A stretch of DNA of 64,000 nucleotides from positions 62,001 to 126,000 of the forward strand of contig JACPAV010000011.1 of assembly GCA_016180645.1 (NCBI GenBank). The letters run 5' to 3'. Under the pieces are notes generated by a model. That model worked only from the letters and a program-made list of their open reading frames with translations. It was not told where the DNA came from and made no database searches. This DNA is from Nitrospirota bacterium (GTDB taxonomy: Bacteria > JACPQY01). Shown here piece after piece: positions 1 through 64,000 of this stretch. Position 1 is the stretch's first letter. Each line of letters starts with the position of its first letter. A program made the translations under genes and the position numbers.

Positions 1-203
1 GAAAGCAACTTTGGCAGCGCCCAAGAGCACCACAAGCCGGGGGACGAAAATACTGACATCAGTCACTATTCAACGCGGCAACCAATCACATTGAGAGCCA
101 TCTCCCAATCTATGTTATGATTGATTAGTGATATCGATGCGATACCCACTCCTCCAGTCCGAGATGGCACGGACGTTGCGATTTGAAGCCGCAGGGAAGG
201 ACT
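1..203. other. Non-coding window edge
   Basis: No convincing gene is seen here. The stretch is more AT-rich than the genes and probably holds the promoter region of the secreted-protein gene starting at 204. No clean -35/-10 pair could be placed. Confidence 0.4.
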
Positions 204-2444
204 ATGCATAATTGTGATCTACATCACATTCTTGCCCGCCAGGCAAGGTGCGGTACCCACGGGCCCCGGCGAGGCAGGAGGCCGAGCGCTTCCACCGTAG
301 GTGCGGTAAGTGCGTTGGTCGCAGTTCTTGTTTTTTTACGAGTGAGTTTCGCCGTCGCCGCCCCGACCAAACTCCTCTCCTACCAAGGCCGCATCACCGA
401 CGCGAACGGCCAGCCGATTACGGACAATCCTTACACTGTCCGATTCAAGATCTACTCCACCTCCGCGGATTGCACAGGGGATACGGCCGGCAATCTCGTC
501 TGGGGGCCTGAGACCCACGATGGCGCGGCGGGCAACTGGCCGCAAGTGACCGTGACCAACGGCTTGTTCAGTACGATTCTGGGTTACGACTCAGTGCAGG
601 CCAAGGGGACTGCGTTGTCGATAGCCTTCGACCAAGATTACTACCTTCAAGTCAAAGTGGGCGCGAATCCTGTTTTCAACCCCTGTGATCGACTGACCAC
701 CGCCCCGTACGCCGCCAATGCGATCAACTCCGATTCGTGCAACACCGATGCCACGTGCGAAACGACCGCGGTTCAAATCGTGGACGCCAATACGAGGATC
801 GTGGAGGGCGCGGGCAACTCGGTTCGCATCCAGACGGACTCGGGTTATGTCGACATCGGCCCTCAAAACACAAGCTGGTCGCACTTCCAGACCGACCGGA
901 CGCAGTTCTATTTCAACAAGCAGGTGGGCGTGGACGGAAACCTGTTCCCGTATACGGACAACACCCGGGACTTGGGCGGGAGCTCCAACCGGTGGGCTAC
1001 CGTCTACTCCAACGAAGTCGGATGGGGGGATTCGCAGACGCGAACCCAAACGCGGGACGACGCAGGCGCGATGGGCGGCAAGAGCGGTTTCTACCAGACC
1101 TCGGCGCCGGCCCCGGCGGCAGATTGGCCGTCCGGGGCGGCCTCTTGGTGGCACCTGCTGGACGTGCGGCACAGCAACACCGCCAACAACTACGGCATGC
1201 AATTCTCCGGGAGCTTCTTCGACCAAAACCTCTATTTCCGAAAAACCAACAACAGTGCGTCCACGGCATGGAAACAGGTGGCCATGACGGACGGCACCGT
1301 CGCCGACGCCCTCGCGTGCAGCGCGGACACCGTGTGCGAAACGCAAGCCATCACGGCCACGGGGTACATCGCCTCGAACAACTGCGTGGGGGGCGGCGGC
1401 ACCACCGGTACGGCCGGCACTCAAGGAAACACCTGGCGAATGTGCAACGCCGGCGCGGCCAACAATTGGATCTACGTGTACAACGGAGCCGGAACGGCGT
1501 ATCACGATGTGGCCTTGGGGCAGCTCTGGGTGAGCGGCACACAGTACGCCACCGGACAGGTGTACGCCCGGTCCGGCATCGCGAACGACACCGCCTCGGC
1601 CAAACTGAGCCTCAATGATGCGGACGGCGTTACCGTCGGTGGACCGCTCGATACCACAAGCACGATCACCACGCCGGGCTACGTCTCCATCACGGGGGTG
1701 TCGGACGCTTCAGGCAACCTCCGCTTTTCCGCCGCCAACCCCTACATCTCGGCGTCCTCGTATTTCGTCGCCCCCGGCGGCGCCTACTTCAACAGCGGCA
1801 CCGTCTACGTTCAAAACGCCCTGATGGCCCGCAATTATATTCAGAACGACGACACCCCCAACGGGGGCCGCGTAAGAATCGACGACACCACCGACATCAC
1901 CGGCGGGGCAGGCGGCCTCCGACTGGGCGCGGCCAACTGGGATGACGGTGGGACCACGTACGGCCACATCGTCGCCGACAACAGCGGCTACAAGGCCCTC
2001 ATGATCGTCGGAAACAACATCACCGGCAACTCGGGCTGGGGGCGCGAGGTCAAAGTCTGGGATTACCTCAACGTCCAAGGGTCCGTCAACATCACCAGCT
2101 ACCTCACGCGGTCGGCCTGCCCCTCCGGTTGGGTCAATCGGGGAAATACATTGTGTGTGGAAGATTCGGAATCTTGCAGCAAATCCCTTAGTGGAGCCGC
2201 GAACTACTGCAAGACACGCGGCCAGAACGGCTCCCATCTCTGCACCAATGGTGAGATCCGGCAAGCCATGCAGCAAACAACGACCATCGGCGGCGGCTGG
2301 GCTCAAGACTACATGTCGGATCAGTCGGACGATAACCAGTGCGCGTACGTCAATAGCGATACAAACACGGTGGACATTGACGGTGAAGACGGCGATTGCA
2401 ACGATACCGACCGTTGCGCGCGATGCTGTATCAATCTTGAGTAG
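204..2444 (+). CDS. Large secreted surface protein with Cys-rich C-terminus
   Basis: This 746-residue exported protein has no recognised function. A basic N-region is followed by a hydrophobic segment (about residues 31-52) ending in AVAAP, consistent with a Sec signal or anchor. The first mature segment contains LLSYQGRITDANGQPI, a motif common at the start of bacterial secreted repeat proteins. The middle is rich in Gly, Asn, Thr and Ser. The last 110 residues carry more than ten cysteines (for example RCARCC near the end), suggesting a disulfide-stabilised terminal domain. The ATG at 204 has AAGGA just upstream; a TTG at 183 is in frame but less likely. It heads a three-gene unit, with the next gene starting 7 nt downstream. 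A CRP-like palindrome overlaps its first codons. Confidence 0.8.
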   Translation: MHNCDLHHILARQARCGTHGPRRGRRPSASTVGAVSALVAVLVFLRVSFAVAAPTKLLSYQGRITDANGQPITDNPYTVRFKIYSTSADCTGDTAGNLVWGPETHDGAAGNWPQVTVTNGLFSTILGYDSVQAKGTALSIAFDQDYYLQVKVGANPVFNPCDRLTTAPYAANAINSDSCNTDATCETTAVQIVDANTRIVEGAGNSVRIQTDSGYVDIGPQNTSWSHFQTDRTQFYFNKQVGVDGNLFPYTDNTRDLGGSSNRWATVYSNEVGWGDSQTRTQTRDDAGAMGGKSGFYQTSAPAPAADWPSGAASWWHLLDVRHSNTANNYGMQFSGSFFDQNLYFRKTNNSASTAWKQVAMTDGTVADALACSADTVCETQAITATGYIASNNCVGGGGTTGTAGTQGNTWRMCNAGAANNWIYVYNGAGTAYHDVALGQLWVSGTQYATGQVYARSGIANDTASAKLSLNDADGVTVGGPLDTTSTITTPGYVSITGVSDASGNLRFSAANPYISASSYFVAPGGAYFNSGTVYVQNALMARNYIQNDDTPNGGRVRIDDTTDITGGAGGLRLGAANWDDGGTTYGHIVADNSGYKALMIVGNNITGNSGWGREVKVWDYLNVQGSVNITSYLTRSACPSGWVNRGNTLCVEDSESCSKSLSGAANYCKTRGQNGSHLCTNGEIRQAMQQTTTIGGGWAQDYMSDQSDDNQCAYVNSDTNTVDIDGEDGDCNDTDRCARCCINLE
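213..228. promoter_or_regulatory. CRP/FNR-family operator-like palindrome
   Basis: The sequence TGTGATCTACATCACA is a TGTGA-N6-TCACA dyad that differs from the E. coli CRP consensus core at one central base. It lies inside the first codons of the secreted-protein gene, an unusual position for an activator site. It would fit repression, or activation of a start further downstream. Confidence 0.5.
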
Positions 2445-2451
2445 GTATACC

Positions 2452-3249
2452 GTGTCTGCCGGGAAGTTTTTGGCAGCGGCCGTCTCGGGCCGATGGTGCC
2501 TTGGGTTGGGGTGTCTTGTCATGGCTTGCAAAGATGGAAACCACCAAGCGGCCGAGGGAATTTCTCCCGTGGTGTCGCCTTCGAGCATCGCGTTTGGGGA
2601 AGCGCTCCCTGTTCCGGAAGGGCCGGCAGCTCAAACGGAGGCTCCGGTTCCTCCCGTGGACGCAGCTCAGGAGAAACTCGAGACCCCCGCACCCTCAATG
2701 CCAAGGATTCAGATAGAGCCGAAGAAGGCTCTGAATGACGCCGTTCCTGGCGTTCGTCTGTCGGTTATTGAAGATATCGCAACCGAACCGGGTCCCGAAG
2801 CCGTTGAGATGCTCACCCTCGCGCTCAGCGATTCCAGTGTTTCCGTTGCCGCGCGCGCAGGGGAGACCTTGGGGAATCTGTACTTGAAGGGGCTTGTCCC
2901 GGCTGAGACGATGATTGAAAAAGCCAAGGACTCATCGATCGGCTTCAAGGCGCGCATGGGCATAATCAGCGGACTCAGCAAGAAGCCCGATCCTCAGGCC
3001 GTCGAGTTCCTAAAACAGCTCATGAAGTCCGGCTCCGCGGAGGAGCGCCGCATCGCGGCCGGGATGATCGGGTACCAAGGCGTGGACGTTGCCGTTCCGG
3101 CGCTCCTCGATGCGCTTGGAGACATGGACGAATCGGTTCGCTACAACGTCGAAGAGGCGCTCAACCGTATTTCGCGCGGCCAGGACTTCGGCCAGGATCA
3201 GAAGAAGTGGGCCGCCTGGTGGAACACCTACACCTCGCGGAGACAATGA
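2452..3249 (+). CDS. HEAT-repeat lipoprotein
   Basis: This predicted lipoprotein has 265 residues. The GTG start follows GAGTAGG by a few bases and lies 7 nt after the previous stop. Residues 1-26 form a signal peptide ending in a lipobox (LVMAC, acylated Cys about 26). A Pro/Ala-rich linker follows to about residue 85. The rest is alpha-helical with HEAT-like pairs (AVEMLTLALSDSSVSVAARAG, DVAVPALLDALGDMDESVRYN), usually a protein-interaction scaffold. It ends at the start of the next secreted protein, so the three genes are probably co-transcribed. The ligand or partner is unknown. Confidence 0.75.
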   Translation: MSAGKFLAAAVSGRWCLGLGCLVMACKDGNHQAAEGISPVVSPSSIAFGEALPVPEGPAAQTEAPVPPVDAAQEKLETPAPSMPRIQIEPKKALNDAVPGVRLSVIEDIATEPGPEAVEMLTLALSDSSVSVAARAGETLGNLYLKGLVPAETMIEKAKDSSIGFKARMGIISGLSKKPDPQAVEFLKQLMKSGSAEERRIAAGMIGYQGVDVAVPALLDALGDMDESVRYNVEEALNRISRGQDFGQDQKKWAAWWNTYTSRRQ

Positions 3250-5630
3250 TGGCCATCCCACACGCCCTGGTCCGAACGCTCGCCGGCTCAGTTGGAATCC
3301 TCGGGATGCTCCTTCGGTTTCATCAGCCCGCGCTCGCCGATCAACTCGAATGGTCTCAAAAGGCCGGTGGAGCGGGCGCGGTAATGAGTGCGTCGGGCCC
3401 CTACCATGCATCCGACGGCAGCTCCTATCGATTGCACTCCGCCGTGCTCCAATCCTCCACGATCCTCCAAGCCTCCGATGGCGGCACGTGGAGGCTTGAC
3501 TCCGGCTACCTCACCACCTTCCCACCCCGCCCCCTCGTGCAGTGCCGGAATAATGCAGACACCGCCAACTGCACGACTTGGCAGAATGACGGCACATTGA
3601 GATGGCGAAACGACCGTGGGTGCACTTCCAACTGCGCCTACTCGAAAGGCGCCCTGCATTACTACAAGTATGTTTGGTCCGCGAACGCGTCCGAATCCGA
3701 AGCCACCGTCAATGCTGGATCGAAGTGGTCGGACACCGCTCTCTTCTGCCCCGGGGGCGCGTGTGACAAGACGGGAACGACCGCAACCCAGGCGGTTACC
3801 GAGAACGCCGGGTGGTACCTCCATCTGATTTCATACAACGGCGGCCTCAAAGGCGGCCAACTGGCCTACGGCCCGTTTGGAATCGACCAGACCAACCCGA
3901 ACGCGCCGACCTATGCGGCTCCCTCCACATCCGATTGGTTCAGAACGTCCTTCACAGGCACCGTGGATGACGCAGACGCGGGCGCCGTCCAGTCGGGTCC
4001 ATCCGCCTGCGAATACCAGGTCGAAAGCAACAACGGAGGTTGGGTGGTCACCCAAGCCTATGCCGCCCGATCATGCGATGCCGCCACCCCGTCCATCACG
4101 GTCGGTTCAGCCTCCAATTGCCGGGATCGGGGAAAAGACAAGTGTCGAATCTCAGTTCGCACCACCGATGTCGCCGGGAACACAGGGCCGGCGGCCACCC
4201 GGCTCGTCAGCGCCGACTGGTTCATCACCCACATCAACAACGCGATCGGCGGGCCCGTCTCCGGCTTCCCCGCCAGCGCCACGGACCAAGGCGGGACCTA
4301 TGTCGGAACATACGTCGGCGGCGCCAACGCGGGCGTCCCTCGAATTTACCTGCTCAATTCCACCGCGACGATACTCGATACCAAAGACCTCCTCAACGCG
4401 GACTGCGGCGGCTCCGCATGCGGCAGCATCGTCAGCGCGCCGTACTGGACGTACGAAGGCGCGAACAACTATGTGTACGTGACGACCGCCAATGGTTGGG
4501 TCTTCAAGTTCCAGAACACGGGCGGGGTCTTCTCCGGTTCCGCCGTCAACGGTTTCCCCGTCCAAATCGCGGACGAATGTGCGGGCGGGAACGGACGCGA
4601 AATCGTCACGGAGCCTGTCGTGGACGACAAGCTCGTCTACTTCGGCGCCCGGGACAACGACTGCACAAACGCCACCACTCCCAACACCAAGCAGTTCGCC
4701 TTGGCGTACGAAATCAACCCCACCAGCTACGACGCGGACCAAGGGGGGGACGGCAAGCCAGACCGAATCGTGAGGGTCACCGGCTGCGCCTACGATCCGG
4801 CGTTCCCTGCCAGCGCAACCACCCTAAAGGGCACGCCGGCCATCAAGGGAAGCTGGCCGTCAAGCAAGTTCATGCACATCGGCGGCAACTGCAAGGACAA
4901 GGAGATCCTCCGGATCGATGTGGACATCAACAACGCCGGGTGTTGGCGCAACCTCGCAGGAGAGAGTTCCGTGGAAGGCTGGATGACCGGCTCGTTCGGC
5001 AAGTTGTTCTTCGGAACTGCGTCCGGCACCCTCGCCCTGCACATCATCAATAATACAGAGTCCACATCCGCCTGCCCGGACCCACCCGTCGTCTCCACCG
5101 ATCCGTACGCAGACCTCTCCGGATTCCCCTACTCACCGGTAGGCCTCTCCGCGGTCGCCCGCGGCGTGAAAGCGAATTGGCCGTCTACCATGGATGAAGT
5201 TTACTTCGTAGACGACGGCGGCAAACTCTACTGTGTGTGCCAGTCCACCGGAACAGGATGTCCCGCCGCCGGAGGAGCCTGCCGGAAGAACGACGGCGTC
5301 ACAGACGCCTTCCCCGTCTCGCTCGACCCCGGCCGGAAAATGAGGGAAACCCTCATGGATAACGGAACGCTCTACGTCGTCTCCGAAAGTGGCAAGGTCT
5401 TCGCGGTCGAGATGCTGTACGATCCATCGTGCGGCACCCCCGGTCCGAACTGCGATGCAACCGAACCGGGAACACAGGTCGGGGCCGCGCAAGGCTACCC
5501 CTTCGATCTCGGTGACAACACGCCGGGGCTCGTGACATCAACAACCGGCCTCCGAAACGTGGGCGGCGCCAAACTCGTCGCCCTCGGCACGGATGCAGGA
5601 CGCACCTTCTACCTCCCCGTTGTCCCGTAG
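3249..5630 (+). CDS. Secreted beta-propeller-like protein of unknown function
   Basis: This exported protein has 793 residues. ATG codons at 3246 and 3249 both overlap the preceding TGA; 3249 is preferred because GGAGA then sits 5 nt upstream. A signal peptide ends near QPALA-DQ. Residues of roughly 60-330 contain paired cysteines and a phrase like RTTDVAGNTGPAATR, typical of bacterial Ig/Fn3-like modules. The C-terminal half has repeating strands of the type YVYVTTANGWVFKFQ and LYCVCQ/LYVVSESGKVFAVEM, resembling PQQ-type propeller blades. No catalytic motif was seen. It is the last gene of the three-gene secreted-protein unit and faces the next operon convergently. Confidence 0.72.
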   Translation: MAIPHALVRTLAGSVGILGMLLRFHQPALADQLEWSQKAGGAGAVMSASGPYHASDGSSYRLHSAVLQSSTILQASDGGTWRLDSGYLTTFPPRPLVQCRNNADTANCTTWQNDGTLRWRNDRGCTSNCAYSKGALHYYKYVWSANASESEATVNAGSKWSDTALFCPGGACDKTGTTATQAVTENAGWYLHLISYNGGLKGGQLAYGPFGIDQTNPNAPTYAAPSTSDWFRTSFTGTVDDADAGAVQSGPSACEYQVESNNGGWVVTQAYAARSCDAATPSITVGSASNCRDRGKDKCRISVRTTDVAGNTGPAATRLVSADWFITHINNAIGGPVSGFPASATDQGGTYVGTYVGGANAGVPRIYLLNSTATILDTKDLLNADCGGSACGSIVSAPYWTYEGANNYVYVTTANGWVFKFQNTGGVFSGSAVNGFPVQIADECAGGNGREIVTEPVVDDKLVYFGARDNDCTNATTPNTKQFALAYEINPTSYDADQGGDGKPDRIVRVTGCAYDPAFPASATTLKGTPAIKGSWPSSKFMHIGGNCKDKEILRIDVDINNAGCWRNLAGESSVEGWMTGSFGKLFFGTASGTLALHIINNTESTSACPDPPVVSTDPYADLSGFPYSPVGLSAVARGVKANWPSTMDEVYFVDDGGKLYCVCQSTGTGCPAAGGACRKNDGVTDAFPVSLDPGRKMRETLMDNGTLYVVSESGKVFAVEMLYDPSCGTPGPNCDATEPGTQVGAAQGYPFDLGDNTPGLVTSTTGLRNVGGAKLVALGTDAGRTFYLPVVP

Positions 5631-5704
5631 GCTGAGCCCTTATAACAGGTGACAGTATACTATTATTGTCTCCACGCACGCGGGATCAGACATGCCAATC
5701 AATG

Positions 5705-6415
5705 CTATCCTTCGGTGAAGAGGCGCGCCGGATCGACTCCACTCGCTTCAAGCCGGCTCCGCAGAATCTTCACCATCTCAGGGGGACCGCACACGTAGTA
5801 GTCCGCCGGCTCACACTCAGTGATGTCGGCCAAGTGGTCCGTGGGCAGCCCCCACAGCCCAGACCAGTTCCCATCAGGCTCCGAGAGGATCGGAAGGTAT
5901 CGGAAGTTTTTCACCGACGACTCGAGACGCTCCCAGTCGCTGACGAAATAGAGATGGTCGGCCCGACGTGCGGCCAAGACGAGCAAGATCGGTTGATCAA
6001 TCCCTTTACGCGTCACATCCAGAATCATCGATCTCAGCGGCGCGACCCCGGTCCCCCCGGCGATGAACACCGCCCGGCGTCCGGAGGGGGGGCGAAACAG
6101 AAAGCGACCCTTGGGTCCGTCAATGGCGATTTCCACGCCGGGTTTGAATGCTTCATACGAACTGCTCTTCTGGTGAGCGACCAGATTCATCAGCACGTCA
6201 AACGATCTTCCTCCGAGTGGCGGACTCGCGATCGAATAGGGGCCCGACAAGCTGCTGTCGCTGGACCGAAGTCCCAACTTCACGTGCTGACCGGCGTCGA
6301 ACTCAAAAGTGCCTTCATCAACCTCCACCGATACCATCCGCGCACGTTCGCTGAGATCCCGGACCGCCGTGATCCGCCCCGGGCGACCTTTGGTTGGGGG
6401 CGAAGAGTCTGTCAT
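5705..6415 (-). CDS. FAD/NAD(P)-binding oxidoreductase (ferredoxin-reductase type)
   Basis: This 236-residue flavin reductase belongs to the ferredoxin-NADP reductase superfamily. The FAD-binding beta-barrel motif GPYSIAS is at about 58-64, the pyridine-nucleotide motif GGTGVAPLRS near 120, and the terminal CGPPEMV near 209. No 2Fe-2S domain is attached, so it would pass electrons between NAD(P)H and a separate flavin or iron-sulfur partner, possibly the luciferase-like monooxygenase at 12386. The true start is taken as the ATG at 6415; longer in-frame extensions read through a palindromic repeat and into the aldehyde dehydrogenase. The start codon lies at the end of that repeat, so it may lack a conventional ribosome site. 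It is the last gene of the catabolic cluster. Confidence 0.8.
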   Translation of the reverse strand: MTDSSPPTKGRPGRITAVRDLSERARMVSVEVDEGTFEFDAGQHVKLGLRSSDSSLSGPYSIASPPLGGRSFDVLMNLVAHQKSSSYEAFKPGVEIAIDGPKGRFLFRPPSGRRAVFIAGGTGVAPLRSMILDVTRKGIDQPILLVLAARRADHLYFVSDWERLESSVKNFRYLPILSEPDGNWSGLWGLPTDHLADITECEPADYYVCGPPEMVKILRSRLEASGVDPARLFTEG

Positions 6416-6484
6416 TGCGAAGCAACCCGCCTGAAGGCGGGGCCGCGGCAATCCCTGAGATTGCTTCGCAAGGCTCGCAATGAC
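6411..6484. repeat. REP-like palindromic repeat
   Basis: About 74 bp fill the whole gap between two genes. The ends are inverted copies built on TCATTGCGA and TTGCTTCGCAATGA, with an internal GC-rich hairpin (CCGCCTGAAGGCGGG). Similar palindromes recur in many bacterial genomes. The element supplies the ATG of the reductase gene. Confidence 0.7.
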
Positions 6485-6491
6485 CTGGAAT

Positions 6492-7964
6492 TCATATCTG
6501 GATGTAAACGTTCTTTGGCTGAAGGTACTCCATGATGCCTTCGCGCCCTCCGTCCCGACCAAATCCGCTTTGCTTGAATCCGCCGAAGGGGGCCTGAATG
6601 GGCAGCGTGCCGTAGGCATTGACCCACACGGTGCCCGCCTGAAGCTTCGCTGCAACTCGGAGAGCTCGCGACACATCCTTGGTCCAGAACCCGGCGACGA
6701 GGCCATAAACCGTGTCGTTCGCCCTGGCTACAACCTCTTCCTCGGACTCAAACTGGAAAACGCACATGACGGGCCCGAAGATTTCTTCTCGCACGCACTT
6801 GGAGGCCGGATCCACATCCGTCAGGATCGTCGGCTCGTAGAAATTCCCGTTCCCGATCGACGCCCGCTTCCCACCGCACAGGACTTTTGCTCCACTCGCC
6901 TTGGCTTCCTGGACGAACGCGTCGACACGCTCAAGATGGGGCTTGGAGATCAGCGGTCCAAGCATCGTGCCGCCCTCCAGCGGATCGCCCATCTGGAGGG
7001 TTTGAGAGAAGGTCACAAGGCCCTGCATGAATCCTTCTGCAATCGACCGGTGGACAAAGAGACGCGATCCCGCGGCACACGCCTGCCCGGTAAGCGAGAA
7101 CATTCCGTACGTCGCCATCATCGTGGCCCGGGATACATCCGCATCCTCGAACAGGATGTGTGGCGATTTCCCGCCAAGCTCCAGCGAGACCCGTTTCAGC
7201 GTTCCGCTGGCCTGCGCCATGATCTCCCTGCCCTTGGATGTCCCCCCGGTAAAAGCAATCTTGTTTACGTCCGGATGCATACACAGTCTTTTCCCAACTT
7301 CACCATCTCCGTAAAGAATCTGTACGAGACCCGCCGGGAGCCCCGCTTCGTGAATGGCCTCCGCGAAAATCTGGGCCGGAAGGCTCGCCATCTCCGACGG
7401 CTTGACAATCACCGAGCAGCCCGCGGCCAAGGCCGGCCCGGTCTTCGATCCAAGAAAGAGAAACGGAGTGTTCCATGGAATAATCGCCACCACCACGCCG
7501 ACCGGCTCGTATACCACCATGTTCAAGGCCTCGCCGGACCCGGCTGAAGGAATCACGTGCCCATCCACCTTGTCCGCCCACTCACTGTAGTACTCGATGT
7601 GGCGGATCATCGCCTTCGAAGAAAACTGTTTTGAGACGACCGTGGGCATTCCCACGTCGAGAGCTTCAATTCTGGGTGAAACGTTTTCCCGCTTCCGGAG
7701 AGCTTGGACGAGCGACTCCATGGTCTTCCTGCGGCGGCCGGGAGACGCAGCCCGCCACTCCTGCTGGGCCTGGCGCGAGGCCCGGACCGCCTCCTCGATC
7801 TCTGCGTCGGTCGCCTGTGGAATCCGCGCGATTTCTTCCAGGGTGGATGGATCGATGGCCGGCAGCGTCTTCTTCGCTTCAGCCCGGAACTGCCCGTTGA
7901 TGTAGTGCTGAAGAGGCCGTGGGAAACTCAGTTCGGCCAGCGCCTTCCGGTGCCCCTCCAACAT
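6492..7964 (-). CDS. Aldehyde dehydrogenase family protein
   Basis: This NAD(P)-dependent aldehyde dehydrogenase has 490 residues, the usual family length. It contains the cofactor-binding WNTPF region, the catalytic Glu in LELGGKSP, and the nucleophilic Cys in GQACAAGSR. The C-terminal APFGGFKQSGFGRDGG motif is typical of the superfamily. It starts 3 nt after the stop of the zinc alcohol dehydrogenase, indicating one transcript. The pair would oxidise an alcohol through an aldehyde to an acid, which the acyl-CoA ligase in the same cluster could then activate. The exact substrate cannot be read from sequence. Confidence 0.9.
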   Translation of the reverse strand: MLEGHRKALAELSFPRPLQHYINGQFRAEAKKTLPAIDPSTLEEIARIPQATDAEIEEAVRASRQAQQEWRAASPGRRRKTMESLVQALRKRENVSPRIEALDVGMPTVVSKQFSSKAMIRHIEYYSEWADKVDGHVIPSAGSGEALNMVVYEPVGVVVAIIPWNTPFLFLGSKTGPALAAGCSVIVKPSEMASLPAQIFAEAIHEAGLPAGLVQILYGDGEVGKRLCMHPDVNKIAFTGGTSKGREIMAQASGTLKRVSLELGGKSPHILFEDADVSRATMMATYGMFSLTGQACAAGSRLFVHRSIAEGFMQGLVTFSQTLQMGDPLEGGTMLGPLISKPHLERVDAFVQEAKASGAKVLCGGKRASIGNGNFYEPTILTDVDPASKCVREEIFGPVMCVFQFESEEEVVARANDTVYGLVAGFWTKDVSRALRVAAKLQAGTVWVNAYGTLPIQAPFGGFKQSGFGRDGGREGIMEYLQPKNVYIQI

Positions 7965-7967
7965 GGG

Positions 7968-9104
7968 TCAGTTGCCCCCCATGGTCAGTTGAATTCGAAG
8001 AGCGTTGGTCTTCTGGTTCGTCAGCGCATCGGCCGCGGCCATCGCATCATTGATCTTTTCCAAGGGGAAGGTCTGGGCAAACATCTTCTTCATGGGCAGG
8101 CGGTCTTTCTCCTTCCGCACAAACTCCAGGGCATGGTAGAGCGCCATGGGGTCGTAGAGTGAGACGCCGTACAGCGTAAGGTTTTCGCCCACCCAGATGG
8201 AAGGATCGGCCTTGAACGTGAGTCGCGGCGAAATGCTTCCCATGATCAGGTACCGCCCCCCTCGTTGGAGCATGCGGATCCCTTCGTTCACCGCCTCCGG
8301 TCGGCCCACGACCTCCACACAGACATCAGGGCCGCCGTTCGTGAGGCCCTTGACCATGGACGTCCTCAGTTTCGCTTCGGGAACCTCCTGCATGTCCACC
8401 ACTTCATCCGCACCGAATTCCTTGGCCAGATCGAGACGGACTTTGACGCCGTCGATCACGATCACCTTCCCGGCTCCCATGCGCTTCGCCACGGCGGTGG
8501 CGAAAAGGCCGAGTCCGCCCGCCCCCTGAATCACGACCTGATCGCCGTAGCCGACACGGACGGCGGTCAGCCCGTGGATGACCTGTGCGAGAGCGCAATT
8601 GCAACCGGCCACCAGGTAGTCCGGAGTGCCATCGGGAACCTTGAAGACTTTCTGCCCCGGCCGAACGTAGTAGTACTCGCCGAAGCCGCCGAAGAAATGC
8701 GGTGCTTCAGAACAATCCGACACGACGGAGATCAGGCTGTACACACACGCGTGCTCCTGTCCCCGGGCACACACCGTGCAGGTCCCACAACCGCGGAAAT
8801 ACGTAAACGTGACCGGATCGCCAACCTTCAGACTCTCTCCCCGAAAATCGCGCTCCCGTCCCTCGCCCATGGCCGCAACTTCACCCATCATCTCGTGGCC
8901 CATGACGAAACTGAACGGAAGGTCCATACCTCCGAAAGCGTCCCCGCGAAACATGTGCAGATCGGAACCGCAAATGTTCCCACGACGAATTTTCACGAGC
9001 AGGAAATCCCGTCCCGGAGGCGTGAGGGGGAATTCGCGGATTTCAATCGGCTGCCCGGGTTTCGCCAGGACGGCCGCTTTCGCTTTCTTGGGCAAATCAG
9101 GCAT
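7968..9104 (-). CDS. Zinc-binding alcohol dehydrogenase
   Basis: This medium-chain dehydrogenase/reductase has 378 residues. The catalytic zinc site is visible as NICGSD and GHEMMGEV; the structural zinc loop has four cysteines in CGTCTVCARGQEHAC. A Rossmann motif, GAGGLGLFAT, follows near residue 195. The start at 9104 is chosen because GGAGGA lies 7 nt upstream; an ATG five codons earlier overlaps that site. It is followed directly by the aldehyde dehydrogenase. A 120-bp repeat-containing gap separates it from the upstream hydrolase gene, so it may be read through or have its own promoter. Confidence 0.9.
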   Translation of the reverse strand: MPDLPKKAKAAVLAKPGQPIEIREFPLTPPGRDFLLVKIRRGNICGSDLHMFRGDAFGGMDLPFSFVMGHEMMGEVAAMGEGRERDFRGESLKVGDPVTFTYFRGCGTCTVCARGQEHACVYSLISVVSDCSEAPHFFGGFGEYYYVRPGQKVFKVPDGTPDYLVAGCNCALAQVIHGLTAVRVGYGDQVVIQGAGGLGLFATAVAKRMGAGKVIVIDGVKVRLDLAKEFGADEVVDMQEVPEAKLRTSMVKGLTNGGPDVCVEVVGRPEAVNEGIRMLQRGGRYLIMGSISPRLTFKADPSIWVGENLTLYGVSLYDPMALYHALEFVRKEKDRLPMKKMFAQTFPLEKINDAMAAADALTNQKTNALRIQLTMGGN

Positions 9105-9130
9105 GGAACAATCCTCCAATTCGCAATGTC

Positions 9131-9239
9131 ATCATGGATTCATGGATTCATGTGGTCATTTGAATCAAGAATTCCCCGATGTTGCAACCGCTTGATGATT
9201 CCACGACCACATGATCGCATCGCTACATGATTCCATGAT
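9131..9239. repeat. ATTCATG-rich inverted and direct repeat cluster
   Basis: Short direct repeats of the type CATGGATT and CATGATTC flank a 10-bp perfect inverted repeat (TCATGTGGTC at 9148-9157 and GACCACATGA at 9205-9214). The cluster overlaps the 3' end of the hydrolase gene and encodes its last few residues. It could fold as an imperfect hairpin; its origin is unclear. Confidence 0.5.
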
Positions 9240-10038
9240 TCAATTCTTTTCGGTTCTTATCGAGAAACGCCTCGATCTTGGGGAGGACGATCGCGGGCTG
9301 TTCCAGGATGGACAGGTGGCCGGACCCCGGCACTTGCACCATCTCCGAGCCCGGAATGGCACGATGGATCGCCTCGGCATGGCGTGGGGGAGTGGCAATG
9401 TCCCGATCGCCTACCATGACGAGAGCGGGCTTCCGAATTCGGCCGAGCTGCGAAAGGATGTCGGTTCGTCGAATGACGGCCAGCGAAGCTCGATAGACGC
9501 CACGCACATGATTCGACAGAAGTCTTGACTTCAGTGTTTCCAGAATCGGGGACGGCTTCGAGCCGAATTCCGGCGAAACCATCAAGTGAAGCACCGCTTG
9601 GACTTGCTGTTCGTTCGGCTCCATGTCCTTCGTCATTTCGGCCCACTGCTCGAACTCCTCCCGTTTCTCTTCCGCTTCTGCGGAGGTATCCAGCAAGACG
9701 AGCGCCCGAATCAGCCCCGGATGCGCGAGGGCCAGCCGCATGCCCACCATGCCTCCCATGGAAAGGCCGACATAGTGAACGGACTTCAATCCCAGACGGG
9801 TGATCAGCGTGGAGAGGTCAACCGTGATGTCTTCGAGCGAATAGTCTGCATCCACCTTTTCCGATTCGCCATGGCCGCGGAAATCCACCTGGATCGTCCG
9901 GAATTGTTTCGACAGCCGGGTGGTGGCCTCATCGTACATGGAACCGTCCAGGGTCAGAGAATGGCCGAACAAAATCGGCGAACCGCTCCCACGCTCCCGA
10001 TAGTGAATTTCAACGCCGTTGACCCGGAGCTTCGGCAT
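9223..10038 (-). CDS. Alpha/beta-fold hydrolase
   Basis: This hydrolase has 271 residues. The oxyanion HG-type loop is near FGHSLTLDG, the nucleophile elbow GLSMGG near residue 96, the acid in VGDRD, and the catalytic His in GSGHLS. The family resembles 3-oxoadipate enol-lactonase and related esterases; the substrate is not fixed by sequence. The start is set at MPKLRVNG (10038), which matches the family start; four more upstream codons are possible. It sits 33 nt after the second acyl-CoA dehydrogenase of the cluster. Its last residues (NHGIM) are encoded by an intergenic-type repeat. Confidence 0.85.
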   Translation of the reverse strand: MPKLRVNGVEIHYRERGSGSPILFGHSLTLDGSMYDEATTRLSKQFRTIQVDFRGHGESEKVDADYSLEDITVDLSTLITRLGLKSVHYVGLSMGGMVGMRLALAHPGLIRALVLLDTSAEAEEKREEFEQWAEMTKDMEPNEQQVQAVLHLMVSPEFGSKPSPILETLKSRLLSNHVRGVYRASLAVIRRTDILSQLGRIRKPALVMVGDRDIATPPRHAEAIHRAIPGSEMVQVPGSGHLSILEQPAIVLPKIEAFLDKNRKELNHGIM

Positions 10039-10071
10039 TTCAGATCTCAAATCTCAAATCTGAAATCCTCG

Positions 10072-11295
10072 TCAGCCGCCTTGTTCGGCTTTGGGATAGT
10101 CCACCAGCCGCCGCGCGATGACGATCCGCTGGATCTGTCCCGTCCCTTCCACGATATCCATGGCCTTGGCATCGCGGAAAAGCTTTTCCGCCAGATAGTC
10201 CTTCGAAACGCCGGCTTCGCCAACGATTTCCAGAGCGAACGTGCAGGCCTCAAGACACACGGGCGCCGAATAGGCCTTGGCCATCGAGGCCATGAGCGTG
10301 TTGGGCTCCCGCAGATCCGCCATCCAAGCCGCCTTCCAGCACATGAGCTTGGCCACTTCAATTCTGCGTTTCATCGTCGCCAACCGGTCCAACACGCGGT
10401 GGTAACGTGGAATCGGCCTTCCGGTCATGTAGTTCTGTTTCACAAAATCTCGCGCGTACTCGTAGGCCGCTCGCCCGATGCCTACGGCCATGGCGGCGAT
10501 GATGGGCCGGGACATATCGAACGACTTCATGGCCGAGACGAATCCTGCATTTCCTTGGTAGGCCGCCTCGCCTCCCAGGAGGTTCTCCCCCGGGATCCGG
10601 CAGTCGGAGAGCGAGAAAGTGGCCGTCTCATACGACACCAGCCCCATCTTCTTCTCCAATTTCGGCGTGCTGAAACCGGGCGTCCCCTTCTCCAACACAA
10701 ACGCCCGATGTCCCGCACGGCCCTGAGTTCGATCCACGGTCGCATAGACGACCACCCAGTCGGCCCGCGGCGAGTTCGAGCAAAAAGACTTCTCGCCGTT
10801 CAGAACCCAACCCTCGCCCTTCTTCTCGCATCGCGTGGCGATTCGGGCCACATCGGAGCCGGCCCCCGGCTCGGTCATGCCGAACGCCCCCCAGCGGGGC
10901 TTCGACTTGTCGCGAAAGATTCCCAGAAACCGTTCCTTCTGCTCGGGCGTCCCGATCTGCAGAATCGGAGGTCCTCCAAGGCCCGGACCCGGCAGCGAAA
11001 CCGCCATCCCTCGATCCCAAAACGAGCCCTCCTCCGCGCTCAATACGGCGGTCCGGATGGCCCAGCGCTCTTTTCCTTCCTTCGAGCGATCGTCAACAGG
11101 CGTTTCCTCGTCGAGCCGCCTAGCCATGAAGCCCATTTCCGCGATCATCTTGTAGAACGGGTGGTCGGGTGGATGCGGATGCCCCTGACGATCCGCCGCG
11201 ATTCCCAGCGGACGAAGATGCTCCTTCCCGAGCCAGCGGGTCATTTCGACGAAGTTCTGAAGTTTGGGGGGAATCTCCAGCGATTGCATAATCAT
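10072..11295 (-). CDS. Acyl-CoA dehydrogenase, catalytic subunit-like
   Basis: This acyl-CoA dehydrogenase has 407 residues. It contains the FAD-contact motif GMTEPGAGSD (about 140-149), the helical C-terminal domain, and the motif DIVEGTGQIQR with the acidic residue expected for the catalytic base. The start ATG overlaps the stop of the upstream acyl-CoA dehydrogenase gene by ATGA, which implies translational coupling. The partner lacks the matching Glu and FAD motif, so the two probably form a heteromeric enzyme like the FadE/ChsE pairs of steroid side-chain degradation (inference). It would introduce an alpha-beta double bond into a CoA thioester. Confidence 0.88.
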   Translation of the reverse strand: MIMQSLEIPPKLQNFVEMTRWLGKEHLRPLGIAADRQGHPHPPDHPFYKMIAEMGFMARRLDEETPVDDRSKEGKERWAIRTAVLSAEEGSFWDRGMAVSLPGPGLGGPPILQIGTPEQKERFLGIFRDKSKPRWGAFGMTEPGAGSDVARIATRCEKKGEGWVLNGEKSFCSNSPRADWVVVYATVDRTQGRAGHRAFVLEKGTPGFSTPKLEKKMGLVSYETATFSLSDCRIPGENLLGGEAAYQGNAGFVSAMKSFDMSRPIIAAMAVGIGRAAYEYARDFVKQNYMTGRPIPRYHRVLDRLATMKRRIEVAKLMCWKAAWMADLREPNTLMASMAKAYSAPVCLEACTFALEIVGEAGVSKDYLAEKLFRDAKAMDIVEGTGQIQRIVIARRLVDYPKAEQGG

Positions 11296-12341
11296 GCCGC
11301 CTGAATCTGGAGAGCGAGAGCCCGGTCCGCGTCGGCCTGCGCCCCGTCGATTCCGCCAAGCAGAAGCGTGAGCGCCCGCGCCTCCCGCATCCATTTCTCG
11401 ACCGGATGGTCCCGCACGTACCCCGCGCTGGCCAGGAACTGAACGGCGTAGTTCGACACGAACAGCGCGCACTCGGCGGCCTGGAGGTAGGCCGAGTGCA
11501 ACTCGAAGGTCGAATCGGCACCCCGGTCCACATTCAATGCCGCCTCATGGACCAAGAGTCTCGCACCTTCTACGGCAATGGCCATGTCCGACAGCGTGAA
11601 CGCTACGGCCTGGTGGTGCGCCACTTTCTTTCCGAACGCGATGCGATCAAGGCAATACTGACGGGCGTACTCGTAGGCCGCCCGGGATAGTCCGAGCAGC
11701 ATGGCCGCGACGTGCAACCGCCACAGTCCGACCAGCTTCAGTGAAGCGGCCGGCTGAAGATTCATCACCCATTCCGCACGTCCCTGGATCTCCGCCCGCG
11801 AAGAGCCGAGGGCGTCCAAGGCCCCGGGAACGGTGGGTTCCAACTTGACGCCCGTCGCCAGCAGGACAAGCCGATCACCCTGGATGAGGAAGAGCGCATC
11901 GCAACGGTTTGCGGGAAGATATGGAATGACACCTGAAACCGTTTCTTGCCCCAGGTTCAGCCGCTCATCGAGGTCCACATACGTGGAAGGTACAAAACCA
12001 TCTCCCTGTTTCGAAGCGCGGGCAAGGATTCGCTCTGCCGGCTCACCCAAGTCCAGAGCGGAGGCACAGATCCACGAAACCCGATCCAGAGCCAGCCCAG
12101 CCGCGGCATCCCCCCACGCAATTTCTTCAAGGGCCATCATCTTGGTCAACCATCCCATGTGGGAACCACCCAGCTTCTCCGGCCACGCAAGCCCAAGAAA
12201 CCCCAAACCCTCGTACTGGCGCACGAGATCCGGGCTGACTCCGCTTTTTTCCGTCTCCCTAAGTCGGGCGCGCAGACTCGCGCCAAATCTCGCAGCCGAC
12301 TCAACCACCATCTTCTGCTCATCCGACTGAGTGAAATTCAT
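11292..12341 (-). CDS. Acyl-CoA dehydrogenase-like subunit lacking catalytic residues
   Basis: This member of the acyl-CoA dehydrogenase superfamily has 349 residues. The N-terminal helical domain (QKMVVESAARFG, EYEGLGFLGLAWPE-like) and the C-terminal helical bundle are clear. The usual FAD motif (TEPxxGSD) is not recognisable in the middle domain, and the C-terminal site that reads EGT in the neighbour reads GGID here. It is therefore probably a non-catalytic partner of the enzyme encoded next to it, as in alpha2beta2 acyl-CoA dehydrogenases. It lies 44 nt downstream of the luciferase-like gene. Confidence 0.82.
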   Translation of the reverse strand: MNFTQSDEQKMVVESAARFGASLRARLRETEKSGVSPDLVRQYEGLGFLGLAWPEKLGGSHMGWLTKMMALEEIAWGDAAAGLALDRVSWICASALDLGEPAERILARASKQGDGFVPSTYVDLDERLNLGQETVSGVIPYLPANRCDALFLIQGDRLVLLATGVKLEPTVPGALDALGSSRAEIQGRAEWVMNLQPAASLKLVGLWRLHVAAMLLGLSRAAYEYARQYCLDRIAFGKKVAHHQAVAFTLSDMAIAVEGARLLVHEAALNVDRGADSTFELHSAYLQAAECALFVSNYAVQFLASAGYVRDHPVEKWMREARALTLLLGGIDGAQADADRALALQIQAA

Positions 12342-12385
12342 TGCGGTTCAACCTCCTTCTTTCGCCTTACACCCGGCTCCTTGCG

Positions 12386-13450
12386 TCACAGATACGGCAT
12401 CACCTTCTCGGCATAGAGTTTCATGGATCTCTTGACCTGCTCGGAAGGCATGACGCCCATGTTGAACCCGCCGATAAAGAAATTAACCCCGGTCTCCACG
12501 CACGGCTTGAGCATGTCGATGACCCGCTTCGGATCACCGTACGCCAGCGGCGTCCGGGAAATATCCGTCATTTTGTCGAAGTCCATGTCCTCCATGCCGT
12601 ACTGGTCCAACGGTTTGTCCGAAGGCCACGTGTCCTGGATTTTCTTGCTGATGGTCTTGAACAGGTAGTCGCCTCCGTGGGCGAACGCCATCACGGTCTT
12701 GATGAAATAGTCCTGGGCGACCGCCTTCGCCCGCTTGTCGTCTTCATCCACGTAGATCCATTTGAAGAAGGGCTTCGTCGTGAGCGATCCGTTGCGCCCC
12801 GCCTTCTTGGCGACGTCCGCATGGATGTCGTAGCAGTGACTGATCTCATACGGAGTGAACCCGGCTCCCGGCACAATTCCGTAGCCTCGCTCCGCCGCCC
12901 AAACGATCTGTTCGTCCCGGGTGGTGGTGACGTAGACCGGAGGATGCGGCTTCTGGAAAGTCTGCGGACAGATGTGGAGATCGTGGATCTTGAAGAACTC
13001 ACCCTCGAAATCCACCTTCTCCTGGGTCCACGCCTGAACGCACACGTCGATCGCCTCCCGCATCATCTTCGCGTTGTTCTTGATGTCGCGCCCCCAGCCC
13101 GTGAATTCGTAGCCGCGATATCCGGAACCCACGGAGAAGACCATCCGGCCCTCGGAATACTGGTCGAGCATGGCCACGTTCTCCGCCAGCCGGATCGGGT
13201 CGGCCAGGGGAGCGACGATAACCATCGGCCACAGGAGGATCTTTTGTGTGCGGGCGGCCACCCACGATAGGTACAGTTCAACTTGCGGCATGATGCCGTA
13301 GTGCTCGCCGAAATGATGTTCGGCGGGACAGATCGCATCGAATCCCAGCTGCTCGCCGTAGACCGCCTCATCCACCGCCAGCCGGTAGGCCTTGTTCACG
13401 GAAATCTGACCGAGTGTTTCGAACAGATAAAACAGTCCGGAACGAATCAT
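12386..13450 (-). CDS. LLM-class flavin-dependent monooxygenase
   Basis: This protein has 354 residues and belongs to the luciferase-like monooxygenase superfamily (TIM barrel, FMN or F420). The motif CPAEHHFGEHYG near residue 40 matches the AEHHF signature of the bacterial luciferase-type branch, and SVGSGYRGYEF near 105 is a typical flavin-contact region. Bacterial-luciferase relatives use reduced flavin supplied by a reductase; a flavin reductase-like gene lies at the end of the same cluster. The start overlaps the stop of the acyl-CoA ligase gene by 4 nt. The substrate is unknown; an aldehyde, ketone or acyl-CoA derivative would fit the neighbours. Confidence 0.87.
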   Translation of the reverse strand: MIRSGLFYLFETLGQISVNKAYRLAVDEAVYGEQLGFDAICPAEHHFGEHYGIMPQVELYLSWVAARTQKILLWPMVIVAPLADPIRLAENVAMLDQYSEGRMVFSVGSGYRGYEFTGWGRDIKNNAKMMREAIDVCVQAWTQEKVDFEGEFFKIHDLHICPQTFQKPHPPVYVTTTRDEQIVWAAERGYGIVPGAGFTPYEISHCYDIHADVAKKAGRNGSLTTKPFFKWIYVDEDDKRAKAVAQDYFIKTVMAFAHGGDYLFKTISKKIQDTWPSDKPLDQYGMEDMDFDKMTDISRTPLAYGDPKRVIDMLKPCVETGVNFFIGGFNMGVMPSEQVKRSMKLYAEKVMPYL

Positions 13451-14967
13451 GATGAACCTCCCATGGATTTCTCGAACCCCTGATATCGTTGTCTCAGCTC
13501 CTTCTTCAGCACCTTCCCCATCGGATTGCGGGGAAGCTCGGAAACGAAGACAACCCTTTTCGGCAACTTGTAGGCAGCCAGTCGGTCCTTCAGATGAGAT
13601 CGGAGTTCATCCTCGGACACGGGCTTCCCGCCCTTGACCGCCACAAAAGCCGTGACCATTTCGCCCAGTGTATCGTGGGCCAGACCGATGACGGCCGCCT
13701 CGCGAACGGAGGGATGTTCCAACAGAATACCTTCCACTTCCATCGTCGACACGTTATTGCCGCCTTGGATGATGATGTCTTTGATTCGATCCACCAGAAA
13801 CAGGTAGCCGTCCGCATCCAAGTAGCCTACGTCCCCCGTGTGCGTCCATCCCTCGCCATCCCACACGCGCGAGGTGGCCTCGCGATCCTTGAAATACTCC
13901 CGTGTCTTGACCCCCGGCATCCGCATCAGGATTTCGCCCGGTTGTCCCGGCGGCCGGTCGCGACCGGAGTCATCGACGATACGCACCTCGCACTCGCCCA
14001 CCGGCTTCCCCACGGAGTTGGGCTTCACGCGGTGGTCGCCCGGAAGAAGCATGCATGCGGCGCCGCCCGCCTCGGTCAGCCCGTAGATGTTGAAAATCAT
14101 CGCATTGGGGAACAGTTCGCCGATTCGCGTGACCGCCCAGGGTGGCATGGCCGCGGCGCCAAAGCTGACCGAAAACATGTGTGAGAAATCCCGCCGGTCC
14201 AGGTCCGGCACCTCCTTGAGGATTTTCAGCCACATGGGCGATACGGCATAACAGGTCGTCACACCACCCTTCTCCAGTTGGTCGACGTAGGTGTGCGGAT
14301 CAAACTTCTCCATCACGATATTGTGCATGCCGGCCCTTACGCAGAACACGAGGTAGGCTGCCCCCGCGAAGGTATGGATGGGAAGCGGATTCAGGAACGT
14401 TCTCCCTCCATAAAGCATCTCGAAGGCCGGGCTCACTTTCCCCACGATGTTCGCATGCGACGCCAAAACACCTTTGGGAGTACCGGTCGTTCCCGATGTG
14501 TAGATCAGTTCGGCGGGATCCGTTTCGGCCACACTCACCCGCGGCTGATCCGCGGATGCGGCGCCAAAGTCCTTGCGGATCGCTTCCAGATAGAGAACCC
14601 TCTCGCCGAAGGGTCGCAGGACCTCCCGCGCCGACTCGCCTGCCAAAATGAATCGGGCCCCGCTGTGTTCGACCAACTCGTTCATTTCCCGCGGGGTCAG
14701 CCGGGCATTCAGGGGCACGACCACTCCTCCCGCTTTCTGCACTCCAAAGTAACTCACCCCGTGCCACGGCGCCTCGGGATTGGTGAAACAGACTCCCACT
14801 CGATCCGATTTCCGAAGTCCCCGCTGAATCAGAACATTCGCCAGATGACTAGAATCGATTTCCATTTCGCGGAAGGTGACGCTCCACTTCCCCAGGACGC
14901 TGATGGCCTCCTGATTCGGCCGCCTTTTCGCCATTTCAGCTAGGAGGCCCGGCACCCAGTTGAGCAT
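13447..14967 (-). CDS. Acyl-CoA synthetase (AMP-forming)
   Basis: This class I adenylate-forming enzyme has 506 residues. The P-loop-like YTSGTTGTPKG is near 176, followed by YGLTEAGG, the HTGDVGYLDADGYLF hinge region, and the C-terminal catalytic Lys in NPMGKVLKK. It activates a carboxylic acid to its CoA thioester at the cost of ATP to AMP. The start codon overlaps the stop of the OB-fold gene by one base, and its 3' end overlaps the monooxygenase start. It would supply CoA esters to the paired acyl-CoA dehydrogenases and the thiolase-like protein. Confidence 0.92.
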   Translation of the reverse strand: MLNWVPGLLAEMAKRRPNQEAISVLGKWSVTFREMEIDSSHLANVLIQRGLRKSDRVGVCFTNPEAPWHGVSYFGVQKAGGVVVPLNARLTPREMNELVEHSGARFILAGESAREVLRPFGERVLYLEAIRKDFGAASADQPRVSVAETDPAELIYTSGTTGTPKGVLASHANIVGKVSPAFEMLYGGRTFLNPLPIHTFAGAAYLVFCVRAGMHNIVMEKFDPHTYVDQLEKGGVTTCYAVSPMWLKILKEVPDLDRRDFSHMFSVSFGAAAMPPWAVTRIGELFPNAMIFNIYGLTEAGGAACMLLPGDHRVKPNSVGKPVGECEVRIVDDSGRDRPPGQPGEILMRMPGVKTREYFKDREATSRVWDGEGWTHTGDVGYLDADGYLFLVDRIKDIIIQGGNNVSTMEVEGILLEHPSVREAAVIGLAHDTLGEMVTAFVAVKGGKPVSEDELRSHLKDRLAAYKLPKRVVFVSELPRNPMGKVLKKELRQRYQGFEKSMGGSS

Positions 14968-15395
14968 CAGGCGGTCCGGGTCGGTTTGAATTGGTGCAGG
15001 ACGATTCCGCCCTCGATCTCGATGAAATCGAGTTCAAGATCCTGCCCGATGGAGAGACTTTCGATCGGCGCGTCGACCTTTGAGAGGATGTGGCCCAGTC
15101 CCTCAATCTCCACTAGACCCAGGACGTCCGGTTTCATGAACCGCAAGGCCCGATCCTGCTGTGAAAAGGCGTAAAGTTTGGCCTTCCTGGGAAGATCCAC
15201 CCATTCCGTCTCGCGATGGCCGCACGCCGGGCAGAAATTGCGCGGAGGATAGTGAAGAGCAGCGCACTTCTTGCAGCGCGTGGATTTGAATTCCCGTGCT
15301 CTGAGATGGTCGAAGAACGTGTGAGTCGCCTCGTCCCCGTAGTGATCGAGTCCCAGCTTTCCCAAATTGGCGATGATGTCGCGAGGGTTGTCCAC
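14967..15395 (-). CDS. Zn-ribbon/OB-fold (DUF35) thiolase partner
   Basis: This protein has 142 residues, the normal length for DUF35 proteins. Four cysteines form a rubredoxin-like zinc ribbon (CKKCAALHYPPRNFCPAC, about 38-55), followed by an OB-fold beta-barrel. Such proteins bind SCP2-type thiolases and are needed for their activity, as with ChsH2 and Ltp2 in steroid side-chain cleavage. The GTG start at 15395 is chosen because AAGGAGG lies 9 nt upstream and the protein then matches family length. The upstream gene is exactly such a thiolase, and its stop is 2 nt before this start. Confidence 0.88.
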   Translation of the reverse strand: MDNPRDIIANLGKLGLDHYGDEATHTFFDHLRAREFKSTRCKKCAALHYPPRNFCPACGHRETEWVDLPRKAKLYAFSQQDRALRFMKPDVLGLVEIEGLGHILSKVDAPIESLSIGQDLELDFIEIEGGIVLHQFKPTRTA

Positions 15396-15397
15396 GT

Positions 15398-16612
15398 CTA
15401 CCGCCCTCCTTCCAGAATAAAAACCGATGAGCCGTTCAGCATCCCATGTTCTGCGTGAACGAGGGCTAGGTCCATATCCTTTCTCGTCGTTTGCAATTCG
15501 CCGCGCAAGGCCTTGGTCGCACCCCAGACCTCCATCATCGGGGTGGCTGCGGCGGGATGACCGAGTGAAAGGCGCGACCCCGAGGGGTCCACCCACACTC
15601 CCTTCCCGTCCGGCCCGATCGAACCGTCGGCAAATGCCTTCCACGCCTTGCCTCGCGGGAAAAATCCCATATCCTCAAGAATAATCAATTCCGTAGCAGA
15701 GAACACGCCGTATATTTCGGCCACGTCCATGTCCTTGGGTTTCACTCTCGACTGCTCGAACGCTTCGCGGCCCGCCCGCCGGATGCTTTCAAAAGTCGAA
15801 ATGGGCTTCGTGGTGGAGAAGAACGATGAAGGATCGTGCCACTCGCCCATGCCCACAACCCAGACGGGTCTCTTCTTCAACCTTTGCGCCACGTGGGGGG
15901 CTACCACCACGGCGGCCGCCGCTCCGGAAGCGAACGCTGAGCAATCAAGGAGGGTCAGCGGCGGGCAGATCATGGGGGATGCCGGCACGTCCTCGGGTTT
16001 CACCGGGTCATGAAACATCGCCTTGGGGATACGAATCGCATTCTCGCGCAGCAGCGCCGGTACCCAGTTAAGCTGCTCGCGGGTGACGCCCGTTTCGTGC
16101 ATGTCCCTCTGGGCGGACATCGCATAGTACGGGATGGGCGCCCCCAAGCCATACAATCCGTCGTAGGGTCCGTACACGGAAAAAAGCGAGGTGACCGTCG
16201 ACATCAGGAACTGGGCCATATCCATGCTGCCGTCCATCGAGGGTTCCATCCGGATATCGATGGCGCAGGCCACGCACACCTCGCAGCGTCCCGCCCTCAC
16301 CTCGTAGATCGCGTGACGGAACGCTTGGGCCGCCGTCGCCCCGCCATTCTCGATCATCGTCTCCACTTTGAGCGGCCGGCCGAAGAAGTGGCCCATGTGA
16401 TGGGCGTGCATGGCGTGGCTGAGCCCGGCGATGCCGGGCGGGGTAAACACCATGCCATCCACGTCGGTCAGCTTGAGCCCCGCGTCGTCCAGGGCCTCGA
16501 ACACCACGGCTTCGATTTCGTTCTTGTAGGGCCGCTTGAAATGTTTGGCGATCGCGCTCATGCCGACGCCCGCCACGGCGGCCTTCCGCGCGCGCTTGCC
16601 CCTACCGGCCAT
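15398..16612 (-). CDS. SCP2-type thiolase/aldolase without the nucleophilic Cys
   Basis: This thiolase-fold protein has 404 residues. Where catalytic thiolases have the nucleophile in an NCS/C-type motif, this protein has ENGGATAAQ, so the Cys is absent. An active-site-like Tyr is present in EIYGVFSATE and a His in EHGMLNGSS. Cys-less thiolases paired with DUF35 proteins can act as retro-aldolases (Ltp2 with ChsH2), and the DUF35 gene follows immediately. A retro-aldol cleavage of a 3-hydroxyacyl-CoA is therefore a plausible role, but is inferred. The gene overlaps the end of the MerR regulator by 11 nt. Confidence 0.85.
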   Translation of the reverse strand: MAGRGKRARKAAVAGVGMSAIAKHFKRPYKNEIEAVVFEALDDAGLKLTDVDGMVFTPPGIAGLSHAMHAHHMGHFFGRPLKVETMIENGGATAAQAFRHAIYEVRAGRCEVCVACAIDIRMEPSMDGSMDMAQFLMSTVTSLFSVYGPYDGLYGLGAPIPYYAMSAQRDMHETGVTREQLNWVPALLRENAIRIPKAMFHDPVKPEDVPASPMICPPLTLLDCSAFASGAAAAVVVAPHVAQRLKKRPVWVVGMGEWHDPSSFFSTTKPISTFESIRRAGREAFEQSRVKPKDMDVAEIYGVFSATELIILEDMGFFPRGKAWKAFADGSIGPDGKGVWVDPSGSRLSLGHPAAATPMMEVWGATKALRGELQTTRKDMDLALVHAEHGMLNGSSVFILEGGR

Positions 16613-17324
16613 GTCGTTCCTCCTTCGCGTTCTCCTGACCCATCTTCTCCATTTCCTTCCGGATCGACCGCAACATCTTCCGCACGATCTTCCGATGCAT
16701 GACGCCGATGAGTTCGTTGGCGCTGCTCATGATCTCCCCCGCCACGGCGATCAGATCCTCCACCTTCATCTTGCCCACGACTCCCCGCACGGCCAACTCG
16801 ACCTCCCTCCGCGCCAGAGGTTCGAGCGCTTCCTTGTACATGCGCAGTTGTTCCACTTTGAAGCCTCGCTCCGGATTGAAGCCCGCCTTCCGCATTTTCA
16901 CCAGCAACCGCACGATCGCCGCGTCGTCGGCATCGTAGTAACGCTTCCCATCCCGCGCCTCCGGCTCCACCACGCCGATCCGCGCAAGACGTTTGATCTC
17001 CTCCGAAGAAAGGTGTCCCTCCTCAAGGAGTTTCTGCTCCTCCACCGGTTCGAAACGGGTGCCCGCCACCGGTCCCCGGAAAATATGGAAATACGCGCGA
17101 ATGTCGTTGAGGTCAGGCGTGTTCTTCATGATCCTGCGCACGACGTGAAGAGGCAGGAAGGCCTTCCCCTGAAGTTCCTTGATGAGCTTCACGCGCTCCA
17201 CCGTGCTGCGCTCGTAGTAGGCCATGTTCCGGCTTGTCTTGACGGGCTTCGGGAGCAGCCCCTGCTGCATGTAGAATTTGATGGTGCTCGGCGCGACGGC
17301 GGCCCGTCGGGCGATCTCGCTCAT
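16602..17324 (-). CDS. MerR-family transcriptional regulator
   Basis: This regulator has 240 residues and an N-terminal winged helix of the MerR type (MSEIARRAAVAPSTIKFYMQQGLLP), then a dimerising coiled coil and a long C-terminal region without recognisable metal-binding cysteines. The start at 17324 is preferred because AGAGGAG lies upstream and the family start follows directly; an ATG at 17348 is also in frame. It is the first gene of the catabolic cluster and faces the thioesterase gene. Two TTGAC/GTCAA dyads lie in the shared intergenic region, so it probably controls both sides and itself. The inducer is likely an acyl-CoA or related intermediate, by inference. Confidence 0.88.
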   Translation of the reverse strand: MSEIARRAAVAPSTIKFYMQQGLLPKPVKTSRNMAYYERSTVERVKLIKELQGKAFLPLHVVRRIMKNTPDLNDIRAYFHIFRGPVAGTRFEPVEEQKLLEEGHLSSEEIKRLARIGVVEPEARDGKRYYDADDAAIVRLLVKMRKAGFNPERGFKVEQLRMYKEALEPLARREVELAVRGVVGKMKVEDLIAVAGEIMSSANELIGVMHRKIVRKMLRSIRKEMEKMGQENAKEERHGR

Positions 17325-17376
17325 CTTGAGCCGCTCCTCTTGCAGCATGTTGGAAGTACCACTTACTACTTCGTCG

Positions 17377-17419
17377 TTGACCTGTCAAGCCTCCGAAACA
17401 ATTTGACCCAAGGGGTCAA
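17377..17419. promoter_or_regulatory. Two dyad operators between merR-type gene and thioesterase
   Basis: TTGAC-CT-GTCAA (17377-17388) and TTGACCC-AAG-GGGTCAA (17403-17419) are two perfect inverted repeats sharing the TTGAC/GTCAA half-site. The first contains a TTGACA hexamer on the minus strand and the second overlaps the -35 of the plus-strand thioesterase promoter. They are the best candidates for binding sites of the adjacent regulator. Confidence 0.6.
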
Positions 17420-17431
17420 GCGCCGTATCGT
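17403..17431 (+). promoter_or_regulatory. Promoter of thioesterase gene (leaderless type)
   Basis: TTGACC, a 17-bp spacer and TATCGT are followed by exactly 6 nt and the ATG at 17438. Transcription is therefore expected to start at or next to the start codon. Confidence 0.55.
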
Positions 17432-17437
17432 GGCCTG

Positions 17438-17893
17438 ATGGAAAAGGGATCCGAGGGGGAGCGCCGGTACGTTCATATCACCAAGGGCTGCTTCGGCTGC
17501 GGCACGGAGAACCCAGCCGGCCTCGGACTCAAGCCGTATCACGACAGCGACGGCCTCATCGCCGAGTTCACCCCGAAACCGCAACACCGGGGTTTCACGG
17601 CCGTCGTCCATGGTGGGATCATCGCCTCGGTACTGGACGAGGTCATCACCTCTGCTGCGGCCGTGAAGATCGATGCCCTCGTAGCCACGGTGGCCATGGA
17701 GGTTCAGTTCCTTTCCGCCATGAAACTGGAAGGAACCTATTTGGTCAGAGGCCGCTACACGGGGGAGAAGGACAAGACCCACACGGCGGAGGGCGAGATC
17801 ACCGATTCCGAGGGTCGCCTCATCGCGCGCGGCCGAGGAAAGTTCCTCCCCCTCACGCCGGGCCGCGTGGAGAGATTTTTGTCAAACGGGTGA
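17438..17893 (+). CDS. PaaI-type hotdog thioesterase
   Basis: This acyl-CoA thioesterase-like protein has 151 residues and a single hotdog domain. The motif VVHGGIIASVLDE (about 52-64) matches the HGG(I/V)xxxLxD(E) signature of PaaI/DUF4442-like thioesterases. An N-terminal CFGCGTENPAGLGL segment is typical of one subgroup. It is divergently transcribed from the regulator and catabolic cluster and shares their operator region. It may relieve CoA sequestration when intermediates accumulate. Confidence 0.85.
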   Translation: MEKGSEGERRYVHITKGCFGCGTENPAGLGLKPYHDSDGLIAEFTPKPQHRGFTAVVHGGIIASVLDEVITSAAAVKIDALVATVAMEVQFLSAMKLEGTYLVRGRYTGEKDKTHTAEGEITDSEGRLIARGRGKFLPLTPGRVERFLSNG

Positions 17894-17914
17894 GTGAGCC
17901 CGAGGTCGCACTCC

Positions 17915-18271
17915 TCAGGCCGCTTTCTGTTCCAGAAGCTCAACGCGGCGCTTGATCTCTTGGATTTCCCGGTTCTGCTTTTCCCGATCTTCCGCGATGA
18001 AGGTTGCAAGCTTTCGAAGGATGGCGGAATGTTCCTCCTGTTGTGCCTTCATGATGACCAGCTCTCGTTTGACGCCCGCAACTTCCTGCTTGACGCCCGC
18101 AACTTCCTGCTTGACCGAAGCAACTTCCTGCTTGACGCCCGCAACTTCCTGCTTGACGCCCGCAAGCTCCCGGGCCACCGAGTCCAGCTTCTCGACTTGT
18201 TTGCCGGTCAGATCGAGAATCTGCCGAAGATAGTCGTTCGCCAGATCGAGACCATTCCCTTTCTTGGGCAT
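17915..18271 (-). CDS. Small heptad-repeat coiled-coil protein
   Basis: This 118-residue soluble protein has no signal peptide. Residues of about 31-70 are five near-identical seven-residue repeats (GVKQEVA and variants), which form a canonical coiled-coil heptad. They are followed by a longer predicted coiled coil rich in Glu, Lys, Gln and Leu (EDREKQNREIQEIKRRVE). The N-terminus (MPKKGNGLDLANDYLRQIL) resembles that of other small coiled-coil proteins found near toxin and repeat loci. No function can be assigned. A good promoter ends 6 nt before the ATG. Confidence 0.65.
   Translation of the reverse strand: MPKKGNGLDLANDYLRQILDLTGKQVEKLDSVARELAGVKQEVAGVKQEVASVKQEVAGVKQEVAGVKRELVIMKAQQEEHSAILRKLATFIAEDREKQNREIQEIKRRVELLEQKAA
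18068..18172. repeat. Five 21-bp tandem repeats
   Basis: Five units of 21 bp with core GACGCCCGCAACTTCCTG, each encoding exactly one coiled-coil heptad of the small protein on the minus strand. The third unit is partly diverged (GACCGAAGCAACTTCCTG). Unit number could vary by slippage without shifting the frame. Confidence 0.85.
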
Positions 18272-18277
18272 GAGATG

Positions 18278-18306
18278 ATACTACGCTAGGAGAGGCGCGA
18301 GGGCAA
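18278..18306 (-). promoter_or_regulatory. Promoter of coiled-coil gene (leaderless type)
   Basis: On the minus strand TTGCCC, a 17-bp spacer and TAGTAT are followed by 6 nt and the ATG at 18271. This is the same geometry as several other promoters in the window. Confidence 0.55.
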
Positions 18307-18440
18307 GGTGCCGACGGGAGCCAGCCACGGAGGGTGCGGCCCAGGACGGGCCGTACCCGGAGAAATGGCGCGACGGCAGGATGCTGTCGCCGACTACGCG
18401 GAGGGTGCGGCTACCGAGAGTTCCGTAGTTCCCGGGTAGG

Positions 18441-18487
18441 CGCAGGCTTTAGCCTGCGTCCGAAGCCGCACCCGTAAAGGGTGCGGC
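18441..18487. repeat. REP-like hairpin pair
   Basis: Two adjacent hairpins: CGCAGGCT-TT-AGCCTGCG, and GCCGCACCC with GGGTGCGGC separated by 5 nt. The surrounding 18300-18440 repeats related phrases such as GGAGGGTGCGGC. They lie between the giant lipoprotein's 3' end and the promoter of the small coiled-coil gene; with no following T-tract, a terminator role is uncertain. Confidence 0.65.
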
Positions 18488-18503
18488 TACCGAAGAGTCG
18501 ATC

Positions 18504-21500
18504 TCAAGGCAAATTGATCACCGGAACGGGGGTGAGGCGGTAGGTGGTGGTGCCGTCACCGAGGACGCCGCTGTTATTGTTTCCCCAGCATTTGGCCGTG
18601 CCGTCGGTTAGAAGGGCGCAGGTGTGAGAGTTTCCTCCGGCCATCGATACGGCACTCGACAAAGACGTGACCGAGACGGGAGTCAAGCGGTTCAGGGTTG
18701 TCCCATCGCCAATCGTTCCGAAACCATTATATCCCCAGCATTTGGCCGTGCCGTCGGAAAGAAGAGCACAAACGTGGCTGCTCCCGCCGGATGCCGCCAC
18801 GGCGCCCGTCAGGGATGTCACAACGATAGGAAGGGAACGGTTGGTCGTTGTTCCGTCGCCCAGTTGGCCGGAACTGTTGTCTCCCCAACATCTCATAGAG
18901 CCGTCCGTGATGAGTGCGCAGGCGTGGCCGTTGCCGCCCGCCGTAATCGCCACGGCGTTCGTAAGCGAGGATACGGTTACGGGGGTGAGGCGCTGAAGCG
19001 TGGTGCCGTCGCCGACCTGACCATAGCTGTTCTTGCCCCAGCATTTTCCGGAGCCATCCGAAAGGAGGGCGCACGTGTGGTAGGAACTGGCGTTGATCGC
19101 GACTGCGTCGCTCAAGCTTGTCACCGTCGTAGGAGGGGCCTTGTCGATCGTGGACCCATCGCCCAGTTGGCCGTTCAAGTTCCAGCCCCAGCACTTGACC
19201 GTTCCGGCCGAAAGGAGGGCACACGCGTGACTCATGCCCAAGGTCATGGTTATGGCGCTACTGAGGGACGAAACAGCCGTGGGGATGGATCGATTTACAG
19301 TTGTTGCGTCTCCGATCTGCTTGGCGGCGTTATCGCCCCAGCATCGTGCCGTCCCGTCCGACCGCAACGCACAACTGAATTCGTAGCCTCCCGTAATCGT
19401 GACTACGCCACTGAGCGTCGAGACTGCGGTGGGCGTGATTCGGGTAACCGTTGATCCATCTCCAAGTTCGCCCTTGCTGTTGTTTCCCCAACATCTTGCC
19501 GTTCCATCCGAAATCACAGCGCAGGTATGAAACCCACCCGCAAAAATACCTTCGCGGAAGGGGCGGGCGGGGGCGCCGGAGGCGGTGCCTTCGTGGAGGC
19601 GGGGGAGCTTGACGCCCATTGGGCCGGCGGGCATGGAGACCGAAACAGGAGTGGTCTTGCTTGCGGTCGTCCCGTCTCCAAGCTGTCCGCTACTATTCAA
19701 TCCCCAGCATTTGACTGTCCCGTTGGAGGCGAGCGCGCAGGTGTGGTCGTTCCCTCCTGTGGCTGCCACCAAATCGCTGAGCGAAGAAACGGTCACCGGG
19801 TTCGTCTTGTTTGTGGTCGTTCCGTCCCCGAGTTGGCCCGAGGCGTTGTACCCCCAGCATTTGAGCGTGCCGTCCGAGAGGAGACCGCACGTATCGTTGC
19901 CTCCTACAATGACGGCCACGGAGTTTGTGAGGGAGGAAACGGCCACAGGGGTTGTCTTGTTTGCAGTCGTTCCGTCTCCGAGTTGGCCCGAGGCGTTGTA
20001 CCCCCAGCACTTGAGCGTGCCGTCCGAGAGGAGAGCGCAGGTGTGACCCCCAACCCCTGGCTCGCCCCCCCCCGCGACCACGACCACACCGGTGAGCGAA
20101 GAAACGGCCACGGGGATCGATTTGCCCACGGTTGTGCCGTCGCCGAGCTGGCCGGTATTATTCTTCCCCCAACACTGCACGGTTCCGTCTGAAATCAACG
20201 CACAGGTGTGAGCGTATCCTGCGCTGATCGCGACCGCTCCGGTGAGCGTGGAAACGGCCACAGGCGTTGTCCTCTGGGTCGAGGTCCCGTCGCCAAGAAC
20301 CCCTTCACTATTGGAACCCCAGCATTTGACCGTTCCATCCGAGCCCACAGCACAGGTGTGATATGTTCCATTGACCGCCACGACGCCGGTGAGACTGGAA
20401 ACAGCTACGGGTGTCGACTTATCCACCGTCGTCCCATCCCCGAGTCTGCCATCGGGGTTGAATCCCCAGCATCTCACCGTTCCATCTGCGAGGAGCACGC
20501 ATGTGTGATACAGCCCACCACCAAGTGCAGCGGCGCTCGTGAGCGTGGAGACGGCTACCGGCGTTGTCTTATTACCCGTTGTCCCGTCCCCCAGCGCACC
20601 TTCAAGGTTACGCCCCCAACACTTGACGGTTCCGTCCGAGGCCAGAACGCAAGTATGAGAATACCCGGCGGAAACAGCATGAGCGAAGCCGGTGGTGGAC
20701 CAAGTGAGGGCGGATTTTTCGACGGTGTTGGTGTCAACGTTCAGCGCTTCGTCTTTGGCGCGGACGACGTAGTAGACTTTTGATCCCTGGGTGAGTGATC
20801 CGTCGCCGTAGGTTGTAGCTCCCGCCGAGGTCGTGAACGTCGGGCTGAAACTTGTTTGACACGTCCCCGCCGTGGCGTTCCGACAGATCTGGTACACGAT
20901 CGCGCCGCTCGCGCTGACGTTGTCCGTCGCCGCCGCCCATGAAAGGTTTACGTTGGTGGCGGATGTCGACGTCGCGGAGGTGAGCCCGCCAAATGTGGGA
21001 GGAGTCGTGTCGGTGTTGATGGTCACGCCGTTGGATGCAACCCAAGCTCCCACGTTTCCCGCATTATCGACCGCTCGAACGCAGTTGTAGTAGGTTACGC
21101 TGTTTGTGAGGCTCAAGCCCGTCGAGTTCTTGGACGTGACGTTGCCTATGTTGGCCGTGGCCACCGTGTTCCCCGTGCAGCTCGTTGCCGTGCTGATATT
21201 GTAGTCGTAGCCGGCGATCCCGCTGTTGGAGTCGTTGAATCCGCTCCAATTCGCGTCCATGACCGTGGCGGAGGTTTGAATGGCAATGTCCGCCCCCGTG
21301 CCGTCGTTGACCGTTCCACCGGTCGGGAGAGTCGTTTCAACCTTGGCGGTATTGGCTGAGGAATAAGGTACGGAGTTGCCCACGTTGTCCGTCACAACGT
21401 ACTGGTACTGATAGCAATTGCCGTCGGCGACGCCGGTATCGTTCTGTGGCGACGCGCCGGGGTCGGTGGCAATCGTCGAGAATGCGCCGTATGCCCCACA

Positions 21501-24500
21501 CACGCCTCCTGCAAGCGTCGCCGATTTGCGTTGTAGGAGACGCTGGGCGATCGCCGAGCCGGCGTCCGTGCCGTTGGCAAATGTGACCGACACGCTCGCC
21601 GCGGTATAGTACCCGTCCGTGATGCTCACGGAGCCGCCGGTCGGCACGGCTGCATCGCACGTTCGGGAAACTCCGGCGCCTGTCCCTGTGTTGCCCGCGG
21701 AATCGGTAATACGAATATTCAGCGTGAGGCTCGCGCCATCCGCACACGTGGTTCCCGTCGTCGAGCATGTTCCAACGGAGAATGTGGCTGCCGTCCATTC
21801 GGTGTCGCACGTCCCGTCCGTCGACTTGCAGTACTGGCAACTGGAAATGGTGCCCGCATCCGTGCCGGTCGCCGAGAGGTCGAACGTGCCGTCCACGTGC
21901 GTGGCGGTGGCGGCATTGGCGGGTGTGACCGCACCGACGGAGGGCGCGCCGATATCGTTCGTCTTGGTGGTGGCTCCACTCTGCGTCCCAGACGCATTTG
22001 TCTGGGTGATGTAGACCGTTCCGTAGAGATTATTCCCAATCGAGAGCGCGGTGAAACTTCCGTCGGCCGCGGCCGTGCCGGAGATGATGAGTGATGTGAG
22101 AAGGCCGTCCGCCCAGATCTTAACGGTCGCCGCGTTCCCCACGGTCGCCGCGTTCCCCGACACCGTGTCGTTCGTCCCCGGCACATTCTGATTGACTGTG
22201 ATTTTCGTCCCGTCCGGGGCGGTGGGTATGGTCGTGTCGATTACCCATGTGTAGGCCGTCGGGGTGGACACGTTGCCGGCGCCGTCCCTCGCGCGGACTT
22301 TGAATGTGTGTGAACCATTCGCAAGCGAAGTGTAGGATTTGGACGAGACGCACGAGGAGAATCCGCCGACGTCCAGCTCACACTCAAATGAGGCCGCAGG
22401 ATCCAGGGAAGTAAATCCAAAAGAGGCGCTTGCGACGGTACTGGGGTCCGGCGGTTTCGAGGTGACGCTGATTCCCGGCGGGGTCCGATCTACAGTCCAG
22501 ACATATACGGCTGGAGTCGGGTCCAGGTTATCCGCAAGGTCTTTGGCTCTAACCTTCAAGGTATGCGAACCTTCCGCGAGATCGCGGTAGTTTTGGGAGC
22601 AGTAATCAGGATAAATAGTACCCGATCTATACGTCTCGGTGTGGTTCGTGCAGCGTGAATAGCCTTGCCCGTCGATCTCGCACTCAAAGCCAGGGTTGTA
22701 GTTCCCACAGAATAGGCTATCAGTCTGCGCATCTGAGGAGGCAAAAATGAACGACACCGAATTCGAGTTCGTGAGGGCTAGGGGACCGGAATTGACACTC
22801 GTGTCGGGCACCGTAAGGTCCACTTTCCACGTATAGGTTCGCGGTGGGCCCACGTTTCCAGCAAGGTCCCTTATTCTCACCTTGAAAGTGTGCTGCCCTT
22901 CCGACAGGCCGGCATAAAGAGGCGACGAGCCGAGCGTCTGGTATTCTTGGGGTATGTAGGTTGTGCAGGGCGAGAATCCTCCTCCATCCAACTCGCATTC
23001 GTAGGTATCGAACTCGGCCACCATCCATCTTACTGAGGTGTCAAACCTAAGCGTGGCCGAGGAGGAATTGGAATAGCTGAATACGTTCGCCGGGCCGTAT
23101 ATAATTGTGAAGTAATCCGCGGGCGGAGGCGTTAGGTCTACGACCCAACCGATCGTATTAATATTGAATTGGCTGAATGCCACCGAATTGGAATCAAGTG
23201 GTTGCGTGCCGCTCTTGAAGACGCGCCAGGAGCTCCTGTTGCCCGCGATATCCTGAGCTTGCACCACCAGAGAATGCCTTCCCTCGCTTAGACCACTGTA
23301 GGATTTCTGGGCCAGTGCTACACCGTTCTGGATCGAAGAAGTGCCGCACAAGGTAGCTTGGCCATCATCCAAGGAACAATAGAAAAAGAGGTCAAGCCCG
23401 TCGGGAGCACCAGGATCCATAGCCGAGAATGCCGCCACAAATGTTGTCACATTGGTGTATATGTCATAGGTCGAACTCGTCCCGAAGCTGTCGGTGCTCG
23501 TGTATGTGATCCTTTCGGGTGGTACCGAACGAAATATCTTCGGCATCGGCGGTGTTGCGTCGCCCATATTGCTGAAGAACTCGTACCGTGCCGGAGAGCG
23601 GTCGGCCAATCCGGCAGGCGATATGGCTGCGACAACCAACGTGCGCCGGCCGTACTGCGATGGCTCCAGCGCAAGGGCAAAGGGATTCGGGCATGCGGCC
23701 GGAGTTGCGCTGTCCAGGGCGCACGTGTAGGTGCAATTCGGAATGACAACGGTTTCGGTCTCACCTTGCACGGTCTCTCCCGGCCGGACGCACTTGAATG
23801 AAAAAGAGGCTGGAGAGGCGCTCATAACGCACAGTCCGGTTCCGGAAACGGATTGACACTCCGCGGCAACCGTGGTTTCCGGTGAGTAGGCGTGAGGTAC
23901 TTTCGTAGAGATCTCGTCGATCTTCGTGGTGGACGGGTCCACCCCTGCCTTCCGGAGGTCACGTATGGTTTGTGTAAACAAATCTTTCTGCATTGATTCG
24001 TAGGTAACCCGGACCTGCTCTTGCGATGGTTTTCCCTCGGGATTCCCGGCAACCGAGGCCGCTTCCCCGAGTGCGACCTTCTTGTTCTCGAGTTTGGCGG
24101 TTCTCAGTTGTACGGCCACTTCCGTGAGCGTCGCCATCCCGTCGCCATCCCGGTCGGGCAACACGACCTCGTGCTTGGCGATCGCCTTGGGCTTGACGGA
24201 AATGGCGGCCTTTTCGGCTGTGGCCTTCGTCGCCTTCGAGCTCAAGACCCTAGTGGCGTCGACCGTGGATTTCGGGCAATCAAAGGGGCAATTGTTGGAT
24301 TTTTCCGGTGGAGTCTTGCCGCTGTCGCAGACGCCATCGCCGCACGTGAAGCAGTCGGCGGGACAGACGGTGCTGTTTTCTCCCTTTGTCGTCTCGCACT
24401 TGTTGTTTCCGCACGTGCAGTCCTGGGGACAGGATTGAACCGTTTCGGGGGGGGTTATTCCGCTTTCGCAGACCCGATTGCCGCACGTGTAGCAATCTTG

Positions 24501-25409
24501 AGGGCAACAACTCTTGTTCTCGGGAGGATTCTTGGCTGAACTCTCACAGACGCTATTCCCGCAGGTGGAGTCCCTTGGGGGTGGTGCACTTCCGGGAGCC
24601 GTGGGAGGTCCGAGGCATAAGGCCTGGCCCACTGATCCTGAGCCGCCGTCGGAGACCGACCCTGACTGCCCCGATCCCTCAAAAGCAGCGCTTGTGCTGC
24701 CGGACGCGCTCTCCGCCGAGCCGGAACCACCGCCGGAAAGGCCGATCCCTCCGGCGTTTCCGAGATTGCCCGTGAGCCTGCGTAGCGCCTGCCCGGCGGC
24801 GGGCGCCTCCTCGGACGGCAAGTCCTCTTCAGGCACGGACATCTCCACGCCCACTTCCGTTTCGATGAGCGGAAGATCGGGAATGCTTTCCGGACGAACG
24901 ACCGTCTTGATGCCGTTCTCGCCGTCAAACACGGCGTCGTCGGGAAGGAAAAAGGAAGTTTCGTAGTTGAAAACGATTTCATTGGGATCTTCCTCAACTG
25001 CTTCCGGCGCCGCGCCGCCTTCGCCTCCTTCCTGCCGCCTGAAGGCGCCCCGGACGCCTCCTCTAACGCCGCCGCGAACTCCGCCCCTGATTCCGGACTC
25101 GGATTGACCCCGCACGCCTCCACGAACGCCCCCGCGGACACCCTCAGCGACCAAGGCTCCGTTGACATAGACATCCGCCACAAGATCATCCGCTTCCGAG
25201 ATTCCGCTCAGCGCCGCGGCAACTTCGGGCGATAGGGGAAGCGACACATCCACCGGCACGGAATCCCCGGGAACACGATTCCCAGGAATGTGTTCTACCT
25301 TCCGGTAGCACGAAGAACTCAGGAGTGAAATGACAAGAAGGAAAGACCAACCAAACCGTCTCTTGGGAGTCATCGCCTGCCTTGTGGAATCGCCCACACC
25401 CCTTGACAT
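18504..25409 (-). CDS. Giant multidomain lipoprotein with two RCC1 propellers
   Basis: This predicted outer-surface lipoprotein has 2301 residues. The signal peptide ends at LLSSSC (Cys 34). Residues 89-121 are a GVRGG/GIRGG repeat tract. Low-complexity Gly/Ser and four Cys-rich units of the CGNxVCE...CPxDC type follow (about 270-380), then an EF-hand-like loop DRDGDGMATLTE near 418. The centre holds several Ig-like modules, each with an ECELDGGGFSPC-like strand and GLSEGQHTFKVR. Residues from about 1570 to the end form two blocks of seven RCC1-type blades (HTCALLSDGTVKCWG) joined by a linker near 1940; nearly every blade has the same Cys pair. The start at 25409 is chosen because a promoter ends 6 nt upstream; an ATG at 25373 is the alternative. 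Likely adhesion or ligand binding; function unknown. Confidence 0.88.
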   Translation of the reverse strand: MSRGVGDSTRQAMTPKRRFGWSFLLVISLLSSSCYRKVEHIPGNRVPGDSVPVDVSLPLSPEVAAALSGISEADDLVADVYVNGALVAEGVRGGVRGGVRGQSESGIRGGVRGGVRGGVRGAFRRQEGGEGGAAPEAVEEDPNEIVFNYETSFFLPDDAVFDGENGIKTVVRPESIPDLPLIETEVGVEMSVPEEDLPSEEAPAAGQALRRLTGNLGNAGGIGLSGGGSGSAESASGSTSAAFEGSGQSGSVSDGGSGSVGQALCLGPPTAPGSAPPPRDSTCGNSVCESSAKNPPENKSCCPQDCYTCGNRVCESGITPPETVQSCPQDCTCGNNKCETTKGENSTVCPADCFTCGDGVCDSGKTPPEKSNNCPFDCPKSTVDATRVLSSKATKATAEKAAISVKPKAIAKHEVVLPDRDGDGMATLTEVAVQLRTAKLENKKVALGEAASVAGNPEGKPSQEQVRVTYESMQKDLFTQTIRDLRKAGVDPSTTKIDEISTKVPHAYSPETTVAAECQSVSGTGLCVMSASPASFSFKCVRPGETVQGETETVVIPNCTYTCALDSATPAACPNPFALALEPSQYGRRTLVVAAISPAGLADRSPARYEFFSNMGDATPPMPKIFRSVPPERITYTSTDSFGTSSTYDIYTNVTTFVAAFSAMDPGAPDGLDLFFYCSLDDGQATLCGTSSIQNGVALAQKSYSGLSEGRHSLVVQAQDIAGNRSSWRVFKSGTQPLDSNSVAFSQFNINTIGWVVDLTPPPADYFTIIYGPANVFSYSNSSSATLRFDTSVRWMVAEFDTYECELDGGGFSPCTTYIPQEYQTLGSSPLYAGLSEGQHTFKVRIRDLAGNVGPPRTYTWKVDLTVPDTSVNSGPLALTNSNSVSFIFASSDAQTDSLFCGNYNPGFECEIDGQGYSRCTNHTETYRSGTIYPDYCSQNYRDLAEGSHTLKVRAKDLADNLDPTPAVYVWTVDRTPPGISVTSKPPDPSTVASASFGFTSLDPAASFECELDVGGFSSCVSSKSYTSLANGSHTFKVRARDGAGNVSTPTAYTWVIDTTIPTAPDGTKITVNQNVPGTNDTVSGNAATVGNAATVKIWADGLLTSLIISGTAAADGSFTALSIGNNLYGTVYITQTNASGTQSGATTKTNDIGAPSVGAVTPANAATATHVDGTFDLSATGTDAGTISSCQYCKSTDGTCDTEWTAATFSVGTCSTTGTTCADGASLTLNIRITDSAGNTGTGAGVSRTCDAAVPTGGSVSITDGYYTAASVSVTFANGTDAGSAIAQRLLQRKSATLAGGVCGAYGAFSTIATDPGASPQNDTGVADGNCYQYQYVVTDNVGNSVPYSSANTAKVETTLPTGGTVNDGTGADIAIQTSATVMDANWSGFNDSNSGIAGYDYNISTATSCTGNTVATANIGNVTSKNSTGLSLTNSVTYYNCVRAVDNAGNVGAWVASNGVTINTDTTPPTFGGLTSATSTSATNVNLSWAAATDNVSASGAIVYQICRNATAGTCQTSFSPTFTTSAGATTYGDGSLTQGSKVYYVVRAKDEALNVDTNTVEKSALTWSTTGFAHAVSAGYSHTCVLASDGTVKCWGRNLEGALGDGTTGNKTTPVAVSTLTSAAALGGGLYHTCVLLADGTVRCWGFNPDGRLGDGTTVDKSTPVAVSSLTGVVAVNGTYHTCAVGSDGTVKCWGSNSEGVLGDGTSTQRTTPVAVSTLTGAVAISAGYAHTCALISDGTVQCWGKNNTGQLGDGTTVGKSIPVAVSSLTGVVVVAGGGEPGVGGHTCALLSDGTLKCWGYNASGQLGDGTTANKTTPVAVSSLTNSVAVIVGGNDTCGLLSDGTLKCWGYNASGQLGDGTTTNKTNPVTVSSLSDLVAATGGNDHTCALASNGTVKCWGLNSSGQLGDGTTASKTTPVSVSMPAGPMGVKLPRLHEGTASGAPARPFREGIFAGGFHTCAVISDGTARCWGNNSKGELGDGSTVTRITPTAVSTLSGVVTITGGYEFSCALRSDGTARCWGDNAAKQIGDATTVNRSIPTAVSSLSSAITMTLGMSHACALLSAGTVKCWGWNLNGQLGDGSTIDKAPPTTVTSLSDAVAINASSYHTCALLSDGSGKCWGKNSYGQVGDGTTLQRLTPVTVSSLTNAVAITAGGNGHACALITDGSMRCWGDNSSGQLGDGTTTNRSLPIVVTSLTGAVAASGGSSHVCALLSDGTAKCWGYNGFGTIGDGTTLNRLTPVSVTSLSSAVSMAGGNSHTCALLTDGTAKCWGNNNSGVLGDGTTTYRLTPVPVINLP

Positions 25410-25415
25410 GCTTGT

Positions 25416-25444
25416 AATCTATTGGATTCTCATTCTGGCGTCAA
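25416..25444 (-). promoter_or_regulatory. Promoter of giant lipoprotein gene (leaderless type)
   Basis: On the minus strand TTGACG, a 17-bp spacer and TAGATT are followed by 6 nt and the ATG at 25409. A CRP-like dyad is centred 71.5 bp upstream of the predicted start. Confidence 0.65.
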
Positions 25445-25471
25445 GTGAGACACTTGAGCCGGCGAATAGAA

Positions 25472-25489
25472 TTGTGACGTTCATCACAA
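25472..25489. promoter_or_regulatory. CRP/FNR-family operator
   Basis: TTGTGACGTTCATCACAA is a perfect TGTGA-N6-TCACA dyad extended by matching T/A ends. Relative to a transcript starting at the ATG at 25409 its centre is at -71.5, a classical class I activator position. Confidence 0.65.
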
Positions 25490-25582
25490 CTGACTGTATG
25501 TCACTTTCTACTGAAGATCGAATCGCGGGGTTCACGGCTGCGGCTGGCCGCGCGGAAAACTTCCTCTCGAAAGCCTGAAGAT

Positions 25583-26230
25583 CTACCGGAGCAGGCGTAG
25601 AAGCTGCATCAGGAACGCGAGGACGAGGACCCAGAACAGCGGGCGCTTCGCGAGGTCCCGCCATGATTTCGGTCGGGCCGCCGCTTCGTCCTCATGGGGC
25701 GACTCGGAAACTGCTTCCTCTTCCGCATCAAGGACCGCGTCCAAGTTGATCTCCGGCATGTGTTCGGCGGTTCCGACCATGAGCCGAACCAGTTCGGGGC
25801 GGATCGCCTTCACCTGATCGGGCCAGTCCAGCGCCAGCCACTGCACTCCGGGAAGAGTCGTCAGCGTCCACACAGCTTCGATCTGTCCCTGGGTGGCCGA
25901 AAAATCCTTCTTGGCCGGCATGGTGAAGTAGAGGTGCACCTCGCGGCCGGCACCCCCATTCTCCAGCATGGCCCGAACTTCCTCGGCCGCTTCTTTCCCG
26001 GTCCGCCATTTCAATGCCCATTCGAAAACGTGGCAACGGCCCGTCGCGGAATCGAGGATCGCCAGATTGGGGGTGACCCGACGGCCGAGGGCCTTCGATG
26101 CCTTCACTCCAAGCTCGCGTGCGTGAGCAGGGTCCCAGGACGGTTGCTTGATGGGGAGCCTTCTCTTCACCCCAAGCGACGTCAAGTGGTTCAGAATGAT
26201 GTTCTTCGAGTCGGTCGAATCGAATGACAT
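25583..26230 (-). CDS. Tail-anchored protein of unknown function
   Basis: This protein has 215 residues. Residues 1-150 are a soluble alpha/beta domain with phrases such as PNLAILDSATGRCHVFEWALKW and EVHLYFTMPAKKDF, which give the impression of a nuclease-like or sensor fold, but no catalytic motif is certain. An acidic linker is followed by a single C-terminal membrane segment (PLFWVLVLAFLMQLLRLL), so the protein is probably tail-anchored with the N-domain in the cytoplasm. It lies 77 nt downstream of the GH5-like gene and may be co-transcribed with it. Confidence 0.6.
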   Translation of the reverse strand: MSFDSTDSKNIILNHLTSLGVKRRLPIKQPSWDPAHARELGVKASKALGRRVTPNLAILDSATGRCHVFEWALKWRTGKEAAEEVRAMLENGGAGREVHLYFTMPAKKDFSATQGQIEAVWTLTTLPGVQWLALDWPDQVKAIRPELVRLMVGTAEHMPEINLDAVLDAEEEAVSESPHEDEAAARPKSWRDLAKRPLFWVLVLAFLMQLLRLLR

Positions 26231-26307
26231 TCAGCCTCTAGGTGGAGGATCGCCTAGTCCCTCAATCTCTGCAAGGCCGGCGGATGGAAGGTTCCCTGCC
26301 CGGCGCC

Positions 26308-27771
26308 CTATCGCGCGGACTCATTGACAATCGACAGGCTCACCCTGTCTCCCTTTCTTGAGCGGATGGAGATCCGCGCCGAGTCCGAGCTCCAATCGAA
26401 GCTTTTTCCACCTGCGTCGACGATCGGCGACCACGAAGCCGGAACACGCACCACCGTCTCGCCCCCACCGTCATCCTCAACTTTCATGTCAAACCGTCGA
26501 GATGGCGAATCGTACGACAGGTGGACGATCGGTCCAGCCGATGCCGCCGGGTACGGCCTTTCGATCATCCGCCGTGCCCAAGCCCCAGCGGTGCCGTCAC
26601 GTAGCGAAATGAAGTCCTCGGGAATGCTCGAGTAGTTCCAAATCGACCACCCGGCCTTATATTCATCGAACAGCGCGAGCATCTGCTCCAGGAATTCTCC
26701 CCCACGCGCCGTTTCATAGTCCGCCGTCCACACACCGCTCCACTCTCCGACCCACAGCGGCACACCCAGCCGATTCGATTCGGTGACCAGCGCCGCGACG
26801 CCGCGCCGCAAGCGGGCCGTGTCACCGTCGTAGGCCGTCTTCGCCGTGACGACAGGATCATAGAAATGCGGGGCGAACATGAATCCGGGGCCTCCCGGCG
26901 GTTCCATCGCCGTGGGGAAACCGTCGGCACCCAGCACGTTCGTCCGCATCGCGTTCGGCTCAAAGAAGACGATTCCTTCGGGGTCCTCCGCGTGAATCGC
27001 TTCGGCCAGAGCGGCCGTGAACGGCTGAAAGAATTGCCGGTCGAATCTTGAAAGATCGAGAAACAAGGATCCCGGGAACGGTTCATTCATGAGGTCGTAT
27101 CCGATCACGTTGGAATGATGTTTGGCCCGTTGGACAACCCCGCGCCAGGCTTCCCGGTACCGATCCTGAATTCCCTCCGTGTTCCTCCAGAAGTTGTCGA
27201 AGGCACGCTGCACCGCCGGTTGGGCATAGTTCAGATACCATTCGGAGGAAGGCGAATACGCCAGACCCTCGTCCAGGATCGCCCATTCCGGCGCGCCGTC
27301 GCCGCCGAACCGTCGGGCATACACATCCTGGTGCATGTCGACGATGACGTACAACCCGGCCTGGTCCGCCCAGTCGATGAGCTGCTCCAGTCGATCGAGG
27401 TAGGCCGTGTCGTATTCGCCGCGGCGGGGTTCCACCGCCTCCCAGACGATGAGCAGCCGAACGGAATTCATGCCCCAGCCAGAGATTTCCCGGAAGGTTG
27501 CAGGCGAAAGCCATGAGGGGAAGAACGATCCGGACGAATCCGGCCTCTTATGCTCGTCGCTGAGATTGATTCCCCTCAGAAGAATGACGCGGTCGTCCCG
27601 ATCGCGGAGCCATGGACCGTCCGTAACGTATCGATTGGATCGGGGTGAGACATCCTCGCAAGAGCATAGGAACGCAAGGACAACGGCCAGCCGGAAAATG
27701 TTCGTCGAAGATGGAGACGGGGCGCTTTGAGCGGCCGGAGAAACGGAAGTCGGGGCTACCGCCCTTTCCAC
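26308..27771 (-). CDS. GH5 endoglycoceramidase-like lipoprotein
   Basis: This glycoside hydrolase of family 5 has about 487 residues. The acid/base Glu is in GYDLMNEPFPG and the nucleophile Glu in VGEWSG. DMHQDVYARRFGGDGAPEW and FFEPNAMRTNV are close to signatures of endoglycoceramidases, which release glycans from glycosphingolipids. A lipobox (FLCSC, Cys about 38 of the chosen form) indicates a lipid-anchored exported enzyme. No ATG lies between the signal peptide and the upstream gene; a GTG at 27771, overlapping the enoyl-CoA hydratase 3' end by 16 nt, is the best start, but it lacks a ribosome site. Downstream of fatty-acid oxidation genes, it may provide lipid chains for that pathway (inference). 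Confidence 0.8.
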   Translation of the reverse strand: MERAVAPTSVSPAAQSAPSPSSTNIFRLAVVLAFLCSCEDVSPRSNRYVTDGPWLRDRDDRVILLRGINLSDEHKRPDSSGSFFPSWLSPATFREISGWGMNSVRLLIVWEAVEPRRGEYDTAYLDRLEQLIDWADQAGLYVIVDMHQDVYARRFGGDGAPEWAILDEGLAYSPSSEWYLNYAQPAVQRAFDNFWRNTEGIQDRYREAWRGVVQRAKHHSNVIGYDLMNEPFPGSLFLDLSRFDRQFFQPFTAALAEAIHAEDPEGIVFFEPNAMRTNVLGADGFPTAMEPPGGPGFMFAPHFYDPVVTAKTAYDGDTARLRRGVAALVTESNRLGVPLWVGEWSGVWTADYETARGGEFLEQMLALFDEYKAGWSIWNYSSIPEDFISLRDGTAGAWARRMIERPYPAASAGPIVHLSYDSPSRRFDMKVEDDGGGETVVRVPASWSPIVDAGGKSFDWSSDSARISIRSRKGDRVSLSIVNESAR

Positions 27772-28541
27772 TGCGGTGGACGTTTCTGGAAAAACGCCAT
27801 GACGCCTTCGATCATGTCTTCCGTCAGTCCATTCACGGTGAGCACACCATTCAGATACTCGAGCGCCTCGGAAAGATGCATTTCGCTCATTGTGTAGAAC
27901 GCGCGGCGGCCAAGCCGGAGGATCGCCGGACTTTTGCTCTTCAATTTCCCGGTGAGTTCGTTCACCGCCTGGTCCAATTCCGCTTTTGGAACGACCCGAT
28001 TGATCAGCCCGATGCGGTGGGCTTCCTGGGCGTTGATGCGGTCGCCCGTCAACAGCAACTCGAGGCAGGCTTTTCGAGGAACGTTCCGGGCAATCGTTGC
28101 CATGATCACGTAAGGAAACAGGCCGATATTGATCTCCGGGGTTCCAAACTCCGCCGTATCGGCCGCGATGATCAGATCGCATCCCAGCATGAGTCCGAGG
28201 CCGCCGGCCAGGGCGTGACCATTGACACGCCCCACAATCGGTTTCCCCAGTCCGGCCATCACGCGGAAGAGGTCCGCGAACTGCCGGCTGCCCTCGAAGC
28301 GCGCCAAAGGACCCGTGTCCTCCGCCTGGGCGCCCCCGCCCATGAGGTCGGCCCCCGCGCAGAAGGCCTTGTCGCCCGCTCCGGTCAGGACGACGACAAT
28401 CGTGGCCTGATCCTGGTCGGCCTCCCGAAACGCCAGGTGGAGATCCTTGATGACCTGCGGGGAGATGGAGTTTCGTTTTTCCGGACGGTTGATCGTGAGG
28501 GTACGAACGCCGTCCGCCTGCGAAACGAGTAGCGTCTCCAA
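27756..28541 (-). CDS. Enoyl-CoA hydratase/isomerase family protein
   Basis: This crotonase-fold protein has 261 residues. The oxyanion-hole segments AFCAGADLMGGG (about 65) and ALAGGLGLMLGCD (about 110) are present. In the active-site helix the usual acidic residues are partly retained (FGTPEINIGLFP has Glu at the position of one catalytic Glu). The enzyme hydrates or isomerises an enoyl-CoA. It starts 32 nt downstream of the acyl-CoA dehydrogenase gene, so the two steps of beta-oxidation are probably transcribed together from the promoter at 29947. Confidence 0.88.
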   Translation of the reverse strand: METLLVSQADGVRTLTINRPEKRNSISPQVIKDLHLAFREADQDQATIVVVLTGAGDKAFCAGADLMGGGAQAEDTGPLARFEGSRQFADLFRVMAGLGKPIVGRVNGHALAGGLGLMLGCDLIIAADTAEFGTPEINIGLFPYVIMATIARNVPRKACLELLLTGDRINAQEAHRIGLINRVVPKAELDQAVNELTGKLKSKSPAILRLGRRAFYTMSEMHLSEALEYLNGVLTVNGLTEDMIEGVMAFFQKRPPQWKGR

Positions 28542-28573
28542 CTTTGCCTTCTCTCAGGCCCGTCCGGTCCGGA

Positions 28574-29872
28574 TCAGGCGTCCTCTTTACGAGGCGCCGA
28601 GCCGTCGATGGTCACCTCGTACCCGTACTCGCGAGCCAGGTCCTTCACCACGTTCAGGAGCTGGATTTCGCTCGTCCCTCCGCCGATCTGGAGGAGCTTC
28701 GCATCGCGCGCCAGCAGTTCCACGTGATACTCCCTCATGTATCCGTTGCCTCCCATGAGCTGCACCGCCTCCATCGCCACCTCCACGCAGGCGGCACTGG
28801 CATAGTACTTTGCGGCGCAGGCTTCCTTCCAACCCTTCCTCTTGTTCATCTTGAGCCAGATTTGCTTGAAGAGGAGATTCTTCACATTTTCGTAGTGCAC
28901 GTACATCTTCGCGATCTTTTCCTGGATGAGCTGGAATTCGATAATGGGTTTTCCCCACTGCTTCCGGTTGATCGCGTATTTGATGCTGTCCTCGAGACAC
29001 CGCTCGATGATCCCGAGGGCCATCGTGGGCGTCCCTTCCCGTTCGCCTGCGAAGACGTCCTTCGACTGTTCGCGGGCGGACGTTTCTTCCCCTCCCAGGA
29101 GTTGATCCTTGGGCACCCGCACGTTATCCAGAAAAACATCGCCCGTCGGCGAGGCTTTCATCCCCATTTTGTGCATGGGCTTGCTCACCGTAAGGCCCGC
29201 GATGTCTTTTTCCATCACGAACGGAAAGATCAGCCGTTTGTCCTTCTTCATCTCCTTGCCGCGGTCCATCTTCGCGTAGATCACAAAGATGTCCGCGTAG
29301 GGCGCGTTTGTGATGAAGGTCTTGGATCCGTTGAGGATGTAGTGATCGCCATCCGGCACCGCGCTGGTCTTGAGGGCGTAGGCGTCCGATCCCGAATCCG
29401 GCTCCGTCATCCCCCAGCATCCAATCTTTTCGAAGGTCATGACCGGCAGGCCGTACTTTCGTTTCTGCTCCGGCGTTCCCTTCGCCATGATGGATCCGCC
29501 GCACAGACCGATCGACGCCCCCAACGTCATCGTGAAACCGGGATTCACGCGGGAGAGCTCCTTGCCGAAGATGGCCCCGATGTAAGGGTCGCCGCCGCCG
29601 AACGCGGAATCCATCTTTCCGTTCTTCTCTTTCAGCTTTTTCTCGAAGCCGGCTTTCACCATCTCCGGAATGCCGAAGGTGTTCGCCAGTTTCCGGATGA
29701 GTTCGAACGGAAGGATCTTCCCGTCGTCCATCTCCGCGTTGTGCGGCTCGATCTCCTTCTGACAATACTCCCGGAACATCTTCTCCACCGTTCGATGGGG
29801 TTCCGCGAAATCGAAAAGCGACGGAAGCAGGTCGCCGAATGGGCCCGGCGCGGCGCTGGTTTCGGTGCTCAT
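28574..29872 (-). CDS. Acyl-CoA dehydrogenase
   Basis: This acyl-CoA dehydrogenase has 432 residues and a complete three-domain layout. The FAD-contact motif WGMTEPDSGSDA is near 155, LNGSKTFITNA near 185, and a C-terminal GGTSEIQLLNVV segment is typical of the family. FAD-dependent alpha-beta dehydrogenation of an acyl-CoA is expected, with electrons going to ETF. It is the first gene of a unit with the enoyl-CoA hydratase and is driven by a near-consensus promoter that overlaps two tandem operators, so it is probably repressed when substrate is absent. Confidence 0.9.
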   Translation of the reverse strand: MSTETSAAPGPFGDLLPSLFDFAEPHRTVEKMFREYCQKEIEPHNAEMDDGKILPFELIRKLANTFGIPEMVKAGFEKKLKEKNGKMDSAFGGGDPYIGAIFGKELSRVNPGFTMTLGASIGLCGGSIMAKGTPEQKRKYGLPVMTFEKIGCWGMTEPDSGSDAYALKTSAVPDGDHYILNGSKTFITNAPYADIFVIYAKMDRGKEMKKDKRLIFPFVMEKDIAGLTVSKPMHKMGMKASPTGDVFLDNVRVPKDQLLGGEETSAREQSKDVFAGEREGTPTMALGIIERCLEDSIKYAINRKQWGKPIIEFQLIQEKIAKMYVHYENVKNLLFKQIWLKMNKRKGWKEACAAKYYASAACVEVAMEAVQLMGGNGYMREYHVELLARDAKLLQIGGGTSEIQLLNVVKDLAREYGYEVTIDGSAPRKEDA

Positions 29873-29919
29873 GGGTATTCCCCCTTCAAGGCTTTGGACT
29901 TCCCTCCCGATATTTGAGT

Positions 29920-29954
29920 TTCTACCATAGTAGAGAGTCTTCTATCATAGTAAA
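29920..29954. promoter_or_regulatory. Twin operators in acyl-CoA dehydrogenase promoter
   Basis: TTCTACCATAGTAGA (29920-29934) and TTCTATCATAGTAAA (29940-29954) are two pseudo-palindromic copies exactly 20 bp apart, about two helical turns. The second covers the -10 element and the first lies just downstream of the predicted transcription start. This fits a repressor of the TetR or GntR type binding cooperatively. Confidence 0.65.
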
Positions 29955-29975
29955 AAATGCCGGCCGCCCTGTCAA
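29947..29975 (-). promoter_or_regulatory. Sigma-70-type promoter of acyl-CoA dehydrogenase unit
   Basis: On the minus strand TTGACA (29975-29970), a 17-bp spacer and TACTAT (29952-29947). The predicted start is near 29940, giving a leader of about 70 nt. Confidence 0.7.
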
Positions 29976-29997
29976 GCTGAAATTGACGCGCTGCGCC

Positions 29998-30050
29998 ATG
30001 ATCCCATAGCCGTTCCATTCGCCGTACCCGAAGCGGAGCGGAGGGTGGTG
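29998..30050. repeat. Interspersed repeat, copy 1
   Basis: About 53 bp containing TTCCATTCGCCGTACCCG and AAGCGGAGCGGAGGG. A closely similar sequence (38976-39030) occurs inside the ttuA coding region, so this is a mobile or dispersed repeat family. Here it lies in the gap between two genes. Confidence 0.6.
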
Positions 30051-30061
30051 CGCCAAAGTCA

Positions 30062-30865
30062 TCACCCCCCCATCAGGGCCGCAAACGAGCCCGATCCGAC
30101 CAGGCTCTGGCCCCCATCGCACACGAGAACGGCGCCGGTGATATACGCCGCCGCCTCGGACGAGAGGAAGAGGGCCAGATCGGCAATTTCGTCTTTGGTG
30201 GCATAGCGCCTCAGCGGAATGCTCGCCGCCAACTTCTGCTTGGATTCCTCCGTGGGCGTCAGCCGCTTCATTCCTTCCGTGTCGTCGACAGGTCCAGGCG
30301 AAACACAGTTGAGCCGAACTCCGGCCGGACCCCATTCGAGGGCCAGAACCTTGATCGTGAGGTCGATTCCGGCCTTGGCGGCACAAACATGGGCCTGGAG
30401 GGGAACCGGCATGAAAGCGTGGGTGGCGGAAATGGCGACCACGGACGCGCCCGGTTTGCGCAGGTGCTCGAACACGGCCCGACACGTATTGAACGTGCCC
30501 AGCAGGTCGATGTCCACCACCGTCTTGAACCCATTGGAGGAAATCCCCAGCGCGGGCGCGGGAAAGTTTCCGGCGGCGCCACAGACAACGGCATCTATCT
30601 CGCCGAATGCATCACGAACCTTCTTGATGGATTCCTCCATGGCGGGGTACTGGCGGACGTCCGCCGCCGCTCCCATCGCTGTCCCCTTTCTCGCCTTGAT
30701 CGCCGCGCACGCCTGGTCCAAACGCTCCTGCCTCCGTCCCACCAGGGCGACCTTCGCCCCTTGCTCCGCAAACCGCTCGGCAATCCGAAGGCCGATCCCA
30801 CTTCCGCCTCCTGTGATCAGGACGACTTTGTTCTTGAATAGTTGCTCTCTGAAGATATTCGACAT
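30062..30865 (-). CDS. SDR, 2,4-dienoyl-CoA reductase-like
   Basis: This short-chain dehydrogenase/reductase has 267 residues. The cofactor motif TGGGSGIG is near 20. FKTVVDIDLLGTFN and CVSPGPVDDTEGMKRL closely resemble the peroxisomal type of 2,4-dienoyl-CoA reductase. The standard Tyr-xxx-Lys pair is altered (VCAAK, no Tyr), which is also a feature of dienoyl-CoA reductases. AAGGAGG lies 8 nt before the ATG at 30865. It follows the dienoyl-CoA isomerase gene by 41 nt, and together they complete the reductase-dependent oxidation of unsaturated fatty acids. Confidence 0.85.
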   Translation of the reverse strand: MSNIFREQLFKNKVVLITGGGSGIGLRIAERFAEQGAKVALVGRRQERLDQACAAIKARKGTAMGAAADVRQYPAMEESIKKVRDAFGEIDAVVCGAAGNFPAPALGISSNGFKTVVDIDLLGTFNTCRAVFEHLRKPGASVVAISATHAFMPVPLQAHVCAAKAGIDLTIKVLALEWGPAGVRLNCVSPGPVDDTEGMKRLTPTEESKQKLAASIPLRRYATKDEIADLALFLSSEAAAYITGAVLVCDGGQSLVGSGSFAALMGG

Positions 30866-30906
30866 GGGAATTCCTCCTTCGAATTGGATGGATGGTGAAA
30901 GGACGG

Positions 30907-31725
30907 CTATTCGCCCTTGAACAGTGGCGGGCGCCGTTCCATGAAAGCAGCCACGGCCTCCCCGAAATCCTGCGATTGCAGGAAAGCCGCGTTCCAGACG
31001 GCCACGTAGCGCAAACCTTCCTCGACGGACTTTCCAGCGCACTCGTTCATCACGCGCTTGACCCCCTGAACCACCAGCGGCGGATTGGCGGCGATCCCAC
31101 CGGCCATCTCGCGCGCGCCCTCGAGCAGCTTCTCGGGCGTCTCGAACACTTCACTCACCAGGCCCATCCCACTCGCGCGGCTCGCATCGATGTCCTTGGC
31201 CGTCAACGCGAGTTCCCTGGTGTTCCCCTCTCCGATGATCCGTGGAAGTCGCTGAAGGCTTCCGATATCCGCCACCATCGCCATCCGGGCTTCCCGGAGA
31301 CTGAACTTGGCATCCGACGAACACAGCCGGACATCGCAGGCCGCAATCAGATCAAGACCGCCCCCCACGCACCAGCCGCTCACCGCCGCAATCACAGGCT
31401 TCCGGCACTCGGCTACGCGGCTGACGGATCTCTGCATCTCCAGGATGAGGTCCAGGAATCGCGTCCGCGAGGCCGCCAGATTGTCCCCGGCAAAATGCGC
31501 CCCCAATTCCCCCATCATCGCTTTCAAGTCCAATCCGTAGCTGAAGTGGCCGCCGTCCCCTCGCACGATCACCACCCGGACGGCCGGATCGCGATCGAAT
31601 TCCTCGAAGACTTGTGGCAGCTCCTTCCAGAAGTCGGGGCCCATCGCGTTTCCTTTCCCGGGACCCGTCAGGATGACTTCTGCGACACCCTTGTCCTGCT
31701 CCAGCCTGAGAGAACGAAACGCCAC
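30907..31725 (-). CDS. Delta3,5-delta2,4-dienoyl-CoA isomerase-like crotonase
   Basis: This crotonase-family protein has 272 residues. The N-terminal KGNAMGPDFWKELPQVFEEF and FSYGLDLKAM match the ECH1 (dienoyl-CoA isomerase) subgroup rather than ordinary enoyl-CoA hydratases. In EARMAMVADIG the Glu and the Asp eight residues later correspond in spacing to the catalytic pair of ECH1. LQRLPRIIGEGNTRELALTA is also subgroup-like. It would move conjugated double bonds of 3,5-dienoyl-CoA into the 2,4 position for the reductase encoded next. It starts 8 nt after the peroxiredoxin gene. Confidence 0.85.
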   Translation of the reverse strand: MAFRSLRLEQDKGVAEVILTGPGKGNAMGPDFWKELPQVFEEFDRDPAVRVVIVRGDGGHFSYGLDLKAMMGELGAHFAGDNLAASRTRFLDLILEMQRSVSRVAECRKPVIAAVSGWCVGGGLDLIAACDVRLCSSDAKFSLREARMAMVADIGSLQRLPRIIGEGNTRELALTAKDIDASRASGMGLVSEVFETPEKLLEGAREMAGGIAANPPLVVQGVKRVMNECAGKSVEEGLRYVAVWNAAFLQSQDFGEAVAAFMERRPPLFKGE

Positions 31726-31733
31726 AGGATCCG

Positions 31734-32288
31734 CTACAGGGAGGCCAGCACTTCCTCGAAGTGGCCGTGAACTTTCACCTGCGGGAAGATCTTCGCGATA
31801 GTGCCGTTCCGATCAATGATGAAGGTGGATCGGACAATGCCCATGAACGTCCGGCCGTAGAGCGACTTTTCCTTCCACACGCCGTAGGCCTCGAGGACTT
31901 TCTTCTCGGGATCGCTGAGGAGAGAGAAATTCAAATGATATTTCTGCTTGAAGTTTCGGTGCGTGTCCACGGAATCGGCACTCATCCCTACCACCACGGC
32001 ACCCCGCTTTTCCAATTCGGCGTGTCCGTCCCGGAAGGAGCACGCCTCAATGGTACAGCCGGGAGTATTGTCCTTCGGATAAAAATAAAGAACGACCTTT
32101 CTTCCTTTGAGGTCGGAGAGGCCGATTTCATGGCCGTTGTCGCTCGCCAGGCGAAAATCGGGAGCCGGCTGGCCGGCTTGGAGTCCGGAGGGAACCGCCG
32201 ACGCCGTCTTTCTTGAGACTCTCCGCTTCCGGGACCGCGATCCGGATTTCTTGCCGGCCTTGGACTTCTTGCTTGCGGTTCTTGCCAT
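31734..32288 (-). CDS. bcp: Peroxiredoxin, Bcp/PrxQ type
   Basis: This thiol peroxidase has 184 residues. The peroxidatic and resolving cysteines are in TPGCTIEACSFRD, five residues apart as in PrxQ enzymes. KVVLYFYPKDNTPGC precedes them. An unusual N-terminal extension of about 35 residues is almost entirely Lys, Arg, Ser and Ala, so it may bind nucleic acid or the membrane surface. GGAGG lies 9 nt upstream of the ATG. It leads the unit with the dienoyl-CoA isomerase and reductase, which suggests protection from peroxide made during lipid oxidation. Confidence 0.88.
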   Translation of the reverse strand: MARTASKKSKAGKKSGSRSRKRRVSRKTASAVPSGLQAGQPAPDFRLASDNGHEIGLSDLKGRKVVLYFYPKDNTPGCTIEACSFRDGHAELEKRGAVVVGMSADSVDTHRNFKQKYHLNFSLLSDPEKKVLEAYGVWKEKSLYGRTFMGIVRSTFIIDRNGTIAKIFPQVKVHGHFEEVLASL

Positions 32289-32312
32289 GCGCCTACCCCT
32301 CCGAAGCGGTCA

Positions 32313-32324
32313 TTCCTATAGGAA
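32313..32324. promoter_or_regulatory. Perfect 12-bp palindrome upstream of bcp
   Basis: TTCCTATAGGAA lies 25 nt before the peroxiredoxin start, in the divergent gap with the GH94-like gene. It could be an operator, and TATAGG on the minus strand may be a -10 element. No -35 at standard spacing is evident. Confidence 0.35.
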
Positions 32325-32378
32325 ACCGGAAAGCACTCCCGTTGTCAAGAAACCCCGGAGGTCGGAAATGCGCGTCTC

Positions 32379-32407
32379 CTGAAAACCGAGTCGACATCCT
32401 GTAGGAT
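32379..32407 (+). promoter_or_regulatory. Promoter of GH94-like gene (leaderless type, weak -35)
   Basis: CTGAAA, a 17-bp spacer and TGTAGGAT (extended -10) are followed by 6 nt and the GTG at 32414. The -10 is good; the -35 is poor. Confidence 0.4.
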
Positions 32408-32413
32408 ACCGCC

Positions 32414-34921
32414 GTGCCTTCTCTGCCCCCCTCCGGTCGCAAGCGCCGTCCACGGAGATTTTTCCTCCGCGCTGCTGCCGTCGCCACGTGCATCTCCATG
32501 GCGCACTGTGCCTCCAGGGCCGAGAAGAATCCCGATGGAACCGTGTACGGCCAATGGTTCGAGGCGGGTGGCGAACCGCGTTTCCATTACGTAGGACCCG
32601 TGGTCAGCCCCCAGATTACAACCCAAGGAGAGGCTTCCGTGCCTCTTCAACTGTTCGGTAACGACGCATGGTCGGCTTTCGCCGACACACGCGGCCGGGT
32701 TGGTTTCTTCCTTAGGACGGGCGGCCCCATGTGGCTGGGCCACCCGAATCCGGATCGGGGCCGGCCCGGCTCAGGCTGGGGGACATGGACCGACTCGACA
32801 GGAGCTCGCATCGCACGGCGGGACGCCGAACCGAAGCCCGGCGCCGCCGTCTTCACCCACCGCTCCGTGTCGTTTGAGTCGAATTCCGACGGCCTCCACG
32901 TCACGCAATCGCTCCACTTCCCAGCCGGAGTCGAGTTGGCGGCCGAGAAAGAAGTTCGAATCGAACAAACGCCCAACCGGCAGGGCACGTGGACCGATGT
33001 CTGGGATCTGACACCGCAGCCGCTCCTCGCCGCGCTGCTGATCGGCGGGAGCATCACCCGATCCGTAGAGGATTCGCGACTCCGGTGGAACAACCGATAC
33101 CGGTTCAACACGAGGCAGGTGGACCGCCGCGAGGTTCGTGTGGATATCGATGCCTTGGAGTCCGAGGCCACCAAACCGCCTGCCGATTTTGGATCCTACC
33201 CAAGGCAGCTTACCCTTCGTTCGCTCGATGCCGACATCGAATCCTTTGAACTGAAACCGCCGCTGGTCATCTCTCTGAACGTACCGACCCCATCAGGTTC
33301 AAGACCGCTCACTCTCCGCTTTCGCCTGGAGGTCACCCCTGCGGGCGGCACGGAGCCCGCTCCCTCGAAAGGACCACGCGGCCCGAGAGATATCGTCGAG
33401 TTTCGGGGACCCGAAGTCCCATCGTGGCTGACACGGGAGATACAGTGGCACAGCGGCCAGATTGCAGCTTCAGCGGCCTACGATGGCGCGTTCCACGAAA
33501 CCTTCGTCGATCAGGGCTCGGCCTATCTCTACCTCCAGGGACTCAGCGGCGCCGTGCGGGACTACGTGCTTCATGCCCTGGCCCTGATCCCCACGCGACC
33601 GGATCTCGCCCGCGGCAATCTGCGCGTGGCGATGCGCTTCACCCAATCGGACGGCCACATCACCTACGGCTCGTTCGGTTTCGGAAACCTGACGGACGCG
33701 GGAATTCGCGACGAGAGCACCGATCTCGATATCTTTCTCCTCTGGGGCCTCGCGCGGTACGTTCTGGAAACGCGCGATTTCGGATTCCTGGACGAGATTG
33801 TCCCGTTCGCGGATAAGGGAGAGTCCACCGTGCGCCACCGTATCGAGCTCGCGTTCAGCCATCTCATGAACGTCACGCAAACCGGGCCCAACGGATGGAT
33901 CCGGGTGGGAACCGGCGATTGGTCGGATGGCATCATTCTGTTCAGCAAAGATCCCATCCTGACCCGCGCGAAAGGAGAATCGTTTTTCAACACAGCCATG
34001 GCGCTCGCCGTGCTTCCCAGGTCCATCGAACTTGTGGGCCAGTGGAATCCGGTGGTGGCCATCGTTGCCCAAAGCTGGCTCGAATCCATGCGCACGGCAG
34101 CCCGATCCGCGTGGAGCGGGCGTTGGTATGTCCGCGGAAGCTTTGGCGATGGAAGTGTCCTTGGGGCGGATCGGATTTTCCTCGAGAGCAACCTGTTTGC
34201 CTTGTGGGCGGGGCTAGGCGATGAAGTTCAACGCGCGACGCTCACTCAGGCTCTGGACGAACAGCTCGATCGCGATGAGCCTCTCGGCGCCCGGAACGTA
34301 TTCCCACCCGCCGAAGTCGCCGGTGAGCTGCTCAAACCGGGGTGGGACGTCAACGGTGGCACGTGGGCCGCGCTGAACGGCCTCCTCGCCCTGGCGTACA
34401 CATCAATCGACCCGCTTCGAGCTTGGAAATCATTCCTTGAAGGCTCGCTCCATCAGCACGAGATCACCTACCCGAATATCTGGTATGGGATCTGGACCGG
34501 ACCGGACAGTTACAATGCGTCCTATGCCGAACGTCCGGGTGAAACATTCGTGCACATCGCCACCTCCATGGCGGATTTTCCCGCGGCCAACATGAATGTT
34601 CACAGCGGCCCACTCATGGCGCTGGACGATCTCGTCGGAATTCAACCGCTGGCCGAAGGGATCCATATCCGTCCCAGCCTTCCACTGAAGGAGTGGAGCT
34701 ATCGGAGCGCCGTGCTTTCAATCCAATGGGGAAAGAATGCCGTTACCCTTGATTACCACTTGGACCATCCATCCACCGATCTTTGGCGGATCACCTATCC
34801 TTCCCATTGGGGGGCTGTCTGCGATCCTTCGGGAAATCGTATCGCGGACGCGGGTCGAGGAGAGGTCGTGATCCCGCTCGAAGAGGCCGAACTTCGCCCC
34901 TGCCCCCAGTCGATTCGATAA
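32414..34921 (+). CDS. Tat-exported GH94-like (alpha/alpha)6-barrel protein
   Basis: This exported protein has 835 residues. The N-terminus has a twin-arginine motif (PRRFFLRAA) before a hydrophobic stretch ending at MAHC, so it is a Tat substrate and may be a lipoprotein. The middle carries beta-sandwich sequence and the C-terminal half has helical-barrel phrases: VDQGSAYLYLQGLSGAVRDY, GTGDWSDGII and NGGTWAALNGLLALAY. The last two match conserved parts of GH94 cellobiose-phosphorylase-like enzymes, with the Asp of DWSDG as the catalytic candidate. Cofactor-free phosphorolysis outside the cytoplasm would be odd, so it may be a hydrolase or carbohydrate-binding homologue. The start is GTG, with no ribosome site but a -10 element 6 nt upstream. 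Confidence 0.75.
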   Translation: MPSLPPSGRKRRPRRFFLRAAAVATCISMAHCASRAEKNPDGTVYGQWFEAGGEPRFHYVGPVVSPQITTQGEASVPLQLFGNDAWSAFADTRGRVGFFLRTGGPMWLGHPNPDRGRPGSGWGTWTDSTGARIARRDAEPKPGAAVFTHRSVSFESNSDGLHVTQSLHFPAGVELAAEKEVRIEQTPNRQGTWTDVWDLTPQPLLAALLIGGSITRSVEDSRLRWNNRYRFNTRQVDRREVRVDIDALESEATKPPADFGSYPRQLTLRSLDADIESFELKPPLVISLNVPTPSGSRPLTLRFRLEVTPAGGTEPAPSKGPRGPRDIVEFRGPEVPSWLTREIQWHSGQIAASAAYDGAFHETFVDQGSAYLYLQGLSGAVRDYVLHALALIPTRPDLARGNLRVAMRFTQSDGHITYGSFGFGNLTDAGIRDESTDLDIFLLWGLARYVLETRDFGFLDEIVPFADKGESTVRHRIELAFSHLMNVTQTGPNGWIRVGTGDWSDGIILFSKDPILTRAKGESFFNTAMALAVLPRSIELVGQWNPVVAIVAQSWLESMRTAARSAWSGRWYVRGSFGDGSVLGADRIFLESNLFALWAGLGDEVQRATLTQALDEQLDRDEPLGARNVFPPAEVAGELLKPGWDVNGGTWAALNGLLALAYTSIDPLRAWKSFLEGSLHQHEITYPNIWYGIWTGPDSYNASYAERPGETFVHIATSMADFPAANMNVHSGPLMALDDLVGIQPLAEGIHIRPSLPLKEWSYRSAVLSIQWGKNAVTLDYHLDHPSTDLWRITYPSHWGAVCDPSGNRIADAGRGEVVIPLEEAELRPCPQSIR

Positions 34922-35070
34922 TGGTGGTCACATGCCAAGGAAGTATCAAAATTGACACTTTTTTTTGCCGAAGTGTAGAGGAGTTACGCCGATTCCGGAA
35001 ATCTCAGAAACGGCGCCACGGATCGGGCGGATCCGCTTGAAAAACACTGCAATTTCAACTAACAAAAGAC

Positions 35071-35099
35071 TTGGTGATGGCCTCCTCGTTGCGAATAGT
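35071..35099 (+). promoter_or_regulatory. Promoter of tagged surface-protein gene (leaderless type)
   Basis: TTGGTG, a 17-bp spacer and AATAGT are followed by 6 nt and the ATG at 35106. The intergenic stretch upstream (34922-35070) also has TTGACA near 34953 but no matching -10 at 17 bp. Confidence 0.45.
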
Positions 35100-35105
35100 C
35101 ACGGC

Positions 35106-36254
35106 ATGACAACGACCAGCAAAATAGTACTTTCTTCGGTTCTGGCAATCGGCATACTCGCGATCTTGGCCAATTCTTCCTTTGCCACTGACTACTATGA
35201 TTTGGCCGGTCACTGGTCCCCCGTCGTCTTCCAAGACACGGCGACCAAAGACAGCAACATCAGCCAGGATTTCATCACCCATTTCAATTTCGACGGCAAC
35301 TACAACGCCTACGACAACTGGGAGAACCAGCCGAACGTCAGCAACCCCGGTTACATCTACTTCAGCGTGGTGGAGAGCCAAACTCACTACTACATCATCT
35401 ACTCGTTCTTCCATCCCCGCGACTGGGAACAAATCTGCACCGGGCTTTTCACCGAGTGCCACGAGAACGACGGCGAGCAGATCCGGCTGATCATCGCGAA
35501 AGACGGCAGCGCATATGGGACGCTCCAAGTGATGGAGACTCAGGCGCACGGCTCCGTTTCTTCCCACAAGCCTTCAGGGAGCCCCGTTACCGGCGGCAAA
35601 AAAAGTCTCGACACCGACGTCAGTTATGAAAACGGCTCCCACCCCCGCATCTACGTGGAAGCGCACGGACACGGCCCGTTCCCCTGCGACAGCCGATGCG
35701 CCGATTTCCCGGGCGGAGACGGCGTGGTCTATCGCTTCAAGGGCAAGGCGGAAGTTCCCTCCAGCGCGAATGATTCCGACGTCGCCTACGACTTGATCGA
35801 TGAACTTGCCGATCTTTGGCTTCGACGCCACGATGCCGGGAACGGCAACCCCTTTGACAAAGCCGTTCAGTACAGCGGCGTCCGCCTGGGCGCAATCGGC
35901 AAGCCCATCGGGAAGGATTTCGGCGGCGATACGTACGGCGGCGGCGGCCATCCCGGTTGGGGATGGGGTGGAAAAGACGGAGTGAACTCGGGCGACTGGC
36001 TCATCGATGCCGCTTACGTCGCGCAGCTCTGGTACACGATTCCCAATGAGAACGATCCCGGATTCCTGACCTACACCTTCAATCGCTATCTCGACGACCT
36101 CAAGGCCGAATCCTCCACCGGCGGCGGTGGGGGCGGTGGCGGCGATACGGGCGGCGGCGGCTGCACGATGGTGGCGGCCTCGGACGGTACCGGCTCACTC
36201 GCGCTGTTGCTCCTCTCGCTCGGGTTCGTGGCCTTCCGCCGCCATTTGAGCTGA
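35106..36254 (+). CDS. Surface protein with Gly-rich/Cys/TM/Arg sorting tag
   Basis: This exported protein has 382 residues. A signal peptide ends around SSFATDYYD. The body contains GHWSPVVFQD, YYIIYSFFHPRDWEQ and several His residues (AHG, AHGHGP), similar in feel to Vps62-related or toxin-like secreted proteins, but no catalytic assignment is safe. The C-terminus is a glycine run, a single Cys (GGGGCTMV), a membrane helix (LALLLLSLGFVAF) and a basic end (RRH). The same tag, GGGGCTQV plus helix plus RRR, closes the metallophosphatase at 48238. This resembles MYXO-CTERM or JDVT-CTERM sorting signals. The body is unrecognised. Confidence 0.7.
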   Translation: MTTTSKIVLSSVLAIGILAILANSSFATDYYDLAGHWSPVVFQDTATKDSNISQDFITHFNFDGNYNAYDNWENQPNVSNPGYIYFSVVESQTHYYIIYSFFHPRDWEQICTGLFTECHENDGEQIRLIIAKDGSAYGTLQVMETQAHGSVSSHKPSGSPVTGGKKSLDTDVSYENGSHPRIYVEAHGHGPFPCDSRCADFPGGDGVVYRFKGKAEVPSSANDSDVAYDLIDELADLWLRRHDAGNGNPFDKAVQYSGVRLGAIGKPIGKDFGGDTYGGGGHPGWGWGGKDGVNSGDWLIDAAYVAQLWYTIPNENDPGFLTYTFNRYLDDLKAESSTGGGGGGGGDTGGGGCTMVAASDGTGSLALLLLSLGFVAFRRHLS

Positions 36255-36270
36255 TCCACCCCCCACACCC

Positions 36271-36299
36271 TTCAACTCTTAGCCGAAGGGGTCTACAAT
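36271..36299 (+). promoter_or_regulatory. Promoter of trmI operon (leaderless type)
   Basis: TTCAAC, a 17-bp spacer and TACAAT are followed by 6 nt and the ATG at 36306. The -10 is near consensus, and the mRNA is predicted to begin at the trmI start codon. Confidence 0.55.
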
Positions 36300-36305
36300 G
36301 CCCCG

Positions 36306-37139
36306 ATGCAAATCAGTGAGGGCACGGCGGTTTTGTTCTATCTGGATGCGCGCCGAACGTATCTGAAAACGGTCCATCCCGGGGACAAGCTTCACACCCA
36401 CAAGGGGATGATCTCGATGGACGATGCCATCGGCCACCCCTTCGGAGACTCCATTCGCACCCACCTCGGGAACACCGTCATTCTCCTGGAACCGACACTC
36501 GAAGACATGATGATGAAAATCCAGCGGCAGACCCAGATCATCTATCCCAAGGAGGCGGCCCTCATCATCCTCAAGGCCGGTGTCCTGAAAGGATATCGCG
36601 TTTTGGAGGTGGGATTCGGCTCGGGCGCTCTCACCATGGCGCTGGCGAATGCCGTGGGGGATACCGGAAAGGTCTACGCCTATGATCGTCGCGAAGACAG
36701 GATCGAGAAGGCCCTTCGCAATACGCGGTGGCTCAATCTCACCCACACGATCCAGTTCAAGACGGCCTCGATCCCGGACCGGTACGACGAATCGGATCTG
36801 GATGCGGCCATGGTGGATGTGCCTGAACCGTGGGAAGTGGTCGAACCTGTCTGGACCGCCCTTCGGGGCGGCGGACGCTGGGTGAGCCTGTCCCCCACGT
36901 ACAATCAGGTGGAGAAGACCGCTATCGCGTTGGGTCGAGGCGGGTTCATCTTCCTCGAGACGATCGAAATACTTACGCGGATCATTCTGGCCCGGGAAGG
37001 AAGAACTCGGCCGTTCGAGCGGATGATCGGGCACACGGCATTCCTGACCTTCGCCAGGAAGATCAATGAACGTCGAGCGGAGCCCGTCCCCGAGGTGCCG
37101 GCCGGAGAGGAATCGCCAGAGGCGGTCGAGCCCACATGA
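36306..37139 (+). CDS. trmI: tRNA (adenine-58-N1)-methyltransferase
   Basis: This methyltransferase has 277 residues and belongs to the TrmI family. An N-terminal beta domain is followed by LEPTLEDMMMKIQRQTQIIYPK (about 61-82), a segment diagnostic of TrmI, and by the SAM-binding motif LEVGFGSGALT (100-110). Later VDVPEPWE matches the catalytic-site region. It methylates N1 of A58 in the T-loop of tRNA with SAM. Its stop overlaps the start of the sulfur-carrier/RadC fusion by 4 nt, and ttuA, which thiolates U54 in the same T-loop, follows. In Thermus these two modifications act together to stabilise tRNA. Confidence 0.92.
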   Translation: MQISEGTAVLFYLDARRTYLKTVHPGDKLHTHKGMISMDDAIGHPFGDSIRTHLGNTVILLEPTLEDMMMKIQRQTQIIYPKEAALIILKAGVLKGYRVLEVGFGSGALTMALANAVGDTGKVYAYDRREDRIEKALRNTRWLNLTHTIQFKTASIPDRYDESDLDAAMVDVPEPWEVVEPVWTALRGGGRWVSLSPTYNQVEKTAIALGRGGFIFLETIEILTRIILAREGRTRPFERMIGHTAFLTFARKINERRAEPVPEVPAGEESPEAVEPT

Positions 37140-38110
37140 TCCGGGTGACGTTCAACCACAAGGTCCTGGAATTCGAGGGCTCCATGACCACCGGGCAGCT
37201 TTTGAAAAAGATGAATCTCCTCCCGGAAGTCGTTCTGGTCGCCAAGAATGGCGAAATCGTCACGGAAGACGAGTTCCTCCGCCCCGAAGACGAAGTCGAA
37301 ATTATCCGCGCCATTTCTGGTGGAGCGGATCCGGCAAGCCTGCCTCGTTCCAACTCCGTTCCCGGCCCCATCCCCGATGGGGCCCGCGTTTCCTATAGAA
37401 TCCCCATAAAAGATTGGCCCGATAGCGATCAGCCGAGGGAAAAGCTGATTCAAATGGGACCGGATTCTCTGAACGATGCCGAACTGCTGGCCATTCTGCT
37501 CCGCACGGGAGTGAAAGGCCTCAGCGCGGTGGACCTCGCCCGGCAGGTCCTCAAGGACGTGGGCGGATGGGCCGTGCTTGCCCGCTCCGATGCCGCCGAC
37601 TACCAAGGTGTGAAGGGCTTGGGGCCGGCAAAAATTGCCCAGATTCTCGCCGCGCTGGAAATCGGCCGCCGGGCGGCCCATGCTCCGAAGCCGGACGAAT
37701 TGTACATCCGCGGCTCCGGGGACGTTTTTCAACTTGTTTCTCCCAAGCTGCGGGACCTAAAGAAAGAAGTGCTCGACGTGCTCTTTCTCAATTCACGTAA
37801 TCATGTGCTGGCCCAGGAGCGCCTCAGCAGGGGAACCGTCAACCGGAGCAGCGTGTTCGCCCGCGAGATTGTGGAGCGCGCACTCCGCCGGGGCGCCGCG
37901 GCTCTGATTCTCATCCACAACCATCCTTCCGGAGATCCTGCGCCCAGCGCAGAGGACGAACGCGTGACCCAGGAAATGGTGTGGGCCGGTGAAATCCTCA
38001 ACCTGTGCGTTTTGGATCATGTGATCATCGGCGGGAACCGCCATTTCAGCTTTGCGGATGAGGGAAAGATCGAGGCCATGCGCTCGAAAGCCAGGGACAA
38101 ACGAAAATGA
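37136..38110 (+). CDS. ThiS/TtuB-like sulfur carrier fused to RadC-family JAMM protein
   Basis: This protein has 324 residues and two parts. Residues 1-63 are a beta-grasp sulfur-carrier domain (KVLEFEGSMTTGQLLKKMNL, VAKNGEIVTEDEFLRPEDEVEI) ending in AISGG, the Gly-Gly tail that is activated in ThiS, MoaD and TtuB. A 25-residue Pro/Ser linker follows. Residues of about 89-324 are a full RadC/UPF0758 protein: IKDWP start, HhH motif GVKGLGPAKIAQI (158-170), Glu 228, and the JAMM zinc motif HNHPSGDPAPSAED (His 261, His 263, Asp 274). No stop or credible internal start separates the parts. ATGA overlaps join it to trmI and ttuA. The protease could cut after Gly 63 to free the carrier; that is inference. 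Confidence 0.88.
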   Translation: MIRVTFNHKVLEFEGSMTTGQLLKKMNLLPEVVLVAKNGEIVTEDEFLRPEDEVEIIRAISGGADPASLPRSNSVPGPIPDGARVSYRIPIKDWPDSDQPREKLIQMGPDSLNDAELLAILLRTGVKGLSAVDLARQVLKDVGGWAVLARSDAADYQGVKGLGPAKIAQILAALEIGRRAAHAPKPDELYIRGSGDVFQLVSPKLRDLKKEVLDVLFLNSRNHVLAQERLSRGTVNRSSVFAREIVERALRRGAAALILIHNHPSGDPAPSAEDERVTQEMVWAGEILNLCVLDHVIIGGNRHFSFADEGKIEAMRSKARDKRK

Positions 38111-39270
38111 GATGTACCCCGTGCGGACAAAAGGCCATCGTTCACCTCCCAGCCTATCGTCTGCGATTGTGCAAAACGTGCTATCCCGCATGGTTCGAAA
38201 AACATACACAGCGGACGATCGAACGGCTGAAAATGTTCACGCGGCAGGATCGGGTCCTCGTTGCCGTCTCCGGCGGCAAGGACAGCCTCGGCCTCTGGCA
38301 CGCTCTTCTAAAACTCGGATACGAAACAGACGGGTTCTACATTCACCTGAGGATCCAATCCGATCACCGCGACGAGGGAGCACCCCCCCCCCCACCCTAC
38401 TCGGAGGACTCCCTGACGTTCGCCCAAGCCTATGCAGACCGGATCGGGAGGAAGCTCCACGTCGTCGACCTCCAGGAAACGCTCGGCTTCGGCATCCCGG
38501 AAATTCGCCGGGCCGCGCGTCGCCCGCCCTGTTCACCCTGCGGAACCATCAAACGCCACTACATGAACAGCGTCGCCATCGAGGGCGGATTCGCCGTCAT
38601 GGCCACGGGACACAACCTCGACGATGAGGTGGCAACGCTTTTCTCGAATACCCTGCGATGGGATATGGACTATCTATCACGCCAACACCCTGTCCTTCCG
38701 GCCGCGGAGGGCTTCGCGCGCAAAGTGAAACCCTTCTGCTTCTTCTCCGAGAAGGAAACGGCGCTATACGCCCGCGTGGAGGGGATCCCTTACGTGTACG
38801 ACGAGTGCCCTTTTGCGGCCGGCGCCACTTCGCTGCACATGAAAGACGTGATCAACCGGCTCGAACACGATTCTCCCGGGATGAAGCGGACCTTCCTGGC
38901 GAATTTCCTCAAAGCCAAGGATCGTCTCCCGACCGCCCCCAAACCGGAGATGCGCCCTTGCAAGGAATGCGGCGCAATGACCCCATCGCGATTCCACTCG
39001 CCGTCCCCGGAGCGGAGCGGAGGGGGCGGGGCAGATCCCCATGTAGAATCCGTTCGCCGTCCCGGTGCCGGTCCGAATGAATCTCCATCCACCGTCCCCG
39101 AAGGGGGCCGGAGCGAAGCGGAGCGGGGCGGGGCGCCCACTCCCGCGGAAGTATGCGCCTTCTGCCGCCTCCGGGACCTTACTCGGAACAAGGAAGCGGC
39201 AAGAGTGGAGGCGCTCCACAATCCGATCCCGCGCCCCATGACGACCGCCGAGGACGGCTCGGTTCCCTGA
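38107..39270 (+). CDS. ttuA: tRNA U54 2-thiolation enzyme TtuA
   Basis: This 387-residue protein is a TtuA-type thiolase. An N-terminal zinc finger (Cys 3, 6, 22, 25), PP-loop SGGKDS (55-60), and Fe-S ligand cysteines 142, 145 (CSPC) and 234 (DECPF) are in the order expected. A C-terminal zinc finger uses Cys 285, 288 and Cys 350, 353. Between these two pairs there are about 50 extra residues rich in Gly, Pro, Ser and Arg, encoded by a repeat element also found between genes at 29998. TtuA adenylates U54 and transfers sulfur from a TtuB thiocarboxylate. Its partner is presumably the carrier domain encoded just upstream. The start overlaps that gene by 4 nt. Confidence 0.9.
   Translation: MRCTPCGQKAIVHLPAYRLRLCKTCYPAWFEKHTQRTIERLKMFTRQDRVLVAVSGGKDSLGLWHALLKLGYETDGFYIHLRIQSDHRDEGAPPPPPYSEDSLTFAQAYADRIGRKLHVVDLQETLGFGIPEIRRAARRPPCSPCGTIKRHYMNSVAIEGGFAVMATGHNLDDEVATLFSNTLRWDMDYLSRQHPVLPAAEGFARKVKPFCFFSEKETALYARVEGIPYVYDECPFAAGATSLHMKDVINRLEHDSPGMKRTFLANFLKAKDRLPTAPKPEMRPCKECGAMTPSRFHSPSPERSGGGGADPHVESVRRPGAGPNESPSTVPEGGRSEAERGGAPTPAEVCAFCRLRDLTRNKEAARVEALHNPIPRPMTTAEDGSVP
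38976..39138. repeat. Repeat insertion inside ttuA
   Basis: 38976-39030 is about 80 percent identical by eye to the intergenic repeat at 29998-30050 (shared TTCCAYTCGCCGT, AGCGGAGCGGAGGG). A second related core, ACCGTCCCCGAAG followed by GGAGCGAAGCGGAGCGGGG, ends near 39138. The whole insert keeps the ttuA frame. Confidence 0.6.
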
Positions 39271-39285
39271 TCCATTCTCACCCTC

Positions 39286-40781
39286 ATGAAACCTGACCTG
39301 AAGGAATTCATGCATCTGGCGGAAACGTACTCCGTCATCCCCGTCCGGGAGGTCATCCTGGCGGACGACGAGACTCCATTGACCGCCTATCGGAAGATCG
39401 TCGGCAACCGTCCCGGTTATCTCCTAGAAAGCGTGGAGGGACCGGAACAGTGGGGGCGATACAGCTTCATCGGCCTGGACCCCGAAACCGTGTTTCGAAG
39501 CCGGGGAAACCGGTTCGAGATCCACCGCAACGGATCCACTCGAAAAGGGACCGGCCACCCCCTTGAAGCGCTCCGCGGGATCATGAACGATTATCGTCAG
39601 GCTCCTGCTCCGGAATTGCCGCGATTCAGCGGCGGCGCCGTCGGCTTTTTCTCCTACGACGTCGTGAGGTTCATCGAACGGCTGCCTGCGCGCGCCAAGG
39701 ATGACCTCCACCTTCCTGATGCCTGCTTCTTTGTCGGAGGACCGATGGTCATCTTCGACCGCAACCACCATACCCTGACCCTGCTGGTCAACGCACGGAA
39801 GGGGAAGGGATCGAATCCCCGGCGAGTGTATGAACAGGCCGTCCGCACGCTCAGGGCGATGAAGCGAAGGCTCCAGATGGCTCATCGCCCACCTGCGCTG
39901 CCTAAAATCCCCCTGCGTCCGCCCACCCCCAACATGGAACGGTCCCGGTTCGAAAACATCGTGGAGTCCGCGCGCAACTACCTGATTCGCGGGGACGCCA
40001 TTCAAGTGGCCGTTTCCCGAAGACTGGAGTACCACTCGCGGCTCGACCCGTTCACGCTGTACCGCGCCTTGCGGTTTACCAATCCATCCCCGTACATGTT
40101 CTATCTCAATTTCGGCGATCTCCGACTGATCGGCTCGTCCCCGGAAATCCTCGTTCGACTCGAAGACCGGAAACTGATCACACGTCCCATCGCCGGAACA
40201 CGCCCCCGAGGTAGGACCCCGGAAGAGGATAAGAACCTGGAGCAAGAGCTGCGCAAAGACCCGAAGGAAATGGCCGAACATATCATGCTCGTGGACCTCG
40301 GCCGCAACGATATCGGGCGGGTCGCCGTCGAGGGAAGCGTAAAGGTCACGGATCTCATGTTCGTCGAACGCTACTCCACGGTGATGCACCTCGTCTCCAA
40401 CGTCGTGGGGCGGCTTCAATCCGGCCTGGATGCCTTCGACGTGTTCTCGTCCTGTTTCCCCGCGGGGACGCTGACCGGCGCGCCGAAGGTGCGGGCGATG
40501 GAAATTATCGAAGAACTGGAGCCCACGCGTCGGGGCTTCTACGCCGGCAGTGTCGGGTATTTCGGATTCGGCGGGAATATGGACATGTGCATCACGATTC
40601 GCAGCATCCTCCACCGGAGAGGCCGGTTTTATGTGCAGGCCGGGGCGGGCATCGTCGTGGACTCCGTTCCCGATCGTGAGTACGTGGAAACCGAGAACAA
40701 GGCGCTTGGCCTGAAACGTGGCCTGAAACGTGCTTTTGACCTGGCCGCCCGGGGCTTGGTCCCTGAAGGAGAGGAGATCCG

Positions 40782-40785
<4 letters not shown>
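39286..40785 (+). CDS. trpE: Anthranilate synthase component I
   Basis: This chorismate-utilising enzyme has 499 residues. The N-terminal domain has [18 protein letters not shown] near 45. The catalytic domain has [10 protein letters not shown], the [10 protein letters not shown] motif, and the C-terminal [18 protein letters not shown] and [10 protein letters not shown] motifs. With the glutaminase encoded next, it makes anthranilate from chorismate and glutamine, the first step of tryptophan synthesis. The gene starts 15 nt after ttuA with no clear ribosome site and overlaps trpG by 4 nt. Other trp genes are not in the window. Confidence 0.92.
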
Positions 40786-41353
<568 letters not shown>

Positions 41354-41357
<4 letters not shown>

Positions 41358-42538
41358 CCAAGCGCACCGCTCTCTCCGCCCGCGAGATCGACACCCTGCT
41401 CGATGCCCGGCTCCAGGCACGAAGCCGGCAGTTCCGTTCAAAACTCGATGAGACCCTCAACCGTATCCAGAAGAAGATCGATCGGCCACCTTCCTGGGCC
41501 AAAGGAGGGATGCAGTCCTTGGAGGAGTTGGAGAGCGATCTTGCGGTGCTCCGGAAATTTGTTTCGTCGGACGGTCAGGGTCACATCCCAGCGCCGGGCC
41601 CGCAGCGGCCAGCCTCCCTTCCCAGGGATGAGCGCCCGGCAACTCGTACCGGCGAACCGGCAGAACCCACCAAGACTCGTCCCGATCTATCCCTGATCGA
41701 CCGTGCCCTTCAATCGTTCTACCGCCTGCGCATGATTCTCCGGTCGGAGCAGGTGGACGAGTACGGACTCGACCCCGTGTTCTTCGATTTCGTCAAACCC
41801 ATCGTCGAATTCTTCTACCGGAAATATTTCCGCGTGGACGTCAAAGGGCTTGAGCATGTTCCTTCCGAGGGTCGGGGGCTTCTCGTCGGAAACCATTCGG
41901 GGGTCCTGCCCTACGACGGGATGATGGTGTGCGCCGCCGTCATGTTCGACCATCCCAGCGGGCGCATTCCGAGATTCCTGGCGGAGGACATGTTCAGCAA
42001 CTACCCGATCCTCTCGCCCATGATGACGAAAGGCGGCACCGTCCGCGCGTGCCAGGAAAACGCCGAACGCCTGCTCCGCAACGATCAGCTCGTGGCCGTC
42101 TTCCCCGAGGGAGTCAAAGGCATCGGCAAGCTTTATCGCGAGCGGTATCACCTTCAGCGGTTCGGCCGGGGCGGATTCATTCGCCTGGCGCTCCGCACAC
42201 GGGCGCCTTTGATCCCCGTGGCGGTCGTCGGCGCCGAGGAAAGCATGCCCATGATCGCCAAATCCGACCTCCTCGCGCGGATCATCGGCATCCCCTACTT
42301 CCCCATCACGCCGAACATGCTGTTTCTGACCCCGTTGCTGGGGCCGACCGGAGGGCTCGTCCCCTTCCCCACCAAGTGGACCATTGAGTTCGGTGAACCG
42401 ATCCTTCTTCCATCCAACGTCCTCGGGGCGCCGGACGAAGACTTGAAGGTCAATCTCTACAAAGAAGATATTCGGGACCGACTTCAGGAGATGATCAACG
42501 GACTTGTGAAGAAAAGAAAATCGGTCTGGTGGGGCTAG
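41354..42538 (+). CDS. Lysophospholipid acyltransferase family protein
   Basis: This protein has 394 residues. The first 115 are a hydrophilic, partly coiled-coil extension of unknown role. The rest is a PlsC-type acyltransferase: [11 protein letters not shown] (motif I, His and Asp), then [11 protein letters not shown] (motif III). Such enzymes acylate lysophosphatidic acid or a related acceptor on the membrane face. The start is a GTG that overlaps the trpG stop (GTGA), so it is likely translated as part of the trmI-ttuA-trpEG unit even though the functions differ. The 3' end converges with the membrane-protein gene. Confidence 0.83.
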
Positions 42539-42543
42539 AAATC

Positions 42544-44019
42544 CTACTCGTCGAAGGTCCTATGAGGCAGTTCGGTGCGCCACCACGGCTTCCCGCCCTG
42601 CATGCGTTCAACGATCAGGTCGGCGCGAGAGACATTGTAGCGCATCAGGATGGCGGGTCCCGTGTATTGAAACAAAGCCACCGTCGCCAGAGTTGCCGCA
42701 TTGGATTGACTCTGAAGCGGTCGCCCGAGGAGGAAAAAGGCTCCCCCACCGAGCGGCAAAACGATGGCAAGAACTTTCGAGACGGTCGCCAGACGAAGAG
42801 AATATCCATTCCCGTTCGGCCTTGTCCATGTATATTCGTAGCAGGCAACGATCAGTCCGGAGAGAAAGACTTGGAGGTACCCGAACGACCCCATGTGCCC
42901 CACAACGAAGAACAGTAATGCAGGAGTGAACCACAAGATGTAGAAGACCGGCTTCGTCCAATCTCCTCCCCGGCGGAGCGGTTCGTCGGGTCGGGCCGGC
43001 GTTGCGCTCGACCTGCGGCTGACAGGAATGCGCGTGAACAGCATGAAAAGGAAGGGGAGGAGCACCGGAGCGGAGACCCCCGCGTAGAAACCAACCTTGA
43101 GAATTTGATAGGCCGCGATTCGAAGGGCGTGCCTCAGCGACGGATCCGCCCACCTCTCACGACGCGGGAAAAGGTGCGTACCCAGCCGATCATCCACATA
43201 CACCGCCACCTCAATGAAGGGCCAGTGATAACCCATCCCCTTCACATTCGCGTATGGGCCGGGGACGATCTTGAGAAGAGTGGCCGGATCATAGTTGCCG
43301 GCCAGTCCCGCCTGAAATTCAAATGACTGCCCCCCTCCATGTTTCATGAGGAAGTGGTGGTTGCCGTAGACCCATGGGGCGATCAGGGCCGCGGCCAAAA
43401 TACCGTTCACCCCCAGAACCCTCCATCGAGGTCGGACGTGCAGGCAGCAGTACAGCCACAAAGGGGCGAGAAAGACCGTCGTCGTGGGACGAATAGCGCC
43501 GCCGAGACCCCATGCCGCGGTCAGGGCGACGGCGTCACGCCAGGTCCGTTTCCGGAGCGTACGGAACGCGAGGAAGCCAACCGCGGTGGCAAAAAATCCC
43601 TCCACGGCGTAGCTGAGACCGACGGTGCTATAGTAGAGAGTGTTGATACTGAGCGAGTAGGCAGCCGTCGAGAGGAAGGCCCGTTTCCAATCCATCCCGA
43701 CGCTCCGGGCGAGCCGCCAACAGAGGGCGATGGATCCCATCGTGGAAAGGAAGGAAACCAGCACCATGGAAAATATCCGCTTTCCGGTCAGGCAATGGGC
43801 GATGGATGTCAACGTACAATAGCCGATGAACCCCGGCGGGTGCGCAACTCCCGGTCCCGGGCAGCCCGTGCACCCCGCATATCCCAAAGAATCCAAATGG
43901 AACAGCCGATCGGCCCAGAAAGGCAGTCGGAGAACCGCCGATGAGATCAGCAGAACCGCCAAGCCCCCCAGCGGGTACCAGGAAGGCGAGGGACGCTCCT
44001 CGCCGCGATCCAACGTCAA
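42544..44019 (-). CDS. GT-C type integral membrane glycosyltransferase-like protein
   Basis: This protein has 491 residues with about ten to twelve predicted membrane helices. The first extracytoplasmic loop contains FHLDSLGYAGCTGCPGPGVAHPP, with an Asp and a Pro-rich stretch as in ArnT/PMT-like and DUF2723-type transferases that use lipid-linked sugars. No soluble domain is apparent. It overlaps the phaR stop by 4 nt, so both are one transcript. Its substrate is unknown; modification of surface glycans or proteins is the usual role of the fold. Confidence 0.7.
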   Translation of the reverse strand: MTLDRGEERPSPSWYPLGGLAVLLISSAVLRLPFWADRLFHLDSLGYAGCTGCPGPGVAHPPGFIGYCTLTSIAHCLTGKRIFSMVLVSFLSTMGSIALCWRLARSVGMDWKRAFLSTAAYSLSINTLYYSTVGLSYAVEGFFATAVGFLAFRTLRKRTWRDAVALTAAWGLGGAIRPTTTVFLAPLWLYCCLHVRPRWRVLGVNGILAAALIAPWVYGNHHFLMKHGGGQSFEFQAGLAGNYDPATLLKIVPGPYANVKGMGYHWPFIEVAVYVDDRLGTHLFPRRERWADPSLRHALRIAAYQILKVGFYAGVSAPVLLPFLFMLFTRIPVSRRSSATPARPDEPLRRGGDWTKPVFYILWFTPALLFFVVGHMGSFGYLQVFLSGLIVACYEYTWTRPNGNGYSLRLATVSKVLAIVLPLGGGAFFLLGRPLQSQSNAATLATVALFQYTGPAILMRYNVSRADLIVERMQGGKPWWRTELPHRTFDE

Positions 44020-44648
44020 TACTTCCGGCGTCTATGGTCCAACCGACGGATGAGCTCGTCGACCCGTCGGCGCAGGGCTTCGACGTCTCTCTTCGTGGGG
44101 ATATTGAGGCGGGCGAGGGCGTTCTTCATGCTGACGTCGATGCGCTTTTGAATTTCATCCACGCTCCGGCGGGACACCTTGAGGACTCCCTGGATGAATC
44201 GCCTGCCGTCCTCGGAGGTGATCTGACCCCGCTTGATCAGCTTCTCGATGTGTTTCTCCAACTCCTCCCGACCGGGAAACAGGAGCTGGCCGCTGGGCGT
44301 CAGATATTCCTCCAGCAACTCCCTGAACCGCGCCGTGCTCTCCTGGAACCGCTCGCCCACTTTGGTGTGCGCGAAGGACTGGATCAGGCCCCTGAGAGGT
44401 TGGATGGGCAGCAAGCTCTTCTTCTTTTTCTGCTCCTCATAGATCACTTGAGTGAGGATGACGGACGTCAGGTCTTCGTCGGTATCGTTGTCGATGATCC
44501 GGATCTCCTGCCCTTCGCGAATGAGGTCCGCAATTTCGTCCAGCTTGATGTACTTGCTTCTCGACGTGTCGTAGAGCTTGCGATTGGGATATCGCTTGAT
44601 GATCCTTGCCTCTTCCTCCTGCGTTTCTTTCGGTGCCGTCGTCTTCAT
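44016..44648 (-). CDS. phaR: Polyhydroxyalkanoate synthesis regulator
   Basis: This protein has 210 residues. The N-terminal IIKRYPNRKLYDT and YIKLDEIADLIREG form the PHB/PHA accumulation regulator DNA-binding domain; a second regulator domain and a helical tail with heptads follow. PhaR proteins bind PHA granules and repress phasin genes until polymer appears. The ATG at 44648 is the start that gives the family N-terminus. A TTGACA/TATGCG promoter lies immediately upstream. No PHA synthase is in the window, but fatty-acid oxidation genes are abundant. Confidence 0.9.
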   Translation of the reverse strand: MKTTAPKETQEEEARIIKRYPNRKLYDTSRSKYIKLDEIADLIREGQEIRIIDNDTDEDLTSVILTQVIYEEQKKKKSLLPIQPLRGLIQSFAHTKVGERFQESTARFRELLEEYLTPSGQLLFPGREELEKHIEKLIKRGQITSEDGRRFIQGVLKVSRRSVDEIQKRIDVSMKNALARLNIPTKRDVEALRRRVDELIRRLDHRRRKY

Positions 44649-44659
44649 ATCCCGTAGGG

Positions 44660-44688
44660 CGCATAACACGCATGCCGCAGTGTGTCAA
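44660..44688 (-). promoter_or_regulatory. phaR promoter
   Basis: On the minus strand TTGACA, a 17-bp spacer and TATGCG end 11 nt before the phaR ATG. The leader would be about 5 nt. It is divergent from the dctP promoter. Confidence 0.55.
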
Positions 44689-44724
44689 ATGTCGTACGGA
44701 AAAAATCGGCCTCGAAAAGAGATG

Positions 44725-44752
44725 TTGACAAACAGGCAGAACTTCCTAAGAT
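44725..44752 (+). promoter_or_regulatory. dctP promoter (leaderless type)
   Basis: TTGACA, a 16-bp spacer and TAAGAT are followed by 8 nt and the ATG at 44761, so transcription should start next to or at the start codon. A longer in-frame start at 44719 would lie upstream of the -35 and is not favoured. Confidence 0.55.
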
Positions 44753-44760
44753 ACCTCGCT

Positions 44761-45777
44761 ATGCTCCGAATTCCGAAATATTCCACCTGCTTTGCACTGA
44801 TGCTGCTCGCTTCTTCGGCCTCGGCCCAACCCCAAGGCTCATACGTGTTGAAAGTCGGCACCCTCGCCCCGAAGGGCTCGACGTGGGAACGCGTTGTGGC
44901 AGATTCGTTCAATGAAATCAACCAGTTGACCAGCGGGAAGATGAAGTTTCAGATGTACGCAGGCGGCGTGCTCGGTGACGAAAAGGACATGGTTCGAAAA
45001 ATGAGAATCGGACAGTTGGACGGCGGGGGATTCACCGTTCTGGGCGCGGAGGAAATCGCCCCGGAAGTTTCGATCCTCGAACTTCCCTTCCTGTTCAATT
45101 CACTCCAAGAGGTCGATCAGGTGAGGGCGTTCATGAAGGAAGAACTCGGCAAGCTGTTTCTGGAGCGCGGGTTCATCCTGCTCAGTCTGATCGATCAAGC
45201 CGGGTTCATCCAAGCCTACTCGAAGGAGAAAGTGACGAACCTTGCGGACATTCGCCGGCAGAAGCCGTGGGTATGGGCCGGCGCCAAGGTCCACTACGAA
45301 ACCTGGAAAGCGATGGACATCAATCCCACGCCTCTGCCGGTGCCGGAGGTTCTCTCAGGCCTTCAAACCGGGCTGGTGAATTTCATCACGACCACGCCTC
45401 TCGCGTGTGTCGCCCTTCAGTGGTACACGCAGGTCAAGTATGTGTTCAAAGTCGATCTGCGTTATGAACCTGGGGTGGTGGTCATTGCGAAGAAACCCTT
45501 CGATGCCCTCCCGAAGGAGTACCGGGACATCATCCTTCAGGTCAACGCGAAGTATCAACCTTCCATCATTCAGGTGGCTCGCGAGGACGACGAAAAAGCC
45601 CTCTTCGGCATGCGGAAGAAAGGGATTGGAATCGTGATCCCCACCAAGGAAGCACGGGACGAAATGATCAAGCTGACGAAGAATTCAGTCCCGGAAGCGC
45701 TGATTCGCGACAAGTTCTTCACCCGCGAGCTGTACGAGAAGGTTCTGACCCGGCTGTCGCGGCCCATGGGGGGCTGA
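44761..45777 (+). CDS. dctP: TRAP transporter solute-binding protein, DctP family
   Basis: This periplasmic binding protein has 338 residues. A signal peptide ends at ASSASA-QPQ. LKVGTLAPKGSTWERV, MYAGGVLGDEKDMVRKMRIGQLDG and WVWAGAKVHYETWKAM are typical of DctP-type receptors, and the Arg in this region normally binds a carboxylate. It would capture an organic acid for a TRAP permease. The permease subunits (DctM and DctQ) are not found in the window. A short two-helix reading frame follows the stop in the same frame. Confidence 0.88.
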   Translation: MLRIPKYSTCFALMLLASSASAQPQGSYVLKVGTLAPKGSTWERVVADSFNEINQLTSGKMKFQMYAGGVLGDEKDMVRKMRIGQLDGGGFTVLGAEEIAPEVSILELPFLFNSLQEVDQVRAFMKEELGKLFLERGFILLSLIDQAGFIQAYSKEKVTNLADIRRQKPWVWAGAKVHYETWKAMDINPTPLPVPEVLSGLQTGLVNFITTTPLACVALQWYTQVKYVFKVDLRYEPGVVVIAKKPFDALPKEYRDIILQVNAKYQPSIIQVAREDDEKALFGMRKKGIGIVIPTKEARDEMIKLTKNSVPEALIRDKFFTRELYEKVLTRLSRPMGG

Positions 45778-45807
45778 GCTACGCCCGATTCGCTCCGGCG
45801 CTGGTAC

Positions 45808-45975
45808 TTGACGCCGATCGGGCGCGTGGTCCGGGCCGCTTTGGGCCTCCCCTTCCTCGGGTTCGCGATCTATCTGGTCCGGCTCGACGGAATCGCCTTC
45901 ACTCTGCTCGCGATTCTTCCCTTGTTGGTGGGGCTTTCTCTTCCCGCGGCCGCTCTCGTTCAGGAACCCGACTGA
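45808..45975 (+). CDS. Possible small two-helix membrane protein
   Basis: This short frame of about 55 residues begins at TTG 45808 or GTG 45826. It encodes two hydrophobic segments (VRAALGLPFLGFAIYLVRL and TLLAILPLLVGLSLPAAAL), with a charged end before the TGA. It lies in the same frame as dctP directly after its stop. It is not a known TRAP subunit, though these receptors are often followed by small membrane components. No ribosome site was seen, so it could also be a remnant. Confidence 0.35.
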   Translation: MTPIGRVVRAALGLPFLGFAIYLVRLDGIAFTLLAILPLLVGLSLPAAALVQEPD

Positions 45976-46445
45976 GACGTCGTCGTCATCCCCAACCGGG
46001 TGTTGGGAAAGAAATGGTCGTTCCCCTGAATTCTCTCCTGGTCATCGGTCGATGACGGATTGAAGCGCCGCCGCGCCCGGAAGCAGCTTCCCTCGCCCAA
46101 GTAGTCGCGCGCGCGTCCGCCGCGGCCGGGGTCGGCCGGGGTCGTTCTTTTCAGTCAACATCGCTGGTCAGCCGGGGTCAGGTAGCATGAACGGCGGCGA
46201 CCTCCTTCGGGTATGATTCGTGCCGTCTGCCTGAAACTGCGCGGGTTCGTCGAGCCGCGCTAGGTTCTGTTTGAAAACGTATCGCGGACCCTAAAGGGCC
46301 CGCTACGGATGTTCGCGATTTCCTCTGTAGCGGAGCCTTCAGGCTCCGCAGGCGAAGCCATGCACGGGCAGTTTTCAAACAGAGCCCAATCGCGCAATCG
46401 TCTGGGCCGACCTCCATTGCCTCCCCCTCAAGCGGCGGTCACGGG
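45976..46445. other. Gene-free stretch with repeats
   Basis: No credible gene is seen in about 470 nt. The left half has GC-rich direct repeats (GCCGGGGTC occurring several times near 46120-46180). The right half holds an element with 11-bp inverted ends (46267-46382). It lies between dctP and the cupredoxin-like lipoprotein gene, which converge here. Confidence 0.55.
46267..46382. repeat. MITE-like element with 11-bp terminal inverted repeats
   Basis: CTGTTTGAAAA at 46267-46277 and its perfect inverse TTTTCAAACAG at 46372-46382 bound a 116-bp unit. Inside are hairpins around GGACCCTAAAGGGCCC and GGAGCC-TTC-AGGCTCC. It has no coding capacity and no obvious target duplication. Confidence 0.6.
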
Positions 46446-48230
46446 TCACAAATCCGCGATGGCGTCGAAGTAGGCGAGGATGGCGTTGAGGGGACCGAGG
46501 CTGGCCGGGCAGAAGCCCTCGGCGTCAACTTCGCAGATGGAAACGATTTCGCCGAAGACGGAGCCGAATGAACCCGGGGCGATGAATAACATCCCGCCGA
46601 ACGTCGGATCGCGGAAGGCGTAGTACGGCACGAGTTCGGATGGATCGCCCGAGGAGGGTGAGATCCCGTCAGCGGGGAGTTCGTATCGTACGCCGTCCAC
46701 TTCCAAGCCCTGGAAATGCGGCGCATCCCCCACTTTCAAAGATTCGAAGAATTCCGGCGTCACCCGGATGGTCGCCAGGATCTCGTTGCTTTCCGCAATC
46801 TCCCCTTCCACCGCCAGGACGATCGACCCCTTCGACTCGTACCGGACGGGGAGCAGGTCCCGTGCGGACACGGGCTTGCGAAAAAGAGCGCCCAGATCGA
46901 CCGCCATGAAGTCCGTGAGTGGGTTGAGTCCCATGAAGGCCAGGGGAATGTTGAGGTCTGCCATCGTGACGCGCGTCAGAGGTTCCCCCTGGATCGATGC
47001 GCGCACTTTTTCCAAGAACATCGGCAGTGCGTTCATGTTTCCCAGGAGTTCGGCGGACAATCGTATATTCCCCACACCGGGGAGTTTGAGGAGGTCGCCT
47101 TCGTCAACGCGGCCGCTGGCATTGACGTCGATCACCGCGATCGGACGCGGCGGATCCGAAACCGTCGTGAGTCCCGCGTTCAGGCCATCCACGAAGACCC
47201 GTCCATCCGCTCCGAGAAGCGCGTCCATCGCCTGAATCCAAATCCGTCGCGCCGAAGCGAATCGCACGGGGGTTTCCAGCGTCAGGAGTTGCGGATTCCG
47301 CTCCAGCACGGCGCCCAGCCCGCGGACTTTCGCGATGTCGCCCGGTTCCTGGAAGCTCACGGCCGAAAGGGCATCCAGAAAAGCCGGATCCAGCGGCACG
47401 TCCAGATTGTGAGCCATGACCATTTGGACGACACCGTCGAGAAGACCCACGATGGCCGAAAGAAATCGCACCTCCAGCGCCTGGTAGTCGCCGGAGAGAT
47501 CGAACACCAAATCGCCCGCATCCCCTAACTGGAGCTGGAGTTTCGGCACATGAAATTGGAGCGAGTCGATCTCTTTCAATCCGAACAGGCGCCTTCTTGC
47601 GTCCATCAGGCCCGCGACCAGGTTCTCGGCGATGGATCGGATTCCCGCGCTCCCCTGCCTCCTTGGGGCTGACAGGATCGGCTCAGCCAGAGCAAAGGCA
47701 GTGGAGATCCTCGCGATGGCGATCCCGGCTCTCGCCTTCTCCCTCTCCGTTTCCACGAAGTCCAGTGCATCCGATGATAGAGCCGTTTGGAAGGCCCGCA
47801 CGGCCGAGGTAGGATCGCCCTCGATCAGGGTGAATCCTTCCTCGACATTTCTCCGCGCGGCATCGGCCGCGAGGGATTGGCGAATCCAAACCATGCCCTG
47901 TTCATCCGCGGCGTCCCAATGCACGGTGCAGAATACGGGATACTCGCCGGGAGGCGGAGAAGGAATCGACACGGACTGCCCGGCTTCCATTACTCCTGTA
48001 TCGAAACTGCGATCGGCAGCCGTAACCGAATGCGCCGCGCCCGCTTCGTTTTTCAGAACCAGAGGTGCGGCGGTTTCCGTTGAGAGGAATGAGAAAGACT
48101 GAGCCGCGGGTGGTTCAGGGGTGATGGTGGGTTCCGAGTTGCTGCAAGAAACGAAAAGGGCCGCAAAGCTTCCCAGAATCAGGGATGGGACGGAAAACAG
48201 CGCTCGGCCGGAAATTTTCGAGAAACGGAT
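46446..48230 (-). CDS. Lipoprotein with N-terminal cupredoxin-like domain; non-canonical start
   Basis: This protein has about 594 residues if the reading frame is extended to its signal peptide. Upstream of the first ATG (47990) the frame stays open and encodes RFSKISGRALFSVPSLILG followed by LFVSC, a lipoprotein signal, but contains no ATG, GTG or TTG. ATC at 48230 or 48236, or ATT at 48215, must serve as start, or there is a sequence error. The next 100 residues look like a cupredoxin: HSV, then FCTVH and a downstream Met supply the copper-ligand pattern. The remainder is helical and unrecognised, with a TPR-like GDPTSAVRAFQTAL. It directly follows the metallophosphatase stop. Confidence 0.65.
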   Translation of the reverse strand: MRFSKISGRALFSVPSLILGSFAALFVSCSNSEPTITPEPPAAQSFSFLSTETAAPLVLKNEAGAAHSVTAADRSFDTGVMEAGQSVSIPSPPPGEYPVFCTVHWDAADEQGMVWIRQSLAADAARRNVEEGFTLIEGDPTSAVRAFQTALSSDALDFVETEREKARAGIAIARISTAFALAEPILSAPRRQGSAGIRSIAENLVAGLMDARRRLFGLKEIDSLQFHVPKLQLQLGDAGDLVFDLSGDYQALEVRFLSAIVGLLDGVVQMVMAHNLDVPLDPAFLDALSAVSFQEPGDIAKVRGLGAVLERNPQLLTLETPVRFASARRIWIQAMDALLGADGRVFVDGLNAGLTTVSDPPRPIAVIDVNASGRVDEGDLLKLPGVGNIRLSAELLGNMNALPMFLEKVRASIQGEPLTRVTMADLNIPLAFMGLNPLTDFMAVDLGALFRKPVSARDLLPVRYESKGSIVLAVEGEIAESNEILATIRVTPEFFESLKVGDAPHFQGLEVDGVRYELPADGISPSSGDPSELVPYYAFRDPTFGGMLFIAPGSFGSVFGEIVSICEVDAEGFCPASLGPLNAILAYFDAIADL

Positions 48231-48237
48231 GGAGATG

Positions 48238-49536
48238 CTACCCGATCCGGCGGCGTGCCAGGAACCCGGCCAAGAGGATCAATCCCACCATGGAGCCCGC
48301 CATCGAGCCGCCGGTCGATCCAAAGCCGACTTGCGTGCATCCTCCGCCACCCCCGCCGCCGCCGGAGCCGCAGGCGGGGAGAGGATCTCCGGAGTTAAAC
48401 ATGCCGTCGTTGGATGTTGCGTCCACGCTGAAGGAATCGATGGTCGTGCCGTCCGGTTGGTAGGCCTTCGCCGTAACAACATTCCCAGATACCTGAACAT
48501 ATAAGTGGTTAAGCGTCTTTCTTGAAGTAACACTGTAAGAACATAAGCCCACGTCCCGAAGCGGCGCGCCGCCGCCCCCGCTGACTACGTAGGTCACACC
48601 GTTGATCGATTTCGTGCGCTCATAGTTGTGATCGTGGCCGTTGAATACCAGGTCCACGCCATGTTTCTGGAAGAGCGGCACGAGGTCCTGTTTCACGCCG
48701 CTGTCCTCACCGTGGTACCCCGAACTGAACGGTGGCTTGTGGAAGAAAACGAACAACGGACCCTTCCCCGCGCTGGCGGCCAGATCATTGTTGAGAAAAG
48801 CGTACTGGCTGCCGCCGGAGGCGAAATTCTGCTCCGTATTCACCGAAACAAAATGAGCGTTTCCGTAGTTGAAAGAGTACCAATCTTCCGTCCCGGACGC
48901 TGCGGTGGGCGTCACGAAGAACTTGCCGTAGAGGGACCCCGTGTCGTGGTTCCCCATCGTCGGAAACAGAGGCGATTTGCCGATCAGCGTCCGCTCGATG
49001 TCGAAAAAGTTCTGCCAATCGCCCGAGGACGTTCCGGTGGCCACGAAATCAGCCGAGTTCACAAGAAAGTCTGGCGACTGCCCGACGATCGCGTCGACCA
49101 CCTTCTGATGATCGGAGTTCGAGCCGCCCGACTCGAAAATCGTTCCCTTGCGGTTGTCGCCGTAGACGACGAAGGAGAACGATTCGCCGGAAGCCGGCGC
49201 CGTGAAGAAGGTAAGATCGCTGCTCGCATCGCCCGAGGACGTGGTGACCTTGTAGTGGTACAAACTCGATGGAGCCAAGCCCGCAAGGCCCACTTCGATG
49301 ACATCATTGTTGCTCACATCCGAAGCGGTCGCTGATTTTCCATACAAAGTATCGAGGCCGTAATTCACGGTGGCCGAGGACGCCCCCGATTCAACCACCA
49401 CCACAACGGACGAGGAATTCACCGATTGGAGATACGGGCCCTTGCTGATGGCGCCCCATGCCACGAACGGAGTGAGAATACTGACCGCGGCCCCCAAACC
49501 TGCCGATGTAATCAGTCGAAACGATGCGATACGCAT
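48238..49536 (-). CDS. Exported metallophosphatase with C-terminal sorting tag
   Basis: This protein has 432 residues. A signal peptide ends near VAWGA, then an Fn3-like domain (KGPYLQSVNSSSVVVVVESG) as in purple-acid-phosphatase-like enzymes. The calcineurin-type metal sites are VVYGDNRKG, MGNHD, FFHKPPF and NGHDHNYERT. The C-terminus is a Gly run, Cys (GGGGCTQV), helix (AGSMVGLILLAGFLA) and RRR, matching the tag on the protein at 35106. It should be an outer-surface phosphoesterase. AAAGGAG precedes the ATG at 49536, yet a promoter puts the mRNA start almost at the ATG. Confidence 0.87.
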   Translation of the reverse strand: MRIASFRLITSAGLGAAVSILTPFVAWGAISKGPYLQSVNSSSVVVVVESGASSATVNYGLDTLYGKSATASDVSNNDVIEVGLAGLAPSSLYHYKVTTSSGDASSDLTFFTAPASGESFSFVVYGDNRKGTIFESGGSNSDHQKVVDAIVGQSPDFLVNSADFVATGTSSGDWQNFFDIERTLIGKSPLFPTMGNHDTGSLYGKFFVTPTAASGTEDWYSFNYGNAHFVSVNTEQNFASGGSQYAFLNNDLAASAGKGPLFVFFHKPPFSSGYHGEDSGVKQDLVPLFQKHGVDLVFNGHDHNYERTKSINGVTYVVSGGGGAPLRDVGLCSYSVTSRKTLNHLYVQVSGNVVTAKAYQPDGTTIDSFSVDATSNDGMFNSGDPLPACGSGGGGGGGGCTQVGFGSTGGSMAGSMVGLILLAGFLARRRIG

Positions 49537-49546
49537 GCTTGGCTCC

Positions 49547-49575
49547 TTTCTAACAATCGAGGGGAAGCAAGTCAA
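49547..49575 (-). promoter_or_regulatory. Promoter of metallophosphatase gene
   Basis: On the minus strand TTGACT, a 17-bp spacer and TAGAAA end 10 nt before the ATG at 49536. The leader would be only about 4 nt, leaving most of the apparent Shine-Dalgarno outside the mRNA. Confidence 0.45.
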
Positions 49576-49712
49576 GGACCAACATCGGATTCGACGCACG
49601 GGATCTTATGCGTTATCAACACATTGTCCGCAGGTCGGCCCAAGTCCCGCCTCGTGCATGTCAGAAATGACACTCTTTCTCCTTGACACACCACCCTTCT
49701 CCGGACTATCCG

Positions 49713-50630
49713 ATGGAGATGCCCAAAGCCGCCAGAAAGAAAATCGGGAAGGTCGTTCTCGTCACGGGCACCTCCAGCGGGTTCGGACTGCTTGCCGCCA
49801 TTGCGTTGGCGCGGCGCGGACACTGGGTCTTCGCTTCGATGCGCAATCCATCCAAGGCTGAGGCGCTCCGGGACGCCGCCACCCAGGCGGGGATCAAGAT
49901 TGAAGAGAACGCCCCTCCACTGACCCTCGTTCCCCTCGACGTAACGCGAAACGATTCCATTCATCGCGCCGTGCACGATATCCTCGGCCGGGTGCATCGG
50001 CTGGACGTGGTCATCAACAATGCCGGAATCGGCCTCGGCGGCTTTTTCGAGGACATGGACGAAGCCGATCTGCGGGATGTGATGGAGACCAATTTCTTCG
50101 GCGCGGTGGCCTTGATTCGCGAAGTGGCCCCCATCATGCGCAAGCAGGGTTACGGGCGAATCATCAACGTCACCAGCATCGGCGGGCGCGTTCCTCTGCC
50201 CGGCATGACCGCCTACAGCGCGAGCAAGTTCGCGCTGGAGGGGCTGAGCGAATCGCTCCGTTACGAACTGAAGCCCTTCGGCGTGGAGGTCGTGTTGGTA
50301 GAGCCGGGCACCTTCAAAACGGACATTTTCACTTCCAATCGCCGCATGGCCAGGCACGCCGAGAGTCCGACCAGTCCTTACAAGGCCGTCACCGAAAAAG
50401 TGCTTATGAAGGTTTACGAGCGTGTGGAGAAGCTGGGCGGCGACCCCCAGCGTGTGGCCGATCGGATCGCTCGCGTAGTGGAGGCCCGCTCCACCCGCCT
50501 CCGCTACACCGTGGGGCTGGATGCCAAGACCGAGGCATTTCTCCGGTGGCTCCTCCCATCGTCCGTGCCCGATCTCATTGCCGGGCGGGTTCTACGATCG
50601 TTTGGTTTGGGAAGAAAGACGCACCCATAA
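49713..50630 (+). CDS. Short-chain dehydrogenase/reductase
   Basis: This SDR has 305 residues. It contains the cofactor motif TGTSSGFG near 22, NNAGIG near 108, and catalytic Ser, Tyr and Lys (Ser in TSIGG, YSASK). The arrangement with VLVEPGTFKTDIF and a C-terminal RYTVGLDAK resembles retinol-dehydrogenase-like and hydroxysteroid-dehydrogenase-like SDRs. Starts at 49713 and 49719 are possible; TTGACA at 49683 followed by ACTATC is probably its promoter, which argues against a longer TTG start. The last codons (THP and the stop) lie in a REP-like hairpin. Confidence 0.87.
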   Translation: MEMPKAARKKIGKVVLVTGTSSGFGLLAAIALARRGHWVFASMRNPSKAEALRDAATQAGIKIEENAPPLTLVPLDVTRNDSIHRAVHDILGRVHRLDVVINNAGIGLGGFFEDMDEADLRDVMETNFFGAVALIREVAPIMRKQGYGRIINVTSIGGRVPLPGMTAYSASKFALEGLSESLRYELKPFGVEVVLVEPGTFKTDIFTSNRRMARHAESPTSPYKAVTEKVLMKVYERVEKLGGDPQRVADRIARVVEARSTRLRYTVGLDAKTEAFLRWLLPSSVPDLIAGRVLRSFGLGRKTHP

Positions 50631-50690
50631 AGGGTGCGCCTACCGCAGGCAGCGCGCCTCCATTCCGGTAGCCGCGGGCTTCAGCCCGCG
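50617..50690. repeat. REP-like hairpin pair
   Basis: CGCACCC with GGGTGCG (50620-50638) and CGCGGGCT-TC-AGCCCGCG (50673-50690) repeat the design of the pair at 18441-18487 (CACCC-TAAAGGGTG then a GGCTT(T/C)AGCC hairpin). The first hairpin overlaps the end of the SDR gene. They may also act in termination. Confidence 0.6.
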
Positions 50691-50735
50691 AAAAGGTTGA
50701 CAATCCCGACTCCCGCCGTATCATGGGCCCATAGA

Positions 50736-50826
50736 GCGCTGGGGGTGCCTGTCGGAACAGAAAACCGGCGAGCTGAGAACGAGACTCCGGAAGCCTGATC
50801 AGGGTCATGCCTGCGAAGGTAAGCGC
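50736..50826 (+). promoter_or_regulatory. TPP riboswitch
   Basis: The thi-box layout is clear: GCGCT and AGCGC close the P1 stem, GGGGGTGCC starts the P2 arm, CTGAGA is present at 50773, and CCTGATCAGGGTCATGCCTGCGAAGG matches the conserved 3' part. It sits 60 nt upstream of thiC, which it should repress when thiamine pyrophosphate is abundant, either by terminating transcription or by hiding the AGGAGG site. Confidence 0.92.
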
Positions 50827-50838
50827 CGACGCCACTAG

Positions 50839-52254
<1,416 letters not shown>

Positions 52255-53082
52255 GTGGACACCTTTCCCGCCGCGCCTGATGCGGGCACCCCCTCCCTTC
52301 TGCTGAGCGGCAGGGACGGCGATCAGAATGGTCAGGGGGTCCACGCGCCGCCCCCGTGGGACTCGCCCGCTCCGATCGACCCCTCCGGGCCAAAGGGATC
52401 GTCCTTCGTTCGCCGAACCTGGGAGGACTGGGCCGGCGCCCTCTTCTCGCCGCGCGTGTTCTTCCGGGACCTGCGGAGCCGCACCTCCATCAAGCAGGCG
52501 CTGGTCTTTGGGATTGTCTTGAATGCCGCCGGGTCTCTGCTCTCCTTCCCCGTCTCGCTCCTTCGGTGGAAGAGTTCATTGGCCATGCTGGAACAAGACG
52601 GCCTAAGCCGCTTCTCGTTTCTTCGGCAGATGCTCCAAACGGCTGATTCGGACTCCTTCCTCAAGCTCGGCGCCTATCTGTATCACGGCGGCTCGATCCT
52701 GCTCTCGCCGATCACCGTTCCCCTCTTCTATCTCGGGCTTGCGATGACCTTCATTCATCCCACGGCCCGCCTCCTTGGAGGAAAGGGAACGTTTGTCCAG
52801 ACCGTGATCGCCCTGACCTACACCAGCGCCACCCAGCCCCTACTGCTCCTCGGAATTCTTCCCTTCTTCGGATATGGGGCCTATCTTTTCTATACGACCC
52901 TTCTCGCGACGATCGCCGTGCGCGAGGCGCATCAATTCTCCACGGGCCAGTCCCTCGTCTCCCTCGGGCTCGGAGGCGTGGTGGCTCCGTTCGTCCTACT
53001 CATCATCACGCTCGTCCTTGTCGTGCTTCTCATCACCGGCGGCTCCGCCGGGCAGCTTCTGGAAACCTTCCAAGCCGCATGA
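52255..53082 (+). CDS. Yip1-domain membrane protein
   Basis: This protein has 275 residues. The start is a GTG touching the thiC stop. A 60-residue Pro/Gly-rich cytoplasmic N-region is followed by about five membrane segments in the Yip1 (PF04893-like) pattern: WAGALFSPRVFFRDLR, then hydrophobic stretches and the terminal SLGLGGVVAPFVLLIITLVLV. The function of bacterial Yip1 proteins is poorly known. Tight linkage suggests co-expression with thiC rather than a thiamine role. Confidence 0.72.
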   Translation: MDTFPAAPDAGTPSLLLSGRDGDQNGQGVHAPPPWDSPAPIDPSGPKGSSFVRRTWEDWAGALFSPRVFFRDLRSRTSIKQALVFGIVLNAAGSLLSFPVSLLRWKSSLAMLEQDGLSRFSFLRQMLQTADSDSFLKLGAYLYHGGSILLSPITVPLFYLGLAMTFIHPTARLLGGKGTFVQTVIALTYTSATQPLLLLGILPFFGYGAYLFYTTLLATIAVREAHQFSTGQSLVSLGLGGVVAPFVLLIITLVLVVLLITGGSAGQLLETFQAA

Positions 53083-53097
53083 CGCACCCGCCGCACC

Positions 53098-53157
53098 GGG
53101 TCAATGCTGAATGTTGACAAACCCAGACTGGAGAATGTCAACATTCAGCATTGACCC
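53098..53157. repeat. Perfect 22-bp inverted repeat
   Basis: Arms at 53098-53119 and 53136-53157 are exact inverse complements (each contains TCAATGCTGAATGTTGACA or its inverse), with a 16-nt loop. The right arm includes the start of the DUF3089 gene. The symmetry is too extended for an ordinary terminator and there is no T-tract; it may be a mobile-element remnant or regulatory structure. Confidence 0.75.
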
Positions 53158-53412
53158 CAAATGGCTCGCGATGCTGCTCGCCGTCGCAGTGATGTCATGC
53201 AGCGGAGGAACCGACTCCTCATTCTCGCCCGGACTCGCCCGGAAACTGGCCGAGGATCTAGGAGAGACTCCGCTCGATTATTCCGATCCCGCGAAATGGG
53301 CGTGCACGGCGGACCGGAAGGACGATGTGTGCGATGTGAACTACACGGACACCCGAATCGAAGCCGATGGATCCACGACCCATCAACCGGCGGCGCCGGA
53401 CCCTTCGGCACC
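53135..53412 (+). other. N-terminal export region of DUF3089 gene
   Basis: The first codons lie in the inverted repeat: ATG at 53135 gives MSTFSIDPKWLAMLLAVAVM followed by SCSGG, a lipoprotein signal whose lipobox is VMSC. An ATG at 53111 in the loop-proximal left arm would extend it by eight residues. Confidence 0.4.
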
Positions 53413-54412
53413 CATCGATTGCTTCTACATCTATCCCACAGTGGATTGGAGTTTCACGACGGGCAATCACGACGATTTGTCGGAAGTACGTCTCCCCGAG
53501 CTCACGGTACAAACCCAGGCAGGACGATTCTCGGAAGTCTGCCGCGTGTTCGCCCCGTACTACCGGCAGGCCACCATCGCCAGCTACGCCCTCACCAATG
53601 CGGAGGGCGAACGTATCTTCCGGAAAGCGTTCATGGACGTGGCCACGGCCTTCGAGTACTACCTCGACCACTGGAACAACGGCCGACCGATGGTCCTCAT
53701 GGGCCACTCGCAGGGGGCGCAAATGACTTCCTACCTCCTCCACCTCTATTTCGACGGTGCGGACAACAAACTGAGGACAAAACTTCTCCTCGCGCTGCCC
53801 ATCGGCTTCAATGTCTTCACACCGACCGGTCAATTCGTCGGGGGATCATTTTCGGACATCCCGTTGTGCACGTCCTCGGACCAAACCGGTTGCGTCATTC
53901 ACTACCGGTCGTTTCCAGAGGGGTATGAGTTTCCGCGCCGCACGGCCATCGGGGGCAGCATCGATGAACTTCTGGGGTCCATGGGCTATCTTTATCGCTC
54001 CTATTCGGCGGGAGATGTCGTCTCGTGCGTGAATCCCTCGAGCGAATCTGCCGGCCCGACGGATGTCGTGATGGACGGCAACGGGAAGACGCAGCCTTCG
54101 AATGACGCGCGGATTCTCGAGGGGACTTTCCTGATGGGGTTGTTCACATCCCCGGGGGCGAGCCCCACGGCCGTCCAGTCCGCCCAACATCTGCCCGGCC
54201 GCTACACGGCTACTTGCCGAAAAGAGCCGGACGGCGACGCCTATCTTGCTATCGGCCTTCGCGAACGGTCAGGCACAATCGACGTCCGAGGGGACCCCCT
54301 CAGCACGTCGCAATCCCTCGGCAGCCTCGGACTGCATCTTTACGATTTCAACCTCGCCCTCGGAGACCTGATCATGCAGGTGCGCGTCCGCTCCGCCGCA
54401 TTCAGCCGTTAG
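53135..54412 (+). CDS. DUF3089 alpha/beta-hydrolase lipoprotein
   Basis: This exported hydrolase-like protein has 425 residues. A lipobox near residue 17 (VMSC) follows the signal peptide. DCFYIYPTVDW, the DUF3089 start, is followed by CRVFAPYYRQ, the nucleophile elbow GHSQGAQM, and a long C-terminal domain with paired cysteines. The family has a lipase-like fold but its substrates are not established. The start codon lies in an inverted repeat, and no ribosome site is obvious. It converges with the thiamine genes 6 nt downstream. Confidence 0.8.
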   Translation: MSTFSIDPKWLAMLLAVAVMSCSGGTDSSFSPGLARKLAEDLGETPLDYSDPAKWACTADRKDDVCDVNYTDTRIEADGSTTHQPAAPDPSAPIDCFYIYPTVDWSFTTGNHDDLSEVRLPELTVQTQAGRFSEVCRVFAPYYRQATIASYALTNAEGERIFRKAFMDVATAFEYYLDHWNNGRPMVLMGHSQGAQMTSYLLHLYFDGADNKLRTKLLLALPIGFNVFTPTGQFVGGSFSDIPLCTSSDQTGCVIHYRSFPEGYEFPRRTAIGGSIDELLGSMGYLYRSYSAGDVVSCVNPSSESAGPTDVVMDGNGKTQPSNDARILEGTFLMGLFTSPGASPTAVQSAQHLPGRYTATCRKEPDGDAYLAIGLRERSGTIDVRGDPLSTSQSLGSLGLHLYDFNLALGDLIMQVRVRSAAFSR

Positions 54413-54418
54413 CACCCA

Positions 54419-55231
54419 TCACCCTCCGGACTTCGGCTCCAGCATGCCCTCCAGCGGGCTGGAAGCCGTGGCGTAGAGTCGGCGGGGAATTCGACCCGCC
54501 CGATAGGCGAGCCGCCCGGCCTCGGCGGCGAGTCGCATCGCGCGCGCCATCTGTACGGGATGCTCGGCACCCGCAACTGCCGAATTCATAAGCACGCCGT
54601 CCGCTCCGAGTTCCATCGCCACGGCCACATCGGACGCCGTCCCCACACCCGCATCCACGATAAGCGGCACTTTCACCAGGTCCCGTATGATTTGAAGGTT
54701 GTACGGATTGCGGATGCCCATGCCGGAACCGATGGGAGCGCCCAACGGCATCACCGCCGCGCATCCCATGTCCGCGAGCTTCCGGCACGTAATGGGATCG
54801 TCGTTGCAATAGGGAAGCACAACGAAACCCTCGGCCAGAAGGGTCTGTGCCGCCTTCAGCAGCTCGGGCACATCGGGGAATAAGGTCTCGTCGTCCCCGA
54901 TGACCTCGAGTTTCACCCAGTGGGTGGTGAGTGCTTCCCTCGCGAGCTGCGCCGTGAGGACGGCTTCCTTCGCCGTGTAGCAACCGGCCGTATTCGGCAG
55001 GATGAAATACCGGGATCGATCGAGGAGTTTCAGCACGCTTTCATCGGAGGAATCCTTCAGGTTGAGGCGGCGAATCGCCACGGTCACCATTTCCGTTCCA
55101 CTCGCTTCCAGAGCTTCGAGCATGACGCGAGGGCTGGGGTATCGCGCCGTCCCCAGAATCAATCGCGACCGGAAGTCGCGGTCGGCGATATGCAGGGTAT
55201 CACCCCTGTCCATGTCTTGCCCCGGAGCCAT
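54419..55231 (-). CDS. thiG: Thiazole synthase
   Basis: This enzyme has 270 residues. It shows the ThiG TIM-barrel motifs: [13 protein letters not shown], the Schiff-base Lys in [19 protein letters not shown], and the phosphate loop [15 protein letters not shown] with [27 protein letters not shown]. It assembles the thiazole phosphate ring from DXP, dehydroglycine and the ThiS thiocarboxylate. GGGGGG lies 8 nt before the ATG at 55231, and it follows the thiS stop by 4 nt. A short C-terminal extension ends LEPKSGG. Confidence 0.93.
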
Positions 55232-55235
55232 GCGC

Positions 55236-55442
55236 CTAGCCCCCCTGGACGGGGCGGACAATCTCGATCCGATCGCCCATTTGAATCCGCAGAGAACCCC
55301 ATCGCCCTTTCGGAATCACTTCGTCGTTCACGGCGACGGCCGTTCCCGATTGCTCGGGGGAGAGTTGGAGATTCCGGATTACATCCGACAGGACGGCATT
55401 CTCATCTACCGACACCATCTCACCGTTCACGGAAACGTCCAT
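55236..55442 (-). CDS. thiS: Sulfur carrier protein ThiS
   Basis: This beta-grasp protein has 68 residues. It begins [16 protein letters not shown] and ends VRPVQGG, the Gly-Gly tail that is adenylated and thiocarboxylated. It provides sulfur to ThiG. It is encoded between thiO and thiG. It is distinct from the carrier domain fused to RadC at 37136, so the organism has at least two such carriers. Confidence 0.92.
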
Positions 55443-55452
55443 GACCCCGCCC

Positions 55453-56604
55453 TCATGAATCCAGACGGCGGTTCGCGAACCGCATCGGCGAGAACGGCCG
55501 GAGTACATCCGGGCAGCGGCCGGTCGTCAGCAGTTCGCTCATCGCGTAAGCCGTGATAGGAGTGAGCAGGATCCCATGCCGGTAATGACCGGTGGCATAA
55601 AAGAGTCCCTGTACGTCCGTGCCGCCAAGCAAGGGCGCGTGGTCTCTGCTCCCCGGCCTCAGCCCGACCTGAATCTCCTCCAGATGCAGCTCATAGATCG
55701 CGGGCATGGCCTCCCATGCCCGTTGGAGCAGTTTCATGATCGGCCCGGCCGTGGGGAGTGTGTCGAATCCCATCTCCTCACTGGTTGCACCGACCATCAG
55801 GCGGCCATCGTCCTTCGGCGCCAGGTAGACGTCCGGTGCCCGGACGGCATGTTTGGGCCGGCACGCGTCGGACATCCTGAGTGTGAGAATCTGACCTTTA
55901 ACCGGGCGGACGGCCGGCGCGATGGCCGTGGGAATCCCCGCGATGTCGCGCGACCAGCAACCTGCGGCCACGACAACGGTCTCCGCCTCCATCATTTCCT
56001 CGCCGGCGCGAACCCCTCGCACGCGACCGTTCCTGATCGAGATCGATCGGACCGGAGTCTCCTCATGAATTTTCCCCCCTCGTGACTTTACGCCGCGGAT
56101 CAAGGCCTCGACCATCGCCCGGTTATTGACCTGGGCGTCACCCGGCATCCACACGGCGGCGCAGGTCCGCGGAGATAGAAGCGGCTCCCGCTCGCGCGCC
56201 ACCGCTCCGTCCAGCCACTCTGCGGCCAGTCCCACCCTCTCGCGGAATCGCATCAACCGCCGCAGCCGTTCGACATCATCGCGGTTGAGACCGATCATCA
56301 GGCTCCCGCTGCGATCCATCGCCACCTTCCTTCCCGAATCCTCTTCCAACTCCTGGATACACTGCGGGTACAAACGGAGGCTTGCCTCGGTGAGGCGCAG
56401 GAGGTCTTCCTCTTCAAATCCCGCCTCTGCGCCCGGGGCCAGCATCCCGGCGGCCACCCAACTCGCGCCACGACCCGCCCGGTCGCGTTCGAGAATTTCA
56501 ACGGATCGGCCCCGACGCGCGAGCTGCCAGCCGAGGGAGAGGCCGACGATTCCGCCTCCGACGATCACGATCCTCTCATGCTCCACGATGGTGCCCCCAG
56601 TCAT
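55453..56604 (-). CDS. thiO: Glycine oxidase ThiO
   Basis: This FAD-dependent amino-acid oxidase has 383 residues. The dinucleotide motif IVGGGIVGLSLG is near 15, ASWVAAGMLAPGAE near 45, and the C-terminal GLFYATGHYRHGILL is typical of ThiO/DadA-like enzymes. It produces the dehydroglycine used by ThiG under aerobic conditions, which implies an aerobic organism. It is the first gene of the thiO-thiS-thiG unit. No riboswitch was found before it. Confidence 0.92.
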   Translation of the reverse strand: MTGGTIVEHERIVIVGGGIVGLSLGWQLARRGRSVEILERDRAGRGASWVAAGMLAPGAEAGFEEEDLLRLTEASLRLYPQCIQELEEDSGRKVAMDRSGSLMIGLNRDDVERLRRLMRFRERVGLAAEWLDGAVAREREPLLSPRTCAAVWMPGDAQVNNRAMVEALIRGVKSRGGKIHEETPVRSISIRNGRVRGVRAGEEMMEAETVVVAAGCWSRDIAGIPTAIAPAVRPVKGQILTLRMSDACRPKHAVRAPDVYLAPKDDGRLMVGATSEEMGFDTLPTAGPIMKLLQRAWEAMPAIYELHLEEIQVGLRPGSRDHAPLLGGTDVQGLFYATGHYRHGILLTPITAYAMSELLTTGRCPDVLRPFSPMRFANRRLDS

Positions 56605-56633
56605 TGCGCACGGCTGAGCCGATGCCTCGCTCG

Positions 56634-56691
56634 CCCTTCGACGGGCTCAGGGTGAGCGGGTTATTTCCGCTCATGGTGATCCCGTCGACCA
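56634..56691. repeat. Dispersed palindromic repeat, copy 1
   Basis: CCTTCGACGGGCTCAGGGT, then GAGCGG...CCGCTCATG and an end like CCCGTCGACC form an imperfect hairpin. A second copy is at 62952-63008. Confidence 0.65.
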
Positions 56692-56697
56692 AGCGGT

Positions 56698-57270
56698 TCA
56701 GAATTCGATTCGCAGGACGGCGCCGTAGGTGTCCCGCGTCATCAACGGCGCCAGGCGCAGTCCGTATTCCTCCCGCCGATCCGGCGGCCCCTCGGAGTAC
56801 CTTCGCACGGCGTCGTCAATATCGAACCAATCATAGATCGTCAGAGCGGTCCAGCCAACCCCCCCCAGCAGGATGGCCATGGACTCCCCTGGCCTAAGCG
56901 AACGGTCTTCATCCTTCGCACCCGCAGCGGCGCCCGCGGCCACGCCCATCGCCAGGAACCGGAACATTGAGAATAAGAACGCATGCTCGTATTCCTCGCA
57001 GTAGACATGCCCCATGGACGGCGCTACCCCCAATCCCGCCGCGCCGAGCACCGTGCCCATAGCCTGGGCATTCGCGTTGTCTTGCGATTTTCCGAAAAAG
57101 TACAAACCGGCCCCGCCGCCGCCGACGATCAGAGTGGATCCGATACCCAGAAAACGAGCCGTCCCCACGCTCTTTGTTCGGGGCTCCTGGGCGGCCGCCG
57201 GACCGACGTGGGTCCCGACCAAGGCGAGAACGACGGTCGTCAGGGTTCCAAATCTACACCAGAATGGCAT
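56698..57270 (-). CDS. Small membrane protein with signal peptide
   Basis: This protein has 190 residues (198 if started at 57294). A signal peptide ends at PAAAQEP. The mature part has three or four hydrophobic, Gly/Ala-rich segments (IGSTLIVGGGGAGLYFFG, MGVAAGAAAGA, AILLGGVGWTALTIYDWFDI) and ends AVLRIEF, which resembles an outer-membrane beta-strand end. It looks like the DUF5683-type of small outer-envelope proteins, with YDWFDIDDAVRRYNE-like text. The function is unknown. Confidence 0.65.
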   Translation of the reverse strand: MPFWCRFGTLTTVVLALVGTHVGPAAAQEPRTKSVGTARFLGIGSTLIVGGGGAGLYFFGKSQDNANAQAMGTVLGAAGLGVAPSMGHVYCEEYEHAFLFSMFRFLAMGVAAGAAAGAKDEDRSLRPGESMAILLGGVGWTALTIYDWFDIDDAVRRYSEGPPDRREEYGLRLAPLMTRDTYGAVLRIEF

Positions 57271-57382
57271 GTGGCTATGCTTCCCGGCTCCCATGCGGCG
57301 GGCAGTCTACCATAGATGACCCAAAAACATGATTGAAAAACGCTGGAACGACGCTGACAGGAAGGAACGATCCGCGTTCGTC

Positions 57383-57411
57383 TTGTGGACCCCCCGTGGC
57401 CATGTTAGCGT
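57383..57411 (+). promoter_or_regulatory. Promoter of aldo/keto reductase gene (leaderless type)
   Basis: TTGTGG, a 17-bp spacer and TAGCGT are followed by 6 nt and the ATG at 57418. Confidence 0.5.
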
Positions 57412-57417
57412 TGTGGA

Positions 57418-58956
57418 ATGATTCGGGGGCACGCCACCGAAGAAGGCACCGCCGCGTATGCGCGCACACACACGGCCACGGGGAATGGGTTTCGTTCCTT
57501 CGGCAAGACCGGTCTGACCACCGGGCCGGTGGGATTTGGGGGATACCGCATCCATCCATCGGACGAAACTCACGCCGAAGCCCTCTCCGCCGCTCTCTTG
57601 CGAGGTTCCAACCTCATCGATACCTCCAGCAATTACACCGACGGCGGCAGTGAGACGCTCATCGGTCACGTACTCCAGGAGTTGATCTCAAAAGACAAGC
57701 TCAAGCGGGAACAGGTCGTCGTCGTTTCCAAAGTCGGCTACATGCAGGGAGAAAACCTGCGCGTGGCGGAAGAACGCGAGAAGGCCGGCAGGCCCTTCCC
57801 GGAAGTCGTTCCCTACATGGATGGCTGCTGGCATTGTCTCCATCCGGATTTCCTGGAGGATCAACTTCAACGTTCGCTGGCGCGGCTCGGTCTGGACTGC
57901 ATCGACGTCTACCTGCTCCACAATCCCGAATACTATCTGGGTTACGCGCGGAAAAAGCAGCCCGATTCGATCGCGACGCTCCGAAAGGAGTACTATCGGC
58001 GGATTCGGCAGGCATTCGAATGGCTCGATCAACAGGCGCGGGCGGGTCGCATCTCCGGCTACGGGATTTCTTCCAACACATTCCCTTCCGCGGCGGATGA
58101 TCCGGAAGCCACCTCCCTGGAAGACATCCTCAAGGCCGCCGGCGAAATGGGCCCCTCCTCGCATTTCACCGCGCTGCAACTGCCCATGAATCTGTTTGAA
58201 TCTGGCGGATGGACCCGCAAGAATCAACGCTCAGGCACGGTGAGCGTTCTGGAACTTGCCCGTGAGAACGGCATCGGGGTCTTGATCAACCGCCCGCTGA
58301 ACGCAATCACGGGAAACGCCATGATTCGTCTCGCGGATTTCCCGACGGAGGACGAGGCGCTCACTCAAAATCGAATTCAGAAGGCTCTCCAGTCCGTCGT
58401 TGCGTTGGAGCAGGAGTTTTCCGCCACGGTATGGCCCCAGGTCGCCGCGATGGGCATCGACGAGCGGGCGTCGACAGCCTTCTCCCTCGCCGGCGAGCTG
58501 AAGGACCACTATGCTTCCTTCGAGAACTTGGAGCACTGGACGCACGTGGCCGAATCGATGGTCTGGCCGCGGTTTTCGCAGTTGGCGGGGTACCTCGATC
58601 AGGCCACCCGGGGCCATGCGGGCTGGCGCGAGTGGGCACGTCGGTACGGACGCGCTCTGGGCGATCTGACCGAAGCCATCTCTCAGCTCTATTCCAGCCG
58701 CGCGCAAGTCCGCTCCGTGCGCATCACCCAGGAGCTGGAGGATCTCGATCCCGAGACCAAAACCTCTTCGACCCTCTCTCAAAAAGCGATTCGCGCCCTC
58801 ACTTCCATGCCGGGAGTCTCGTGCGTTCTCGTGGGAATGCGAAGGCCGGCCTACGTGACCGATAGTCTGACCGTTCTCTCCCAGCCACCCTTCCATCTGC
58901 CCGCGAAGCTCTTCGAGCAAAGCGATCGGGTTGCGCGGGCCGCGATGGCGGCTTAA
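57418..58956 (+). CDS. Aldo/keto reductase with C-terminal extension
   Basis: This protein has 512 residues, about 200 longer than usual aldo/keto reductases. The catalytic tetrad can be read: Asp and Tyr in LIDTSSNYTDGG, Lys in VVSKVGY, His in LLHNPEYY. GFGGYRI at the start of the barrel matches the family. The second half is helical (ENLEHWTHVAESMVWPRF, AISQLYSSRAQVRSV) and may be a dimerisation or substrate domain, before the final GVSCVLVGMRRPAYV cofactor segment. NADPH-dependent carbonyl reduction is likely. The next gene, a TPR protein, starts 20 nt downstream. Confidence 0.87.
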   Translation: MIRGHATEEGTAAYARTHTATGNGFRSFGKTGLTTGPVGFGGYRIHPSDETHAEALSAALLRGSNLIDTSSNYTDGGSETLIGHVLQELISKDKLKREQVVVVSKVGYMQGENLRVAEEREKAGRPFPEVVPYMDGCWHCLHPDFLEDQLQRSLARLGLDCIDVYLLHNPEYYLGYARKKQPDSIATLRKEYYRRIRQAFEWLDQQARAGRISGYGISSNTFPSAADDPEATSLEDILKAAGEMGPSSHFTALQLPMNLFESGGWTRKNQRSGTVSVLELARENGIGVLINRPLNAITGNAMIRLADFPTEDEALTQNRIQKALQSVVALEQEFSATVWPQVAAMGIDERASTAFSLAGELKDHYASFENLEHWTHVAESMVWPRFSQLAGYLDQATRGHAGWREWARRYGRALGDLTEAISQLYSSRAQVRSVRITQELEDLDPETKTSSTLSQKAIRALTSMPGVSCVLVGMRRPAYVTDSLTVLSQPPFHLPAKLFEQSDRVARAAMAA

Positions 58957-58976
58957 AACATCTTCCGAGGCTGACG

Positions 58977-59462
58977 ATGGACGACGATCTGGAAAAGAAA
59001 CGGGCCTTGGAGCTCTGGAATGAGGGTTTACGCGCCCAGATGGAGGGTAACATCGAGAAGGCCATCGAGCTCTACACCCGATCCATCGAGATTCATGCCA
59101 CGGCCGAGGCGTACACCTTCAGGGGATGGGCCTACAGCTTTCAGAACCGCGTGGACGAGGCGATTGAGGAATGCAAGAGAGCCATCGAAGTCGATCCGAC
59201 GTTTGGGAATCCTTACAACGACATCGGATCCTACCTAGTTCACAAGGGCAAGAACGACGAGGCCATTGAGTGGTTTGAAAAAGCGAAACTCGCGCCGCGC
59301 TACGACCCGAAACATTTCCCCTACATGAATCTCGGGCGCCTCTTCGCGGCGAAGGGCATGATCCTCCGCGCCATCAAGGAATTTGAGGAAGCCCTCAAGA
59401 TCCAGCCCCGCGAGCCCACCTGCATGAAGGCCCTCCGCGAACTCAAAGCCGGACTGAACTGA
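58977..59462 (+). CDS. TPR-repeat protein
   Basis: This protein has 161 residues without a signal peptide. It consists of about three to four tetratricopeptide repeats (GNIEKAIELYTRSIEI, NRVDEAIEECKRAIEVDP, GKNDEAIEWFEKAKLAP, MILRAIKEFEEALKIQP). It is a cytoplasmic interaction scaffold. It follows the aldo/keto reductase closely and is probably co-transcribed. A GGGGACATTCTACTTTTC repeat begins 3 nt after its stop. Confidence 0.88.
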   Translation: MDDDLEKKRALELWNEGLRAQMEGNIEKAIELYTRSIEIHATAEAYTFRGWAYSFQNRVDEAIEECKRAIEVDPTFGNPYNDIGSYLVHKGKNDEAIEWFEKAKLAPRYDPKHFPYMNLGRLFAAKGMILRAIKEFEEALKIQPREPTCMKALRELKAGLN

Positions 59463-59464
59463 AT

Positions 59465-59485
59465 AGGGGACATTCTACTTTTCCG
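59465..59485. repeat. Short direct repeat, copy A
   Basis: GGGGACATTCTACTTTTC lies just downstream of the TPR gene and recurs at 60423 in the same orientation with one change. Confidence 0.6.
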
Positions 59486-59493
59486 CCGAAATC

Positions 59494-60354
59494 CTATTTC
59501 GCTGCACCTCCTGGAGGGTGGGTTACCGCCGAAGCTTCATTGCTCGGTTCAGATCGCCCTCCACGATTGGCGTAGTAAACGCGATACGTGTAGCGCGTGT
59601 TTGCTCTCAGTCCGGAGTCCTCGTGCTTGTTGGTGCCTGGATCGAGAAGCGCGATCTCCGCAAAATCGGAACCCACTTCCCGCCGCTCCACGCCGGTCTT
59701 GTGGGTCACCCCCTCGCGATTTCGCCATTCAAGAGCAACTGACGTGGCGTTCAAGGGCGATGCGGTCAACATGCCGGGCCAATCCAAGGGCGCGGGTGCA
59801 AAAGTGCATCGTGCGCTCTCACATATCTCTTTCCCGGGGAGCGAGGCACAACTGGCGATTTCGTGGCATTCACAGCCGCTCTCCCTCCATCCCTTTTCCC
59901 ATCCTTCAATTCGGACCAACTCCGAGCGACGTGTTCCATGGGGGCATAAGCAAGGATCGCCCACCGTCACTCAATCGGCATCTTCGGCACAGGACACCTC
60001 CTGGGAAAGGACGATTTCTTTTCGGATCGTTTCCAATCCCTGATCGCAGGCTTCCTGTCGTCGAATCTCCTCCTCGAGCTCCTCCTGTGTCATGCGGTGG
60101 ATCGTGCTCGCACGCGAGAAACCATCCCTGACTCCTCCCCGTTCTCCACCACGCACGCCGGTATCCTCATCTCCCGTGGCAGCCTTGCAAGCGCGTGCTC
60201 CTGAAGTGCTGTCTTCGGCAATGAGATACTACGGCTCCACCTCGGCGATCACGTTTTCGTGTCCTGAGCCACAGCCAAGCAGAAGACACAATCCGACCAA
60301 CCAGTTGAATGGGTTGGCTTTGGGCTGGTGCCTTCGGGGTGCATCAGGTGTCAT
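59494..60354 (-). pseudogene. Fn3-domain lipoprotein gene with two in-frame stops
   Basis: One continuous frame of 287 codons starts at ATG 60354. It encodes a lipoprotein signal (NWLVGLCLLLGC), then a TAG at 60229-60231, a GVRGGERGGVRDG tract, a helical segment (MTQEELEEEIRRQEA), a TGA at 59971-59973, a Cys-rich stretch, and an Fn3-like domain (LTASPLNATSVALEW, YTYRVYYANRGG) to the stop at 59494. The frame is preserved across both stops, and the protein features make sense only when joined. The likely reading is a recently inactivated gene; stop-codon readthrough is possible but there is no evidence for it. It is flanked by two copies of a GGGGACAYTCTACTTTTC repeat. Confidence 0.7.
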
Positions 60355-60422
60355 CTGTCTAATTCCCCCGAATCGATCCTCATGGACCGAGGATACGCCT
60401 TTCGGGAAAGCGAATCCAGAAA

Positions 60423-60443
60423 AGGGGACACTCTACTTTTCCG
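60423..60443. repeat. Short direct repeat, copy B
   Basis: GGGGACACTCTACTTTTC, same orientation as copy A. The pair brackets the lipoprotein pseudogene, about 960 bp apart. Confidence 0.6.
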
Positions 60444-60464
60444 AGAAGCTCCCCGGACGGCGCT

Positions 60465-60758
60465 TCAGCCCCGGCGCAGGCTTTGCCACAGAATTTCCCG
60501 GGCTAGCGTTTGATACTTGGTTCCCGCCTGCCGGGCGGCCTTCTTGAGATGCCGGATGAGCGTCTTGTCCAGCCGCAACGTCACCGGAAAACGCTCTCCG
60601 GATTTCTCTCTGAAGTCTCTCAGGACCTCGCTGAGGGAAACCCGTCGCCACGTGCCGTAATCAAGGGGATCGTGCTCATCCCAGAAATCGCTCTCTTCTT
60701 CAACGGACCGGAACCGAGGCATCTGCTTCGGGCCCCGAACGATATCTTTTTCCTTCAT
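60465..60758 (-). CDS. BrnA/CopG-like antitoxin
   Basis: This protein has 97 residues. It has the N-terminal MPRFRSVEEESDFWDEHDPLDY segment and the ribbon-helix-helix-like end VTLRLDKTLIRHLKKAARQAG seen in BrnA antitoxins. The start ATG overlaps the stop of the BrnT-like remnant by 4 nt, the usual toxin-antitoxin arrangement. The toxin is 5'-truncated, so the antitoxin may be orphaned; it would bind DNA at its own promoter. Confidence 0.75.
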   Translation of the reverse strand: MKEKDIVRGPKQMPRFRSVEEESDFWDEHDPLDYGTWRRVSLSEVLRDFREKSGERFPVTLRLDKTLIRHLKKAARQAGTKYQTLAREILWQSLRRG

Positions 60759-60931
60759 TTCTTCCTCCGGTTTTTGTTGTAGAGCCGCCTTTGCCTCTCA
60801 GACATGTCGCGTGCCGTGATCACCTTGGCCCTGCCCGGCGCTACGTGGATGTAGACAGTCATGAGGAACCGCCCCGACGACGTGCGGCCGAGCCCCTGTA
60901 CCTCTTTTCCCCACACTGATTGTGCTCTCCG
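60755..60931 (-). pseudogene. 5'-truncated BrnT-like toxin
   Basis: The frame is open from just after the flgE stop to 60755. It encodes LGRTSSGRFLMTVYIHVAPG then KVITARDMSERQRRLYNKN, which matches the C-terminal half of BrnT ribonuclease toxins. The N-terminal ~35 residues, with the KH catalytic region, are missing. The first possible start is a GTG at 60916. The break lies exactly at the end of flgE. Confidence 0.6.
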
Positions 60932-62200
60932 CTACCGGCGGAGGTTGATGATTTCCTGGGTGAGGGAGTCGTTGACGGTGAGGAGGCGGAGGTTGGCGCG
61001 GTAGCCGCCCTGAGTGCGAAGCATCTGAACGAGTTCCGTCGAGAGATCGACGTTTGAAGTTTCCAACGCACCGGAATAAATCGAACCGGCGCCTCGCGTA
61101 CCCGGAGTTCCAAGCAGCGCCTGACCGGACTCCGGGGTCGCGGCAAAGAGATTTTCACCGAGCGGGCTGAGTCCCGTCGGACTTGCAAAGGTCGCCACGG
61201 CCACACGCGCAACGGGCGACGACTGGCCGTTGGCGTAAAGCGCAAACACGGTTCCACTCGTATCCACCCTGGTTCCCATCACGGCGCCGTATCCCGATCC
61301 ATCGCCACTGATCCCATTCACCACGCTGTCCGCGGCGTACTGGGTGGCGCCAACCGTTCCTGTTCCTCCACTGGACACGGGGTTTCCAAATGAGAAACTG
61401 ACGTCCTGGCTCTTCGCTCCCGAGAACACAAAGGTCGAATCCGCGGTATTCGAATCGTAGAGGCGTCCGTCGTTCGTAAATCTCAGCGTTCCGTTGGCCT
61501 GCACCGTGGGCGTACCGCTCTCAGAGGTCACGCCATACCATTCCCATCGAGCCACCTGCGAGGATACTCCCGTCGTCGGGTCCGTCACCGTGTCAGTCCC
61601 GGCCTTCCGGAAATGCATTTCCACGGCATGGGGATTCCCCAGCGAATCGACCACCGTGGCCGACGTGGAGAAATTGGCCGTGTTCGGCGCATCGTTCACG
61701 TCGAATGCGGCCTTGATTTCTGAGTTGGAATCGAGATTGGCCGAAAACTCGATTTTGGTGGTCGCTCGAACACTGCCCGCCGCCGATGGCAATTGGATGT
61801 CTCCGGCCGCCCCCTGGAGCGCCCCGCTACCCGAATTAACCTGGAATCCCTGAACACGCCTCCCGCCTGAATCCACAAGGAAGCCATCCCGATTGAAATG
61901 GAACGACCCCGAGCGGGTGTACGAAAGCCCGCTCCCGGATTCGCGGACCGCGAAAAACCCATTGCCGGCCAGCGCCATATGCGTGGGAATCCCCGTCGAC
62001 TCGATCGCGCCTCCACCGATCTCCGCGGCCACGCGCCCCACATCCACCCCAAGGTTGCTCGGCATTTCACGCAGATCCACTCTCGACCGGCTGAACCCGG
62101 AGGTATTCATATTGGCGATATTGTTGGAGGTCACGGACAACTGGCGCATTAGGCTCGACATGGCCGACAGCGCGATGGATGACCCCGGGCCTCCGATCAT
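60932..62200 (-). CDS. flgE: Flagellar hook protein FlgE
   Basis: This protein has 422 residues. The N-terminal SVTSNNIANMNTSGFSRSRVD and the C-terminal STELVQMLRTQGGYRANLRLL form the D0/D1 helices conserved in flagellar rod and hook proteins. The centre is the beta-rich hook domain with HFNRDGFLVDSGGRRVQG. It polymerises into the flagellar hook. No other flagellar gene lies in the window, which is unusual for flgE; the next gene downstream is a toxin remnant. Confidence 0.9.
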   Translation of the reverse strand: MIGGPGSSIALSAMSSLMRQLSVTSNNIANMNTSGFSRSRVDLREMPSNLGVDVGRVAAEIGGGAIESTGIPTHMALAGNGFFAVRESGSGLSYTRSGSFHFNRDGFLVDSGGRRVQGFQVNSGSGALQGAAGDIQLPSAAGSVRATTKIEFSANLDSNSEIKAAFDVNDAPNTANFSTSATVVDSLGNPHAVEMHFRKAGTDTVTDPTTGVSSQVARWEWYGVTSESGTPTVQANGTLRFTNDGRLYDSNTADSTFVFSGAKSQDVSFSFGNPVSSGGTGTVGATQYAADSVVNGISGDGSGYGAVMGTRVDTSGTVFALYANGQSSPVARVAVATFASPTGLSPLGENLFAATPESGQALLGTPGTRGAGSIYSGALETSNVDLSTELVQMLRTQGGYRANLRLLTVNDSLTQEIINLRR

Positions 62201-62366
62201 GGACTCACTTTCCCTTTCACTTCCCCCATAGACATCAGGATACCGTCCCCTTTTGAATTTGTCATCGGAATCTTCACGACTAACTTGAGATTGTGACCCG
62301 GATCACCCCCCCCTCGACCCCTGTGCGCGTTGACGCCACGGAGCGAATCGGGCACGATGACCGCCA

Positions 62367-62927
62367 GTGACAATGAAGACCTTCCCGGTCCACTTCTGGG
62401 CCTTCACCGCTGCTAGCCTCAGCATGGGAACGTGTGGCACCGAATCGACGCCCGCAACCCCCGTCGTGGAGTACATCGCTCAGGATGCAGATTTCGATTG
62501 CATGTTGAATTGGGATAGGGTCGGAAAGTTCCGCATCATCAACCGGCTTGGAATGCAGGCGGAGGCCTTGGCCGTCGCCCGCGGAGACAAGAAAGGGCCC
62601 TTTCCCGTCGGCACGATCATCCAACTCGTACCCGTGGAGGCGATGGTCAAACGCGGCCGCGGCTTCGCCCCCGAGGCAAACGACTGGGAATTCTTCTTCC
62701 TCGATCCCAAGATCGACACCGAAGGCAACCCGGTGGGCAAGACGATCCAGACCCGCGGCGCCCGGGAAACGATCAATCGGTTTGGAGGAAATTGTTTCGA
62801 CTGCCACGTGAAGGCGCAGTCGTTCGATTTCATCTGTGGGACCGATCATGGGTGCGATCCCATTCCGTTGGCCGAGGCGCCGCTCATCGACGGATTCCAG
62901 ACCGCCGACCCCTCCTGCCCCCACTGA
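62367..62927 (+). CDS. Cytochrome P460-like monohaem protein
   Basis: This exported protein has 186 residues. A signal peptide covers about the first 25 residues. ANDWEFFFLDP and the single haem-binding CFDCH, followed by VKAQSFDF, resemble the cytochrome P460 family, whose members oxidise hydroxylamine or act as electron carriers. The Lys cross-link of true P460 cannot be confirmed. The start is GTG 62367 or ATG 62373, with no ribosome site; TTGACG lies about 32 nt upstream of the GTG with a weak CACGAT -10. Confidence 0.75.
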   Translation: MTMKTFPVHFWAFTAASLSMGTCGTESTPATPVVEYIAQDADFDCMLNWDRVGKFRIINRLGMQAEALAVARGDKKGPFPVGTIIQLVPVEAMVKRGRGFAPEANDWEFFFLDPKIDTEGNPVGKTIQTRGARETINRFGGNCFDCHVKAQSFDFICGTDHGCDPIPLAEAPLIDGFQTADPSCPH

Positions 62928-62951
62928 AGAACGGGGCCCGTCGGCCCGTCC

Positions 62952-63008
62952 ACCCTTCGACAGGCTCGGGTGAGCGGCATTTTCCGCTCATGCTGAGCGC
63001 CGTCGAAG
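62952..63008. repeat. Dispersed palindromic repeat, copy 2
   Basis: CCTTCGACAGGCTCGGGT, GAGCGG...CCGCTCATGCTGAG and GCCGTCGAAG form a hairpin closely related to copy 1 at 56634. Confidence 0.65.
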
Positions 63009-63022
63009 CAGGAGCGGCCTGC

Positions 63023-63820
63023 CTACTCTCCCGCCGGCAGCCCCTCTTCTTCCGGAGACGGGGGAACAGGCCGGGAGCGCTCGGCGGAAGTATCCCGGTA
63101 GTCCGGTGGCACCTCAAAGATCTCGGTCCCGATTGGGATCTCTTGGATGCTCGTGATCTCGGTCACCGCATTCTCTTCATCCACATAGGACATCAGAAAG
63201 CCCTCCGTACGGAGGTCCACCTGCGTGATCACACTCGGCCCCCGCGCCTTTTCAATTCTCTCGCCCACCGCCCGGTAGAGTTTGAGCAGGGGCTTCGGAA
63301 GATCCTTCGAGTAGCAGACTTTGCCGAATGCCTCACCCGAAACAACCACCTCGTATTCCGAGCACGCATAAGTGGAAACTTTTCGCTTCGTCCCCAGGGG
63401 ACGCAGGCTCAGGCCTTCATTCCGACCGCCGAACTCACCGATAATCTGGTCCCGGTCTTCCGTGAGCGGTGTGAAGTACGCCGTTTTCCGGACGTGGTCG
63501 ACATTCGAGATTCGCCCTTCCCGAAGATTCCAGATCTCGGTTTTGTCCACTCGGAGCGTGCCGTCGGTCGGCGAAGGCTCGCCGGACATGTTCACGCGGA
63601 TCCGGTCGGCTTGCAGATAGAGCTCGATCTTGAACACCTGCTCCTCGAATTGGCTTTTCTGGACGAGGAGCCACGCCTTCTCCTTCGGCCGGACGGAACT
63701 GGGTGCTCCCTGGGCGGCTTTCTCATCCGCGTAGGCCGCCTCCTCGCCCAGGAGGAGGGTGAGGACGATCAGGCAGGTCGCGAACACGGGGGCCGACTCA
63801 AACGGTGCGGATTTCGCCAC
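63023..63820 (-). CDS. Secreted protein with DUF4412-like features
   Basis: This exported protein has 265 residues. The GTG at 63820, 23 nt inside the end of the upstream gene, gives a clear signal peptide (ATCLIVLTLLLGEEAAYA). The mature part is beta-rich, with LYLQADRIRVNMSG, KTEIWNLREGRISNVDH and YACSEYEVVVSGEAFGKVCYSK; such periplasmic proteins form lipoprotein-carrier-like half-barrels. It ends in a Pro/Glu tail. The role is unknown. Confidence 0.72.
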   Translation of the reverse strand: MAKSAPFESAPVFATCLIVLTLLLGEEAAYADEKAAQGAPSSVRPKEKAWLLVQKSQFEEQVFKIELYLQADRIRVNMSGEPSPTDGTLRVDKTEIWNLREGRISNVDHVRKTAYFTPLTEDRDQIIGEFGGRNEGLSLRPLGTKRKVSTYACSEYEVVVSGEAFGKVCYSKDLPKPLLKLYRAVGERIEKARGPSVITQVDLRTEGFLMSYVDEENAVTEITSIQEIPIGTEIFEVPPDYRDTSAERSRPVPPSPEEEGLPAGE

Positions 63821-64000
63821 GGGCTTCCACCTCGTACGGGTTCTCAAGATATGCCGTGCGGCGATCGCGGAACCGGAGCCAGTTGCGAACGAAAAACCAC
63901 ATGTACTTCGGCCACATCTTGAACCCCTCCCGCTCAAACTGCAATATGTGCACACGTTCGTGTTCAAGCACCTTTTCCGGCAGAGGCAACACGTAGGCGA
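63798..64000 (-). CDS. HExxH metal-binding protein, 5' end outside window
   Basis: Only the C-terminal ~66 residues are visible; the frame stays open to the window edge. HERVHILQFEREGF contains a zinc-metallopeptidase HExxH motif, and a later Glu (NPYEVEARG) could be the third ligand. The sequence is typical of small DUF4157-like or similar membrane-associated metal-binding proteins. It overlaps the next gene's start. Confidence 0.6.
   Translation of the reverse strand, partial: AYVLPLPEKVLEHERVHILQFEREGFKMWPKYMWFFVRNWLRFRDRRTAYLENPYEVEARGEIRTV

Follow-up and report, generated by a model that had tools for sequence, protein, structure and literature searches.

A TtuB-type sulfur carrier fused to RadC in a tRNA T-loop modification operon of a Nitrospirota bacterium

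RadC is a widespread zinc-protease-like protein; doubts about its link with DNA repair have left it with no agreed function. A 64,000-nucleotide stretch of a Nitrospirota genome (the window; this genome is called G000 below) contains a gene in which a ubiquitin-like (Ubl) sulfur carrier domain is followed by RadC, and this gene lies between trmI and ttuA, which encode two enzymes that modify the T-loop of tRNA. What does the carrier serve, and what could a RadC do for it? The reading frames, the coordinates and both 4-nt ATGA overlaps are confirmed in the sequence as an earlier note on this DNA gave them (Table 1), and so is the Gly-Gly pair at residues 62-63, followed by a full RadC/JAMM protein (Pfam ThiS, UPF0758_N and RadC JAB). 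By ORF reading trpE and trpG lie downstream of ttuA, from 39286. The fusion gene has neither a stop nor an ATG, GTG or TTG between codons 63 and 91, so that ordinary initiation does not appear to yield the carrier or RadC as a separate protein.

Table 1. Features of the trmI-fusion-ttuA region (window coordinates)
Feature	Position	Strand	Basis
trmI, tRNA m1A58 methyltransferase, 277 aa	36306..37139	+	Pfam GCD14 E 1.4e-32, TrmI-like_N; synteny in G001, G349, G387
ATGA overlap, trmI stop / fusion start	37136..37139	+	sequence
ttuB::radC fusion gene, 324 aa	37136..38110	+	single ORF; 61% identity in G001
TtuB-like sulfur carrier domain, residues 1-63, AISGG end	37136..37324	+	ThiS E 1.5e-10; closest solved Ubls are TtuB 5ztb/5gha (sequence and fold)
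Gly62-Gly63, predicted cleavage after Gly63	37319..37324	+	invariant in carrier alignment
Linker, residues 64-90, predicted disordered, no start codon	37325..37405	+	pLDDT <50 for 61-90; sequence
UPF0758_N (HhH-like) domain of RadC, residues 91-168	37406..37639	+	Pfam E 1.8e-26
RadC JAMM (MPN+) domain, residues 193-310; E211, H261, H263, D274	37712..38065	+	Pfam E 4e-40; 2qlc TM 0.92 over domain
ATGA overlap, fusion stop / ttuA start	38107..38110	+	sequence
ttuA, tRNA U54 2-thiolase, 387 aa; PP-loop SGGKDS, CSPC and ECP cysteines, Lys equivalent to Thermus K137	38107..39270	+	phmmer to Thermus TtuA 5gha E 1.4e-75, aligned
Dispersed repeat copy within in-frame insertion, C-terminal Zn finger of ttuA	38969..39024	+	84% identical to 29990-30045; G001 TtuA lacks the insertion

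The fusion is real, conserved and unusual. The sister genome G001 (assembly 84% complete) comes from another genus; there too trmI is followed by the fusion and then by ttuA, and a misassembly or a missed stop codon is therefore ruled out; absence of the fusion from relatives, which the earlier note had named as the observation that would count against it, is not what is found. The two fusion proteins are 61% identical; they differ in the linker but share the Gly-Gly, the two domains of RadC and the JAMM residues, and the fusion-ttuA junction in G001 is a GTGA overlap. These two genomes are the only representatives of their family, order, class and phylum in the comparison set. The fused RadCs of G000 and G001 group as a single clade (support 0.999) in a tree with 50 canonical RadCs, and they share substitutions that include loss of the His-Pro of the VHPRE motif, which is present in at least 45 of the 50 canonical proteins.

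The closest match to the carrier domain among solved Ubl structures, both by sequence and by fold, is TtuB (5ztb and 5gha; TM 0.77-0.87 over TtuB). A profile search with this domain found a free ttuB adjoining ttuA in 19 other genomes; two of these operon arrangements, in the separate lineages of G349 and G387, have the order trmI-ttuB-ttuA with no RadC, and five more genomes have ttuB-ttuA and then trmI. The trmI/ttuB junction in G349 is the same ATGA, and its TtuB ends in AISGG-stop. These are unfused versions of the fusion operon, and because of them, and of the free ttuB genes beside ttuA, the first domain of the fusion is very likely the sulfur carrier for TtuA, with RadC joined onto the C-terminus of a TtuB. 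The "ThiS/TtuB-like" description given by the earlier note thus holds in its TtuB half and not in its ThiS half, as judged by profile, sequence and fold matches, and its view of a T-loop modification operon in which the carrier serves TtuA is supported. A role as the thiamine carrier was considered and rejected: the domain scores 32.4 bits against the ThiS model TIGR01683 (cut-off 37.45), and the separate ThiS gene at 55236-55508, to which the earlier note had pointed, overlaps the thiO and thiG genes and so is the thiamine carrier. No second TtuB was found in G000 at E ≤ 1e-3 in a genome search with a TtuB profile.

The third gene product matches Pfam TtuA_LIM_N and PP-loop, and its alignment with Thermus TtuA (5gha) covers the PP-loop, the catalytic cysteines and the lysine that corresponds to K137, whose role in the Thermus enzyme has been described (PMC3980101); its C-terminal finger carries an insertion. 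The NCBIfam TtuA model NF049949 matches it with E 1.5e-78 but at 264 bits, below the cut-off of 450, which may be lineage-specific because the model is named for Pyrococcus TtuA; the NcsA model gives a far lower score of 92 bits. The insertion in the zinc finger is in-frame, is about 50 codons long and holds a GC-rich dispersed repeat (Table 1), and similar sequence is found in antisense frames elsewhere in the genome. A repeat array in the window, at 18526-20507, contains a diverged 101-nt unit eleven times, spaced about 150 nt apart, and probably encodes a repeat protein. TrmFO makes m5U54, the substrate for thiolation, and a TrmFO is encoded in G000 on contig C3 (E 5e-190); on contig C33 lies the genome's single full-length ThiF E1, in fusion with a rhodanese. 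The thiolation pathway is thus complete as far as tested, yet it is not confined to this locus, since the carrier-activating E1-rhodanese and TrmFO are encoded elsewhere, which contradicts the earlier description of the operon as a self-contained module.

In the known pathway the C-terminal glycine of the carrier is adenylated and then thiocarboxylated (PMC3980101), and in the fusion 261 residues follow Gly63. The Gly-Gly is invariant in the carrier alignment. Because the fusion holds the only TtuB found in the genome and its RadC lacks a separate start codon, a working carrier would probably require cleavage after Gly63. In AlphaFold models of the two homologues a pair of well-folded parts is connected by a disordered linker, and the Gly-Gly stands where this linker begins; the earlier note had suggested modelling the tail against the JAMM zinc site, and in these models (pTM 0.57 and 0.61) the tail has no fixed placement in the active site, on which they are silent because of the disorder of the linker and the low confidence between domains. 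Some free TtuBs also extend past the Gly-Gly, by 1-26 residues in eight proteins from eight other genomes (AE, V, GRAVREV, DHAVCQV, SSGD, RLP and two tails of 21 and 26 residues; L107, L108, L110, L111, L113, L114, L090 and L155), and the reading often runs into the ttuA start. A Prok-JAB JAMM protein is encoded in 7/7 tested genomes with a tailed TtuB, and trimming of TtuB by JAMM proteins may be a wider need; we only infer this, since three genomes with an untailed TtuB also have a JAMM and one has none.

Which protease would make the cut? The RadC part of the fusion is above the cut-off of the NCBIfam RadC models and has a complete E-Xn-H-x-H-x10-D site, whose residues are the same in all 50 canonical RadCs and in G001. 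We lean towards the earlier proposal that RadC itself cuts after Gly63; the intact JAMM site and the logical need for cleavage speak for it, whereas the choice of RadC over a second JAMM is the less secure part. The literature searched calls the function of RadC unknown, and no RadC peptidase activity was found in it. Loss of the VHPRE His-Pro in both fused RadCs could mean an altered activity. The second candidate is a stand-alone Prok-JAB JAMM protein of 142 aa (G000:C6:23489-23758, L150; E 7.6e-23), and it or another protease might cut the precursor after Gly63 while RadC is a passenger with an unrelated job. This is an unlikely but serious alternative: the C6 protein is a good Prok-JAB match, it is of the same kind as the genes that accompany the tailed free TtuBs, and the characterised Ubl cutters are of its type (PMC8832034, PMC3980101), but a C6-type gene was not found in the 84%-complete G001 assembly, where a Prok-JAB search (with a profile that would miss some RadCs) found the fusion as the sole JAMM. 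Moreover, the protein that the carrier has been joined with in this sulfur-carrier operon is RadC, and the fusion and the JAMM residues are kept in two genera. We note that G000 has further genes of these families: a Prok-JAB match, an E1-like ThiF match and a stand-alone RadC-JAB protein lie within 5 kb at G000:C20:93442-98426 (L003, L099, L151), possibly a Ubl-conjugation or defence locus, and a second UPF0758_N+RadC protein, which keeps VHPR, is encoded downstream of a glutamyl-tRNA synthetase-like gene (G000:C15:20101-20763; L002, L006).

Ubl domains are used for docking in other systems, and the carrier might accordingly stay attached and target RadC to TtuA, to the E1 or to TtuB conjugates, with ThiS or MoaD feeding TtuA instead. 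One report describes Ubl sulfur carriers as redundant in Thermococcus (PMC11323500), which would allow such a substitution. We regard this as distinctly improbable, given that the AISGG tail is invariant although a docking domain needs none, that the one further carrier observed belongs to the thiamine operon, and that an ordinary TtuB occupies the same place in the unfused operon.

The fusion is rare. It was found in 2 of about 390 genomes, G000 and G001 alone (two samples, each of about 386 genomes, that overlap and together comprise about 390 distinct ones), so that the search for other carrier-RadC fusions and their neighbours proposed by the earlier note yielded one further case, in the same operon. 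Among the best 80 RadC relatives in named genomes none has a carrier domain on RadC, the longest N-terminal stretch ahead of RadC being 80 aa, and neither ttuA nor ttuB was found near RadC at these 80 loci. The other long frames that contain a carrier were set aside as ThiS-ThiG, Ubl-cysteine synthase, threonyl-tRNA synthetase or apparent readthrough, and RadC is in none of them; in one, from G379 (L132:1038-2231), a Ubl ending in GGGG is on the N-terminus of cysteine synthase, and this would be another carrier-partner fusion that needs cutting. No link between RadC and TtuB or 2-thiouridine was found in the open-access literature searched. Occurrence in a single lineage is what a chance fusion by stop-codon drift, without functional meaning and with a general protease trimming the carrier, would give, but such an origin is most improbable for a protein that has kept its Gly-Gly, RadC domains and JAMM residues across two genera at 61% identity while its linker varied, and whose RadC parts form one well-supported clade with shared substitutions.

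The reading we prefer, with RadC as the releasing protease, can be put as follows. The fusion gene would give a precursor made of a TtuB-type carrier, a flexible linker and a RadC JAMM metalloprotease, and RadC would hydrolyse its own chain, or that of a neighbouring molecule, directly after Gly63 to leave a free Gly-Gly end. The E1-rhodanese encoded elsewhere would adenylate and thiocarboxylate the freed carrier, and TtuA would use its sulfur to convert m5U54 to m5s2U54, while A58 of that T-loop would be methylated by TrmI. Once released, RadC, with its intact JAMM site, would probably also strip TtuB from conjugated proteins, for example TtuA.

The fusion points to ubiquitin-like proteins as what RadC cuts. 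A carrier joined to RadC at precisely the place of ttuB is a concrete substrate hypothesis for RadC, and we know of no earlier one; zinc-dependent cleavage after Gly63 would be one clean and direct readout of RadC function, and bacterial sulfur transfer would gain a possibly self-processing ubiquitin-like precursor. That RadC in general is a protease or isopeptidase for ubiquitin-like sulfur carriers is improbable; were it so, the fusion would expose a function that is hidden where RadC stands alone, as it does in many bacteria.

The nearest known system is the TtuA/TtuB/TtuC pathway to s2T54 of Thermus thermophilus, which shares with the present one TtuA, a Gly-Gly carrier, an E1, and TrmI and TrmFO as partners. 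A JAMM protein there affects TtuB conjugates and the thiouridine level: its deletion made the conjugates aberrant and lowered thiouridine by about 50% (PMC3980101). In the Thermus-like genome G020, however, TtuB is a separate protein and the JAMM a separate Prok-JAB gene, whereas in G000 the carrier is fused to RadC. MoaD-MoaE is a second parallel, being a fusion with an N-terminal Ubl sulfur carrier in which a JAMM cut is needed to expose the glycine: DRJAMM and HvJAMM1 cut MoaD-MoaE or SAMP fusions, and DRJAMM leaves a C-terminal Gly on cutting MoaD-MoaE (PMC8832034). The cutter there is a separate protein, while TtuB::RadC has the JAMM as its fusion partner. For JABs that carry a fused ThiS or MoaD, a role of this kind was predicted by Iyer et al., who also described phage TAPI/TAPK Ubl-JAB pairs, with one TAPI::JAB fusion in an E. 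coli prophage, in which the JAB is predicted to release the Ubl at its last Gly (PMC1779556); these differ in belonging to tail assembly, with a lambda-type JAB and no sulfur carrier or tRNA enzyme. Compared with the RadC/UPF0758 family itself, the fusion has the same UPF0758_N and RadC-JAB domains, intact JAMM residues and the JAB fold of 2qlc, and it differs in its N-terminal TtuB domain, its changed VHPRE motif and its place in a tRNA-modification operon.
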